This document shows, in pieces, positions 1-46,232 of a stretch of 46,232 nucleotides of DNA. The position numbers and the translations under genes were made by a program. A model generated the notes under the pieces. The model ran no database searches, was not told the origin of the DNA, and worked only from the letters and a program-made list of their open reading frames with translations. How positions within the stretch are numbered: the stretch's first letter is position 1; the number at the start of each line of letters is the position of its first letter. Source of the stretch: Methanoregulaceae archaeon PtaB.Bin056. GTDB taxonomy: Archaea; Halobacteriota; Methanomicrobia; Methanomicrobiales; Methanospirillaceae. Where the stretch lies: contig MVQD01000034.1 of the NCBI GenBank assembly GCA_002067095.1, positions 1-46,232 of the forward strand, read 5' to 3'.

Positions 1-856
1 GGAGATCTGATCCGCTTCCCCCTCCTGAAATCACCATGATGTTCCGCTTCAAGTCCGGAGCGATTGTCCTGACCGATGCGGAAACAGGCATAAGGAAGGT
101 CCGGCCGGTCACAGGGTGCACGGACGTGACCACATCAGCCCCATAGACCTCCCGGATTCTCCCGGGTGTCAGCACCTGGGCAGGCGTTCCATCAGCTACC
201 ACCTGCCCCTGCCGGACTATGATGAGACGGTCGCAGTAGAGTGCGGCCAGGTTGAGGTCGTGGAATACCCCGATGATGGTTGAACCTGATGCGGCAAGGC
301 TGCACATGAGTGACAGGATCTCGGACTGGTGTGAGAGATCGAGGTGGGAAGTCGGCTCGTCCAGCAGGAGCACCTTCGTGTCCTGGGCAAGGGCACGGGC
401 AATCAGCACCCGCTGCCATTCCCCGCCGCTCAATGTTCTGATTGAACGGTCGGCGAGGTGGGCAATCCCGGTTTCATCGAGGGCTTTATGACACCGATTA
501 TAATCCTCTGGAGCGAGTGCCGCAAACCGGCTGGTCCGGGCATACCGGGACATCAGGACGACCTGGAGCACGGTGTAGGAGAACGGGCGGCCCTCGTCCT
601 GCGGGACAAACCCGAGCGCCATTCCCAGTTCCGAGGGCGAATAATCGGCAACAGCCTTTCCGTTCAGTTCGAGGACGCCGCTTGACGGGATTATGCGACT
701 GAACGCCCGGAGGAGCGTAGTCTTGCCCGAGCCGTTCGGCCCGATGATGCCGGTAAATGTGCCCTCCGTAAACGAGCAGCTGACGGCTTTCACGATGTCG
801 TCGAGGCCGTATCCCGCATAGAGGTTCTCTGCGTTGATGCCGGACCGGCCATTCAT
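1..856 (-). CDS. btuD: ABC transporter ATP-binding protein, corrinoid/iron-siderophore family (partial)
   Basis: This is the ATPase of a metal-chelate importer that energises uptake through the adjacent permease. The frame is open from an ATG at 856 to the left window edge, about 285 codons, so the C-terminus is missing. Visible motifs are Walker A GPNGSGKT (about residues 39-46), the ABC signature LSGGEWQRV, Walker B LLLDEPTSHLD and the switch His in VFHDLNLA. The start overlaps the permease stop as ATGA, so the two are translationally coupled. After the usual end of such ATPases (about 255 residues) the reading frame continues through a Gly-rich stretch (VISGGGSGSDL), which suggests the C-terminal extension known on some archaeal transporters of this family. 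Corrinoid rather than iron as substrate is inferred from the nearby cbiZ; the symbol is therefore tentative. Confidence 0.88.
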   Translation of the reverse strand, partial: MNGRSGINAENLYAGYGLDDIVKAVSCSFTEGTFTGIIGPNGSGKTTLLRAFSRIIPSSGVLELNGKAVADYSPSELGMALGFVPQDEGRPFSYTVLQVVLMSRYARTSRFAALAPEDYNRCHKALDETGIAHLADRSIRTLSGGEWQRVLIARALAQDTKVLLLDEPTSHLDLSHQSEILSLMCSLAASGSTIIGVFHDLNLAALYCDRLIIVRQGQVVADGTPAQVLTPGRIREVYGADVVTSVHPVTGRTFLMPVSASVRTIAPDLKRNIMVISGGGSGSDL

Positions 857-1800
857 CGGGCTTCCCCCCGCTGGTAGATCAGCCAGACAAAGAACGGCGC
901 CCCGATAAATGCGGTGATGATCCCGACCGGCAGGTCTGAAAAGAAGGTCCGTGCCAGGGTATCGGAGAGGACGAGGAGTATCCCCCCGGCAAGGATAGCG
1001 GCAGGGATGACCACCCGGTTATCAGGGCCAAGAAGCATCCGGACGATATGCGGGGTGACAAGCCCGATAAAGCCGATCGACCCGGCGATTGAGACTGCGC
1101 TGGCAACAAGGAGGGTACTGCCCCCAAGCACTATCCATCGTGCCCGGGCGGCATCTATGCCCAGATGGGCGGCAGTCTCCTCACCGAGCGAGAGGGCGTT
1201 TAAGTCCCGGCCCATGAAAAAGAGCAGAGCCCCGGCAGGGACGAGGATCGCTGTCGAGAGGATCGCATCGTATGGCGATGCATTCCAGAACCCACCCATC
1301 AGCCAGAAGATGATGGAATGGACGTTCTGGCCGGCGACTGCAATCAGGAACGAGACGAGGGCGGAGAAGAAGAACGAAACGGCGATTCCGGTGAGAAGCA
1401 ATGTCTCGACCGAGATTACCCCTCTCCGGCTGGCTATTGCCCAGACAATGAGCATCGCAACGATGGCTCCGATCCATGCAAAGATCGGGACGAAAAACCC
1501 TCCAAGGAACACGATGGCGAGGGATGCACCGAGAGCCCCTCCTGATGAGGTCCCGAGGATATACGGATCTGCCATCGGGTTCCTGAAGAGCGACTGCATC
1601 GCGGCACCGGCAACGGCAAGGCTTCCCCCGACGAAAAATGCGGAGAGGACGCGGGGGAGCCGGATGCCGCCGACGATATCGGCCGCACCAGGCGCTGTGG
1701 TCACGAAACCGAACCCTGCCGGCCCGGTAAGGGTGCAGAGTATGATGGTAAGGACAGCGGCCACGGCAAGGCCGATGATGAGGGAAATGGTCCGGGTCAT
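853..1800 (-). CDS. btuC: ABC transporter permease, FecCD/BtuC family
   Basis: Integral membrane subunit of a vitamin B12/iron-chelate importer, 315 residues, nearly all hydrophobic, with about nine or ten membrane helices as expected for FecCD permeases. The conserved family segment GLVTPHIVRMLLG is present near the C-terminal third, in the region that contacts the ATPase. I chose the ATG at 1800 because GGAG lies 5 bases upstream and the protein then begins with a typical first helix; an upstream in-frame start at 1851 would add 17 residues of unlikely composition. It overlaps the ATPase gene downstream by 4 bases. No substrate-binding protein gene precedes it here; that component may lie beyond the left edge or elsewhere. 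Assignment to corrinoids is by context only. Confidence 0.9.
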   Translation of the reverse strand: MTRTISLIIGLAVAAVLTIILCTLTGPAGFGFVTTAPGAADIVGGIRLPRVLSAFFVGGSLAVAGAAMQSLFRNPMADPYILGTSSGGALGASLAIVFLGGFFVPIFAWIGAIVAMLIVWAIASRRGVISVETLLLTGIAVSFFFSALVSFLIAVAGQNVHSIIFWLMGGFWNASPYDAILSTAILVPAGALLFFMGRDLNALSLGEETAAHLGIDAARARWIVLGGSTLLVASAVSIAGSIGFIGLVTPHIVRMLLGPDNRVVIPAAILAGGILLVLSDTLARTFFSDLPVGIITAFIGAPFFVWLIYQRGEAR

Positions 1801-1993
1801 GAGGACTCCATCACACCCGTCAGGCCGGGTAAATGTTGCCGGGTAGTGCAATGGATCGGGAGAGACATCGCATCCAGGATTGGGAAATTGGTAAATGTGG
1901 AGGGGGAAAAAATCCCCCTGTCAGAAGATTCCCGTTTCCTGGGATCGGCATTTCGGAATATTGTTCCGGTCATCATGATCCGGATCATTTCTC

Positions 1994-2359
1994 TCATGTT
2001 GCAGGGTTGACAGTACTTCGTTCGCATTTCACGGCATACTGGATGAAAGAGTCCGGGTCAGCGAAGGGCCATGCCTCCCGCGCCATAATCGCATCTATGT
2101 CGGAGCGGAAGACGTTCACCAACTCCCGTTCACCGGGAACATAGGAGTACCGCACTTCAAGGGAATTTTCATCCCCCTTCAGCCCGGCCTGGCGGGACAG
2201 GTTATATGCCACCGGGACCGCCCAGGAGTACGCCTGCATGTCAAGGTAGACCTTGCTGACCAGCACCTGATACCTATGACGGATCGTCACATCGTTCTCG
2301 AAATTCTCGACTGCCTGCCGGGTAGGAACGGCAGGTTGACATCCGTAGTATAATGCCAT
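1994..2359 (-). CDS. Hypothetical protein, 121 aa
   Basis: I do not recognise this protein. It is 121 residues, soluble-looking, without signal peptide or membrane helix, with balanced composition and GC-rich third positions like its neighbours, which argues that it is real. An SD-like GAGGT lies 6 bases before the ATG. It occupies the place upstream of the permease where a substrate-binding protein would be expected, but it has no lipobox and is far too short for that role. About 190 bases separate it from the permease start. It could share a transcript with the transporter, but the sequence does not show this. Confidence 0.6.
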   Translation of the reverse strand: MALYYGCQPAVPTRQAVENFENDVTIRHRYQVLVSKVYLDMQAYSWAVPVAYNLSRQAGLKGDENSLEVRYSYVPGERELVNVFRSDIDAIMAREAWPFADPDSFIQYAVKCERSTVNPAT

Positions 2360-2383
2360 TACTGACCTCGCGTTCTCGATTTT

Positions 2384-2405
2384 GATAAAAGGGAGAAGTT
2401 CCCTT
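2384..2405 (-). terminator. Hairpin plus T-run after the pilin pair
   Basis: On the minus strand, just after the stop of the second pilin, a 6-bp perfect stem (AAGGGA/TCCCTT) with a 5-base loop runs into TTTT. It resembles an intrinsic terminator and would end the pilin transcript before the 121-aa gene. Confidence 0.5.
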
Positions 2406-2410
2406 ATTGT

Positions 2411-3031
2411 TCAGACGAGAACTACCTCACCACTCGAGATTACCCGGCTGCTTGTCTTGTCGATGATCTTGTATTGCAGTTTTGTATTCATGTAAGCGGC
2501 CTTCCCGCCCGCCGTTCCTTCAGGTTTCCAGGAGATCTGTGCTGCATTGTCATATCCATATAAGGGGACATCGTCAATGCGACAGTTGTCTGCATAGAGC
2601 ATGAACTTGTCACCGGGGGTAATGAATCCGTCAGAGCTCCCGATTTCCCTTATGTAGGATTTTATCTCATCGGGAAGACAATTTCCCGTCGGGATTACAT
2701 CGAAGGTATCGATGTCGTATTTGGCATCACCGCTCTGGAGTTGAATATAGATATCAGACAGCGCAAAGGCATCTCCGCCAGTATGTTCAAAGAGAAAGCC
2801 ATTCTTTGCAGTGAAATTTACCGGATACGTGGGAGCCCAGTCGGTCTTGTCAGTGTCCTGAATGCCCTCAATAACGGTACTCGCTTTGAGAGAGACCTGA
2901 GGAGTCTTACTCTGATCCGAGCTTAATCCCCCGGCAAAGGCACTCACGACCGCCGCAATGATGATCGTGACCACGAGCATCAGCATAACCCCAACAACAG
3001 GTGAAACCGCGGATTCTCTCCCGGGCTTCAT
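2411..3031 (-). CDS. Archaeal type IV pilin (second of pair)
   Basis: Secreted pilin subunit, 206 residues. The N-terminus has a short charged leader followed by AVSPVVGVMLMLVV, the conserved archaeal pilin motif (Pilin_N / DUF1628) cut by the archaeal prepilin peptidase, then a continuous hydrophobic helix to about residue 35 that would form the filament core. The remainder is a polar, beta-rich-looking head without recognised domain. Its ATG overlaps the stop of the upstream pilin as ATGA, and an SD-like GAGGTG sits inside that gene, so the two are co-translated. No pilus ATPase, platform protein or peptidase gene is in the window; assembly machinery must be elsewhere. It may serve adhesion, but the head gives no specific clue. 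Confidence 0.88.
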   Translation of the reverse strand: MKPGRESAVSPVVGVMLMLVVTIIIAAVVSAFAGGLSSDQSKTPQVSLKASTVIEGIQDTDKTDWAPTYPVNFTAKNGFLFEHTGGDAFALSDIYIQLQSGDAKYDIDTFDVIPTGNCLPDEIKSYIREIGSSDGFITPGDKFMLYADNCRIDDVPLYGYDNAAQISWKPEGTAGGKAAYMNTKLQYKIIDKTSSRVISSGEVVLV

Positions 3032-3627
3032 GGCACAACCACCTCTCTATCGAGTATGTATTTCCCGCTGGGAACATGAATGATCTTTACATCGACAACA
3101 GATCCTGTCTTAAATTTGAAGTCGGTATCCGCAATATCGAATCCAAGGATCGCACTGGTGCCGATATCAGACCCGGAACTGAGAATATCCCCTGTTTTCC
3201 AGGTGTAGTTACCGAAATCCTTGGCGGGATTGTTACCGGAATACCCTAGTGACATATCGTTAAGGAAGGGCACCCGTGTGAAGGTTCCATAACCGTAAAG
3301 GTCCGAAGAATCGCTCGACGGGGTCTGCGTGTGTTTGATAGAGGTGCCATTGGGATGTGTGTAATAGGTGATGATATTGAGGTCCTTTGTCGGGATAGAA
3401 TCCCCGCTCAAATGCTCAAACACCATCTTCGTTTCGACGTATGCCGGTCCCATGCCCCCGTCATCTTTCATGAATTTTACATCGATCGATGCTGAGGGCG
3501 CAACCTTGGTGCCGCCTGCGAGCCCTCCGGCAAATCCGCTTACCACCGCGGCGATAATAATCGTCACCACAAGCATGAGCATGACGCCGACAACCGGTGA
3601 TACGGCGTCTTCTTTTGTTATTTCCAT
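3028..3627 (-). CDS. Archaeal type IV pilin (first of pair)
   Basis: Pilin of 199 residues with leader MEITKED followed by the same AVSPVVGVMLMLVVTIIIAAVV block as the downstream pilin; the two share the first about 35 residues closely, but their heads differ, indicating an old duplication with divergent exposed domains. The start at 3627 is chosen because GGAGG lies 7 bases upstream; a longer frame from 3678 would put 17 extra residues before the leader, which is wrong for a prepilin. The hydrophobic segment acts as membrane anchor before assembly and filament core after. A TATA element lies about 76 bases upstream. Confidence 0.9.
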   Translation of the reverse strand: MEITKEDAVSPVVGVMLMLVVTIIIAAVVSGFAGGLAGGTKVAPSASIDVKFMKDDGGMGPAYVETKMVFEHLSGDSIPTKDLNIITYYTHPNGTSIKHTQTPSSDSSDLYGYGTFTRVPFLNDMSLGYSGNNPAKDFGNYTWKTGDILSSGSDIGTSAILGFDIADTDFKFKTGSVVDVKIIHVPSGKYILDREVVVP

Positions 3628-3703
3628 ACATATTCCTCCATTTTTCTGGAGTTGTGCAGGGAGGGCCCGTCCCTTCACAACGCAAATGAATTTTAATTAC
3701 AAC

Positions 3704-3712
3704 TATTTAAAT
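3704..3712 (-). promoter_or_regulatory. TATA box of the pilin operon
   Basis: On the minus strand ATTTAAATA lies in a conspicuously AT-rich block (about 3685-3765) between divergent genes. A transcript starting about 25 bases downstream would have a leader of roughly 50 bases containing the GGAGG before the pilin start. Confidence 0.55.
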
Positions 3713-3749
3713 TGATCAATTATATTTGAACTAAATAAGATCAACTTGT

Positions 3750-3758
3750 TTTATATAT
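3750..3758 (+). promoter_or_regulatory. TATA box of cbiZ
   Basis: TTTATATAT, a strong archaeal TATA match, sits 91 bases before the cbiZ ATG in the same AT-rich divergent region as the pilin promoter. The predicted start near 3780 leaves a leader of about 70 bases that ends in AGGTGA, 6 bases before the start codon. Confidence 0.6.
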
Positions 3759-3848
3759 TTCAAGCGAGAGAGTATGTAGCAAATTATTCAACGCCATTTC
3801 ACTCTATCCGAAAATCCCGGTCTTTTCCGGCCATGCAGGTGAATTCAC

Positions 3849-4442
3849 ATGGACTACGATTATTCAGACTCCACGCTTGTCATCAGGGGGAAATTTCTTG
3901 CTGTATCGACCGGAGTCGACGGGGACCTCCGGCGGGTGGATGCTCTCTTCAACCACACTGTTCCCCGCGACTGGCATGATACTTCCCCGACCCTTTTTCT
4001 CTCAGATATTGCCAGGTTGGAAGGGATTTGCGGTGATTATTTCGGGCTACTCACTGCGGTTCCCATGTCAGCCCTCCTGATATGCCGGTCCGGGTTCCTG
4101 ACGGTATTCATTACGGCGGGGATCTCGAACCATACCATCAATATTATCGCGGTGAGCACAGAAGGGATGTCCAAAAACGCCCTCCTCGAGTCAGTGGCAA
4201 CAATAAGCAGTGCAAAGACACAGGCGCTCCTTGAGACAGGGAGGGGAATTGTCGCGACCCCCACCGATGCGGTCATCATGGCCTGCGAAGGGGAAGAGAT
4301 CCACCAGTATACCGGGATTGTCACTGCGGTTGGAAGCCGGCTTGCGGAATGCGTAAGACGCGGAGTTCCTATCGCCCTCTCCCTGTATGAGAACAATTCC
4401 GATACCCCCGTGGTTCTCGATGTCGAAGCATCCCGAACCTAA
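3849..4442 (+). CDS. cbiZ: Adenosylcobinamide amidohydrolase CbiZ
   Basis: CbiZ removes the aminopropanol side chain of salvaged adenosylcobinamide to give adenosylcobyric acid, which re-enters B12 synthesis; methanogens need corrinoids for methyl transfer. The 197-residue protein has the family landmarks in order: AVSTGVDG near residue 18, GLLTAVPM near 73, VFITAGISNHTINIIAV near 93-110, SAKTQALL near 130, ATPTDAVI near 145 and YTGIVTAVG near 160. SD AGGTGA is 6 bases before the ATG. The FecCD-type importer 2 kb away on the other strand would supply the substrate, which is the main reason to call that importer corrinoid-specific. It has no signal peptide and should be cytoplasmic. Confidence 0.82.
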   Translation: MDYDYSDSTLVIRGKFLAVSTGVDGDLRRVDALFNHTVPRDWHDTSPTLFLSDIARLEGICGDYFGLLTAVPMSALLICRSGFLTVFITAGISNHTINIIAVSTEGMSKNALLESVATISSAKTQALLETGRGIVATPTDAVIMACEGEEIHQYTGIVTAVGSRLAECVRRGVPIALSLYENNSDTPVVLDVEASRT

Positions 4443-4545
4443 TGAGATATACATAAAGTCATCCGGTCACACTCTTCCCCTAACGAAATACGCGTATTCG
4501 ATTTTGATGTCAGAGCAACGTCTCATGTACTCTCCCACTCTCAAT

Positions 4546-4566
4546 GCTGGCACCTCCCCTGCCAGC
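4546..4566 (+). repeat. Inverted repeat after cbiZ
   Basis: A perfect 7-bp stem (GCTGGCA/TGCCAGC) with a 7-base loop lies 104 bases past the cbiZ stop. It is not followed by a T-run, so it may be a transcript-end structure or chance. Confidence 0.3.
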
Positions 4567-4681
4567 GGGTGAAATAGAGGTATCGTCTCACCCACATATG
4601 ATATCAGGCAGGAAGGAACGTGCCCGTTTTTGTCATAACATCAAAAAAATAGATAACACTTAATATGAGGATTCATCAAAT

Positions 4682-5473
4682 ATGTCAAGAATGAAGAGGA
4701 GGGCATCACGTCACTTCCTGGCAGTATTCGCGCTTCTCGTGCTTGTTTCCTCTCTCTCACTCTTTTGCGGGTGCGTAGAGGTAGGGGCTGACGATGAACC
4801 GCAGGTGCCGGTCACGCAGGGCATGCCGGTCCCCACCCCTACGCCTCCTTCAGCACAGGAACCGTCAGTCCCATGGGAACCCTGGATGGGCGTTCCGCCC
4901 GATCACTATTACCAGGAAAATAATCCATCTATCACGGGTGCATCGGGAACCGGCCCGGGTCTTGCCACGTACATCGACCCGATTCCCCCCAGTATTGCGG
5001 GAAATATCTCACACAGGATGCTGAACCAGAGCCCCGAATTCTTCCCAAGGCCCTTTGACTATCCCACTGCTCCCTTCTTCCAGGAAGCCTATTCGCTCTC
5101 CTGGAACAACATCGCCCTCGTGGCGGAACCCAAGTCCCCGCCGTTTGTCATCGAATTCAAGGTAGAGGCCGGGACCAAAAATCCCTACGACGCCCAGGTG
5201 CTCATCACGGTAAGGGATAATGTAACGGGAAGGGTCGTAGCCGAGGAAGGATACAACGGGGCATACAGTTCCGAACCGGAGAAGAGGATCATCATCAGGG
5301 AAGCGGGGAAATATCATATCAACATTTACGGATACAAGGCAGGCGTCCATATCGTCCTCAGAGGGGGCGTCCCGGAAGACCAGGCAGTTCCATACGGGAC
5401 ATTTACCACGCATCTCACCCAACCTGTTGCACAGGTGCCGGCGGAGTATTACCAGGAAGAGGAAGTCTGGTAG
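4682..5473 (+). CDS. Hypothetical lipoprotein, 263 aa
   Basis: Secreted, lipid-anchored protein of unknown function. A basic N-terminus is followed by a hydrophobic stretch and a lipobox ending LFCGC, with the modified Cys at residue 31. A Pro/Thr-rich linker (about residues 40-65) leads into a domain with aromatic and Asn-rich segments and a beta-rich C-terminal half (about 150-240) containing EFKVEAGTKNPY and RIIIREAGKYHINIYGY, which reads like a carbohydrate- or protein-binding beta sandwich; I cannot name the family. An A-rich TATA-like stretch around 4645-4655 would give a very short leader. The gene stands alone, convergent with the membrane protein that follows. Confidence 0.8.
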   Translation: MSRMKRRASRHFLAVFALLVLVSSLSLFCGCVEVGADDEPQVPVTQGMPVPTPTPPSAQEPSVPWEPWMGVPPDHYYQENNPSITGASGTGPGLATYIDPIPPSIAGNISHRMLNQSPEFFPRPFDYPTAPFFQEAYSLSWNNIALVAEPKSPPFVIEFKVEAGTKNPYDAQVLITVRDNVTGRVVAEEGYNGAYSSEPEKRIIIREAGKYHINIYGYKAGVHIVLRGGVPEDQAVPYGTFTTHLTQPVAQVPAEYYQEEEVW

Positions 5474-5493
5474 GACCTGCCTGTTTTTCTTTC

Positions 5494-5880
5494 TCAGAAA
5501 TGGAAAAACGGGCATTCCTGCCCGCAGAGCGTGATGAGCACCGAGGTGTTGTTCATCACCACGACGGAATACCACCCGGTGATGACGAGCATCATGATGA
5601 GTCCCGACCCTTTCAACTTCAGTTCGGACCATTGTGCCACGCCAACGATGACGATCAGGACAAAACCCTTGATGAGCAGGTGAAAGAATACATTGTCCAC
5701 CACGGGGACCATCACGTGGTTTACCTCAAAGCCTCCAAGGGAGAGGATCATGTCGGTGGTCGCAATGTCGAGGGCAAAGAGGACATAGATGAGGATGATG
5801 CAGAGGAAGACGTTGTTTGGGATCTGGCTCCTGAAAAACGATCCGACCATGTCCGCTTTCGGCACTGCGACGGCATTCAT
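5494..5880 (-). CDS. Small three-helix membrane protein, DUF5658-like
   Basis: A 128-residue membrane protein with predicted helices at about 23-45, 64-83 and 92-115. The loop DIATTDMILSLGGFEVNHVM matches the pattern of archaeal DUF5658 proteins (an Asp-Thr pair, then a Gly-Gly-x-Glu-x-Asn motif). Its function is unknown. A run of G residues on the minus strand (GGGGGGA) precedes the ATG by 8 bases and could act as ribosome site. An AT-rich TATA-like element lies near 5959-5970. The C-terminus carries a Cys pair (CGQEC) before the terminal Phe-rich tail. Confidence 0.72.
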   Translation of the reverse strand: MNAVAVPKADMVGSFFRSQIPNNVFLCIILIYVLFALDIATTDMILSLGGFEVNHVMVPVVDNVFFHLLIKGFVLIVIVGVAQWSELKLKGSGLIMMLVITGWYSVVVMNNTSVLITLCGQECPFFHF

Positions 5881-6277
5881 ATTTCAGTCCCCCCCGTAAT
5901 ATTCCGGGAATGCCATGCACTGCACCGTTTCATGCCTTTCGAAGTAATCATTTTTCGCAATTATTAAATCTTCAGGTCCGGTCATGATACATGCGTGGGC
6001 ATACCCGTTCCAGTTTCCTTTCGCATATGGCTGAACGCAATAAATCTGCCATTGAACCATCAGCCTTTGACTGCAGGGGCTTCACTGCAGGATAGTGAAA
6101 CCCGGGTGAGGGGAGAGAAGGTATACTGTGCGGGTGAGAGTAATACAGGTAGCCCGACAATCCATCATGCAAATACCATCGCCCCTTAACCGGCAAGGAC
6201 AAGAATATAAAAAGTTATGGAGGAGGATTTCACATGATTTCGAAACGTGAAGGAGAATACACGAGAGGAGGAACACC
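5881..6277. other. Divergent intergenic region
   Basis: Nearly 400 bases between the DUF5658-like gene (minus) and the MTH1187 gene (plus). It holds a TATA-like element for the left gene near 5959-5970, a hairpin at 6077-6103 (GGG, one mismatch, TTCACT, 7-base loop, AGTGAA, CCC), a clear TATA element at 6204-6213 and a 15-codon upstream ORF at 6234. No known RNA family was recognised; in particular I see no thiamine riboswitch consensus. Confidence 0.5.
6204..6213 (+). promoter_or_regulatory. TATA box of the MTH1187-family gene
   Basis: AATATAAAAA is a good archaeal TATA match. A start about 25-28 bases downstream falls at or just before the short upstream ORF at 6234, which could then be read from a nearly leaderless transcript. 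Confidence 0.55.
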
Positions 6278-6281
6278 ATGA
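6234..6281 (+). CDS. Possible 15-codon upstream ORF
   Basis: An ATG preceded by GGAGGAGG at 7 bases opens a 15-codon frame (MISKREGEYTRGGTP) whose TGA overlaps the ATG of the MTH1187-family gene as ATGA. The strong SD and exact coupling suggest a leader peptide, yet the GGAGGAGG may lie upstream of the transcription start implied by the TATA box, in which case it is fortuitous. The GAGGAGG inside this frame serves the downstream gene. Confidence 0.3.
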   Translation: MISKREGEYTRGGTP

Positions 6282-6571
6282 TCATCGCAGAAATCAGCAT
6301 AGTCCCTGTGGGGACAGGAACCCCGGGTGTGAGTGCATTCGTGAAGGCTGCACTTGAGGAATTGAAAAAACAGGAACGGGTCAGGGTCGAACCCGGGGCC
6401 ATGGGAACAGTAATCGAGGCTTCGAACCTGCGGGACTTATTCGATGCGGTCGAAAGAGCGCACAATTCAGTCCTCGCGATGGGCGCAAAAAGGGTCGTGA
6501 CCGAGGTAAAAATCGACGAGAGAAGGGATAAGGAAGCTACAATCGAATCAAAAATCAGAACGCTGCAGTGA
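6278..6571 (+). CDS. MTH1187 family thiamine-binding protein
   Basis: A 97-residue cytoplasmic protein of the MTH1187/YkoF-like group (DUF77), a ferredoxin-like fold that assembles as a tetramer and binds thiamine-like ligands in characterised members. Family features are the start MIIAEISIVPVGTG, the segment VEPGAMGTVIEA around residues 45-55, and the C-terminal strand RVVTEVKIDERRDK. Length is typical. GAGGAGG is 7 bases before the ATG. It is a single gene with its own promoter; the following 248 bases before the kinase gene show nothing I can assign. A metabolic role beyond ligand binding is not established. Confidence 0.85.
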   Translation: MIIAEISIVPVGTGTPGVSAFVKAALEELKKQERVRVEPGAMGTVIEASNLRDLFDAVERAHNSVLAMGAKRVVTEVKIDERRDKEATIESKIRTLQ

Positions 6572-6819
6572 CTTTCCTTTCATACATGGAATGCTCCCAT
6601 GTCCTTGTACTTATGCGGTGCGACGAGGATTCCTGGGAGGACCATCCTATGACCCCTCTTTTCGTCACATGAATTTACGAATCCCAAAAAACCCTAACGT
6701 GGCGGCAGAGAGCGTGAGAATCGCCCTGTGGTGGGCTGCACCTGTAATCGAATGGAGATCGTGCGAAGAAAAAAATCGCGAAAGCACGCCGATCTCACCA
6801 TAGTGAACTCAAGACCACC

Positions 6820-9800
6820 TTACCGCCACATCCCCCCGGGAACAACGATCTCAAACCTCACCCCCCTTCCCGGGACACCCGTCTCCCTGATTGTCATCCC
6901 GGTGATGGAGAGGATCTCCCTGGAGAGGAAGAGGCCAAGGCCAGTCCCCTTCCCATACCCCTTCTCGAATATCTTCTCCTTTTCATCCTGTGGGATTCCC
7001 ACGCCGTCGTCCTGAATCGAGATGACAAGGGAGTCATCGGCGATGCTGCATGAAGCGCAGACCCTGGTGATCTTCCCCCCGTACCTGGCGGCATTGTCAA
7101 GGAGGGCATAGAAGACCTTCTCAAGCAGTGGATCGGCAAAAATCTCGAACTGGCAGTCTTCTGAATGGAGCGTGACACTCCCCATGTCGACCTGGTCCCT
7201 GACCTTGCCGAGGGTTTTTGGAAAGTGCTGCCAGAGAGGTTCTTTTACTCCAAGTTCCTCGTAGTCGCGGGTGAACTCGAGGATCTGCCGGATGGACTGG
7301 ACTGCCCGGTTCTGGCGGTCGAGGCACCCTGCCATCTGTTCGTCCATGGCAAAGCTGCGGGCAAGCGAGATGTGCCCTGCAAGGACCGAGAGCTTGTTCG
7401 AGATGTCGTGGCGGGTGATGCTGCTGAGGAGGTTGAGCTTCCGGTTCGCCTGGACCAGTGCGTTCTGTATGCGCTTTTTCTCGGATATGTCCCGGAAAAT
7501 CACGAGAAACGCCGGTTCGCCCTCGCTCTTTGTTGCAGTGGCGATAACTTCCACATCGATCACCTTCCCGGAGAGCGTGATGAACTTCTCTTCGAGAGGG
7601 GGCATGACCGCGGCGGGGTCCTCCGTCATCCTGGCAATGCGCACCCTCACATCATCGCGTGAATCTGGATGGACAAAGTCAAGTGTCATCTTCCCGACGA
7701 TCTCGGCCCTGTCGGAGGCCCCCATGAGCCTGACTGCCACATCGTTTGCATAGATGATGCGCCCCTCCCTGTGGATGACCATTGCATCAAACGAGTGTTC
7801 GATCAGCCTCCGGTAACGCTCCTCGCTCTCGGCCAGCTCGTCCTGGTGCTGCCGGAGGTCATCAAGCATCTGGCGAAGTTCCTCCTCGGTTGCTGCAATC
7901 TGCTCGTACGAGGCGACGAGCTCGTCGTGCTCCCGCGCCAGTTCCTTCTGTATCCTCTTCTCCTCGGTAATATCCGTGAGCATGGCAAACGAACCGCGAA
8001 ATGCCCCCTTCTCATCGAGGAGCGGGGTGGCAGAGACATACATGATCCTTCGCGTCCCGCTGCGGGTGACAAAGGTCCGTTCGTACTTCCCGGGAAGCCC
8101 CCGCATCCTCTCTTCAAGGAGAGAACGTTGGATGTCCTTCTCTTCGTCTGCCATGAACGAATCGATGGGGCGGCCTATCATCTCTTCCGGGGAATAGCCA
8201 AGGATCTCGGCCATGCGGCGGTTCACATACGTGGTCGCGAAGTGCTCGTCCATTGCCCAGATGCCTTCGTGCGCGGTTTCGACGATCCGGCGGTATTTCT
8301 CCTCGCTTTTTCGTATCTCCTCCTGGGCCGCAAGTCGCTCGGTCAGGTCGGTTGCGATACTCAGCAACACCTTCTTTCCCATCCATTCGGTCAACAGGGT
8401 GTTGACGTGCAGAGGGACCGCGGTCCCGTCTTTTTTGAAGTGCTGCACATCAAAATCGCTCTCGCCGGTCTGCATTATCTTCTCGATCCTTGCCTGTATC
8501 AGCGCCTCGCTCTCGGGGACATCGAGATCGTGGAGGTTCATGGAGAGGAACTCGTCCCTTGTGTAGCCGTGGAGGTCAAGGGTCCGCTGGTTGGCATAGA
8601 GGAAATTTCCCTCGAGGTCGTGGACCGTGATGGAAGCGGGCGCACTGTCGAGGAGCTGGACAAGGATACGCAGGTGCTCGTCTGCCTTCCTGCGATCCGA
8701 GATATCGCGGATAATGCCCCGCGTTCCCTGCACTCTCCCGTCTCCTATGACCAAAGCCGCCTTCAGCTCCATGAAGAACCTGCCGCCGTCATTTCTGACC
8801 GCTTCGATTTCGAGCGTGAAATCCGGAACCCGCCCCGTCTCGATGCATTTCTGAAAGATTGGCAGTACCCTGTTATGCTCTCCTGGTGCCATGAACCGGG
8901 AGAAATGCTGTCCGCGCATCTCATCGGGTGAGGAGAATCCAAACATCTCTGCCAGCGTCCGGTTGGCAAAGGTGAGTATGCCGTCACGGTCTGTCATGAA
9001 GAACCCGTCACGGATCTCGTCGACAAGGGTGCGGTACTTCTCCTCGCTTGCGGCAAGCGCCTGCTGGATCGCCAGCCGGTCCGTGATGTCACGCGCGATG
9101 GCATAAATGAGTGTGCCGACCGGAAACGACCGCCACTCTATCCACCGATATCCCCCGTCCCTCGTCCGGTACCGGTTCACGAAGTTGGGGATGATCTCAC
9201 CCCGGCCGAGCCTCGCAACCGCATCACGCGTGCTTGCCCTGTCGTCCGGGTGCACGAACTCCATGAACGATCTCCCTTCAAGCTCGTCCAGGGGGTATCC
9301 AAGAGTCCTCTCCCACTCGGGGTTCAGCTTCCGGAAATATCCGTCCGTGTCAGCGATGCAGAGAAGGTCGATTGCATTCTGGAAGAAGAGGTCGAGTTCG
9401 CGGGTCTTCTCCCTGATCTCTGCTTCTGCGACCACACGTTCCGTGATGTCCCGGATTGCTTCTATCGCACCCACAAGGTTCCCGTCTTCGTCGTAAAGGC
9501 GGCACGCTTTCCCCCAGAAGTGAGTCGTACTCCCGTTTTCCCTTTCGACTGTCGTCTCTGCAGTCAGGAATGTCCCGTTCCTCTGCGTGAAGTGGTAATG
9601 CTCTCTTTCAAATTCTTGGTCAGGGGAGAGGACGAGATCGATCAGCATGGGGCGCAGTGTTCCGTAGAACGCTCGTGAATAGACTTGATTCCCCCTGCCC
9701 AGGACCGCAACGGCAGGGGTGCCGGTCATCTCCTCCATTGCCCGGTTCCACGCGATCACGGACCCTTCACGGTCGATCGCGAACGTGGCGTCCGGAAGGA

Positions 9801-10245
9801 AGTCGATGATGTCGGCGAGTCGCTTCTTTGATTCGATGAGAGACTGCTCGGCCCGCCGTTTCCCGATTGCCTGGCGGACCTTGTGGGCGAGTTCTGCGAA
9901 CTGGACCTTTGGGTCTCCCCCCTTCTGGAGGTAGAAATCCGCCCCTGCGTTGAGCGTATCGATCACCACCTCCTCTCTCCCCTTCCCGGTGAAGATGACA
10001 AACGGTATCCCGGAACCCCGCGTGCGGAGGGATTTGAGGAACGCGATTCCGTCCATCCCCGGCATCTGGTAATCGGAGATGATGGCATCAAATGCGGCAT
10101 TCCCGAGGACTGCGATGGCGGCCTGGGCAGAATCGACGCAATGAACGGAAAAATCTCCTGTACGCTCCAGGAAGATCTTTCCAAGGTCGAGGAGATCCTG
10201 GTCATCATCCACGTACATGACAGAGTAGGGACGATCAGCGACCAT
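6820..10245 (-). CDS. Hybrid sensor histidine kinase: REC, six PAS, HisKA-like, HATPase
   Basis: A soluble 1141-residue sensor kinase with no membrane helix. Residues 8-125 are a receiver domain with the acidic cluster VDDDQD (13-15), phospho-acceptor Asp58 in IISDYQMPG and Lys108. Six PAS-type units follow (about 140-265, 275-395, 398-515, 520-640, 645-765, 805-925), with a coiled coil (about 765-812) rich in Glu/Arg/Gln before the last. The kinase core has His946 in SITRHDISNKL, an Asn box DNAARYGG and DDGVGIP/GLGLF ATP-binding motifs. I chose the ATG at 10245; the in-frame TTG at 10293 would add 16 residues outside the receiver fold. The input is likely cytoplasmic redox, ligand or light via PAS cofactors. 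No partner regulator gene is adjacent. The gene is divergent from the UbiA gene. Confidence 0.92.
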   Translation of the reverse strand: MVADRPYSVMYVDDDQDLLDLGKIFLERTGDFSVHCVDSAQAAIAVLGNAAFDAIISDYQMPGMDGIAFLKSLRTRGSGIPFVIFTGKGREEVVIDTLNAGADFYLQKGGDPKVQFAELAHKVRQAIGKRRAEQSLIESKKRLADIIDFLPDATFAIDREGSVIAWNRAMEEMTGTPAVAVLGRGNQVYSRAFYGTLRPMLIDLVLSPDQEFEREHYHFTQRNGTFLTAETTVERENGSTTHFWGKACRLYDEDGNLVGAIEAIRDITERVVAEAEIREKTRELDLFFQNAIDLLCIADTDGYFRKLNPEWERTLGYPLDELEGRSFMEFVHPDDRASTRDAVARLGRGEIIPNFVNRYRTRDGGYRWIEWRSFPVGTLIYAIARDITDRLAIQQALAASEEKYRTLVDEIRDGFFMTDRDGILTFANRTLAEMFGFSSPDEMRGQHFSRFMAPGEHNRVLPIFQKCIETGRVPDFTLEIEAVRNDGGRFFMELKAALVIGDGRVQGTRGIIRDISDRRKADEHLRILVQLLDSAPASITVHDLEGNFLYANQRTLDLHGYTRDEFLSMNLHDLDVPESEALIQARIEKIMQTGESDFDVQHFKKDGTAVPLHVNTLLTEWMGKKVLLSIATDLTERLAAQEEIRKSEEKYRRIVETAHEGIWAMDEHFATTYVNRRMAEILGYSPEEMIGRPIDSFMADEEKDIQRSLLEERMRGLPGKYERTFVTRSGTRRIMYVSATPLLDEKGAFRGSFAMLTDITEEKRIQKELAREHDELVASYEQIAATEEELRQMLDDLRQHQDELAESEERYRRLIEHSFDAMVIHREGRIIYANDVAVRLMGASDRAEIVGKMTLDFVHPDSRDDVRVRIARMTEDPAAVMPPLEEKFITLSGKVIDVEVIATATKSEGEPAFLVIFRDISEKKRIQNALVQANRKLNLLSSITRHDISNKLSVLAGHISLARSFAMDEQMAGCLDRQNRAVQSIRQILEFTRDYEELGVKEPLWQHFPKTLGKVRDQVDMGSVTLHSEDCQFEIFADPLLEKVFYALLDNAARYGGKITRVCASCSIADDSLVISIQDDGVGIPQDEKEKIFEKGYGKGTGLGLFLSREILSITGMTIRETGVPGRGVRFEIVVPGGMWR

Positions 10246-10390
10246 ACCTACAACTCTCTTTTCCCGGTAATGAACACTGTGGAATATACGCAAAAAGAGA
10301 GGGTCGCTCGCAGAGACCCATCCGCACGTTCCCTATGGTTTTTCCCAATCAGAGAGTGTATGTACCAGGAGTATACTACACTACTACAGC

Positions 10391-11284
10391 ATGGCGACGC
10401 TCCGGGGATATGCCGACCTGCTCAGGCTCCATTTCTTCTTTGCCTGGCCAGTACTCTTCTGCTCGGGCTACCTCCTTGCCGCCGCCGCGTACGGCACCTT
10501 CTCGCCACTCGACCTGGTCAGGGCCGCCGTCATCGGGTTCCTCGGGTTCGAGGGAGGGCTCGTTTTAAACGACTACATCGACCGCGAATACGACAAGAGA
10601 GACACCGAGTTCGGGAGGCTCACCCGGTACTGGAGGATATTCGGGACACGCCCCATCCCTGCAGGGCTCGTCTCCCCGCGGAGCGCCCTCCTCATCTTCC
10701 TCCTCCTCTGCATAAGCACTCTGATCGTCATCGCGACTCTCCCTTACCCTCATTCTCTCTACGTGGCGCTCATCATGCTCTATGGCTACGGAGCCGAGGC
10801 ATTTTACCAGGTGAAGAAGAGAAGACAGTCGTATCCCGTCGCGCAGTTGCTGGGGAGGACTGACTTTGCCCTCTTCCCTGTCGCCGGATACCTCTGCACA
10901 GGGTATCCCGACACGCCCGCCCTCCTCTACTTCCTCTTCTTCTACCCGTTCGCCATGGCGCACCTCGGCGTAAACGACCTCGCAGATATAGAAAACGACC
11001 GGGCACGCGGGATGCAGACCATCCCTGTCCTCTACGGGATGAAGGGGACCACATGGTGGATTGCCGGGTTCATCGTGGTCCACGCCCTGTGTGCCTTCAT
11101 CTTTGTCAGCGTGCTCGGACCTATCGCGACTGCGGGGGTGGTCTTTGGGCTTGCACTCCTCGCGCTTTCTGCGGTTCACCTGGCCAGGCAACCAACCGCA
11201 GAGGGGGGAATGAGGGTCCTGCCGCTCTTTCACCTTGCAATGCTCATTTATGCAGGCTCGATAAGCGCGGGAGCCTTGCTCTGA
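10391..11284 (+). CDS. UbiA-family prenyltransferase
   Basis: Membrane-bound prenyl transferase of 297 residues with about eight or nine helices. Both Asp-rich Mg/diphosphate motifs are present: NDYIDREYD (about residues 59-67) and NDLADIENDRARG (about 194-206), the second with the family's DxxxD pattern. Such enzymes attach an isoprenoid chain to quinone, haem, lipid or other acceptors. In methanogens the candidates include digeranylgeranylglyceryl phosphate synthase, but this sequence does not look like a close match and the acceptor cannot be told. A TATA-like GTGTATGTA about 30 bases before the ATG suggests a nearly leaderless transcript; there is no well-placed SD. Confidence 0.85.
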   Translation: MATLRGYADLLRLHFFFAWPVLFCSGYLLAAAAYGTFSPLDLVRAAVIGFLGFEGGLVLNDYIDREYDKRDTEFGRLTRYWRIFGTRPIPAGLVSPRSALLIFLLLCISTLIVIATLPYPHSLYVALIMLYGYGAEAFYQVKKRRQSYPVAQLLGRTDFALFPVAGYLCTGYPDTPALLYFLFFYPFAMAHLGVNDLADIENDRARGMQTIPVLYGMKGTTWWIAGFIVVHALCAFIFVSVLGPIATAGVVFGLALLALSAVHLARQPTAEGGMRVLPLFHLAMLIYAGSISAGALL

Positions 11285-11700
11285 ACGACAGGGCAATCCC
11301 GCATGACTGATCGATGAACGCACCCCCGCTTTTTTCGTGTTGGATCAGGGAAAACGACGCACATCAGAATGAAGCGATACCGGTTGAAAATGATCCTTTC
11401 CAGGAAAATAACCCGGCTTGCTCCAAAAAATGGGCGGAATAAAAAGTAATGCCCTTTCCCCGTCTCCTGGCCGGCCCATGGCTCATCTGTGCGGGGTTTC
11501 AGCGGGAAGATCAGATATTGCGCCGTTCTCATCCGGTCTGCCCCGGGACCTGGGAAAAAGAGGCATGATGACTCCCGGGTCCATGCAAACGCGGAAGACG
11601 TGTGGGCGCCAAACCAATCAAGGGCCATCCTCATTGTATCGGGTTTCTGGTGGGGAAAAATGGCAGGTTTATCTCTCCAGGGGACCCACGTCTCAAGAGA
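11285..11700. other. Intergenic region after the UbiA gene
   Basis: About 415 bases with no convincing gene. A T6 run at 11330-11335 after a C-rich stretch could end the UbiA transcript. ATAAAAAG at 11440-11447 and GTTTATCT near 11667-11674 are TATA-like; the latter is about 30 bases before the next start. Open frames on both strands here have non-coding composition. Confidence 0.4.
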
Positions 11701-12015
11701 ATGCCAGACAGGGCGCAGTTGATAAAGGCGGCAGGACTCGAAGGCTGGGTGCTTTCTGGGAGGACTTACCCCCACCCCCTCCCCGAAGGGATGCGTGACT
11801 ACTACTGCTACACGCGGGACGGGGGGCACTCGCTCCTTGTCGTGCTTGAAAACGAGTACCGCCACGGCGAGCCCCCCGAACGGTTCATCGTCCCGGCTCC
11901 GGTGAAGATGGTGCTCAGGCACGGCTTTCACCAGAAGGACGGTTATCTCTGGTCGGACCTCCCGTATGCAAAGGATATAGGCCTGCAGGTCAGAGAAGAG
12001 GATATCGAGTTTTGA
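11701..12015 (+). CDS. Hypothetical protein, 104 aa
   Basis: I do not recognise a named family. The protein is soluble, acidic at the C-terminus (REEDIEF) and rich in aromatic and charged residues, with the central segment GGHSLLVVLENEYRHGEPPERF reading like a folded domain. GC-rich third positions support coding. I chose the ATG at 11701 (MPDRAQLIKAAGL) because a TATA-like GTTTATCT lies about 30 bases upstream, consistent with a leaderless mRNA, and because the residues before it in the open frame (from 11602) look untranslated. It is followed by a likely terminator and stands alone. Confidence 0.6.
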   Translation: MPDRAQLIKAAGLEGWVLSGRTYPHPLPEGMRDYYCYTRDGGHSLLVVLENEYRHGEPPERFIVPAPVKMVLRHGFHQKDGYLWSDLPYAKDIGLQVREEDIEF

Positions 12016-12016
12016 T

Positions 12017-12098
12017 GCCCCGCACTCTTCTTCGGGGCCCCGCGGTATCCTCTCTCGACAGGGCCGGGGGCCGGGGGCTCTCCCACTCGAATTTTTTT
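12017..12098 (+). terminator. Hairpins and T7 run after the 104-aa gene
   Basis: Directly after the stop a 6-bp stem (GCCCCG/CGGGGC, 10-base loop, 12017-12038) is followed by GC-rich sequence and a T7 run at 12092-12098, as seen at archaeal transcript ends. Confidence 0.5.
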
Positions 12099-12137
12099 CC
12101 CCTGGGTTGAGACAAAAACGCCTCAGATCCGCAGCAA

Positions 12138-12149
12138 TCTTCTTATATT
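12138..12149 (+). promoter_or_regulatory. TATA box of the MBL-fold gene
   Basis: CTTATATT lies about 40 bases before the ATG at 12184, leaving a leader of roughly 12 bases with GCGAGG beside the start codon. Confidence 0.5.
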
Positions 12150-12183
12150 CCCCGGGCCATCATCAGCACAGGGGGTTGCGAGG

Positions 12184-12879
12184 ATGAATGCAAACGGGCA
12201 GCCGATCGAGGTCATTCCCATCCGGCTCGGCCTGACCTCAAGGGCATACCTGGTCAGGCAGCACGGCGCAGTCCTGGTCGATACGGGTGTTCCGGGGAGG
12301 GAGGGTGCGATCATAGCGACGATGAAAGAGGCGGGTATATCCCTTCAGGACCTCCGGCTCATCCTCCTCACCCACGGCCACGCAGACCATGCGGGGTCGG
12401 CCCGGGCCCTCCGGGAACTGTCAGGGGCACCCGTGGCCGTGCACCGGGACGATGCATCCATGGTGCGATCCGGGCGGCAGGGCACCCTCGTGCCCACCGG
12501 GACCGCGGGACTCGTCCTCGGGGCTCTGTACGGCAGGAAGGGCAGCGCTCACTTTCCTCCCCTCGAACCCGATCTCCTTCTCGGCGATTCCTTCGCCCTC
12601 AATGAATACGGGATAAGGGGAGAGGTCATTCACACGCCCGGGCATACCGCCGGCTCCGTCTCCCTATTGCTTGGAAACGGGGACGCAATCGTGGGAGACC
12701 TCGTCTTCCCGACGATTCCGACCGGAAGACCTGGGCTGCCGTTCTTTGCAGACGACCCGGAGGAAGTCCGGACCAGCGTAGGGAAAGTGCTGGCGTTCCA
12801 GGGAGGGACGATCTATCCCGGCCACGGAGGACCGTTCTCCGCAGTCCTTGTCCGGCGGTGTTTTCCAGGATCGATCTGA
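12184..12879 (+). CDS. MBL-fold metallo-hydrolase
   Basis: Cytoplasmic metallo-beta-lactamase-fold hydrolase of 231 residues, in the glyoxalase II-like branch. The metal ligands are all visible: THGHADHAG (HxHxDH, about residues 64-72), TPGHTAGS (His near 151), the bridging Asp in VGDLVF (near 171) and a final His in YPGHGGPF (near 212). These proteins hydrolyse thioesters, lactones or phosphodiesters; the substrate is not evident. Its 3' end is followed by 140 bases before the next gene, with nothing recognisable. Length and motif spacing are normal for the family. Confidence 0.88.
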   Translation: MNANGQPIEVIPIRLGLTSRAYLVRQHGAVLVDTGVPGREGAIIATMKEAGISLQDLRLILLTHGHADHAGSARALRELSGAPVAVHRDDASMVRSGRQGTLVPTGTAGLVLGALYGRKGSAHFPPLEPDLLLGDSFALNEYGIRGEVIHTPGHTAGSVSLLLGNGDAIVGDLVFPTIPTGRPGLPFFADDPEEVRTSVGKVLAFQGGTIYPGHGGPFSAVLVRRCFPGSI

Positions 12880-13019
12880 AGGTCCGAAAACAGGATTGGC
12901 GCCGGGAATTTCCCTCCGGCAGGGACGTTCATACCGGAACGGGAACGCGGCGCAGGACGACAGAATCGAAGATCTTTTGGCCGTCCATGACAGACTCCTG
13001 ATGCAAGGAGAGACTTCTC

Positions 13020-14507
13020 ATGACCCGAATGAGAACGTGTGATTGCCTGGTCCTGGCTGGTGCACTCCTGTTTTTCTCCTGCGTAATTGCGGGATGCACC
13101 ATGCCGGCCCAGCCCCAGACCGGCGTTGAGGCCACTCCCACCTGTCCGGGAGGAGAGATCGTCTTTTTGACCGAGGAACTTTACCCGTTCAGTTATACGG
13201 GCACCGATGGCACCCCAAAAGGACAGTCGGTCGAAGTGATCCGGGAACTGTCCCGCCGCCTGAACTGCGACAGCCGGATCGAGATACGTGCCTGGAGCGA
13301 CGCATACAGGACTGCGCTCACGACACCCGGGTATGCAGTCTTTTCCACCGCGAGAACGCATGAACGGGAGACGGAGTTTGCATGGGTCGGACCGATCGGC
13401 ATCTTTGATTACGTGCTGTATGCCACAAACGACTCAGGGATAACCCTCCAGAGCCTCGAGGCCGCACGCAACGCCGGGACAATCGCGGTGGTTGCGGGAG
13501 ATGCCCGGCACGACTTCCTCGTCGAAAACCAATTCTCGAATATCAGGGCTTTTTCATCCGATGCCGACTGCCTCGATGCACTCCTGAACCGCTCCGTATC
13601 TCTCTGGATTGGGTCGTCCGCAACCACCCCGGAGACCCTGCGCAAAAAGGGCATCCCTGAGTCTGCCCTGGTTCCCGTCTACCCACTGCTCAGGACTGAG
13701 ATCTTCATCGCGTTTCACAGGGAGACAGCCCCGGCGACCATCCGTGCATACCAGGACACCCTCGATGCCATGAAGGCAGACGGGACGTTTGCCCGCATCA
13801 CCGCGGGCAGCACGCAGGCGCCCCCTGCTCCCGCAGTCGCCGGGGACCGTGACGCCCTCGCCCGGGGAACACTCCTTCCCGCGCTCTCGGCGCTCGTCTC
13901 GGCCCGGGTCCACGGGATCGCCGCCGCGATGGAGACCCTCGCCCTCACCGGTGAGATCAGAGGTGGGGACTGGGAGCGGATCAGGCCGCTCCTTGTCCGG
14001 CTCGAGGAGGAGTATCCCGAGGCCAGGTTCTGGTACGCGAGGCCCGACGGCTCCTACTACACGACGGTCGACAACCTGACGAGCGCGAACCTCCGGGACC
14101 GCACCTATTTCCCGGGTGTGCTTGCAGGGGAGACTTCGATCGGGACCATCGTCGTAAGCAAAACGACGGGGAGGTACACTGCAATCATCGCGGTCCCGGT
14201 CCGGGACAAGGGAGAGGTGAATGGAGTCCTCGGGACGTCGGTGTACTGCGATTCGCTTGAAGAGTTACTCTTCCGCGACTTTACGCTCCCCGAAGGGTAT
14301 TATGCCTTCGCGGTGGACGCGCTGGGAATGCCGGTCTTTGACTCCCTGCCCGGCAGGATCTTCTCGCTCGATGATGATACCAGGTCGCAGGTGGTGAGTA
14401 TGAGGGACGGGGTGTTGCGGTACCGTGACGAAGGCACTGTTCATGAGGCAGTCTTCAGGACAGAGGACGTCACCGGGTGGAAGGTCGGCATCGGGTGGAG
14501 AGCCTGA
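13020..14507 (+). CDS. Lipoprotein with solute-binding domain fused to a cache domain
   Basis: A 495-residue lipid-anchored extracytoplasmic protein. The lipobox CVIAGC places the modified Cys at residue 26. Residues about 45-265 resemble family 3 periplasmic solute-binding proteins (start GGEIVFLTEELYPFSY, typical of amino-acid binders), and about 285-475 resemble a cache/PDC sensor (RFWYARPDGSYYTTVDN, DRTYFPGVLAGE, VPVRDKGEVNGVLGTSVYCD). No transmembrane helix, kinase or methyl-acceptor domain follows, so the protein senses or binds but must signal through a partner. AGGAG lies 9 bases before the ATG. No transporter permease is adjacent. The ligand is unknown. Confidence 0.82.
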   Translation: MTRMRTCDCLVLAGALLFFSCVIAGCTMPAQPQTGVEATPTCPGGEIVFLTEELYPFSYTGTDGTPKGQSVEVIRELSRRLNCDSRIEIRAWSDAYRTALTTPGYAVFSTARTHERETEFAWVGPIGIFDYVLYATNDSGITLQSLEAARNAGTIAVVAGDARHDFLVENQFSNIRAFSSDADCLDALLNRSVSLWIGSSATTPETLRKKGIPESALVPVYPLLRTEIFIAFHRETAPATIRAYQDTLDAMKADGTFARITAGSTQAPPAPAVAGDRDALARGTLLPALSALVSARVHGIAAAMETLALTGEIRGGDWERIRPLLVRLEEEYPEARFWYARPDGSYYTTVDNLTSANLRDRTYFPGVLAGETSIGTIVVSKTTGRYTAIIAVPVRDKGEVNGVLGTSVYCDSLEELLFRDFTLPEGYYAFAVDALGMPVFDSLPGRIFSLDDDTRSQVVSMRDGVLRYRDEGTVHEAVFRTEDVTGWKVGIGWRA

Positions 14508-14571
14508 CGGGCATGGCCCGCCCCCCGGTACCGTATCTCTCTTCCCCTTTTTCCAGAACCATTCCCATTTT

Positions 14572-15057
14572 TTAAGAGCCCTCCTCCCCCAGCGCCTCGA
14601 TGCTCCGCATCTGGTAGAGGGCGATCGGGTCCATCTCCTTAAAAGTCTCGTCGCCGGTGCGCATGATCACCGACCTCACCCCTGAATTTACGATCATCTT
14701 TGAGCAGAGGAAGCAGGGCCAGATCTGCGTCAGGTCCCCGGTCTCGACGTCAAACCCGGCAAGGTAGAGGGTGCAGCCCCGTGCGAGCTTTCCTGCCTGG
14801 AGAAGCGCGTTCATCTCGGCATGGACGCTCCGGCACCGCTCGTAGTTTGAGCCAGAGGGGATGCGGTGGTCCTTCCTCCAGCACCGCCCGATCTCGGTGC
14901 AGTCCACCTGCTTCCTGGGAGCGCCCGTGTACCCGGTGGAGACGATGGTCTGGAACTCGTCAACGATGATTGCCCCGAAGTTTCGCCGGAGGCACGTCCC
15001 CTGGTGTGCGCACCGGAGGGCGAGGTCAAGGAAGTACTGGTGCCGGTTGGTCCGCAT
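14572..15057 (-). CDS. Deoxycytidylate (dCMP) deaminase
   Basis: Zinc enzyme that deaminates dCMP to dUMP for thymidylate synthesis; 161 residues from the chosen start. The zinc and catalytic motif is HAEMNALLQ and the second zinc motif PCFLCSKM, as in the dCMP/cytidine deaminase superfamily; the N-terminal segment RHQYFLDLALRCAHQGTC and GYTGAPR match dCMP deaminases. An in-frame ATG at 15093 would add 12 residues and cannot be excluded. The gene is convergent with the binding-protein gene; T5 and T6 runs at 14548-14552 and 14568-14573 lie between them. A dCTP deaminase is encoded at 27569, so two routes to dUMP are present. Confidence 0.88.
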   Translation of the reverse strand: MRTNRHQYFLDLALRCAHQGTCLRRNFGAIIVDEFQTIVSTGYTGAPRKQVDCTEIGRCWRKDHRIPSGSNYERCRSVHAEMNALLQAGKLARGCTLYLAGFDVETGDLTQIWPCFLCSKMIVNSGVRSVIMRTGDETFKEMDPIALYQMRSIEALGEEGS

Positions 15058-15281
15058 GTACTCAAGGATTGTCCAGTCCGAGGGTATCAACATGACTGTC
15101 TCTTCCCCCCAGGCAGGGGCGTGGGTGCCCTGATGCAGGTGACCAAGAGATGTGTGCGCGTGTACCCGTTTTTTTCAGCAGGCACTGACAGAGTGGGGAC
15201 CGGGAAGGGGGCAGATCCAATGAACCCGGAGCAGACGTCCTGCCCTTCCCCCTCATGGGAATCGCCACCAAACACGCCCAT

Positions 15282-15617
15282 TCACGGCACTTCTGACCTC
15301 GGACCCGGCAGCATCGCCTCCAGGGCCCCGGGTGCAAGCTTCCCCTTCTTCCCTGCGACATCCCGTGGTGCGACGCGGACCGTTCCCCCGGTGAGCGCAT
15401 AGCTCACGTCCATGATATCGAGCCCGCCTTCCTGGAAGTCTTCAAGGCCGAACGGGACAGACGGCATGTCCCGTGACGGGGTGGAGGAGACGGGAAAGAC
15501 ATGAAGGCACCCGGAATCCCCTGCATGAATGACGACCGCGGGACGGACCTTCGGCTCGCCCTTCTCTCCAACACGGATCCTTGCCAGGATCACATCGCCG
15601 GGAACGAACCGTGACAT
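15282..15617 (-). CDS. PemK/MazF-like protein
   Basis: A 111-residue protein whose N-terminal half has the PemK/MazF fold signature: GDVILARI, then KVRPAVVIHAG and a strand HVFPVSST. MazF toxins cut RNA, but no antitoxin gene lies on either side, the C-terminal part is longer in loops than in typical toxins, and the family also contains non-toxic members, so function is uncertain. A TATA-like ACTTAAATG on the minus strand (15649-15657) lies about 35 bases before the ATG, which suggests a very short leader. It stands between dCMP deaminase and the LamG pilin on the same strand, separated from both by more than 130 bases. Confidence 0.65.
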   Translation of the reverse strand: MSRFVPGDVILARIRVGEKGEPKVRPAVVIHAGDSGCLHVFPVSSTPSRDMPSVPFGLEDFQEGGLDIMDVSYALTGGTVRVAPRDVAGKKGKLAPGALEAMLPGPRSEVP

Positions 15618-15711
15618 TGATTCTTGTGCTGAAAATATGCGTGATCGGACTTAAATGAGTTGAAATGACATTCCGTGGCGAACGCTTGTCCCGAAAAGTT
15701 GAATAACCGAT

Positions 15712-15719
15712 AAAAAAAA
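15712..15719 (-). terminator. T8 run after the LamG pilin gene
   Basis: On the minus strand eight consecutive T residues occur 36 bases past the stop codon, a typical archaeal termination signal. Confidence 0.5.
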
Positions 15720-15754
15720 GATGGGGTGGTTGTATTTTAGGGGATATTAGGGGA

Positions 15755-16999
15755 TCATGCAGAATATGTCTGGAGATTCTCGGTGATCTCATCTTCCGTG
15801 AGTCCCCTGTTATAGAGTGCAAACAACCCTATATCACCCGAATAGGGGAATGGATACTGCTGGGATGCCTGTTTTCCCATCGTCAGGGGATACTGGTTGT
15901 CCTTCAGCCTGATATCGGGGATCTGCGAAGGGTTGGTGATCTTGTTGTTGCCAGGCACGTTCGACTGGTAATAGGAGAACTGCTGCGAAACCCCGTTCAC
16001 GTAAATCTTTGGATCCCCCCCCTCCACCACCAGATTCACATATTGCCAGTTGCCGGCAGTCACGACGTCGTTGTCGGTCATCACATGATAGTGGGTGTTG
16101 GTGATGCGATCGTCCCATTCAAAGTAGATTTTCTTGTTGATGAGATAGAGATCATAGTTCTTGTCCTCGATGACGCCGCCGCCGGACTGCGTCTGGAGTC
16201 CCTTTCCAATCACCTGTTTCCAGGTATTTACATTCAGGGGCCGTAGCCAGAGCGAGATGGTGAGGTCCCCTGTGTATGTGAGGGTGGGGTCATCCTGGTA
16301 TTCGAGCCAGTCGTTCCCATCGAATGAGAGGTAGCTCATGTTCATCGGGGCCCCGGTATTACCTGCAACCGGGTTCCCATGGACGGAGTAGCCAAGTGGT
16401 GTGCAGTCCGTCCGCCATACGTTTCCCCCCGGGACACCGCCGGCGAGGGCATAGGAGGAGGTCCCTTCAGTGATCCTTGCGCGGTCGTCGCTCGAAATGA
16501 GGAGGTGCGCCTCGGTGTCGATTAACTGGACAGTCCATGTCCCAAGGACAAACGGCTTGAGCTTTCCCGCCGGGAGGGAATCTGAGACGATATAGTCGCA
16601 GTGCTCCGAATAACCGGTGGAATTGGGATAGATATAGAGGGTCCTTCCCTCAAGAGTTCCCCCTGTGATGAACGGGGTGGGATAGAGCGTACGGCCATCA
16701 GGACTGATCACCTTCAGGAGCACCTCTTTCCCTGCGATGGGAGGAGCCTGGCCGGCAAAGTGGAACGGCTCAGCCTCCCTGATCGTAAACCCCACCACCT
16801 GCATCGGGATTCCCCCTGGCTGGTTGACTACCATCGCCTTTGCTTCGCCTGCAATGTACACCTTGTCATGGAGGATGGAAGGGGATCCCATCCATATCGA
16901 CCAGATGATCATTGCAATTCCAATGACCAGCACCACCATCAGGATTGTGCTCACGGAAGCACTGATCGCCGTCTCTCTTTTCAGACGCCCGGAACTCAT
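15755..16999 (-). CDS. Pilin-like surface protein with LamG/concanavalin-like domain
   Basis: A 414-residue secreted protein. The N-terminus has a basic leader (RLKRETAIS) followed by a hydrophobic helix (STILMVVLVIGIAMIIWSIW), as in archaeal pilin- or archaellin-like proteins. Residues about 40-185 form an uncharacterised beta-rich region; about 215-400 carry a LamG/concanavalin A-like lectin domain, seen in YLSFDGNDWLEY, LTISLWLRP, WQYVNLVVEGGDPKIYVNG and the closing GLFALYNRGLTEDEI. Such domains bind glycans or proteins, so this may be an adhesive pilin tip or a surface-anchored adhesin. A T8 run follows the stop. The promoter region contains a perfect palindrome (17019-17046) shared with the divergent gene. 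Confidence 0.82.
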   Translation of the reverse strand: MSSGRLKRETAISASVSTILMVVLVIGIAMIIWSIWMGSPSILHDKVYIAGEAKAMVVNQPGGIPMQVVGFTIREAEPFHFAGQAPPIAGKEVLLKVISPDGRTLYPTPFITGGTLEGRTLYIYPNSTGYSEHCDYIVSDSLPAGKLKPFVLGTWTVQLIDTEAHLLISSDDRARITEGTSSYALAGGVPGGNVWRTDCTPLGYSVHGNPVAGNTGAPMNMSYLSFDGNDWLEYQDDPTLTYTGDLTISLWLRPLNVNTWKQVIGKGLQTQSGGGVIEDKNYDLYLINKKIYFEWDDRITNTHYHVMTDNDVVTAGNWQYVNLVVEGGDPKIYVNGVSQQFSYYQSNVPGNNKITNPSQIPDIRLKDNQYPLTMGKQASQQYPFPYSGDIGLFALYNRGLTEDEITENLQTYSA

Positions 17000-17018
17000 C
17001 GCTCAAACCTTCTCTATT

Positions 17019-17046
17019 ATAATCCTTTCCGCATAAAAAGGATTAT
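17019..17046. promoter_or_regulatory. Perfect 10-bp inverted repeat, candidate operator
   Basis: ATAATCCTTT and its exact complement AAAGGATTAT are separated by 8 bases, about 20 bases upstream of the LamG pilin start. The minus-strand TATA-like TTTTTATG (17032-17039) lies across its centre and right arm, so a protein bound here would block or guide that promoter. It is also about 60 bases upstream of the divergent small membrane protein gene. Confidence 0.5.
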
Positions 17047-17075
17047 GAAATATTGATGTGCAAAGAGCAGAAATT

Positions 17076-17083
17076 TCTTTATG
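17076..17083 (+). promoter_or_regulatory. TATA box of the 101-aa membrane protein gene
   Basis: TCTTTATG is centred about 26 bases before the ATG at 17106, so the mRNA is probably leaderless; no SD is present, in agreement. It is flanked by GAAATTTC and GAAATTC. Confidence 0.45.
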
Positions 17084-17105
17084 AAATTCTTACGAGTGAC
17101 TCCCG

Positions 17106-17411
17106 ATGACCCTTAGATCTCTCTTTGTTGCATACCTTTTTCTGGCACTCTGCGGGCTTCTTTTTCCGGTAGCCGTTGCCGTTGCACCAGAAGATGCCCC
17201 TGCACTTGTCATTGAACCCCCATCGGACCATCCAGGAACGTCGGAGAAGGCCGCCCCGCAGCCATCCCCTACTGCAGCGGAGCCGCTCCCTTCATTTCCG
17301 GTATGGATGACTGTCATTGGTATTCTCTTTGTCGCTTTGGCAATGGGGGGGATCTTACTCCTGCGACGCCCGAAAAAGTACGTACCGCGGGCGAAGCGTC
17401 TCCAGAAGTAA
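17106..17411 (+). CDS. Small hypothetical membrane-anchored protein, 101 aa
   Basis: Function unknown. An N-terminal signal-like hydrophobic segment (residues about 5-25) is followed by an acidic, Pro/Ser-rich stretch (about 27-65) and a C-terminal transmembrane helix (about 67-86) ending in a strongly basic tail (RRPKKYVPRAKRLQK). This layout suggests an extracytoplasmic linker held in the membrane with a cytoplasmic positive end, such as a surface-protein anchor. It is divergent from the LamG pilin and shares its control region, which hints at related roles. The next gene starts 79 bases downstream. Confidence 0.6.
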   Translation: MTLRSLFVAYLFLALCGLLFPVAVAVAPEDAPALVIEPPSDHPGTSEKAAPQPSPTAAEPLPSFPVWMTVIGILFVALAMGGILLLRRPKKYVPRAKRLQK

Positions 17412-17490
17412 CGAGAGAGGAAATTCTGTGTATCACGTCCTCCAATGTCCACACAAAGGAAAAGATCTCGATACAAACCATGGCGAAGCA

Positions 17491-18495
17491 ATGACTGGGG
17501 TGTTCAGGGGCTGGGTGGAGGTCGCGGGAGAGAGACTCACTCCAGAAGAGGTACTCTCGCGGGTCCGTTCCAACCCGCTTGCGGCAGCCGGGTTCGGAGG
17601 AGAGTTCTCCCTCTCCTGGGACGGCTGCACCGCAAGGGACCACCTCGGGATCGCCCCGGGGCCGGGGCCTTCCGGGAAGATCGTCTGCGCCGGGGACGTA
17701 ATCGGGGAGGTAAATCCGCAGTATCCAAAAATGGACCTGGAGACTGCCATACGCGAGGCAGTCAGGCTTCGCGCTGACGAGGGGGTGGTCGCGCTCTCAG
17801 GGGGTGTCGACTCGTCGCTTATTGCACTCCTTTCAGGACTGCCCTGCATCGCGGTGGGAATCGAAGGCTCCCACGACCTGAAAAAAGCTGACTCGGCTGC
17901 CCGTCTCCTCGGGCTCGACTGCACACTGGTGGCGATTCATCCCGGAGAGGTGGAGGAGGCACTTGCCGCAGTGATGAGCGTCATCCCACAAAAGAACGCG
18001 GTTGATGCGGCGATTGCAACGACCCTCTTCTTCATCACCCGTGCTGCGCGGGACACGGGGGCGCTCCGGGTGCTCACCGGCCAGGGAGCCGACGAACTCT
18101 TCGGCGGCTATGCGCGGTATCTAGCCGTAAAGGACGTGGAGGCACAGCTTGCGGCGGACTTTGGTACGCTCGCTGCGCAGGCTGAAAGGGACCAGGCCGT
18201 TTCTGCCCTGCACGGGGTCCTCCTCTCGCTGCCCTACCTTGACCTGCGGGTGGTCGGCGCGGCAAAGGCCCTTCCGGCAGAGAGGAAAGTCGCCGGCGGT
18301 CGCCGGAAGGTGGCGCTGCGGGAGGTCGCGGAGCGGTACATGCCGCGTGAGCTCGCGTGGGGAGAGAAGAAGGCGATGCAGTACGGGAGCGGAGTCGCAA
18401 AGGAGATAAGGCGACTCGCAGCGAGGAAGGGGTATGCAAGGGTCGGAGATTACGTCGCACACATGGCAGGAGAAGGCGCCCGGTCTTCCCCCTGA
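17491..18495 (+). CDS. Asparagine synthase-like protein without functional glutaminase
   Basis: A 334-residue ATP-pyrophosphatase of the asparagine synthase C-domain family. The PP-loop SGGVDSSLIA is near residue 105 and the substrate-region motif GQGADELFGGY near 202; these activate a carboxylate by adenylation. The first about 85 residues look like a shrunken glutamine amidotransferase domain: GGEFSLSWDG and ARDHLGIAPG recall the end of that domain, but the catalytic Cys at position 2 and most of the fold are gone. It would need ammonia or another nucleophile, so making asparagine is not assured. I chose the ATG at 17491; the open frame upstream overlaps the previous gene. No clear SD is present. 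GatCAB genes follow 440 bases downstream. Confidence 0.8.
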   Translation: MTGVFRGWVEVAGERLTPEEVLSRVRSNPLAAAGFGGEFSLSWDGCTARDHLGIAPGPGPSGKIVCAGDVIGEVNPQYPKMDLETAIREAVRLRADEGVVALSGGVDSSLIALLSGLPCIAVGIEGSHDLKKADSAARLLGLDCTLVAIHPGEVEEALAAVMSVIPQKNAVDAAIATTLFFITRAARDTGALRVLTGQGADELFGGYARYLAVKDVEAQLAADFGTLAAQAERDQAVSALHGVLLSLPYLDLRVVGAAKALPAERKVAGGRRKVALREVAERYMPRELAWGEKKAMQYGSGVAKEIRRLAARKGYARVGDYVAHMAGEGARSSP

Positions 18496-18938
18496 TACGA
18501 GGGCCAAGGGAGCCTTTCCCGTGCTCTGCCTGCTCTTTGCGCAGGGTTGCCGGGGCATTGTTCCACACTCCCTCTCTTTGAGCCATACCTCACCCTTTGC
18601 TTTAGTCCCTCCACCCATGGCATCTCGGGTATCGCCCTGTACATACCAACGGGACGCGAGGACATTCTTGCACTATCTATACTGATGTACCACACGCGGA
18701 CCGCATCCCCCTGCGCGGATGAAAGGATCCGGAAAAGGGACCCAACCGATCTCCAGGGTTTTTTCCGGGTTCCTGGCACAGTCCTTTTTGAGATCGAGAG
18801 TCCCAGGCCCCGTATATTGAATGCCGCACAGATGCGGGAGCGGCCCTGTGCAGGACAACAATGGTTATAAAAAAACGTATCAAGACTACTTATCCTCATG
18901 CGGGACACAGGCGCCTTGGAAAGGAGTGACATACTGGG
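18496..18938. other. Intergenic region before gatC
   Basis: About 440 bases without a convincing gene. The last 75 bases hold the TATA element and leader of the gat operon. The remainder contains only short out-of-frame ORFs and T-runs (near 18761 and 18784); I recognise no known RNA. Confidence 0.4.
18865..18873 (+). promoter_or_regulatory. TATA box of the gatC-trmJ operon
   Basis: TTATAAAAA, an excellent TATA match, lies 66 bases before the ATG-containing codon context of gatC. The predicted start near 18895 leaves a leader of about 44 bases carrying GGAGTG. Confidence 0.6.
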
Positions 18939-19208
18939 ATGATTACCGAGAGAGATACCGAACACATCGGGCAGCTCGCCGATATCGCCATTCACAGGGA
19001 GGAACTCGCTTTGTTCACCTCGCGGTTCAACGAGATCCTTGAGTACTTCGATATCCTTGACACGGTTGAGGCGGTCAAGGAGGAGGAGGAGAGATCATAC
19101 AACATCCTGCGCGAGGATGAGGTCGTCCCCTCCCTCTCCCAGGAGGAGGCGCTCGCGAATACCACAGGACCCGAAGAGGGATTCTTCCGGGCCCCGCGGG
19201 TGATGTGA
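18939..19208 (+). CDS. gatC: Asp-tRNA(Asn)/Glu-tRNA(Gln) amidotransferase subunit C
   Basis: GatC is the small subunit that stabilises GatA and GatB in the transamidosome; 89 residues, a usual length. It shows the family pattern [15 protein letters not shown] at the N-terminus, then [15 protein letters not shown], and a C-terminal [12 protein letters not shown]. In archaea this complex mainly converts Asp-tRNA(Asn) to Asn-tRNA(Asn), since Gln-tRNA is made by GatDE. It is the first gene of a six-gene operon; its TGA overlaps the GatA ATG by one base (TGATG). Confidence 0.93.
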
Positions 19209-20512
19209 TGCCCGGACGCACCATATCCTTCCATCCCGACGACCGGTACGCCGCCTTCCTGCGCACCATACCGGAGGCTCCCTGCGGCGACGGGAGACTC
19301 GCCGCGGTTCCCGTTGCAGTAAAGGACAACATCTCCACCGCCGGGATCGAGACCACCTGTGCTTCCCGCATACTCGAGGGCTACGTCCCCCCGTACGACG
19401 CCACGGTGGTGGAGCGCTTAAAGAAGGCTGGCGCTGCAATCGTGGGAAAGACCAACATGGACGAGTTCGGGATGGGCACGACCACCGAGAACTCGGCATT
19501 TTGGCCTACGAAGAACCCCGTCGACCCCTCCCGCGTCCCCGGGGGTTCCTCGGGCGGAAGTGCCGCAGCCGTCGCAGCAGGGCTCGTCCCCCTCGCGCTC
19601 GGCACCGATACAGGCGGGTCGATCCGGTGCCCCGCTGCCTTCTGCGGCATCGTGGGGCTCAAGCCCACCTACGGCCGCGTCTCCCGGTATGGCCTCATCG
19701 CCTATGCAAACTCTCTCGAACAGATCGGGCCGATGGCCCGGACAGTGGCGGACGTAAACCTCCTCATGGAGGTCATCGCAGGCCACGATCCCCGCGATTC
19801 AACCTCCCGTGACTGCCCATACCACCATGCCCCCGACCCCGAGATCAGGGGGGTGAGGATAGGCGTCCCCGAGGAGTTCTTCGGCGAGGGGGTCGACCCG
19901 AGGGTCGCGTCAGTGGTCTGGGACGCGATCTCGCTCCTCGAGCGCAAAGGCGCAGAGGTCATCACCTGCAGGATGCCGAGCATGGCCTATGCCCTTGCGG
20001 CCTACTACGTGACCTGCACGAGCGAGGCGAGCTCGAACCTCGCCCGCTTCGACGGCGTCCGTTACGGTCCCCCTGCAGACACAAAGAAGCCGTGGCACGA
20101 GGCATTCCAGGAGAGGAGGAGGGAAGGGTTTGGGGAGGAGGTCCGGAGGAGGATCATGCTCGGGACGTTTGCCCTCTCGTCGGGGTACTACGGGAAATAT
20201 TACGCCAAGGCCCAGGCGGCACGAAACAATGTCAGGGCCGACTTCGAGCGCCTGTTCAGGGAGGTGGACGTGCTCGCCGGGCCGACAATGCCGACGGTCG
20301 CCTTCAGGTTCGGCGAGAAGAGCGACCCTCTCTCGATGTACCTCTCCGACATCCTCACCGTCCCCGCAAACCTCGCCGGGGTCCCCGCGATCTCGGTCCC
20401 CTGCGGGAAGGTCGAGGGACTTCCCGTAGGCCTGCAGGTGATGGGCAGGTGGATGGAGGACGAGCGGGTGGTGGACGTCGCATATGCGTTCGAGCAGGGG
20501 GGATCGGCATGA
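19208..20512 (+). CDS. gatA: Asp-tRNA(Asn)/Glu-tRNA(Gln) amidotransferase subunit A
   Basis: The amidase that releases ammonia from glutamine for tRNA-dependent amidation. The amidase-signature catalytic triad is present: Lys39 in AVKDNIS, Ser114 in PGGSSGGS and nucleophile Ser138 in [11 protein letters not shown]. At 434 residues it is shorter than bacterial GatA, mainly by about 40 residues before the catalytic Lys. I prefer the ATG at 19208, which overlaps the gatC stop as TGATG, over the GTG one codon upstream. Its stop overlaps the gatB start as ATGA. The product forms a complex with GatC and GatB. Confidence 0.95.
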
Positions 20513-21948
20513 CCGTGATCGTAGGCCTCGAGATCCACTGCCAGCTTGACACCGCCACCAAGCTCTTCTGCGGGTGCTCGACCGATTACCGGGACGACCC
20601 GCCGAACTCGCACGTCTGCCCCGTCTGCCTGGGCCTGCCCGGCTCCCTCCCGAAGGTCAACAAAAAAGCGGTCGAGTATGCCCTCAAAGTCGCAAAAGCT
20701 CTCAACTGCGAGGTCCCGGAAGAATCGGAATTTTCGAGGAAGAACTACTTCTATCCCGATCTCGACAAGGGATACCAGATCACCCAGTATGACAAGCCCC
20801 TCGCTGTCTGCGGCTACCTTGACATCGAGGGTGACGAGGGCGAAAAACGGGTGCGGATCACCCGGGTCCACATGGAGGAGGACCCGGGAAGACTCGTCCA
20901 CAAGGGCGGTGCAGACCGCCCGAAGTACACCCTCGTCGATTACAACCGCGCAGGGATCCCGTTGATCGAGATTGTGACCGAGCCGGATCTCAGGTCACCA
21001 AAGGAGGCCCGCCGTTTCCTGAACAAGCTCAGGGCGACCCTCGAGTACCTGGGAGTGTTCGACAGCGAGAAGGAGGGATCGCTGCGTGTCGACGCAAATA
21101 TCTCGCTTGCGGGAAGCGAGCGCGTGGAGGTCAAGAACATCACCTCCTACAAGGGGGTCGAGAAGGCGCTCACGTTCGAGGTGACCCGGCAGAAGAACGC
21201 GATCAGGAGGGGCCAGAAGATCGTCCGGGAGACCCGCCACTTCGTCGAGGCCCGGGGGGTGACGACCTCCTCCCGAAGTAAGGAGATGGAGCAGGACTAC
21301 CGGTACTTCCCGGAGCCCGACCTCCGCCCCCTTCGCGTGCGGGACTGGGCAGAGGAGATCGAGATCCCCGAGCTCCCCGATTCAAGGAAGCAGAGGTTCA
21401 TCGACGACTACGGGCTCTCCCCGACCCACGCTGCGACACTGACGGGAGACTGGCAGATCGCCGAGTTCTACGACAGCCTTCCCGCGGACCTGAAGGTCTC
21501 AACAGCGACTGCAACATGGGTGGCCGACACGCTCCTTGGAGAACTCAACTACCGCGACATGAGCATCCGCGGCGTGCCCCTCGACCACTTCAAGGAGCTT
21601 CTCATCATCCGCCAGTCAGGCGATATCACCGAGAAGGCGGCTGTGGAGGTTTTGAGGAGCCTGCTCGACCAGATCAGGGAATCGGGTACATGCGAACTCC
21701 CGCGCCAGTGCATCGGGAGGCTCGGGCTCTTTGCGATCGCGGCGACAGAAGAAGGTGCGGATGACCCCGTGACCGCGGCGGCACGGGAGGCCATCGCCGA
21801 GAACCCCCAGGCCGTTGCGGATTTTGGCACCGGGAAGAAGGAAGCATTGAACTTCCTCGTCGGTCAGGTGATGAGAAAGACCCGCGGTTGTGCAAAGCCA
21901 GGCGACGTGAACCGGGTGCTCACGCGCCTCCTTTCGGGGGACGAGTAA
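20509..21948 (+). CDS. gatB: Asp-tRNA(Asn)/Glu-tRNA(Gln) amidotransferase subunit B
   Basis: GatB binds the misacylated tRNA and transfers ammonia to the activated aminoacyl group. The 479-residue protein begins with the diagnostic [11 protein letters not shown], has the zinc cysteines in FCGCSTDY and [12 protein letters not shown], and the conserved [16 protein letters not shown] and [10 protein letters not shown]. The C-terminal about 150 residues form the helical tail/YqeY-like domain ([16 protein letters not shown] onwards) that holds the tRNA elbow. The real start is the ATG at 20509, coupled to gatA; the frame is open further upstream only by chance. Confidence 0.95.
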
Positions 21949-21956
21949 GGAGACCC

Positions 21957-24797
21957 ATGTACCTCATAGTGACCGAGAAGAACATCTCTGCACGAAGGAT
22001 AGCGGGGATACTCGCCGGAAAGGAGAAGGTCCGCGAGGCGAAGGACGGGGGGATCTCAAGCTACCAGTTCAACGAGACCGTGGTCCTGGGGCTGAAAGGA
22101 CACGTCGTCGAGATCGACTTCGTGGAGGGGTATTCGAACTGGCGAAGCGAGACACGCACACCCCGGAGCCTCATTGACGCCCCCACGGTGAAGGTCCCCA
22201 CGGAGAAGAAGATCGTCGCCCTGCTCCAGAAACTTGCAAGGAAGGCCACCCGCGTCACGATCGCGACCGACTTTGACACCGAGGGGGAACTGATAGGAAA
22301 AGAGGCGTACGAGCTTGTCAGGGAGGCAAACCCCCGTGTCCGCGTGGACCGGGCACGCTTCTCTGCCATCACCCCCGAGGAGATCCGGCACGCGTTCTCG
22401 GCAACAACCGACCTTGACTTCGACCTTGCAGCCGCCGGGGAGGCAAGGCAGGTGATCGACCTCGTGTGGGGCGCCTCCCTCACGCGGTTCCTCTCGCTTG
22501 CGGCACGCAGGGGGGGCACAAACATCCTCTCGGTCGGGAGGGTCCAGAGCCCGACTCTTGCCATGATAGTTGACCGCGAGCGCGAGATCGAGGGCTTCGT
22601 GCCCGAGAAGTACTGGCAGCTGCACCTCCTCACGAAAAAGCAGGGACAGGAGATGGAGGCCCGGCATACCACCTCCCGGTTCACAGAGAAGAGTGCGGCG
22701 GAAGGCGCCCGCGACCGGACACGGGAGCCCCTCGTCGTCACTGACGTGAGGGCGGGGGTAAAGGCGGACAGGGCGCCCTCGCCGTTTGATACCACGTCCT
22801 TCATCGTCGCGGCCGCGCGGCTCGGCTTCTCTGCGGCTAACGCCATGCGCCTTGCAGAAGATCTCTACATGAACGGGTTCATCTCCTACCCGAGGACCGA
22901 CAACACGGTGTACCCGCCAACCCTTGACCTTTCCGCCATCCTCTCCGCGATCAGGCCGACTGCCTTTCGGCAGGACGTGGAATGGGTGATGGCCAACCGG
23001 AGGCCGACACCCACGCGGGGCAGGAAGACAAGCACCGACCACCCGCCGATTCATCCCACCGGGGCAGCGCACCGGGAAGGGCTCGGCGAGGACCGCTGGA
23101 AGATATACGAACTGGTCGTCAGGCGCTTCCTTGCGACCCTCTCTCCCGACGCCAGCTGGCGTACGATGAAGGTGATGCTCTCTGCATCAGGGGAGCCATA
23201 TACGATCACCGGCGGGCAGATCACCTCGCCGGGGTGGCGGAAGGTGTATCCCTACAGTGCTGCGACCGAGTACATCATCCCCGCGCTCTCGGCAGGAGAG
23301 GTGCTTCCGCTCGTCTCGGTTACGATGGAGGAGAAGGAGACGCAGCCGCCGCCGAGATTTACCCAGAGCCGGCTGATCCAGAGGATGGAGGAGCTTGGCC
23401 TTGGGACCAAGAGCACCCGGCACGAGGTCATCCAGAAACTCGTCTCCCGGAAATACGTGGAGGGCAACCCGCTCCGGCCGACCCTCGTCGGAAGGGCAGT
23501 CATCGACAGCCTGGAGCACCATGCCGACACTATCACCCGCCCCGATATGACCCAGACGCTTGAAGCGCACATGCAGCAGATCAAGCAGAAAGCACGCTCC
23601 CGTGCCGACGTGATCGATGAGTCGCGGGGGATGCTCCACCAGGTCTTTGACCAGCTCGAGGCGCACAGGAAGGAGATAGGCGACGAGATCATGGACCAGA
23701 CTGCCGAGGAACTGACGCTTGGGCCCTGCCCGGTATGCGGCCATGACATCAGGATCAGGCACCTCCGCAACCAGACCCAGTTCATAGGCTGCACCAATTA
23801 CCCCTCATGCAGCTTCAATATCGGCCTGCCCATGACGATGTGGGGATCTGCGGTCAGGACCGACGAGGTCTGCCCCACCCACCGTCTCCACTCCGTCCGC
23901 CTCGTCAGGAAAGGCGCCAGGCCCTGGGACATCGGGTGCCCGCTCTGCCACCATATCAGCTCCCACAGGGAGACACTGGCCTTGCTGCCGTCATTCTCGG
24001 ACACCCTTCACCAGAAGATGCTCGCGGCGCACCTCTACACGGTGTACGACCTTTCGAACACTCCTCGTGAATCACTCGAGAAGATCCTTGGGATCAGCAG
24101 CGCCGAGGCCGGACGGCTCCAGGAAGAAGCCGCCGGTGCACTCGACCTGCTCCGCCGGCGCTCCGACTGCAGGAAGTTCGTGCGGTCACTCCTCCCGCCA
24201 AGAAGGGGGAGGAGCCCCGCGAGCGTGATACGGAAGCTTCAGGAAGCAGGCATCAACGACATCGAAAGCCTCGGCCTCGTCGACCGGTCTGTGCTCCGTC
24301 AGGCAGGGGTGGGCGAGAAGGAGGCAGAGAGCCTCCAGGCCGAGGCAAAGAAGGTAGCCGGGGAGCGCCGCCTGAAGGAGACCGGGCTGCCCGCAGTGAG
24401 CCTGAAGAAATACGTCGAGGCAGGGTTTGGCCGACCCGAGGAACTCCTGTCTGCACATCCCCTGTACATCTCCTCATTGAGCGGCATCTCCCCTGATACC
24501 GTGTACAGGCACATCGGGACGGTCGCATCCGCGCTGGGAAGACCAGTGCCAAAAAAAGTCAGCAGGGCACAGTACGAGAAGGGGAGAAGGGAGATCATGG
24601 GGATCAGGGGGATGACAGAGTCCGCCCGTGAGGCGCTGCTTCGGGCCGGCGTCTACAATATCGAGACCCTCCACGAGATCGACGAGTCCACGATCTCGTG
24701 CAGGTCTGGACTGCCCCGGGAGCGGGTGCGGGAACTCAGGTCAGCGGCACCGTTCAAAAAGAAGAAGAAACAAAGCGACGATATCATTGTCATCTGA
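21957..24797 (+). CDS. topA: DNA topoisomerase I (type IA)
   Basis: Relaxes negatively supercoiled DNA by cutting one strand through a 5'-phosphotyrosine; 946 residues. The N-terminal Toprim domain has Glu7 in VTEKN and the metal triad DFDTEGE (105-109). The catalytic Tyr311 is in FISYPRTDN, with GRVQSPTLA near 194-202. Two zinc-ribbon-like units follow, CPVCGHD...CTNYPSC (about 592-620) and CPTH...CPLC (about 640-666). The C-terminal third holds repeated helix-hairpin-helix segments (LEKILGISSAEAGRLQ, ALLRAGVYNIETLHEI) and a Lys-rich tail. AAGGAG lies 3 bases before the ATG; the gap from gatB is 8 bases. Confidence 0.94.
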   Translation: MYLIVTEKNISARRIAGILAGKEKVREAKDGGISSYQFNETVVLGLKGHVVEIDFVEGYSNWRSETRTPRSLIDAPTVKVPTEKKIVALLQKLARKATRVTIATDFDTEGELIGKEAYELVREANPRVRVDRARFSAITPEEIRHAFSATTDLDFDLAAAGEARQVIDLVWGASLTRFLSLAARRGGTNILSVGRVQSPTLAMIVDREREIEGFVPEKYWQLHLLTKKQGQEMEARHTTSRFTEKSAAEGARDRTREPLVVTDVRAGVKADRAPSPFDTTSFIVAAARLGFSAANAMRLAEDLYMNGFISYPRTDNTVYPPTLDLSAILSAIRPTAFRQDVEWVMANRRPTPTRGRKTSTDHPPIHPTGAAHREGLGEDRWKIYELVVRRFLATLSPDASWRTMKVMLSASGEPYTITGGQITSPGWRKVYPYSAATEYIIPALSAGEVLPLVSVTMEEKETQPPPRFTQSRLIQRMEELGLGTKSTRHEVIQKLVSRKYVEGNPLRPTLVGRAVIDSLEHHADTITRPDMTQTLEAHMQQIKQKARSRADVIDESRGMLHQVFDQLEAHRKEIGDEIMDQTAEELTLGPCPVCGHDIRIRHLRNQTQFIGCTNYPSCSFNIGLPMTMWGSAVRTDEVCPTHRLHSVRLVRKGARPWDIGCPLCHHISSHRETLALLPSFSDTLHQKMLAAHLYTVYDLSNTPRESLEKILGISSAEAGRLQEEAAGALDLLRRRSDCRKFVRSLLPPRRGRSPASVIRKLQEAGINDIESLGLVDRSVLRQAGVGEKEAESLQAEAKKVAGERRLKETGLPAVSLKKYVEAGFGRPEELLSAHPLYISSLSGISPDTVYRHIGTVASALGRPVPKKVSRAQYEKGRREIMGIRGMTESAREALLRAGVYNIETLHEIDESTISCRSGLPRERVRELRSAAPFKKKKKQSDDIIVI

Positions 24798-24809
24798 GGG
24801 AGTGGCCTG

Positions 24810-25496
24810 ATGCACATCAACTGGAAGAGCTGGAACCACGTGACCAAGCTTGACCCCGACAAGCAGCTGACACCCGACGCATTGACCGGGGTCGTAACAA
24901 GCGGGACCGATGCCCTGATGCTCTCGGGAACCCTGAACGTGACCAGGGAGAACATGCAGGAACTCCTGCGGCAGGTTGCCCGGTACGGCCTCCCCCTGGT
25001 GGTGGAGCCGGCAGGGCCCGAGGCGGTGATCGCCGAGGGTATCGATTTTCTCTTCATCCCGAGCGTATTGAACACCCAGGATGTAAACTGGATCGTGGGA
25101 AAGCACCGGCAGTGGGTGCAGCAGCAGGAGATCGACTGGGACCGTGTGGTGCCGGAGGCGTACATTGTCCTCAACCCCGATTCGTCGGTAGGGAGGGTGA
25201 CGCGCTCCAACTGCGCACTCTCACCTGCCGAAGTGGCTGCATACGCAACGGTCGCCGAACGGTACTTCCACTTCCCGATCGTCTACATTGAGTACAGTGG
25301 AATGTACGGGAACCCCTCCGTCGTGAAAACCGTCTCCGACGCGCTTGAATCCTCTGTCCTGTATTACGGGGGCGGCATCAACTCCCCTGAACGGGCGGCG
25401 GAGATGGCGAAGTACGCGGATACCATCGTGGTGGGAAACGCCGTCTACGACCAGGGCATCGACGTGCTGAAGGCCACTGTCAGGGCCATCCAGTAG
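24810..25496 (+). CDS. Geranylgeranylglyceryl phosphate synthase
   Basis: First committed enzyme of archaeal ether-lipid synthesis: it joins geranylgeranyl diphosphate to sn-glycerol-1-phosphate. The 228-residue TIM-barrel protein matches the PcrB/GGGP synthase family through WNHVTKLDPDK at the start, DALMLSGT near residue 33, FIPSVLNT near 80, YIVLNPDSSVGRVT near 116, VYIEYSGMYGNP near 155 and the phosphate-binding LYYGGGINSPE near 182. GGGAG sits 8 bases before the ATG, which is 12 bases past the topA stop. It is cytoplasmic or peripheral on the membrane. Confidence 0.95.
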   Translation: MHINWKSWNHVTKLDPDKQLTPDALTGVVTSGTDALMLSGTLNVTRENMQELLRQVARYGLPLVVEPAGPEAVIAEGIDFLFIPSVLNTQDVNWIVGKHRQWVQQQEIDWDRVVPEAYIVLNPDSSVGRVTRSNCALSPAEVAAYATVAERYFHFPIVYIEYSGMYGNPSVVKTVSDALESSVLYYGGGINSPERAAEMAKYADTIVVGNAVYDQGIDVLKATVRAIQ

Positions 25497-25504
25497 GCAG
25501 GGGG

Positions 25505-26254
25505 ATGCCCGACGTTGAGTTTGTCCTGGTCCAGCCCCTCTACGAGGGGAATGTCGGCTTTGCTGCACGTGCCGTCAAGAACTTCGGGTTCTCGCGGTTG
25601 GTCCTCGTGGACCCGTGCCCACTCGGTGATGACGCCATCGCCCGGGCAGGACACGCAAGGGACGTCCTCGAGTCTGCGCCGCGTCTGACTCTCGAAGAGG
25701 TCTTCTCGGGGAGCGATTGTGTCATTGCGACAACAGGCGAACTGAGCAAGTCGATCTGCAACCCCATGCGGATGCCCTACTATACCCCCCGGGAGATCCG
25801 CAGCCTCATCGAACCGTGCAGGGGGAGGGTGTCGGTCCTCTTTGGGCGGGAGAACTGGGGGCTGAACAACAGGGAGATCCGAAAATCTGACGTGATATGC
25901 ACGATCCCCACCTCGGCAGAATACCCGATCCTGAACCTCTCCCATGCCGTCGCGATCATCGCGTACGAACTGGCCAATCTCCCCCGGGGGGAGTACCTCC
26001 TTGCCGGAAGGGAACAGATGGAACACCTCTACCAGCATATCGACCAGTACCTCACCCTTATCGGACACCCCCCCTTCAAGCGTGACGTGACCATGCTCCT
26101 GATGCGGCGGATCTTCGGGAGGGCCAACCTGACGGCAAGAGAAGCGAGCACCCTGCACGGGCTCATGAGGCGGTCTGAGTGGTATATTACCCCTGACGCA
26201 GTGAGACCAAAGAGAGAGCTGCCGGACGATGACCCTGGCTCTCCCGATGAATGA
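25505..26254 (+). CDS. trmJ: tRNA 2'-O-methyltransferase, TrmJ-type SPOUT family
   Basis: SAM-dependent SPOUT methyltransferase that modifies the ribose at tRNA position 32, acting as a dimer. In 249 residues it shows the family's three motifs: NVGFAARAVKNFGF (about 15-28), VLFGRENWGLNN (about 112-123) and IPTSAEYPILNLSHAVAII (about 135-153), the last forming the knotted SAM site. A helical C-terminal extension (about 165-235) and an acidic tail follow, as in TrmJ. It is the last gene of the gatCAB operon, 8 bases after the lipid gene, with a run of five G as likely ribosome site. Confidence 0.9.
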   Translation: MPDVEFVLVQPLYEGNVGFAARAVKNFGFSRLVLVDPCPLGDDAIARAGHARDVLESAPRLTLEEVFSGSDCVIATTGELSKSICNPMRMPYYTPREIRSLIEPCRGRVSVLFGRENWGLNNREIRKSDVICTIPTSAEYPILNLSHAVAIIAYELANLPRGEYLLAGREQMEHLYQHIDQYLTLIGHPPFKRDVTMLLMRRIFGRANLTAREASTLHGLMRRSEWYITPDAVRPKRELPDDDPGSPDE

Positions 26255-26271
26255 ACGCCTGCCACTCCTGG

Positions 26272-26279
26272 TTTAAAAG
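26272..26279 (+). promoter_or_regulatory. TATA-like box upstream of the cache lipoprotein
   Basis: TTTAAAAG lies about 235 bases before the lipoprotein start. If used, it would give a leader of over 200 bases containing the hairpin cluster at 26343-26466. Confidence 0.4.
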
Positions 26280-26342
26280 AGGCCGCGGGCCCCTGTGCCG
26301 GGCGTTCCGGGATTCGGGCGGATCTTCTCTCCCCTACCCTCC

Positions 26343-26466
26343 CCCACAATACGTCACCCATCGTATGACGCCCCGGCATGCCAGTAGGTACAGGGCGTCT
26401 TCCCGCCGAGTACCGCGGCACCGGGAGGATAAGGTATCCTTCCGCAAGCCCCTTCTCCATTGTGGG
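26343..26466 (+). other. Candidate structured leader RNA
   Basis: CCCACAAT at 26343-26350 is complementary to ATTGTGGG at 26459-26466. Between them lie four adjacent hairpins: ATACG/CGTAT (26349-26366), GACGCCC/GGGCGTC (26367-26399), TCCCG/CGGGA (26401-26426) and AGGATA/TATCCT (26426-26440). The outer stem shares two bases with the first hairpin and the last two hairpins share one base, so not all full-length forms coexist. No known RNA family was recognised. Confidence 0.3.
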
Positions 26467-26510
26467 TGATCAAAGGTAAATCGGGGCATTTATGTGATTT
26501 CCACCAAAAT

Positions 26511-27494
26511 ATGACCCCCATGAGAGGATGGCATCTCCCCTGCATAACCTGCCTCGTCCTGGTTGGCGCAGCCCTTTTCTCGGGATGCAGCGCCCCCGGG
26601 TCTCCACAGGACGCACACGCAGCACTGACCCCCGCCGCCCTGGCCGGGTTTGTGCAAGAGGCGGCCGAATTCGCGGAGCATGCCGGGAAAGAGGCCGCGC
26701 TCGCCGAGTTCAACCGTGATAACGGCTCCTTCTCCCGAGGCGACCTCTATGTGTATGCATACGATTTCAACGGGACGCTCCTCGCCCACCCCTACCAGCG
26801 GGAGCGCGTCGGGACCAACCGGCTGGACTGGACCGATATCCGTGGTCTTCCTGTGATCCGCATCGGGGCGCACGTGGCCGCACAGGGTGGAGGGTTCATC
26901 ACGTACCTCTACCCGGCCCCCTCCGTCAACGGGATCAACGAGTCATCGGTCGGGGCCTATGTCCCGAAGATCGGGTACGTATACCCTGTCGGAGAGGACT
27001 GGTGGATTGGATCGGGCATCTACTTCTCCGGCCTGGAAGGCGCGGGTTCCCTGGGGTATCCGAAGGCGGTTGAGGAGATGGTTGAACTCGTGGAGCGCGG
27101 AGCGGCCTTCGGGCGCGAACATGGTGAAGATGCGGCGTTTGCAGAGATCTCGAACGTGTCGGGATCGTTCGTGGATACCGATGCCCACTACCTGTATGCC
27201 TACGATTTTAACGGGACACTCCTCGCCCACCCCCACCTGAAGGAGGCGATCGGGACCAGCCTCATTGAGAAGACCGATCCGTTCGGGATGAAGAACATCA
27301 AGGCGCTCTCCGACACCGCACGCTCCGGCGGCGGGTTCATCGTCTTTGTCTGGCCGAACCCTGGCAGGGAGAACCGGCAGGAATTGAAGATCGGGTATGT
27401 CCTCCCTGTCGACGACCGGTGGTGGCTTGGCTCGGGGGTCTACTTAAGCGAGGTCACCGGGATGGACACCTCGTTTCCCCTTCCCACCCCCTGA
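26511..27494 (+). CDS. Lipoprotein with two tandem cache domains
   Basis: Extracytoplasmic lipid-anchored sensor or binding protein, 327 residues. The lipobox LFSGC places the modified Cys at residue 26. Two homologous cache units follow (about 42-165 and 185-318); each contains YAYDFNGTLLAHP, then a GGGFI strand, KIGYV and WW(I/L)GSG. The repeated YAYDFNGTLLAHP is nearly identical even at DNA level, showing a recent duplication or gene conversion. No membrane helix or signalling domain follows, so it must act through another protein. An alternative ATG lies 9 bases downstream; neither has a good SD. A possible structured leader precedes the gene. Confidence 0.85.
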   Translation: MTPMRGWHLPCITCLVLVGAALFSGCSAPGSPQDAHAALTPAALAGFVQEAAEFAEHAGKEAALAEFNRDNGSFSRGDLYVYAYDFNGTLLAHPYQRERVGTNRLDWTDIRGLPVIRIGAHVAAQGGGFITYLYPAPSVNGINESSVGAYVPKIGYVYPVGEDWWIGSGIYFSGLEGAGSLGYPKAVEEMVELVERGAAFGREHGEDAAFAEISNVSGSFVDTDAHYLYAYDFNGTLLAHPHLKEAIGTSLIEKTDPFGMKNIKALSDTARSGGGFIVFVWPNPGRENRQELKIGYVLPVDDRWWLGSGVYLSEVTGMDTSFPLPTP

Positions 27495-27568
27495 TTTTTC
27501 GACTGGGAGGAGAGACCCCTGCGGGGACAGAGGAATCCTAATGCCCATCGGGGTCCATACAGTTTCTC

Positions 27569-28126
27569 ATGATTCTCGTGGACTGGCAGATACTGGACCG
27601 CATCCAGCGCGGGTTTATCACGGTGGAGCCCTTCGATCCCCGGCTGGTCCAGCCCAACTCCCTTGACATCCGCCTCGGAAACCATTTTGTGTGGTACGAG
27701 AGAGGCGACGACGTGATCGATCCCTACCAGGGAGAGACGATCGCCAGGGGAACACAGCAGACCACCTCCGACTCGATCGTCCTCTCCCCTGGCCAGTTCA
27801 TGCTCGCCGAGACCTGCGAGGTGATAGGCCTCCCCGACAATATCGTGGCCAGCATCGAGGGCAAGAGCAGCATCGCACGGCTCGGGGTGGAACTGCACCA
27901 GACGGGGGGATGGATCGATGCAGGCTTTCGCGGCTCCATCACGCTCGAGATGTGCAACGTGAACCAGCGGCCGGTGAGGATGTATGCGGGCATGCCGATC
28001 GGGCAGCTCGTCTTTTACACGACCGAGAGGGCGCTGCTCCCCTACGACAGGAAGAAGGACGCCAAGTACATGGACCAGCGGCAGGCAACGCTCTCCCGCT
28101 ACCACAGGAACCTGCCCGAGCTCTGA
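27569..28126 (+). CDS. dcd: dCTP deaminase
   Basis: Deaminates dCTP to dUTP, and in some methanogens also hydrolyses the product to dUMP. The 185-residue protein has the trimeric dUTPase-like fold motifs: SLDIRLG near residue 31, [10 protein letters not shown] near 98-107 (Ser and Arg for phosphate binding) and [13 protein letters not shown] with catalytic Glu127. Whether it is bifunctional cannot be decided from sequence motifs alone. The start has no obvious SD. A promoter for the following thrS lies just beyond its stop, so the two are probably separate transcripts. Confidence 0.9.
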
Positions 28127-28131
28127 ATGGG

Positions 28132-28138
28132 TATATAC
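28132..28138 (+). promoter_or_regulatory. TATA box of thrS
   Basis: TATATAC lies 60 bases before the thrS ATG, giving a predicted leader of about 30 bases that contains GGAG, 9 bases before the start. Confidence 0.5.
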
Positions 28139-28191
28139 ACCATGAAACCACAATTATCTGGGATGATCTGACCGGAAATGGAGCTGAATGC

Positions 28192-30021
28192 ATGCGACTT
28201 CTCTTAATACACTCTGATTTTATAGAATTCGAGGCCAGGAAAAAGACCGGAATGGCAGAAGAGGGTCAGCCATTGAAGGGATTCAAGGAAGAGGCCCTCA
28301 CCGTCTTCTGCGCCGTAGAGGCTGGTGACGAAGACGATATCCCCGGCGTCGTCGAACTCGCCGGCGAGGAGATCGGAAAGACCGCCGACCAGCTCTCGGT
28401 GGAGAACATCGTCCTTTACCCTTACGCCCACCTCTCGAGCGACCTCGCGAGGCCCGACGCGGCAGTCGAGGCCCTGAGAATGCTCGAGCACCTCCTGGTG
28501 GACATAGGCTTCGACGTGATCAGGGCACCTTTCGGGTGGTACAAGTCCTTCCGCATCTCATGCAAGGGCCACCCCCTCTCCGAGCTCTCGAAGACCATCC
28601 TCCCGCCCGAAGAGGGGAAAAAGGCTGAGAAAAAGGAGGTCACCCACGAGTTCTTCGTACTCACACCCGATGGGAAACGGCACGACCCAAAGGAGTTCAT
28701 GGACGACTCCTCTTTCGGCTGCCTCCTCAAAAAAGAGCTCGGAGAGCCCGCGGAGGGTGGCGGCGAGCCGATCCACGTCGAACTGATGAGGAGCAAGGAA
28801 CTCGTGGACTACGAGCCGGTCTCGGACGTCGGCCACCTCAGGTGGATGCCGAGGGGAAAGCTGATCCGCGACCTGCTCGCTGACTACGTCCTCCTGAAAG
28901 TCCTGCCCTACGGGGCAACGCCGGTCGAGACCCCTGTCATGTACGACCTCGGCGACCGGGCCATCTACGAGCATGCCGACAAGTTCGGGGAGCGGCAGTA
29001 CCGGTTCAAGAGCGGGACAAGGAACATGATGCTCCGGTTCGCCGCGTGCTTTGGGATGTTTTCTATCATGCGGGACATGCACATCTCCCCGAACACCCTC
29101 CCGATGAAGATGTACGAGCTCTCCACCTACTCGTTCCGGCACGAGCAGAAGGGGGAGGTCATAGGGCTCAAGCGACTCCGGGCGTTCACGATGCCAGACA
29201 TGCACTCCCTCTGCACCGATATGCCCGAGGCCCTCCGGTGCTTCGAGGAGCAGCTCCTGATGGGCTGGGAGACCGGCAAGGACTTTGGCACCGAACTCGT
29301 CGGCGTGATCCGCTGCACGAGGGACTTTTACGACGAGCACAGGGAATGGGTCGCACGGATGGTGAAGGTCTCGGGATGCCCGATGCTCATCGAGGTCCTC
29401 TCCGAACGTGTCCACTACTGGGTCGCAAAGGTCGACCTGGCGGCGATCGACGGCCAGGGCAGGCCCATCGAGAACCCCACGGTCCAGATCGACGTCGAGA
29501 GCTCGCACCGGTTCAACATCAGGTACCACCTTGACGGAAAGGAAGTCCACCCCCCGATCCTCCACTGCTCGCCGACCGGCTCCGTCGAGCGGGTCATCTG
29601 CGCCATCCTCGAGAGCACCGCCCGGCAGAAAGTCCCGAGGCTTCCCACCTGGCTCTCGCCCTCCCAGGTACGCGTCATCCCCGTGGCGGAGCGCCACCTC
29701 TCCTTTGCCGAGAAGATCGCAGCCGACCTGAACAACAGGAAGATCCGTGCCGACCTTGACGACCGGGACGAGAGTGTCGGCAAAAAAGTTCGCGAGGCAG
29801 GGATGGACTGGGTCCCGTACGTCGTCGTGGTCGGGGACGCAGAGGTCGAGAGCGGGAGGCTCACTGTCACCATCCGTTCCAGGTCGGAGCCGAACAAGCC
29901 GTTCAAGGAGTCCTTCTCGTTTGACGACCTCGTCACCCTGGTCGGGGCCGATTGCGGGGCGATGCCTTTCCGGCCGCTCTATACCCCGATGAAGCTCTCG
30001 AAGAAGGCCAGGTATATCTGA
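28192..30021 (+). CDS. thrS: Threonyl-tRNA synthetase (archaeal type)
   Basis: Class II synthetase that charges tRNA(Thr); 609 residues. The N-terminal about 140 residues ([15 protein letters not shown]...) form the archaeal editing domain, related to D-Tyr-tRNA deacylase and distinct from the bacterial type, which removes mischarged Ser. The catalytic domain carries FAACFGMF with the zinc Cys, motif 2 [27 protein letters not shown] with a zinc His, and motif 3-like [10 protein letters not shown]. The last about 110 residues are the anticodon-binding domain ([14 protein letters not shown]...). The open frame extends far upstream through dcd by chance; the ATG at 28192 with GGAG upstream is the real start. 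Confidence 0.95.
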
Positions 30022-30088
30022 AAAGTGCCCCAGGGAAGACCAATACCCTCATCTTTTTTCTCTCGCCCGCCAAACAAATTTCTCCAGC

Positions 30089-30487
30089 GTGAGCAGGGAA
30101 CAGATATGCAGGCAGTGCGGGCACTGCTGCGAGCGGTGGGGATGGGGGCAGGAAGGGTCCCCCGAGGACCTCCGTCCCTGGATCGAACAGAACCGGGAGG
30201 ACATCCTGCAGCACGTGACGGTGTTCCTCGAGAACGGGAAAAAGACCGGCGGCACAGGCATCTCAGCCGGCGATATCCCCCACATCATGAAAGTGCGTTA
30301 CTGGCAGGACCCTTCCGGCCGGCCGTTGCGTCACTGCCCGTTCCTCGGAAGATCGACGGAAGGGAAGGCCTTCTGTAAAATCCACGACGTCCGGCCGGCA
30401 GTCTGCAGGGAGTATGCCCCATGGAACTGCGATGACGGCGAGTATAACTCTGTCAAGTGCCTGGCATGCAGGGAGAAGATGCCCTGA
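30089..30487 (+). CDS. YkgJ-like cysteine cluster protein
   Basis: A 132-residue cytoplasmic protein with the Cys pattern of the YkgJ/UPF0153 family: CRQCGHCCERWGW at the N-terminus, CPFLG and FCKIHDVRPAVCREYAPWNC in the middle, and CLACREK at the end. These cysteines probably bind zinc or an iron-sulphur cluster; the biochemical role is unknown. The start codon must be GTG at 30089, since no ATG or TTG precedes the first Cys motif in frame; there is no SD. It lies 67 bases after thrS on the same strand and could be read from the thrS promoter. Confidence 0.82.
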   Translation: MSREQICRQCGHCCERWGWGQEGSPEDLRPWIEQNREDILQHVTVFLENGKKTGGTGISAGDIPHIMKVRYWQDPSGRPLRHCPFLGRSTEGKAFCKIHDVRPAVCREYAPWNCDDGEYNSVKCLACREKMP

Positions 30488-30580
30488 ACCGCTGGACGCG
30501 CCGCCGAGATCCTCGTCGCACGCCACCCCCGCGGCACGGATTCCGTAATGGAGGGGGCCCTCTTTACCCACTCCCTCCCC

Positions 30581-31648
30581 TTATTGGTCCCTCCCGTAAT
30601 GGAGGGTAAAGAGCGTCATATATTCGTCGGCGTAAGCGGAGGAGTCGCAACGGCACGAGAACTCTGACCCGAGCACTTCCCGGAAGAGCGCGTGCCACTG
30701 GCCCCGCAGCATGTGGTAATCCAGGCGCTCCCCTCTCGGTTTGGTGAGGAGCGATACAATCTCTGCCATCATGAATGAGTCCACGCAGTCGATGGCGAGG
30801 TCTACCGGTGCGTCGTGGGTGAAGATGAAATCGATGATGCGGCTGTAGGACTGGTAGACTGAGAGGGCAAGGTCAGGAGTGTGGAGTTCGGGGGTGTCGT
30901 TGTGTGCATCCATCTCGAAAAGCACCAGGTGATCGATCCATGGCTTCAGCCGGGAGAGGTGGACCCTTTTTTGCTCGAGGGGCATGTGATGGTAGGCAAG
31001 GGAACTCATGGCGACATCATAGGGATGATCTATGGACGAAGAACAGTTCTGGATCCGATAATTACGAACCACGACGTCCGCTCCGGGAACCCCAGAGCGT
31101 ACCGTCTTTAGGGCGAGGTCTGCCATCGCCTGCGAGGGTTCGATCAGGAGCACCTCGCCGATACCCGGGGCCTTTCCCGTCTCCACGAGATGGTTGAGGA
31201 GTGTGGCGGTGAGAGCCCCATCGCCGCACCCGATATCAATAAACCGGAGAGGCCGGTCAAAGACCGGGAGGGAATGCCCGCACTGTGTGACGAACTGCTC
31301 CCTCGCCGCCCTCATCATGGGAACCCCGGCAAAATGGATGAATTGCCGTGGATCCTGGAACGGTGCGAGAGGGACCGCGAGCCTCCCTCCGTGCCGCCTC
31401 AGGAAACCGAGGAGGAAACCGCACCCAAAAAGCCCCTCCTCCTCAAAGAGGGTGCCGCGCTCAAGCCATTCGATGCCCTCTTCGCCCTTCCCGTGTGCGG
31501 CCAGGAACGTAGCGATGTAGAAGTGAAATGCAGGAATAAGGTTCTTCCTGACCTTCGAGTCCCAGCATCCCGGCTCCGGACTCTCTTTGAGCGCGTCCCT
31601 CGCATACCCTGCCCATTGCCGTCCCTCTGCCTTCGATAAAAAAAGCAT
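30581..31648 (-). CDS. Class I SAM-dependent methyltransferase
   Basis: A 355-residue cytoplasmic protein. An N-terminal helical part (about 1-125) contains tetratricopeptide-like features (FHFYIATFLAAHGKGEEGIEWLERG). The methyltransferase domain follows, with SAM motif I FIDIGCGDGA near residue 138, an acidic residue in LLIEPSQAMA near 171 and YDVAMSSLAYHHMP near 208. The substrate is unknown; the layout with an N-terminal helical repeat suggests a small-molecule or protein substrate. A purine-rich GGGGAAGAGAG lies before the ATG. The gene is divergent from the CBS protein. Confidence 0.82.
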   Translation of the reverse strand: MLFLSKAEGRQWAGYARDALKESPEPGCWDSKVRKNLIPAFHFYIATFLAAHGKGEEGIEWLERGTLFEEEGLFGCGFLLGFLRRHGGRLAVPLAPFQDPRQFIHFAGVPMMRAAREQFVTQCGHSLPVFDRPLRFIDIGCGDGALTATLLNHLVETGKAPGIGEVLLIEPSQAMADLALKTVRSGVPGADVVVRNYRIQNCSSSIDHPYDVAMSSLAYHHMPLEQKRVHLSRLKPWIDHLVLFEMDAHNDTPELHTPDLALSVYQSYSRIIDFIFTHDAPVDLAIDCVDSFMMAEIVSLLTKPRGERLDYHMLRGQWHALFREVLGSEFSCRCDSSAYADEYMTLFTLHYGRDQ

Positions 31649-31905
31649 GATCTCTCTTCCCCTGGAATATCAGAACGCGTGAGCAAAAAGAGTATTGAAC
31701 CGCAGGCGAAGGTCTTCACCTGGAGCGCCTCACTTTTCCATCGCGGCTTTCACCCTTGCGAGCATCTCCGGTGGGATCGGGTCCATGTTGTATGCAGTTT
31801 TTTTACGTGCTCCATTCCGGGGAAATTCCCAGATCCTCTAGCCAGGTCTATCCCTGCATAACATTTTTTACGCCAGAGGTTCTCTCACACCATGAGGGGA
31901 TCTGT

Positions 31906-32730
31906 ATGGTTGCACCAGAGAAACCCGGGATCGAGTTCCAGAGCGTGGTCGACCGCGCCTACCAGGAGTACAAGCGGCACCGGAAGGTATCTGACATCAT
32001 GAGCCCAGAGGTGGCCATCACCACCCCTCAGGCCACGATGGCCGAGGCTGCACGGACCATGGGGGAGAAGCGGATCGGAAGCCTGATCGTGGTGCAGTAC
32101 GGCACGCCGATCGCCATTGTCACCGAGCGCGACCTCCTCTCGAAGGTGCTTGCAGGGGGAATGGACCTTGTGAAGACAAAGGTTGCAGACGTGATGTCCT
32201 TTCCACTCGTCAAGATCTGCCCCGACCTCGAGATACGCGAGGCCGCAAGGACCATGATCAGGAAGAAAGGGCGCCTCGCGGTCTTCCAGTGCGGGATGAT
32301 GTGCGGCGTGATCACCGCATCGGACCTTATCCGCGGGATGCCGGATGCCCCGGAGACCTCGCTCGTGGTCGACGACTTCATGACTAGAGATCTCGTATGC
32401 GTCGAGGATGATCAGAAGATAGAGGAAGTGGCCCGGGTCATGGGCCAGAAACGGGTCGGGAGCGTAATCGTGACAGAAGGAGGGACACCAAGGGGGATAT
32501 TCACAGAGCGCGACCTCCTCTCTGCGCTGATTGCAAAAGGAGTCTCGCTCGATGTGCCGGCCGGGGAGGTCTGCTCCCCGATGCTCGTTACAGCTCCTGC
32601 GGGGATCAGCATCCACGAGGCGGCCACCATCATGGCGACAAAGCACATCCGCAGGCTCCCGCTCGTGAAAAAGAAGAGACTCGCCGGGATCATCACCGCG
32701 AGGGACCTCGTCGAAGCGTACGCACGGTGA
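31906..32730 (+). CDS. Four-CBS-domain protein
   Basis: A 274-residue protein built of two Bateman modules, that is four CBS motifs, at about residues 25-82, 90-142, 154-210 and 220-272. CBS pairs bind adenosine nucleotides such as AMP, ATP or SAM and act as energy or metabolite sensors. Characteristic repeats are VSDIMSPEVAITTPQATMAEAARTM, IVTERDLLSKVL and its copy IFTERDLLSALI, and the terminal GIITARDLVEA. There is no attached effector domain, so it probably regulates a partner protein. GAGGGGA lies 8 bases before the chosen ATG; the frame is open further upstream but those residues look non-coding. Confidence 0.9.
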   Translation: MVAPEKPGIEFQSVVDRAYQEYKRHRKVSDIMSPEVAITTPQATMAEAARTMGEKRIGSLIVVQYGTPIAIVTERDLLSKVLAGGMDLVKTKVADVMSFPLVKICPDLEIREAARTMIRKKGRLAVFQCGMMCGVITASDLIRGMPDAPETSLVVDDFMTRDLVCVEDDQKIEEVARVMGQKRVGSVIVTEGGTPRGIFTERDLLSALIAKGVSLDVPAGEVCSPMLVTAPAGISIHEAATIMATKHIRRLPLVKKKRLAGIITARDLVEAYAR

Positions 32731-32820
32731 TTCCGGGATACCGGGGAGAAGAGATTTTAGGCGATATTTTCCCTGGCCCTGGGGAGAGGAAGATGTGGGA
32801 ATGTGTTCTCTCCCTCTCCT

Positions 32821-33297
32821 TTACCCGGAGGAATCCCCGACGAATGGTATCGTGGTGATATGCATGCGCGACAGCGCATCTTCTATTGCAGGCCTGATTG
32901 CCGCACCCTCCCCCGCTTCCGAAAGGCACTTTTTCAGCCCATGGACTGCACTGTCGGAACGCGTCAATGCGAGCGCATGCACAGCCTGCACCCTGGTGCC
33001 GTGTTCTTCATCCCTGTCCAGTACACACTCTATTAAGGCAGGGACAGCCCTTCCGCTCCTCATCTTCCCGAGAGCGATGACTGCATGCCTCCGGACGAAT
33101 GGGTCCGCGTCCCTGCAACAGGAGACGAGCACATCCACCCCCCGCGGGTCTCTGCTCTCACCCAGTGCCTCGATAGCCCCTATCCTTCCGTCCGGATTGG
33201 CACAGTCTCCGGCATCATCGATCAGCTGGTAAATCCTTCCTGTCCTTGGCATCTGGCTGAACCAGTGCCCCCCCGATCCTTCCACGCTCATGGCCAT
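32821..33297 (-). CDS. HEAT-repeat protein
   Basis: A 158-residue protein with about three HEAT/PBS-lyase-type helical repeats between residues 35 and 140: GRIGAIEALGESRDPRGVDVLVSCC, then DPFVRRHAVIALGKMRSGRAVPALIECV, then TRVQAVHALALTRSDSAVHGLKKCL. Such repeats form protein-binding scaffolds, sometimes linked to phycobilisome-lyase-like or heterodisulfide reductase-associated proteins, but no partner is evident. The ATG at 33297 is preferred over a TTG at 33330. It is convergent with the CBS gene. Confidence 0.75.
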   Translation of the reverse strand: MAMSVEGSGGHWFSQMPRTGRIYQLIDDAGDCANPDGRIGAIEALGESRDPRGVDVLVSCCRDADPFVRRHAVIALGKMRSGRAVPALIECVLDRDEEHGTRVQAVHALALTRSDSAVHGLKKCLSEAGEGAAIRPAIEDALSRMHITTIPFVGDSSG

Positions 33298-33330
33298 GAC
33301 ACACCACAACACAGATCTCAAAACACCCAA

Positions 33331-33910
33331 AACGCCCTGCCCCCGCCGGAAACCCAGGCAGAGACCACGGGCTTAAAGAGTGATGAAAAGTGGCTGCCGC
33401 TTCGTTGCAGCAGTATGCTGTACCGTTCCCGACTGCCTGATGGTCCGCGAGGGAGATTGGTACATCACCCTCTCTTTTTACCCTCCCCTGGTATATAGGT
33501 ATCTTTCAGCCGGGTTCCCTTTCGGGCAGTCTTTATACTCCCCCTGCTTTGACTGGTGAGCAAATTCCGCGGCACGAAGGAGGCAGGAACGGTGCAGGGC
33601 TTCCAACCTGCCAGGCCAGGAAATGCTGCCAGGAGATAGGCCTAGTCGGGTGAGGGGAGCGGGATGCAGATGCAACCTGTGAAAAAAAATCGACTATCCT
33701 GCGGCAAATCGTGGGGGTACACTCCCTATGAAAAGCCGTGGCATTCCTGCCTTTCGCTGGGAAGGGCGGGTTCATGAAAGGCTGATGGAGATCGGGAGGG
33801 GAACGAATTTTCGATTGCCATGGAGTCCGCGTGGCTGACGACTCAATCCGCGAATTCCCGGACTTCCCATACCAAAACCTCCTTCTCTTTGTCCTGCGCA
33901 ATCACACTGC
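33331..33910. other. Long intergenic region before msrA, possible RNA gene
   Basis: About 580 bases without a convincing protein gene. TATATA at 33492-33497 is a good plus-strand TATA, and downstream lie complementary segments: CCCTGC (33542-33547) with GCAGGG (33594-33599), or alternatively GGCAGG (33582-33587) with CCTGCC (33607-33612), then AGGCC (33613-33617) with GGCCT (33639-33643). An A8 run at 33682-33689 is a T8 on the minus strand. A minus-strand frame of 122 codons here has implausible composition. It matched neither RNase P nor SRP RNA signatures by eye. Confidence 0.35.
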
Positions 33911-34417
33911 ATGGAAGATTACCAGGGCCTTGAAGAGGCCACGTTTGCAGCCGGCTGCTTCTGGGGGGTCGAAGCCGCGTTCAGGCAGGTGAAGGGGGTG
34001 GTTGCAACGGAGGTCGGCTACACTGGCGGGACGGTCTTAGATCCGACATACCCGCAGGTCTGTTCCGGCAAAACAGGCCACGCGGAGGCCGTGAAGGTGG
34101 TCTTTGACCCAAAAGTCGTCACGTATGATCACCTTCTCGATATCTTCTGGGAGATACACGACCCCACGCAGGTGAACCGCCAGGGGCCTGATGTTGGGAC
34201 CAATTACCGCTCAGCCATCTTCTACCATTCCCCAGGTCAGAAGGCTGCGGCAGAGGCATCTCGTGAACGGCTCCAGCGCTCCGGGAAGTTTGGGCGGCTT
34301 TCAATCGCAACCGAGATCGTCCCGGCAAGCCGCTTCTGGAAAGCCGAGGAGTACCACCAGCAATACTACGAGAAGTGCGGCCACGGGTATTCTGCGACTG
34401 CCAGGTACTGGGAGTGA
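33911..34417 (+). CDS. msrA: Peptide-methionine (S)-S-oxide reductase
   Basis: Repairs oxidised methionine (the S-sulphoxide form), useful to an oxygen-sensitive methanogen. The 168-residue protein has the active-site motif GCFWG with catalytic Cys16, the substrate pocket segment EVGYTGG and the conserved [39 protein letters not shown] and [10 protein letters not shown]. Length is typical for the single-domain enzyme; no MsrB gene is adjacent. No SD is obvious before the ATG. Confidence 0.95.
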
Positions 34418-34451
34418 CGCCGGGCTGCGCACGCCCCCCTACACCCCCCCC

Positions 34452-36155
34452 TTATCTGGGAGTCGATTTCTTCCTGTAGCCGCCTTCAGGGACCAGGATC
34501 TCGAAGCGGACACCTTTCCCGGGAACACCGGTCTCCGCGATGCTGATGCCGGTAATCGAGAGGATCTGGCTGGTAAGAAACATCCCGAGTCCCCTCTGAG
34601 GCGTGATCTCCTGGTCGAAGAGATGCTCTTTGATATCCGCCGGGATTCCCACGCCGTCGTCCTCGTAGAGGATCATCAGCCCTTTTTTGGTCTCCTGTGC
34701 CGAGACCCTGATGGCTTTCAATCCCTCCCCGCCATGCTTGAGTGAGTTCTCAAAAAGATTGTAAAATACCTTCTCGAAGAGGGGATCGGCAAATATCTCA
34801 TACACGATCCCTTCTTCCATGACCTGGAGGTGTTCAAGCGGAAGGGCGCCCCGCGCCCGCGTGATCGCCAGACCAATATCCTGCCATGTGGCACTCTTCA
34901 CTCCCATGTCCTGGTAGTCCTTCGTGAAGTTGATCTGGCGCTCGATGTTGGTTGTCACCTTCTTTGCCTTCTCAAGGAAGTTTCGCTGCTGTTGATTGTC
35001 TGCATCGGGGTCCCCTGCAAGTTCGAGGTACCCTTTCAGCGCCAGCAGCTGGTTGAGGATGTCATGGCGGGTGATGCTGTTCAGTAAATTGAGTTTCTGG
35101 TTTGCCCGCAGGAGTGCTTTTTCTGCCTGTTTCCGCTCGGTGATATCCTCAATTGTGGCAATTGCACCCGAATACTCGTTGTTGTCTGAGAAGATGGGAT
35201 GCGCGAGGATTCTGACAGAAGAGACCTTTCCCGTCGAAAGCGACCGGTACTCTCCCTCGTAATAGGTGGGTTTTCCCTTTGGGATATCCCGCAGTGCGGC
35301 ACTCAATCCGGGGTCCTGGAGCTGGGTATGGATGTGAATGCCGGTCATTTCGTCCGGCGTCATCCCAAGGATCTCCCCGCACTTCTGGTTGGCCATGACG
35401 ATCGTGCCGTCCCTGTCCACCTGGACAACGCCTACCGGCGAACGGGTGAAGAGGAGGCGGTAGCGAGCTTCGCTCTCCTGAATGGCTTTTTGAGACGAGG
35501 AGAGGATCTCGCGTTCTTTTTCGTTGCGTTCGAGTATGACGAGGAACGAGAGTGTCAGGATAAGGACCATCCCTGTCCCGAGAATTGGTGGGAGTGCCGC
35601 GCCAAGAAGGATCAAGACCCAGTTATTCGCATCAACGTCAAGCCCGAAAATTCCATAGAGATCTCCTGTGTCGGGATCCTTGACCGGGATAAATGCGGTG
35701 ATCCATGTTCCCCAGCGATCAGTATCCGGGCCGGCCGTCATCTCTTTTCCGGATGTGAATGCCTCGATGGTGTAAACCGTCGCTTCGCTATAGATCTGTC
35801 CCGGGGGCGAATAGTCCTTTGAGTCGGGAGACTCGGAATCGACAAAGAAGAAGATCTCTCCATCGTCGTTCATCCCCATGAGGTAGGCGAACCGGACCTG
35901 CCTGTCAGCCGCAACCACCCCCTCCATCGTGCGCTTCATGTGAAGGTACACGGAAGAGTCCAGGTCTGCCTCTGACCCGGAAAGTGCCTCAATATCTTTA
36001 TAATCCAGGCAATTCGCCGCAATCTTCGCTTTTATGAGGAGGTTGTTCCGCTGGATATAGTCCTCGGTCTGCACATTCCATGCCGTGAGGAGAGCCCCCG
36101 TGATCAGGACCAGGATACATGCAACCTTCAGCCACCAGCGGAAATCGTGCGACAT
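34452..36155 (-). CDS. Membrane sensor histidine kinase with PAS domain
   Basis: A 567-residue two-helix membrane kinase. Helix 1 spans about 8-28 and helix 2 about 195-222; between them is an extracytoplasmic sensor domain of cache-like type, marked by RFAYLMGMNDDGEIFFFVDSES, SPPGQIYSEA and DRWGTWITAFIPV. A PAS domain (about 245-350) follows. The phospho-acceptor His364 is in SITRHDILNQL; the ATPase domain has ENSLKHGG, DDGVGIP and GLGMF. The C-terminal block ending GVRFEILVPEGGYR closely matches the kinases at 6820 and 36779, so the three are paralogues. I chose the start at 36155, which gives a short positively balanced N-terminus before helix 1. No response regulator gene is nearby. Confidence 0.9.
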   Translation of the reverse strand: MSHDFRWWLKVACILVLITGALLTAWNVQTEDYIQRNNLLIKAKIAANCLDYKDIEALSGSEADLDSSVYLHMKRTMEGVVAADRQVRFAYLMGMNDDGEIFFFVDSESPDSKDYSPPGQIYSEATVYTIEAFTSGKEMTAGPDTDRWGTWITAFIPVKDPDTGDLYGIFGLDVDANNWVLILLGAALPPILGTGMVLILTLSFLVILERNEKEREILSSSQKAIQESEARYRLLFTRSPVGVVQVDRDGTIVMANQKCGEILGMTPDEMTGIHIHTQLQDPGLSAALRDIPKGKPTYYEGEYRSLSTGKVSSVRILAHPIFSDNNEYSGAIATIEDITERKQAEKALLRANQKLNLLNSITRHDILNQLLALKGYLELAGDPDADNQQQRNFLEKAKKVTTNIERQINFTKDYQDMGVKSATWQDIGLAITRARGALPLEHLQVMEEGIVYEIFADPLFEKVFYNLFENSLKHGGEGLKAIRVSAQETKKGLMILYEDDGVGIPADIKEHLFDQEITPQRGLGMFLTSQILSITGISIAETGVPGKGVRFEILVPEGGYRKKSTPR

Positions 36156-36334
36156 TGGGTATAACAGATGGATATGAGAGAACACATCTTAAGGCTGGTG
36201 CTTTTCCGGCAATTCCCCCCCGGGCGAAGCGGGGCAACCGGCGGAAATAACAATCGCCGGGCCTGCGGGAATATTTCCGGCATTCCCCGACATCTACCTT
36301 TATTTGGTTCTCCACAGATGCTACCCTGCAGGCA

Positions 36335-36526
36335 ATGAATGACCTCGCTCCCCTCGTCGAAAAAGGCATTGACCGGTACAAAAAGAAGATGCTGCAGATG
36401 TGCCTTGAGTGCCCGCATTATCCCGACAACTGCCCGCCAAGGCGCTGCCCCGTGTACCTTGGGGTCAAAGTATCCCCCTGCTCAACGAGAGCGTCCCTTC
36501 TGAACATCATCAAGGCGCACAAATAA
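36335..36526 (+). CDS. Small Cys-rich protein, 63 aa
   Basis: Unrecognised small protein. A basic helical N-terminus (residues 8-20) leads to a compact motif CLECPHYPDNCPPRRCP (about 23-39) with four Cys and one His, and a further Cys near residue 49. This spacing suggests a zinc or metal site. A TATA-like CTTTATTT near 36298-36305 lies about 35 bases upstream, implying a very short leader; there is no SD. It is divergent from the kinase at 34452. Composition and promoter favour a real gene, but small size keeps the confidence moderate. Confidence 0.55.
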   Translation: MNDLAPLVEKGIDRYKKKMLQMCLECPHYPDNCPPRRCPVYLGVKVSPCSTRASLLNIIKAHK

Positions 36527-36778
36527 AAGCCTGGAAATCGCGCAATCCGACGTGTCCCGCACACCGAAAGGAGAGGCGCATGAAGGCCTGTGGTGGTGCC
36601 GGCTTCCATGAGCAACACATCGCGCCCGGCTCCTCTGTCCCGCGCGATTCTTCCGTAATACACCCCGGTGCCGGATGCCTGTCCGGGAAGAGGGAGGAAG
36701 GAAATGGCCCCCGCCCCACGCAACGCCCGCACCGTTCCCGTAGTTCCCACTCAAATGCGTCTCAATTATTCAGCCGTT

Positions 36779-38620
36779 TTACTCGGATGGTTCCCGCTTC
36801 ATAGGTTCGACATTTGCCCCTTCCAGCTGTCCACCGGCAAAGGCAAACCGCTCACGGATCGTCGGAGGGAGCTCGTCCTCCCGTATCGAGAAAAAGCCGT
36901 ACTTCCCGTAGAACTCCGTCAGGTTCAGGACCGAGTGCATATAGAGGGGTTCATGGCCGCAGGCCTCGATCAGCGCCCTTACGGTCAGGTGGGCATACCC
37001 GTGCCCGCGGTGTGCGACGGGAGTGAAGACCGCGTCCACCTCGAGGCCGTCGGGATGGCGCCGGCACCGGGCAAGGGAGACCGCGGCTCCCCCTGCAAAT
37101 GCCGCAAATATCCTGTCGGTTGCAGGGTCACCTTTCGTCTGGTGGTAATCCATCCACAGTTCGTCTGCAACTGGAAACTCGGCCGAGAGGAGTTCCCTTC
37201 CAAAGGCCTCCTTGCCCGCGGGGTGAGCGTCCGGTAGAGGGAGAGGAAACGGCGGCGCATCTTCTGATGACCCCTCGATGCGCCAGTTCCCGTCAGGTAT
37301 CCGGATCACAAAACGCGCTCCCTTCCCTGGCCTCCCCACCTCTGAGATGCCCATCCCTGTCACCGAGAGGATCTGCCGGCAGATGAAGAGGCCGAGACCC
37401 GCGTGCCGGCCGGCGTCGTACTCGAATATCGATTCCTTCTTCTCCTCCGGTATGCCGCAGCCGTCGTCCTCCACGATTAGTTCAAGGGCGCCGGGGGTCT
37501 CGCGGTAGGACACGATCAGGTTTTTGGCGGTAAGGCCGTGGCGGATGGCGTTCTCCACCAGGTGAGACATGACGTCGCGGAAGAGGGGGTCAGCGTACAC
37601 CTCGAGGCGTTCTGCCCAGAACCGTACCGAGATGTTCCTGCCGGCCCCGCTCGTGTCTGCCTGCCGGAGCGCCTCCTGTACCCGGATCCATTCCGGGGGG
37701 GACGCACCGAGGTCCTGGTAGGTCTCTGTGAGGAAGATCTGCCGCGCGAGAGTCCATGCCATTCCGCGGACCTTGTCGAGGAAGCCGATCGTACTCGTAT
37801 CCTTGCATTTTTCGGACGCCTCATCCACCGTCTCGATGATCTCGTTCACGGTCCGGTGGAGGTGATCAGAAGAGATCCTTGCGAGGAGGGAGAGCTTCTC
37901 GTTGGCCGTCCGCAGGGCTTCTTCCGCGTTCACCATCCCGGTTATATCCACGCCGGTGATGATGGCGCGGTTGCCGGGAAGCGCGGCAATCGAGAAGAGA
38001 ACATGCTGAACGCTCCCGTCCGGGGTTGTCACCACGGCCCGCTCCGCGTAGATCCTCCCCTCGGCAGCGAGTCGCTGGAAGAGCGCCCGCTCAACGTCTT
38101 CCGACAGGAACGCCGTGAGTGGCGCCCCCCTGAGGGATGCGATCTCCCGCCCCAGGAGGCGTGAGGCGTTCCAGTTCACTTCTTCAACGATCCACCTCCC
38201 TTCAATCTGCCGTGCAAGAATACTTCCCGCTTCCGAGTTGTCGAAGAGACCGCGGTAACGGTCTTCCTGCTCCCGGAGCCTCCCTGAGAGCATGGCTATC
38301 AGCCAGCCTATCAGGACGACGACACACACCCGGATAAGGGCCTCGATGAAGAGAGGGGTTCCCGTTCCGCTTACGAGCAGGACGAGGAGGAGATACCCCC
38401 CTCCAATCCCTGCGGAGATTGCGATACCATGCCGGGGGAAACGATAGGCACCGATGACCACCGGGATGTAGAGGAGGTGAGGGAAGACAATGGTGATACC
38501 AAAAAAGAGGCCGACGAGGTTGAGGAGGAGTGCGGCTCCCGTGGTGACAATGAGCGCCGCGTTCCAGGCGCCGTCCCTGCCATCGAAGAGATTCGGCGCC
38601 TTCATGGAGAGTTCTCCCAT
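36779..38620 (-). CDS. Sensor histidine kinase fused to GNAT acetyltransferase
   Basis: A 613-residue protein in one uninterrupted frame. About four membrane helices (residues about 15-115) are followed by a single PAS domain (about 122-235), a dimerisation region, an ATPase domain (ENAIRHG, DDGCGIP, GLGLF; about 330-448) and a C-terminal N-acetyltransferase-like domain (about 480-605) with the acetyl-CoA motif VFTPVAHRGHGYA and LTEFYGKYGFFSI. In the aligned phospho-acceptor region its paralogues read ITRHD, whereas this one reads ISSDH (Asp252-His253), so the normal His position is Asp. The start at 38620 has GGAG 8 bases upstream; an ATG at 38605 with GGGAG is equally possible. It may be a sensor that controls acetylation directly. 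Confidence 0.87.
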   Translation of the reverse strand: MGELSMKAPNLFDGRDGAWNAALIVTTGAALLLNLVGLFFGITIVFPHLLYIPVVIGAYRFPRHGIAISAGIGGGYLLLVLLVSGTGTPLFIEALIRVCVVVLIGWLIAMLSGRLREQEDRYRGLFDNSEAGSILARQIEGRWIVEEVNWNASRLLGREIASLRGAPLTAFLSEDVERALFQRLAAEGRIYAERAVVTTPDGSVQHVLFSIAALPGNRAIITGVDITGMVNAEEALRTANEKLSLLARISSDHLHRTVNEIIETVDEASEKCKDTSTIGFLDKVRGMAWTLARQIFLTETYQDLGASPPEWIRVQEALRQADTSGAGRNISVRFWAERLEVYADPLFRDVMSHLVENAIRHGLTAKNLIVSYRETPGALELIVEDDGCGIPEEKKESIFEYDAGRHAGLGLFICRQILSVTGMGISEVGRPGKGARFVIRIPDGNWRIEGSSEDAPPFPLPLPDAHPAGKEAFGRELLSAEFPVADELWMDYHQTKGDPATDRIFAAFAGGAAVSLARCRRHPDGLEVDAVFTPVAHRGHGYAHLTVRALIEACGHEPLYMHSVLNLTEFYGKYGFFSIREDELPPTIRERFAFAGGQLEGANVEPMKREPSE

Positions 38621-38856
38621 ACGGATTCTCCGGGCCCACAACGCATCTTTTTGGCTCGCAACCAAAGGGGCTCGTTCCAGGTACCCGGCTCGTCCTTGCG
38701 ATCTGTTCCTGCCATGCTCACAAAGAGACGGGAGCATGAGTATTTGTACTTGTCCATTTATCTCTTCGCGAATGGGGGGGGAAGAGAGGCCCGGCTCTCC
38801 TGCGAACCTCATTTTGGCCGTGCAGGAGACGAAGTGTATGCCCGTCGGGAGCCCCT

Positions 38857-39354
38857 TTACCCCCTCTTGTACCCGAACCGACGGAGCAGATCCACGCGTT
38901 CCTGCACGTCCTGCCGGGATTCAACCCCCTTTGGCGACGATCCGTCGACGACTCCCATGATCCCCCTCCCAAGCGGACTCTCTGCGACGATCACGTCGAC
39001 GGGATTCGCAGTTGCACAGAAGATCGTGCAGACCTCCTGTATCGCCTTCACCGCGTTCAGGACGTTGATGGGATAGCAGTCCCGCATGCAGATCAGGAAC
39101 GAGTGCCCTGCCCCTATCGCCAATGCGCCCTCCACTGCCAGGGCCACGAGCTTCTCGTCGTTCCCCTCACGGCGCACCAGGCAGTCCGCGGAAGCCTCGC
39201 AGAACGCGATCCCGAAGCGTGCTCCCGGGACAGACCCTGCCATGGCCTCGTACAGGTCTTCGACGGTCTTGATGAAGTGGGACTGGCCGAGGATGATGTT
39301 CACGTCTTCTGGTTTCTCCAGCCTTACGCGGACAAACGAGATATCGCCAGACAT
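38857..39354 (-). CDS. Adenosine-specific kinase family protein
   Basis: A 165-residue protein of the family PF04008, described as adenosine-specific kinase and found mostly in archaea and thermophiles. It has the conserved blocks NIILGQSHFIKTVEDLYEAM, GARFGIAFCEAS, LVRREGND, AIGAGHSFLI, YPINVLNAVKAIQEVCTIFCATANPVDVIVAE and GIMGVVDGSSPKGVE. The physiological role is poorly known; ATP binding and adenosine phosphorylation rest on work on a family member. It is divergent from the SpoIIE phosphatase gene, with about 160 bases between starts. Confidence 0.9.
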   Translation of the reverse strand: MSGDISFVRVRLEKPEDVNIILGQSHFIKTVEDLYEAMAGSVPGARFGIAFCEASADCLVRREGNDEKLVALAVEGALAIGAGHSFLICMRDCYPINVLNAVKAIQEVCTIFCATANPVDVIVAESPLGRGIMGVVDGSSPKGVESRQDVQERVDLLRRFGYKRG

Positions 39355-39515
39355 GTATGATCAGGCTGAGTGATGGGCATCACGGAAAAAAAGCATTGCC
39401 GGCCCCGCATACTTTTTCGAGCCGGATGCCCTGGAAGCTGGATCCCTGCAGGAGACACAGGGACGTCCCGCTCAAACCGGCTGGCTTATTCCCTCCCGGG
39501 ACAGACGTGATCCCG

Positions 39516-41657
39516 ATGGCCGGCGAGGAAGCGGACAGGAGACGGTTCCGGTTCTCGGTAAAGACCAAGATCCTCCTCGTATTCCTGGCCCTGTCTGTCG
39601 GCGCACTGCTTGCCACCGGTATCCTCGCATTTGTCCAGATCGGTGATGTGAGCAGGTATGCAGTGGAGAGCAGCAGTGCACTCGGCGATCGCGCCGTCGA
39701 GGACAGCACCGCGGCAATGGAGAGGGATGCACGGGAATCGCTGCTGCTGCTGGCACGCGACCAGGCGTCTATCAGCAACATCATATTCGACCGCTTTTCC
39801 GGTGAGATAGAGATGATGGCGCACTATGCGCGTGAGATTCAGGCAGATCCTGCGCGGGTGCGGCCCCGACACTTCTATCTCCAGGACGAGGAGCCACAAG
39901 ACCCCGCCTCGACCACCGTCCTCTTCCTCTCGCCGGGAGTGGAGAACGATATTCCCCTCGAGGAGCGCGACGCCGCCGGGATGATGACCGATATCTTCAT
40001 CCCGCTCTTTGCATCTGACAGGAACCTTGCCGCGGTCTACGTCGGGACCGACAGCGGAATGGCATTCATCTATCCGTGGTTCACCGGCATGGATGCAAGC
40101 TTTGATCCCCGGTTGAGGGGATGGTTCCGGCAGGCAAAGGAGACCGGCGCAAAGACCTGGTCAGAGCCTTACGTCGACCTCCTCGGCCATGGCCTGATGA
40201 TGACCTGCTCGATCCCGGTCTCAGACCCCAAGAGAGGATGGTTCTGGGTAATAGGGGCTGACGTGACCATCGAGACCATCAACCAGAACATCATCGGGAC
40301 TCAGGTTGGCGATTCAGGATATGCGATGCTCATCGACCAGCACGGAAACGTCATCACGAGGCCGGGCCTCTCATCGGGCGACATGCGCTGGGACGAGTCA
40401 TTCGTGACCGAGAACCTCCTCGAGAGCGGAAATGCCGGTCTCGTCGAAGTCGCAAGGGAGATGACGGCCGGCAGGGAGGGTGTCGCGAGGGTCAGCTTCG
40501 AAGGGGGGGACCGTTTTATCGCCTATGCACCCGTGAAGAGCGTGAACTGGAGTGTGGGTGTGGTGATGCCTGTCGATGAGGTGATTGCACCCGCACTCTC
40601 GACCCGGCAAATCATACTCGGCGCATCCTTTGAGACGGCATCGCATATCACCCGTCAGCAGGAGCAGCTGAGGACCACCTTTACCGGCATATTCCTCATC
40701 CTCATCGTCGTGGTGATCGTCCTCTCACTTGTCTTTTCACGATACCTCACCCGGCCTCTCGAAGACCTGAAGAGGGGGTCAGAAGCCTTCGGGAAGGGAG
40801 ACCTGGACTACCGGGTGGAGGCGCACACCGGAGATGAGTTCGAGGACCTCGCAGTCTCTTTCAACCGTATGGCGAAGGACCTAAAAGAGCATATCCGGTC
40901 TCTTCGCCTCACCACTGCCGAGAAGGAACGGATACAGAAGGAGCTTGAGATCGCGAGGGGTATCCAGCAGAGTTTCCTCCCCGAATCGGCGCCGCACATA
41001 CCCGGGATAGACCTTGAAGGGGTGAATCTCCCGGCAGCCGAGGTCGGAGGGGACTTCTATGACTTCATCCCGGTAGGGAGCACGAGCTGGGGCCTCGTCA
41101 TTGCAGATGTCTCCGGGAAGGGTGTCCCCGCCGCCCTCTTCATGGCACTCTCGCGAACCCTCATCAGGGCGAGCGCATCACGGAATCCGGACCCTGTGGC
41201 CTCAATACGCGAGGCGAACCGCTCGATTTACCTTGACTCAAAGACCAGCATGTTCGTCACCCTGTTCTATGCAATCCTCGACATCCGGAAAAAGACCATT
41301 ACCTTCGTGAATGCCGGGCATAATCCCCCGCTCCTCCTCGCGTCGGGAAGCGAGGGCATCACCCTCCTGAAGGCAAGGGGCATCGCACTCGGGGTGATCG
41401 ACGAGGTCGATCTCGAGCCGGTCGAGGTTGCGCTCTCCCCGGGCGATGTCATGGTCCTCTATACTGACGGGGTGACGGAGGCGACGAACGAACGCGACGA
41501 GGAGTACGGGGTGGAACGGCTCTCCTCACTCGTAACGGCTTCGACGGGGCTTTCGGCAAAGGAGATCATCAATGCAATCGTCAGAGACGTCACTGCGTTC
41601 GCAGGCTCGCGGCCGCAGTTCGACGATATCACCCTGATGGTGCTGAAGGTGAAGTGA
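39516..41657 (+). CDS. Membrane cache-HAMP-SpoIIE phosphatase
   Basis: A 713-residue signalling protein that would dephosphorylate a serine/threonine-phosphorylated partner in response to an external ligand. Helix 1 spans about 13-36; a long double-cache extracytoplasmic domain (about 60-380) includes YPWFTGMDASFDPRLRGWF and KTWSEPYVD; helix 2 spans about 390-412; a HAMP unit (SRYLTRPLEDLKRGSEAFGKGDLDYRV) and coiled coil lead to a SpoIIE/PP2C domain (about 490-713). Its metal Asp residues are in EVGGDFYDF, IADVSGKG, LYTDGVTEA and DDITLMV. No anti-sigma-like kinase or STAS antagonist gene is beside it, so the target is unknown. The ATG at 39516 was chosen because the first membrane helix begins soon after. 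Confidence 0.92.
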   Translation: MAGEEADRRRFRFSVKTKILLVFLALSVGALLATGILAFVQIGDVSRYAVESSSALGDRAVEDSTAAMERDARESLLLLARDQASISNIIFDRFSGEIEMMAHYAREIQADPARVRPRHFYLQDEEPQDPASTTVLFLSPGVENDIPLEERDAAGMMTDIFIPLFASDRNLAAVYVGTDSGMAFIYPWFTGMDASFDPRLRGWFRQAKETGAKTWSEPYVDLLGHGLMMTCSIPVSDPKRGWFWVIGADVTIETINQNIIGTQVGDSGYAMLIDQHGNVITRPGLSSGDMRWDESFVTENLLESGNAGLVEVAREMTAGREGVARVSFEGGDRFIAYAPVKSVNWSVGVVMPVDEVIAPALSTRQIILGASFETASHITRQQEQLRTTFTGIFLILIVVVIVLSLVFSRYLTRPLEDLKRGSEAFGKGDLDYRVEAHTGDEFEDLAVSFNRMAKDLKEHIRSLRLTTAEKERIQKELEIARGIQQSFLPESAPHIPGIDLEGVNLPAAEVGGDFYDFIPVGSTSWGLVIADVSGKGVPAALFMALSRTLIRASASRNPDPVASIREANRSIYLDSKTSMFVTLFYAILDIRKKTITFVNAGHNPPLLLASGSEGITLLKARGIALGVIDEVDLEPVEVALSPGDVMVLYTDGVTEATNERDEEYGVERLSSLVTASTGLSAKEIINAIVRDVTAFAGSRPQFDDITLMVLKVK

Positions 41658-41688
41658 GGGAGGAGAAAGTATCCCTGATCCGACGCCT

Positions 41689-41994
41689 CTATTCGCGAAT
41701 GTCCAGTGTCATCTCGATTCCGCCAATCCAGCCGGCGATCACGTTATAAACAAACGCCACCACAAGTCCCATCACAAAGAAGATGACCACCCCGATGATA
41801 ATCATCAAAAAAAATCCCATGATGCCCACTCCCATTGGGCCAAGCCCTCCAAGGCCCATCGCGGAAGCTCCGGCACCTATATTGAGCGCAAGTATCGCCC
41901 CCATGAAAAGCCCCCAGATTGCGCCAAATACCGCATATATCTTTGCAACAGACATCGCGCCAATCTCTTTCAGTACAGTCACTCTCTCTGCCAT
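41689..41994 (-). CDS. Small membrane protein, DUF3566-like
   Basis: A 101-residue membrane protein with helices at about 18-40 and 52-85, the latter a long Gly-rich hydrophobic stretch (GLGPMGVGIMGFFLMIIIGVVIFF). The N-terminal VLKEIGAMSVAKIYAVFGAIWGL and the C-terminal YNVIAGWIGGIEMTL are characteristic of archaeal DUF3566-type proteins. Function is unknown. It is convergent with the SpoIIE gene (31 bases apart) and precedes no operon partner on its strand within 80 bases. Confidence 0.78.
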   Translation of the reverse strand: MAERVTVLKEIGAMSVAKIYAVFGAIWGLFMGAILALNIGAGASAMGLGGLGPMGVGIMGFFLMIIIGVVIFFVMGLVVAFVYNVIAGWIGGIEMTLDIRE

Positions 41995-42082
41995 ACAGGA
42001 TCACACTTTCTGAAGTATGCAGGCGTTTACGCCCGACATGAAAAAATTATTGGAGCCTGATATGTGGTGGATACGTGGCAGA

Positions 42083-42682
42083 TCATGCAGCCCCGTTTTT
42101 TCTGACCGGCTGGCTGTGCACGGTCTCCATCCGGCTGATGCTCTCCAGGTCGAGAGAGAGCAGGCGATCGATGGAGAGGGGGGCGTATCCCGTGCACTCG
42201 CAGGAGACATTGATGGTCCTCGTATCGCCGTTGATGAACGGATACCGCGGTACCTTGTTATGGGTATGGCCATGGATTACCCATCCTTTCCATGACGGAG
42301 GGGCATCCCGCGGGTCGTGGACGAGATAGAACTCATACCCGCCATAGGAGAGTGTGGAGTGATGTTTCGCTCCCCGAAGGTCTCTGTCATGGTTCCCCCT
42401 GATGAATACCTTCCTCCCGTTCAGTTCCCGAATCCACTGGTCGGGGCTGCCCCTTATGCTGAAGTCCCCCAGGTGATACACCGTATCGACGGGCCCCACC
42501 ACCTGGTTCCACCGTTGCACGAGGTCCCGGTTCATGTGGCGGAGTGATGAGAACGGGCGGTGACAGTGGCGCAGGATCCTTGCATGGTTCAGGTGGAGGT
42601 CTGAAGCGAGGAATATGGTCCCGCTGCTTCTGCTGCCAGGAGAGATGAGTTCTTTGAGTGAGTGGAGAATGCCTTCGAACAT
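42083..42682 (-). CDS. Metallophosphoesterase
   Basis: Calcineurin-like phosphoesterase of 199 residues. The five metal motifs are present in order: ASDLHLNH (about residue 27), HLGDFS (near 71), GNHDRD (near 97), the His in LVHDPRD (near 121) and VIHGHTHN (near 136). Substrates in this branch are often phosphodiesters or nucleotides, not decided here. I chose the ATG at 42682, close to the first motif; an in-frame ATG at 42751 has a better SD (AGGGA) and would add 23 residues with Cys and Asp. The open frame back to 42868 would overlap the tautomerase gene. It is monocistronic or follows that gene on the same strand. Confidence 0.87.
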   Translation of the reverse strand: MFEGILHSLKELISPGSRSSGTIFLASDLHLNHARILRHCHRPFSSLRHMNRDLVQRWNQVVGPVDTVYHLGDFSIRGSPDQWIRELNGRKVFIRGNHDRDLRGAKHHSTLSYGGYEFYLVHDPRDAPPSWKGWVIHGHTHNKVPRYPFINGDTRTINVSCECTGYAPLSIDRLLSLDLESISRMETVHSQPVRKNGAA

Positions 42683-42833
42683 GGGTGTACGCACTTTGGG
42701 AATGCAATGGCTGCAATCCAGATCAGTGGTATCTCCTGCACGGCTCTTCATGGTATTCCCTGCATTGGAGAGGAGGTGCACGCTTCCGGCGAGGGAATGG
42801 GTGTGGAGATAGATGGGGGCAAGGGGGATATCC

Positions 42834-43025
42834 CTATTTCTGCTGCTCTGAGAGGAGAGTTCCTGCAAGCGCGATGTTCTCCTTGTCGAGCTCGTGGATC
42901 AGGATGGTCACGCGCTCGACCGGCACCTCAAGCACCCGGGTGATCGTCCCGGCGATCTCCTCTGCCATCTGCTTCTTCTGTGCAACTGTCCGTCCCTTTG
43001 CCATGGTGATGGTGACAACCGGCAT
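42834..43025 (-). CDS. 4-oxalocrotonate tautomerase-family protein
   Basis: A 63-residue protein of the 4-oxalocrotonate tautomerase family, small hexameric enzymes that use the N-terminal proline (exposed after loss of Met1) as general base. The sequence begins MPVVTITMAKGRT with Pro2 in place and has the typical KKQMAEEIAGTITRVL helix and VTILIHELDKENIALAG. The true substrate in a methanogen is unknown; aromatic catabolism is not expected. Length is exactly that of the family. It lies 151 bases before the metallophosphoesterase start on the same strand. Confidence 0.88.
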   Translation of the reverse strand: MPVVTITMAKGRTVAQKKQMAEEIAGTITRVLEVPVERVTILIHELDKENIALAGTLLSEQQK

Positions 43026-43197
43026 ACCAGCAATTATGGGAGGTATCCAAGATAAGCACGGCAGATCCGGGTCAAAGCCGCAATCCCCCCCGCGTGTGGG
43101 TCGGAGGAGAAACTCCCCTATGCAGTACGCCGCCTTTGCCTGCCGGAAGGGTGCCCCTTCCCCTGCGTCGCAGGGCAGGACGTCCGGTGCCCGCCAC

Positions 43198-44412
43198 TCA
43201 AAGGTCCCTTGCGCATCCCGACTGGATCGCGGCCCCTTTTACCGCACCTGCAATCGCCCGCGTCACGTCGCGATCGAGGATCGTGGGGAGGATGTGCTCC
43301 CGGTGGGGATGCGGCACATAGTCCGCAATGGCGTGTGCCGCCGCTACTTTCATCTCGTCACTTATGCACGTCGCAAATGCATCGAGCGCACCCCGGAACA
43401 CCCCGGGGAACGCCAGCGCATTGTTGATCTGGTTTGGAAAGTCGCTTCTCCCTGTCCCCACCACCGCCGCGCCGGCGCGCCGGGCGGCATCAGGCATGAT
43501 CTCTGGGACAGGGTTGGCCATCGCAAAGACGATGGGATCATCGTTCATGCGCCGGATCATCGCTTCGTTGAGCACTCCGGGCCCGGAGACCCCGATGAAG
43601 ACGTCTGCTCCCTCCATCGCATCAGAGAGCGACCCCGTCCGCCCGGAACGGTTGGTCTCGTCCGCCAGGATGAACTTGTACTTGTTGCGGTAGAGGCCTT
43701 TCCGGGCGCGGTGGATGATCCCCTGGGTGTCGCAGACCACGATCTCGCGGACACTCTGGCAGACGTCCGGGCTGTACCCGATGCACCGGAGGAGTCGCGT
43801 GATGGCGTACCCTGCGGCACCGGCCCCGCAGACCACGATATGGAGGTCCTCGAACTGCTTCTTCGTGGCCCTGCACGCATTGAGGAGGGCTGCGAGGACC
43901 GTGATCGCGGTGCCGTGCTGGTCGTCGTGCATCACCGGGATGCCGAGGTCCTGGAGGCCCTCCTCCACCTCGAAGCAGCGGGGGGCGGCGATATCCTCGA
44001 GGTTGATCCCGCCAAAGACAGGGGCGATGTTTCTGACCTGGTCCACGAAGTCAGACTGGGGGCCGTCGAAACAGATGGGGAACGCGTCGATACCGGCGAA
44101 TTTCTTGAAGAGGATTGCCTTTCCCTCCATTACCGGGATGGCCGCGTACCCGCCGATGTTCCCGAGGCCGAGCACCGCCGTCCCGTCTGTGACGATTGCC
44201 ACCGAGTTCCGCTTGAGGGTGTAGCGGTACGCAAGGTCCCTGTCCTTATGGATCGCCCGGCAGACCTCTGCCACTCCAGGCGTGTAGGCACGCGAGAGGT
44301 CGCGGCGGCTCTCCAGCGGCACCTTTGATCGTATCTCCAGCTTGCCGTGGTGTGTTTCATGGAGCGCCAGCGCCTCGCGGTAGATCGCATTGCGGTCCTC
44401 TTCCTGGTCCAT
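43198..44412 (-). CDS. NAD(P)-dependent malic enzyme
   Basis: Oxidatively decarboxylates malate to pyruvate, or runs in reverse, linking the partial TCA cycle to pyruvate. The 404-residue protein is of the short prokaryotic type. It shows the catalytic Tyr in AYTPGVAEVC, the NAD-adjacent VLGLGNIGGYAAIPVMEGKAILFKKFAGIDAF with catalytic Lys, the metal-binding INLEDIAAPRCFE and HDDQHGTA, and the dinucleotide motif GAGAAGYAI. There is no phosphotransacetylase extension. The ATG at 44412 gives the usual N-terminus. It is divergent from the nuclease gene, with 120 bases between starts. Confidence 0.93.
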   Translation of the reverse strand: MDQEEDRNAIYREALALHETHHGKLEIRSKVPLESRRDLSRAYTPGVAEVCRAIHKDRDLAYRYTLKRNSVAIVTDGTAVLGLGNIGGYAAIPVMEGKAILFKKFAGIDAFPICFDGPQSDFVDQVRNIAPVFGGINLEDIAAPRCFEVEEGLQDLGIPVMHDDQHGTAITVLAALLNACRATKKQFEDLHIVVCGAGAAGYAITRLLRCIGYSPDVCQSVREIVVCDTQGIIHRARKGLYRNKYKFILADETNRSGRTGSLSDAMEGADVFIGVSGPGVLNEAMIRRMNDDPIVFAMANPVPEIMPDAARRAGAAVVGTGRSDFPNQINNALAFPGVFRGALDAFATCISDEMKVAAAHAIADYVPHPHREHILPTILDRDVTRAIAGAVKGAAIQSGCARDL

Positions 44413-44533
44413 GATTCCACCAAGGTCGCCTCATCACATAAAACCCGGGTCTCCCTCCCCCTTCTCCTCTCCCGTTCGAACCCGGGAGACCCGGGCGGCC
44501 TGCCAACGCTTATCCCGATGCACGACGACCAGA

Positions 44534-45463
44534 ATGGCTATGTCCGGGAAAAGCTCCTTTCGCTTTGTGCTCCTCGGAATCGCACTCGGCGCTCTTCTCG
44601 CCATCGCAGGATGCACGGTTCCGGTGAACGTCACGCTGGATCCCTCGGGACACCCGGCATATGCGTGCGGGATACCGGCCGATGCGCGGGTCACAAGGGT
44701 CATCGACGGCGACACCATCGCGGTGAAGACTGCAGGGGGAAGGGAGGAGACCGTGCGCATTCTCGGTATCGACACCCCTGAGACCGAGGAGCACGGAAAC
44801 TGGGGCACTGAATACGAGGGGATAAGCGATCCCTCGTACCTGACTGCGTGGGGGCACAGGGCCCGCAACCAGACGGAGAGGCTGGTCAAAGGGAAGAGCG
44901 TAAGCCTCGTGACCGATTGCCGGGCGGGAGAACGCGACCGGTACGGCAGGCTCCTTGCCTACGTCGGGGTCGAGGGATCTGACCTTGGCTCCCTGCTCCT
45001 CCAGGAGGGGTATGCGAGGGTCTACACCGAAGAATCGTTTGAAAAGAAGCAGCAGTACCTCATGCTCCAGTCCGGTGCACAGCTGGCCGGGGCCGGGATC
45101 TGGAGCGCCGCAAAGACCCCTGAGCGTCCCCCCGGAAGCCCGGTCTCGATCGCGTCCGTCCAGTACGATGCTCCCGGCGACGACAGGGACAACCTGAACG
45201 GTGAGTATGTCGTGCTCGCCTCCGATGGACCGGTGAACCTCTCGGGATGGACGATCGCCGACAACAGCGGAACCATCTATACGTTCGGCAACGTGGTCAT
45301 ACCGCCGGGAGATCACGTGACACTCTACATCGGTTCCGGCACCCCGAGCGGCACCAGTCTCTACTGGAACCTCTCCGCCCCGCTGCTTGGAAACGACGCG
45401 GATGCTGTCACGCTCAGGGACCCACAAGGAAAGGCTATGGCAGTCTACCGTTGGGGCCAGTGA
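44534..45463 (+). CDS. Secreted thermonuclease with lamin-tail domain
   Basis: A 309-residue lipoprotein: hydrophobic signal and lipobox LAIAGC with Cys near residue 23. Residues about 50-190 are a staphylococcal-nuclease domain with VIDGDTIAV, ILGIDTPETEE and ERDRYGRLLAYV, carrying the catalytic Asp/Arg/Glu set of calcium-dependent nucleases. Residues about 205-309 form a lamin-tail domain (YVVLASDGPVNLSGWTIAD, VVIPPGDHVTLY, DADAVTLRDPQG), an immunoglobulin-like fold often attached to extracellular nucleases. It probably degrades extracellular nucleic acid. The frame is open upstream to 44390, but the ATG at 44534 gives a normal signal peptide; a second ATG lies 6 bases later. Confidence 0.87.
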   Translation: MAMSGKSSFRFVLLGIALGALLAIAGCTVPVNVTLDPSGHPAYACGIPADARVTRVIDGDTIAVKTAGGREETVRILGIDTPETEEHGNWGTEYEGISDPSYLTAWGHRARNQTERLVKGKSVSLVTDCRAGERDRYGRLLAYVGVEGSDLGSLLLQEGYARVYTEESFEKKQQYLMLQSGAQLAGAGIWSAAKTPERPPGSPVSIASVQYDAPGDDRDNLNGEYVVLASDGPVNLSGWTIADNSGTIYTFGNVVIPPGDHVTLYIGSGTPSGTSLYWNLSAPLLGNDADAVTLRDPQGKAMAVYRWGQ

Positions 45464-45531
45464 GTTCCCGCAATGCGAGACTGAATTGACCAATCCGGTC
45501 GGTCTGCCCGAGATCCCCGCGGTCCCCCGGC

Positions 45532-46232
45532 TCACACCCCATCTTCATTCGCAGACGGTTGCGTCTCCCTTTTCGACGGTATCGTGCAGGGACCGCTGCT
45601 CGGGACGATGGTGACCGAGCTCTTCGGGATCTTGGACTCAAGCGACGCCTTCATCCGGTCGATCGCTTCCTGTACTTCGCACATACGCCGGTCGCCGTCG
45701 AACTCGAGGAAAATCTCAATGTACACGTTGCTCCCGCTCCTCCGGGAGCGAACACCGTGAAATGCTTCGTATTCGCAGAAGAACTCTGTGAGTTCCCTGA
45801 TGATCGTGATCTGGAGCGATTCGTCGAGCGTCTTGTCAAGGAGGTCTGGGAGCGATGCAGAGATAACCCGGTAGCCGGTGGTAAAGAGGAAGCCGACGAT
45901 GATCATCGATGCGAAGGGATCGATATAGACCGCCCACCAGAACTGGTGCAGCACGATGGAGAAGATGAGCGCGAGCAGGACCGAGAGGTCCGAGAACGCC
46001 TTGGTCCTGAAGAGTCGCCACTGCGACTCCATGATGGGAGAGTACTCCTTCTGGGCGATGCGGTAGTTCTTGAACCAGAGCCAGGTATTCACCGTAACAC
46101 CAATGCTCATCATGACGAGCGCGAGCGCCACCCCGCTGATATGGAGGGCTTCGGGTGCGAGGATCCTCGTGATCGCGGTGTAAAAGACCAGGACAAGGGA
46201 GATGAGCATCACCGCGCCGGTGATGATGCTCG
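45532..46232 (-). CDS. Cation diffusion facilitator transporter (partial, N-terminus beyond window)
   Basis: The frame is open through the right window edge, so the first helices are missing; about 233 codons are visible. It matches the CDF family: helices 3 to 6 (LISLVLVFYTAITRIL, VALALVMMSIGVTVNTWLWF, FSDLSVLLALIFSIVL, YIDPFASMIIVGFLF), then a cytoplasmic C-terminal domain (LPDLLDKTLDE onward) ending in a Ser-rich tail with CTIPSKRE. In helix 5 the usual metal-binding HxxxD reads KAFSD, so the His is Lys; the helix 2 half of the site is outside the window. Substrate metal cannot be told. It is convergent with the nuclease gene, 68 bases apart. Confidence 0.85.
   Translation of the reverse strand, partial: SIITGAVMLISLVLVFYTAITRILAPEALHISGVALALVMMSIGVTVNTWLWFKNYRIAQKEYSPIMESQWRLFRTKAFSDLSVLLALIFSIVLHQFWWAVYIDPFASMIIVGFLFTTGYRVISASLPDLLDKTLDESLQITIIRELTEFFCEYEAFHGVRSRRSGSNVYIEIFLEFDGDRRMCEVQEAIDRMKASLESKIPKSSVTIVPSSGPCTIPSKRETQPSANEDGV

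Follow-up and report, generated by a model that had tools for sequence, protein, structure and literature searches.

In the present analysis, we find that one gene of Methanoregulaceae archaeon PtaB.Bin056 joins a membrane-bound histidine-kinase-like transmitter to a C-terminal GNAT acetyltransferase domain, and that the transmitter lacks the histidine that normally accepts the phosphoryl group. As far as sequence comparison can tell, the gene is intact, the acceptor histidine has been lost, the residues of the ATP site and of the CoA loop have been kept, and the kinase-like and GNAT parts are inherited together. We will argue that the fusion is probably a pseudo-histidine-kinase that senses nucleotides and regulates the acetyltransferase by allostery, in cis or in trans, and that cells may in this way convert a signal to acetylation without the usual phosphate relay.

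The gene is one open frame on the minus strand of the window (the whole analysed stretch, 46,232 nucleotides of contig MVQD01000034.1), at 36779-38605. The ATG at 38605 is the point from which the homologues align. A start at 38620 is still possible; in a relative with 87% identity (L032), the equivalent position carries no start codon. With the start at 38605, the altered acceptor pair is D247/H248 of a protein of 608 amino acids. The original prediction had seen the same two residues, and only its numbering, Asp252 and His253 as counted from 38620, has to be changed. The features are as follows.

36779..38605, minus strand: pseudo-histidine-kinase-GNAT fusion, 608 aa (open frame and Pfam; start by conservation)
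38276..38581, minus strand: four predicted membrane helices, DUF4118-like but sub-threshold (AF2 helices 9-35, 41-55, 60-79 and 84-122; Pfam DUF4118 E 0.026)
37940..38275, minus strand: PAS domain, residues 111-222 (Pfam, TIGR00229, AF2)
37700..37939, minus strand: DHp-like helical region, residues 223-302 (AF2 helices 222-245, 248-266 and 270-298; alignment to histidine kinase paralogues)
37862..37867, minus strand: former phospho-acceptor position D247 (His in canonical histidine kinases) and H248 (alignment)
37286..37699, minus strand: HATPase_c ATP-binding-type domain, residues 303-440 (Pfam; invariant N352, D380, G382, G384, G403, G405)
37550..37564, minus strand: N box, H348 to N352 (alignment)
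37208..37285, minus strand: HATPase-GNAT linker, the least conserved segment (homologue alignment)
36782..37207, minus strand: GNAT acetyltransferase domain, residues 467-608 (Pfam, AF2, structure comparison)
36992..37009, minus strand: GNAT motif A, CoA pyrophosphate loop RGHGYA, R533-A538 (R/QxxGxG/A as defined in PMC8556138)

Pfam recognizes HATPase_c in the protein with an E-value of 2.7e-17, Acetyltransf_1 at 4e-4, which is over its cut-off, and PAS_9 at 6.6e-5, slightly under the curated cut-off; no HisKA match was obtained at E 0.1. The full-length AF2 model (mean pLDDT 79) consists of the membrane helices, the PAS domain, the helical DHp-like region, the HATPase domain and the GNAT domain. 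The same architecture was found in 49 distinct homologues from Methanolinea/Methanoregula-type genomes (Methanomicrobiales), called type A in the following. These homologues rule out a sequencing error or an accidental joining of two genes, and the single-frame fusion proposed by the original prediction is thus genuine. Compared with an 87%-identical relative, the gene as a whole has a dN/dS of 0.07/0.59 and its DHp part one of 0.05/0.76. Every domain is under purifying selection (dN/dS 0.06-0.20, with the HATPase at about 0.2), and the sensor parts and the linker are the least conserved regions.

We now turn to the acceptor box. It reads ISSDH in the fusion and ITRHD in both paralogues of the window (34452-36185 and 6820-10293), as had been claimed; the gap-free placement comes from the multiple alignment, while the pairwise alignment with one of the paralogues has a gap beside the box. 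None of the 49 type-A fusions has histidine at the canonical position (46 Asp, two Glu, one Gly), and the following residue is His in 46, Tyr in two and Arg in one. The altered box therefore co-occurs with this type of fusion, and no orthologue has ITRHD; a loss shared so widely, in a gene under purifying selection, is not a chance feature of one sequence. The histidine kinase paralogues of the same genome have the acceptor histidine in 14 of 16 cases. One of them, unfused (L010), has Gln at the acceptor position and the N-box His of the GNAT-linked proteins described below, and groups with a Methanoregula protein carrying Arg at the acceptor; it is possibly another pseudo-histidine-kinase.

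The ATP site, on the other hand, is intact, in agreement with the original prediction. The N, G1, F and G2 boxes of HATPase_c are all present, the six residues listed above are invariant among the type-A fusions, as is F394, and the ATP-site residues do not change even in homologues with as little as 51% identity. All type-A fusions begin the N box with His, where most of the canonical histidine kinases compared have Asn. From the conserved site and the missing acceptor, we infer that the protein binds ATP and has no autokinase activity.

The assignment to the GNAT fold is also firm. The model of this domain alone has a pLDDT of 87.4, the best Foldseek E-value is 3e-7, and Z-scores of 13-15 are obtained to solved GNATs (Foldseek, VIA-align 2). 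In the CoA loop, R533, G534 and G536 are invariant among homologues and A538 is nearly so; the canonical fold and this loop support the GNAT domain of the original prediction. The top structural match is N-acetylglutamate synthase (Z 15.2 over 138 residues, 3.0 Å, 20% identity), with GCN5, RimI, ElaA and Ard1 types ranking close behind. Sequence-family searches of the window GNAT returned no family that names a substrate. An assignment as ArgA/NAGS was rejected, since the resemblance is structural only and the amino-acid N-acetyltransferase models score far under their cut-offs. AblB, the beta-lysine acetyltransferase of osmolyte synthesis (TIGR03827), was discarded as well; the window GNAT gave no NCBIfam match to it, and a search of the genome for AblB, in which control genomes gave matches, was negative.

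Searching genome contigs with the fusion protein returned close relatives and generic histidine kinases only. Matches to the GNAT part occur in 91 of the 108 family genomes and in 168 of 232 genomes across the order; outside the order, in a phylum-wide sample, they are only weak (best 1.4e-5). The open frames fall into length classes of about 615-680 aa (histidine-kinase-GNAT), 410-530 aa (mostly USP-USP-GNAT) and 150-250 aa (GNAT with little or nothing else), with the domain make-up checked by Pfam on ten examples. Besides the fusion, the genome encodes one USP-USP-GNAT (L016, USP by similarity) and one stand-alone GNAT (L012). The tandem universal-stress-protein form with the same GNAT family (L016, L098) is widespread in Methanomicrobiales. 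In one relative (G032, 2 contigs; L075:3465-3480), an in-frame TAG at the invariant GNAT tryptophan W484 separates the kinase and GNAT parts; this could be a pseudogene, an error or read-through.

In related genomes the kinase-like and GNAT parts are split, with the kinase gene, which has the same orientation, ending within a few bases of the GNAT gene or running into its open frame. In a tree of DHp-HATPase regions without the acceptor columns, the GNAT-linked kinase-like proteins, whether fused or adjacent, all fall into a single clade apart from the canonical histidine kinases (SH-aLRT 99, from a quick tree). The HK1 genes that lie beside some GNAT-linked genes fall outside it, with the canonical kinases. 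The GNAT tree has a type-A branch with support of 96, and the other kinase-linked GNATs broadly follow the grouping of their partners. Type A and HK2-GNAT are separate branches, so that at least two fusion branches exist. Because fused and adjacent split genes alternate, the kinase and GNAT parts are likely to be functionally coupled (the Rosetta-stone argument). It is important to note that adjacency and fusion speak for coupling as such, and for neither its direction nor allostery.

Of the 114 GNAT-linked kinase-like proteins, 10 still have the acceptor histidine, compared to 49 of the 53 readable histidine kinases outside the clade, among them most paralogues of the same genome. The histidine is found in 0 of 30 kinase genes adjoining USP-USP-GNAT (group g27, which we assign to Methanoculleus from indirect evidence; N 20, S 5, R 3, D 2), in 3 of 23 HK2 genes adjoining a GNAT (T in 19, I in one), in 5 of 7 fused HK2-GNAT proteins and in 2 of the remaining 5. 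The clade has 120 members, six of them without a GNAT in the fetched stretch, and the same 10 histidines. Losses number 5 to 8, with at least five changes by parsimony and eight when regain is forbidden (the FastTree tree was used for counting only). Since HK2-GNAT often keeps the histidine, fusion to a GNAT does not as such require its loss, and since several second-branch members, fused and adjacent, have it, phosphotransfer may persist in parts of the clade. In four loci (L097, L101, L115, L116), a canonical HK1 (ITRHD), a pseudo-HK2 (RTDL) and the GNAT follow each other on one strand.

These comparisons bear on two further points of the original prediction. It had described the His and the Asp of the box as exchanged, but in the sister lineages, the acceptor position of the kinase-like genes directly upstream of GNAT or USP-USP-GNAT is occupied by N, S, T, R or Q, with the Asp at +1 retained. 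The +1 His is restricted to type A within the GNAT-linked clade, and we thus read the pattern as loss of the acceptor with later changes on top, rather than as a swap. The suggestion that phosphorylation had moved, if taken as a move to the neighbouring His, is weakened accordingly, since this His is found in the fused branch only, where three of the 49 members have Tyr or Arg instead.

The neighbours of the fusion differ among the 35 type-A loci, and no conserved partner or response-regulator gene was recognized there (by inspection of noisy neighbour clusters). In the window, a canonical histidine kinase (34452-36185) lies 0.6 kb downstream; such a gene is found near only some of the Methanolinea copies. 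A divergent gene at 39357-41657 encodes a dCache-HAMP-SpoIIE membrane protein (PP2C-type phosphatase), and a similar gene is near the fusion again in a few other loci.

Kinase-like proteins with a PAS domain that are thought to signal without phosphotransfer through an acceptor histidine include Azotobacter NifL, DivL and the plant phytochromes. NifL (9qq6), DivL (4q20) and phytochrome A are among the Foldseek matches of the full model, alongside many ordinary histidine kinases. NifL acts on a transcription activator by protein binding, whereas the output of the fusion is an enzyme carried by the same polypeptide. In N-acetylglutamate synthase (ArgA), too, a GNAT is linked to a regulatory domain that is kinase-like; that domain resembles amino-acid kinases, whereas the one in the fusion is of the GHKL type. 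The GHKL domain of NifL binds ADP, and the protein under its control is NifA (PMC8219145). The MA_type 2 kinases RdmS and MsmS of Methanosarcina are similar in being kinase-like without a functional H-box and with the ATP-binding domain kept, and such H-box-less kinases bind and hydrolyse ATP without autophosphorylation (PMC11784639). There, the whole H-box is missing, the one tested is cytoplasmic, and no output domain was noted for them. In the fusion, by contrast, the DHp helices are present, the box aligns with only the acceptor substituted, and the output is a GNAT.

A close parallel in layout is given by the Type III bacterial GNATs (the cAMP-GNAT MtPat/MsPat, ACT-GNAT and NADP-GNAT), in which an N-terminal regulatory ligand-binding domain precedes the GNAT, an arrangement read as allosteric control of acetylation (PMC8556138). 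In the fusion, the putative regulatory part is a PAS-DHp-HATPase transmitter in the membrane, and its nucleotide-binding-type domain, recognized by Pfam N-terminal to the GNAT, might affect GNAT activity. That review of bacterial GNATs does not refer to histidine kinases, and USP is not among its regulatory domains (PMC8556138); acetyltransferases are absent from the archaeal two-component census (PMC5847659). In the open-access literature searched, we found no described GNAT regulated by a histidine kinase, HATPase or USP domain, and no histidine-kinase-GNAT fusion. The fusion would be a regulated GNAT whose regulatory module is unusual or, seen from the other side, a histidine-kinase-like protein with an unusual output, and USP-USP-GNAT appears to be a second regulated-GNAT architecture, undescribed in the same literature.

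In the mechanism that we favour, a signal at the membrane helices or the PAS domain would alter the DHp helical bundle, and with it the ATP (or ADP) state and the position of the HATPase domains. This change would expose or restrain the GNAT domain on its flexible linker, and the enzyme would then acetylate an amine, i.e. a protein lysine, an N-terminus or a small molecule. In related genera, where the two parts are separate adjacent genes, they would work in trans; many others of the family have a GNAT with tandem USP domains instead. The mechanism is favoured by the missing acceptor next to an invariant ATP site, the single clade, the alternation of fused and split genes and the lack of a recognized response-regulator gene nearby, and the H-box-less Methanosarcina kinases and NifL are precedents for it.

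The conservation of D247 and H248 (94% each, above most DHp sites) is not predicted by plain loss of function, and it is the reason for keeping another option, in which D247 (as aspartyl phosphate) or H248 is phosphorylated, or the pair activates water as an ATPase timer, with the cycle gating the GNAT. The acidic residue in 48 of 49 fusions, the His in 46 and the intact ATP site are in line with this. However, H248 is Tyr in two and Arg in one otherwise intact homologue, and D247 is Gly in one. Since the sister lineages, with their normal +1 Asp, do without the pair, it is not needed for GNAT-linked function in general, and we consider this scenario unlikely.

Another option considered was a heteromer, in which a canonical histidine kinase supplies phosphorylation or signal input to the pseudo-kinase. 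HK1 genes do lie directly upstream of HK2 or HK2-GNAT in several genomes, and the window has its own candidate at 34452-36185; this association belongs to the second branch and not to the Methanolinea/Methanoregula type, where the neighbours vary as described above, and we regard the heteromer as quite improbable. We have also considered that the kinase part is a mere membrane-localising and dimerising scaffold of an old fusion, with a constitutively active GNAT and no nucleotide regulation. The poorly conserved linker and sensor parts would fit, as would the GNAT relatives that occur alone or with USP domains, but a scaffold would not need the residues of the ATP site, and their invariance, together with the HATPase dN/dS, renders this case very unlikely. 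The allosteric pseudo-histidine-kinase is therefore our preferred reading.

A bolder version, which we regard as speculative and rather doubtful, is a signal-to-acetylation family specific to Methanomicrobiales, in which a kinase-derived ATPase switch drives the GNAT without a response regulator, possibly with the Asp-His pair as an ATPase timer or as a substitute phospho-site. HATPase and USP domains would be interchangeable nucleotide sensors in such a family.

Phosphotransfer normally defines the two-component transmitter, which here has apparently been turned into a nucleotide switch with the enzyme on the same chain. The occurrence of fused, split and USP-bearing forms within one order makes it possible to reconstruct the order of acceptor loss, fusion and module replacement. 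If the proposal is correct, it would tie membrane sensing to acetylation in methanogens and extend the list of regulated GNATs.
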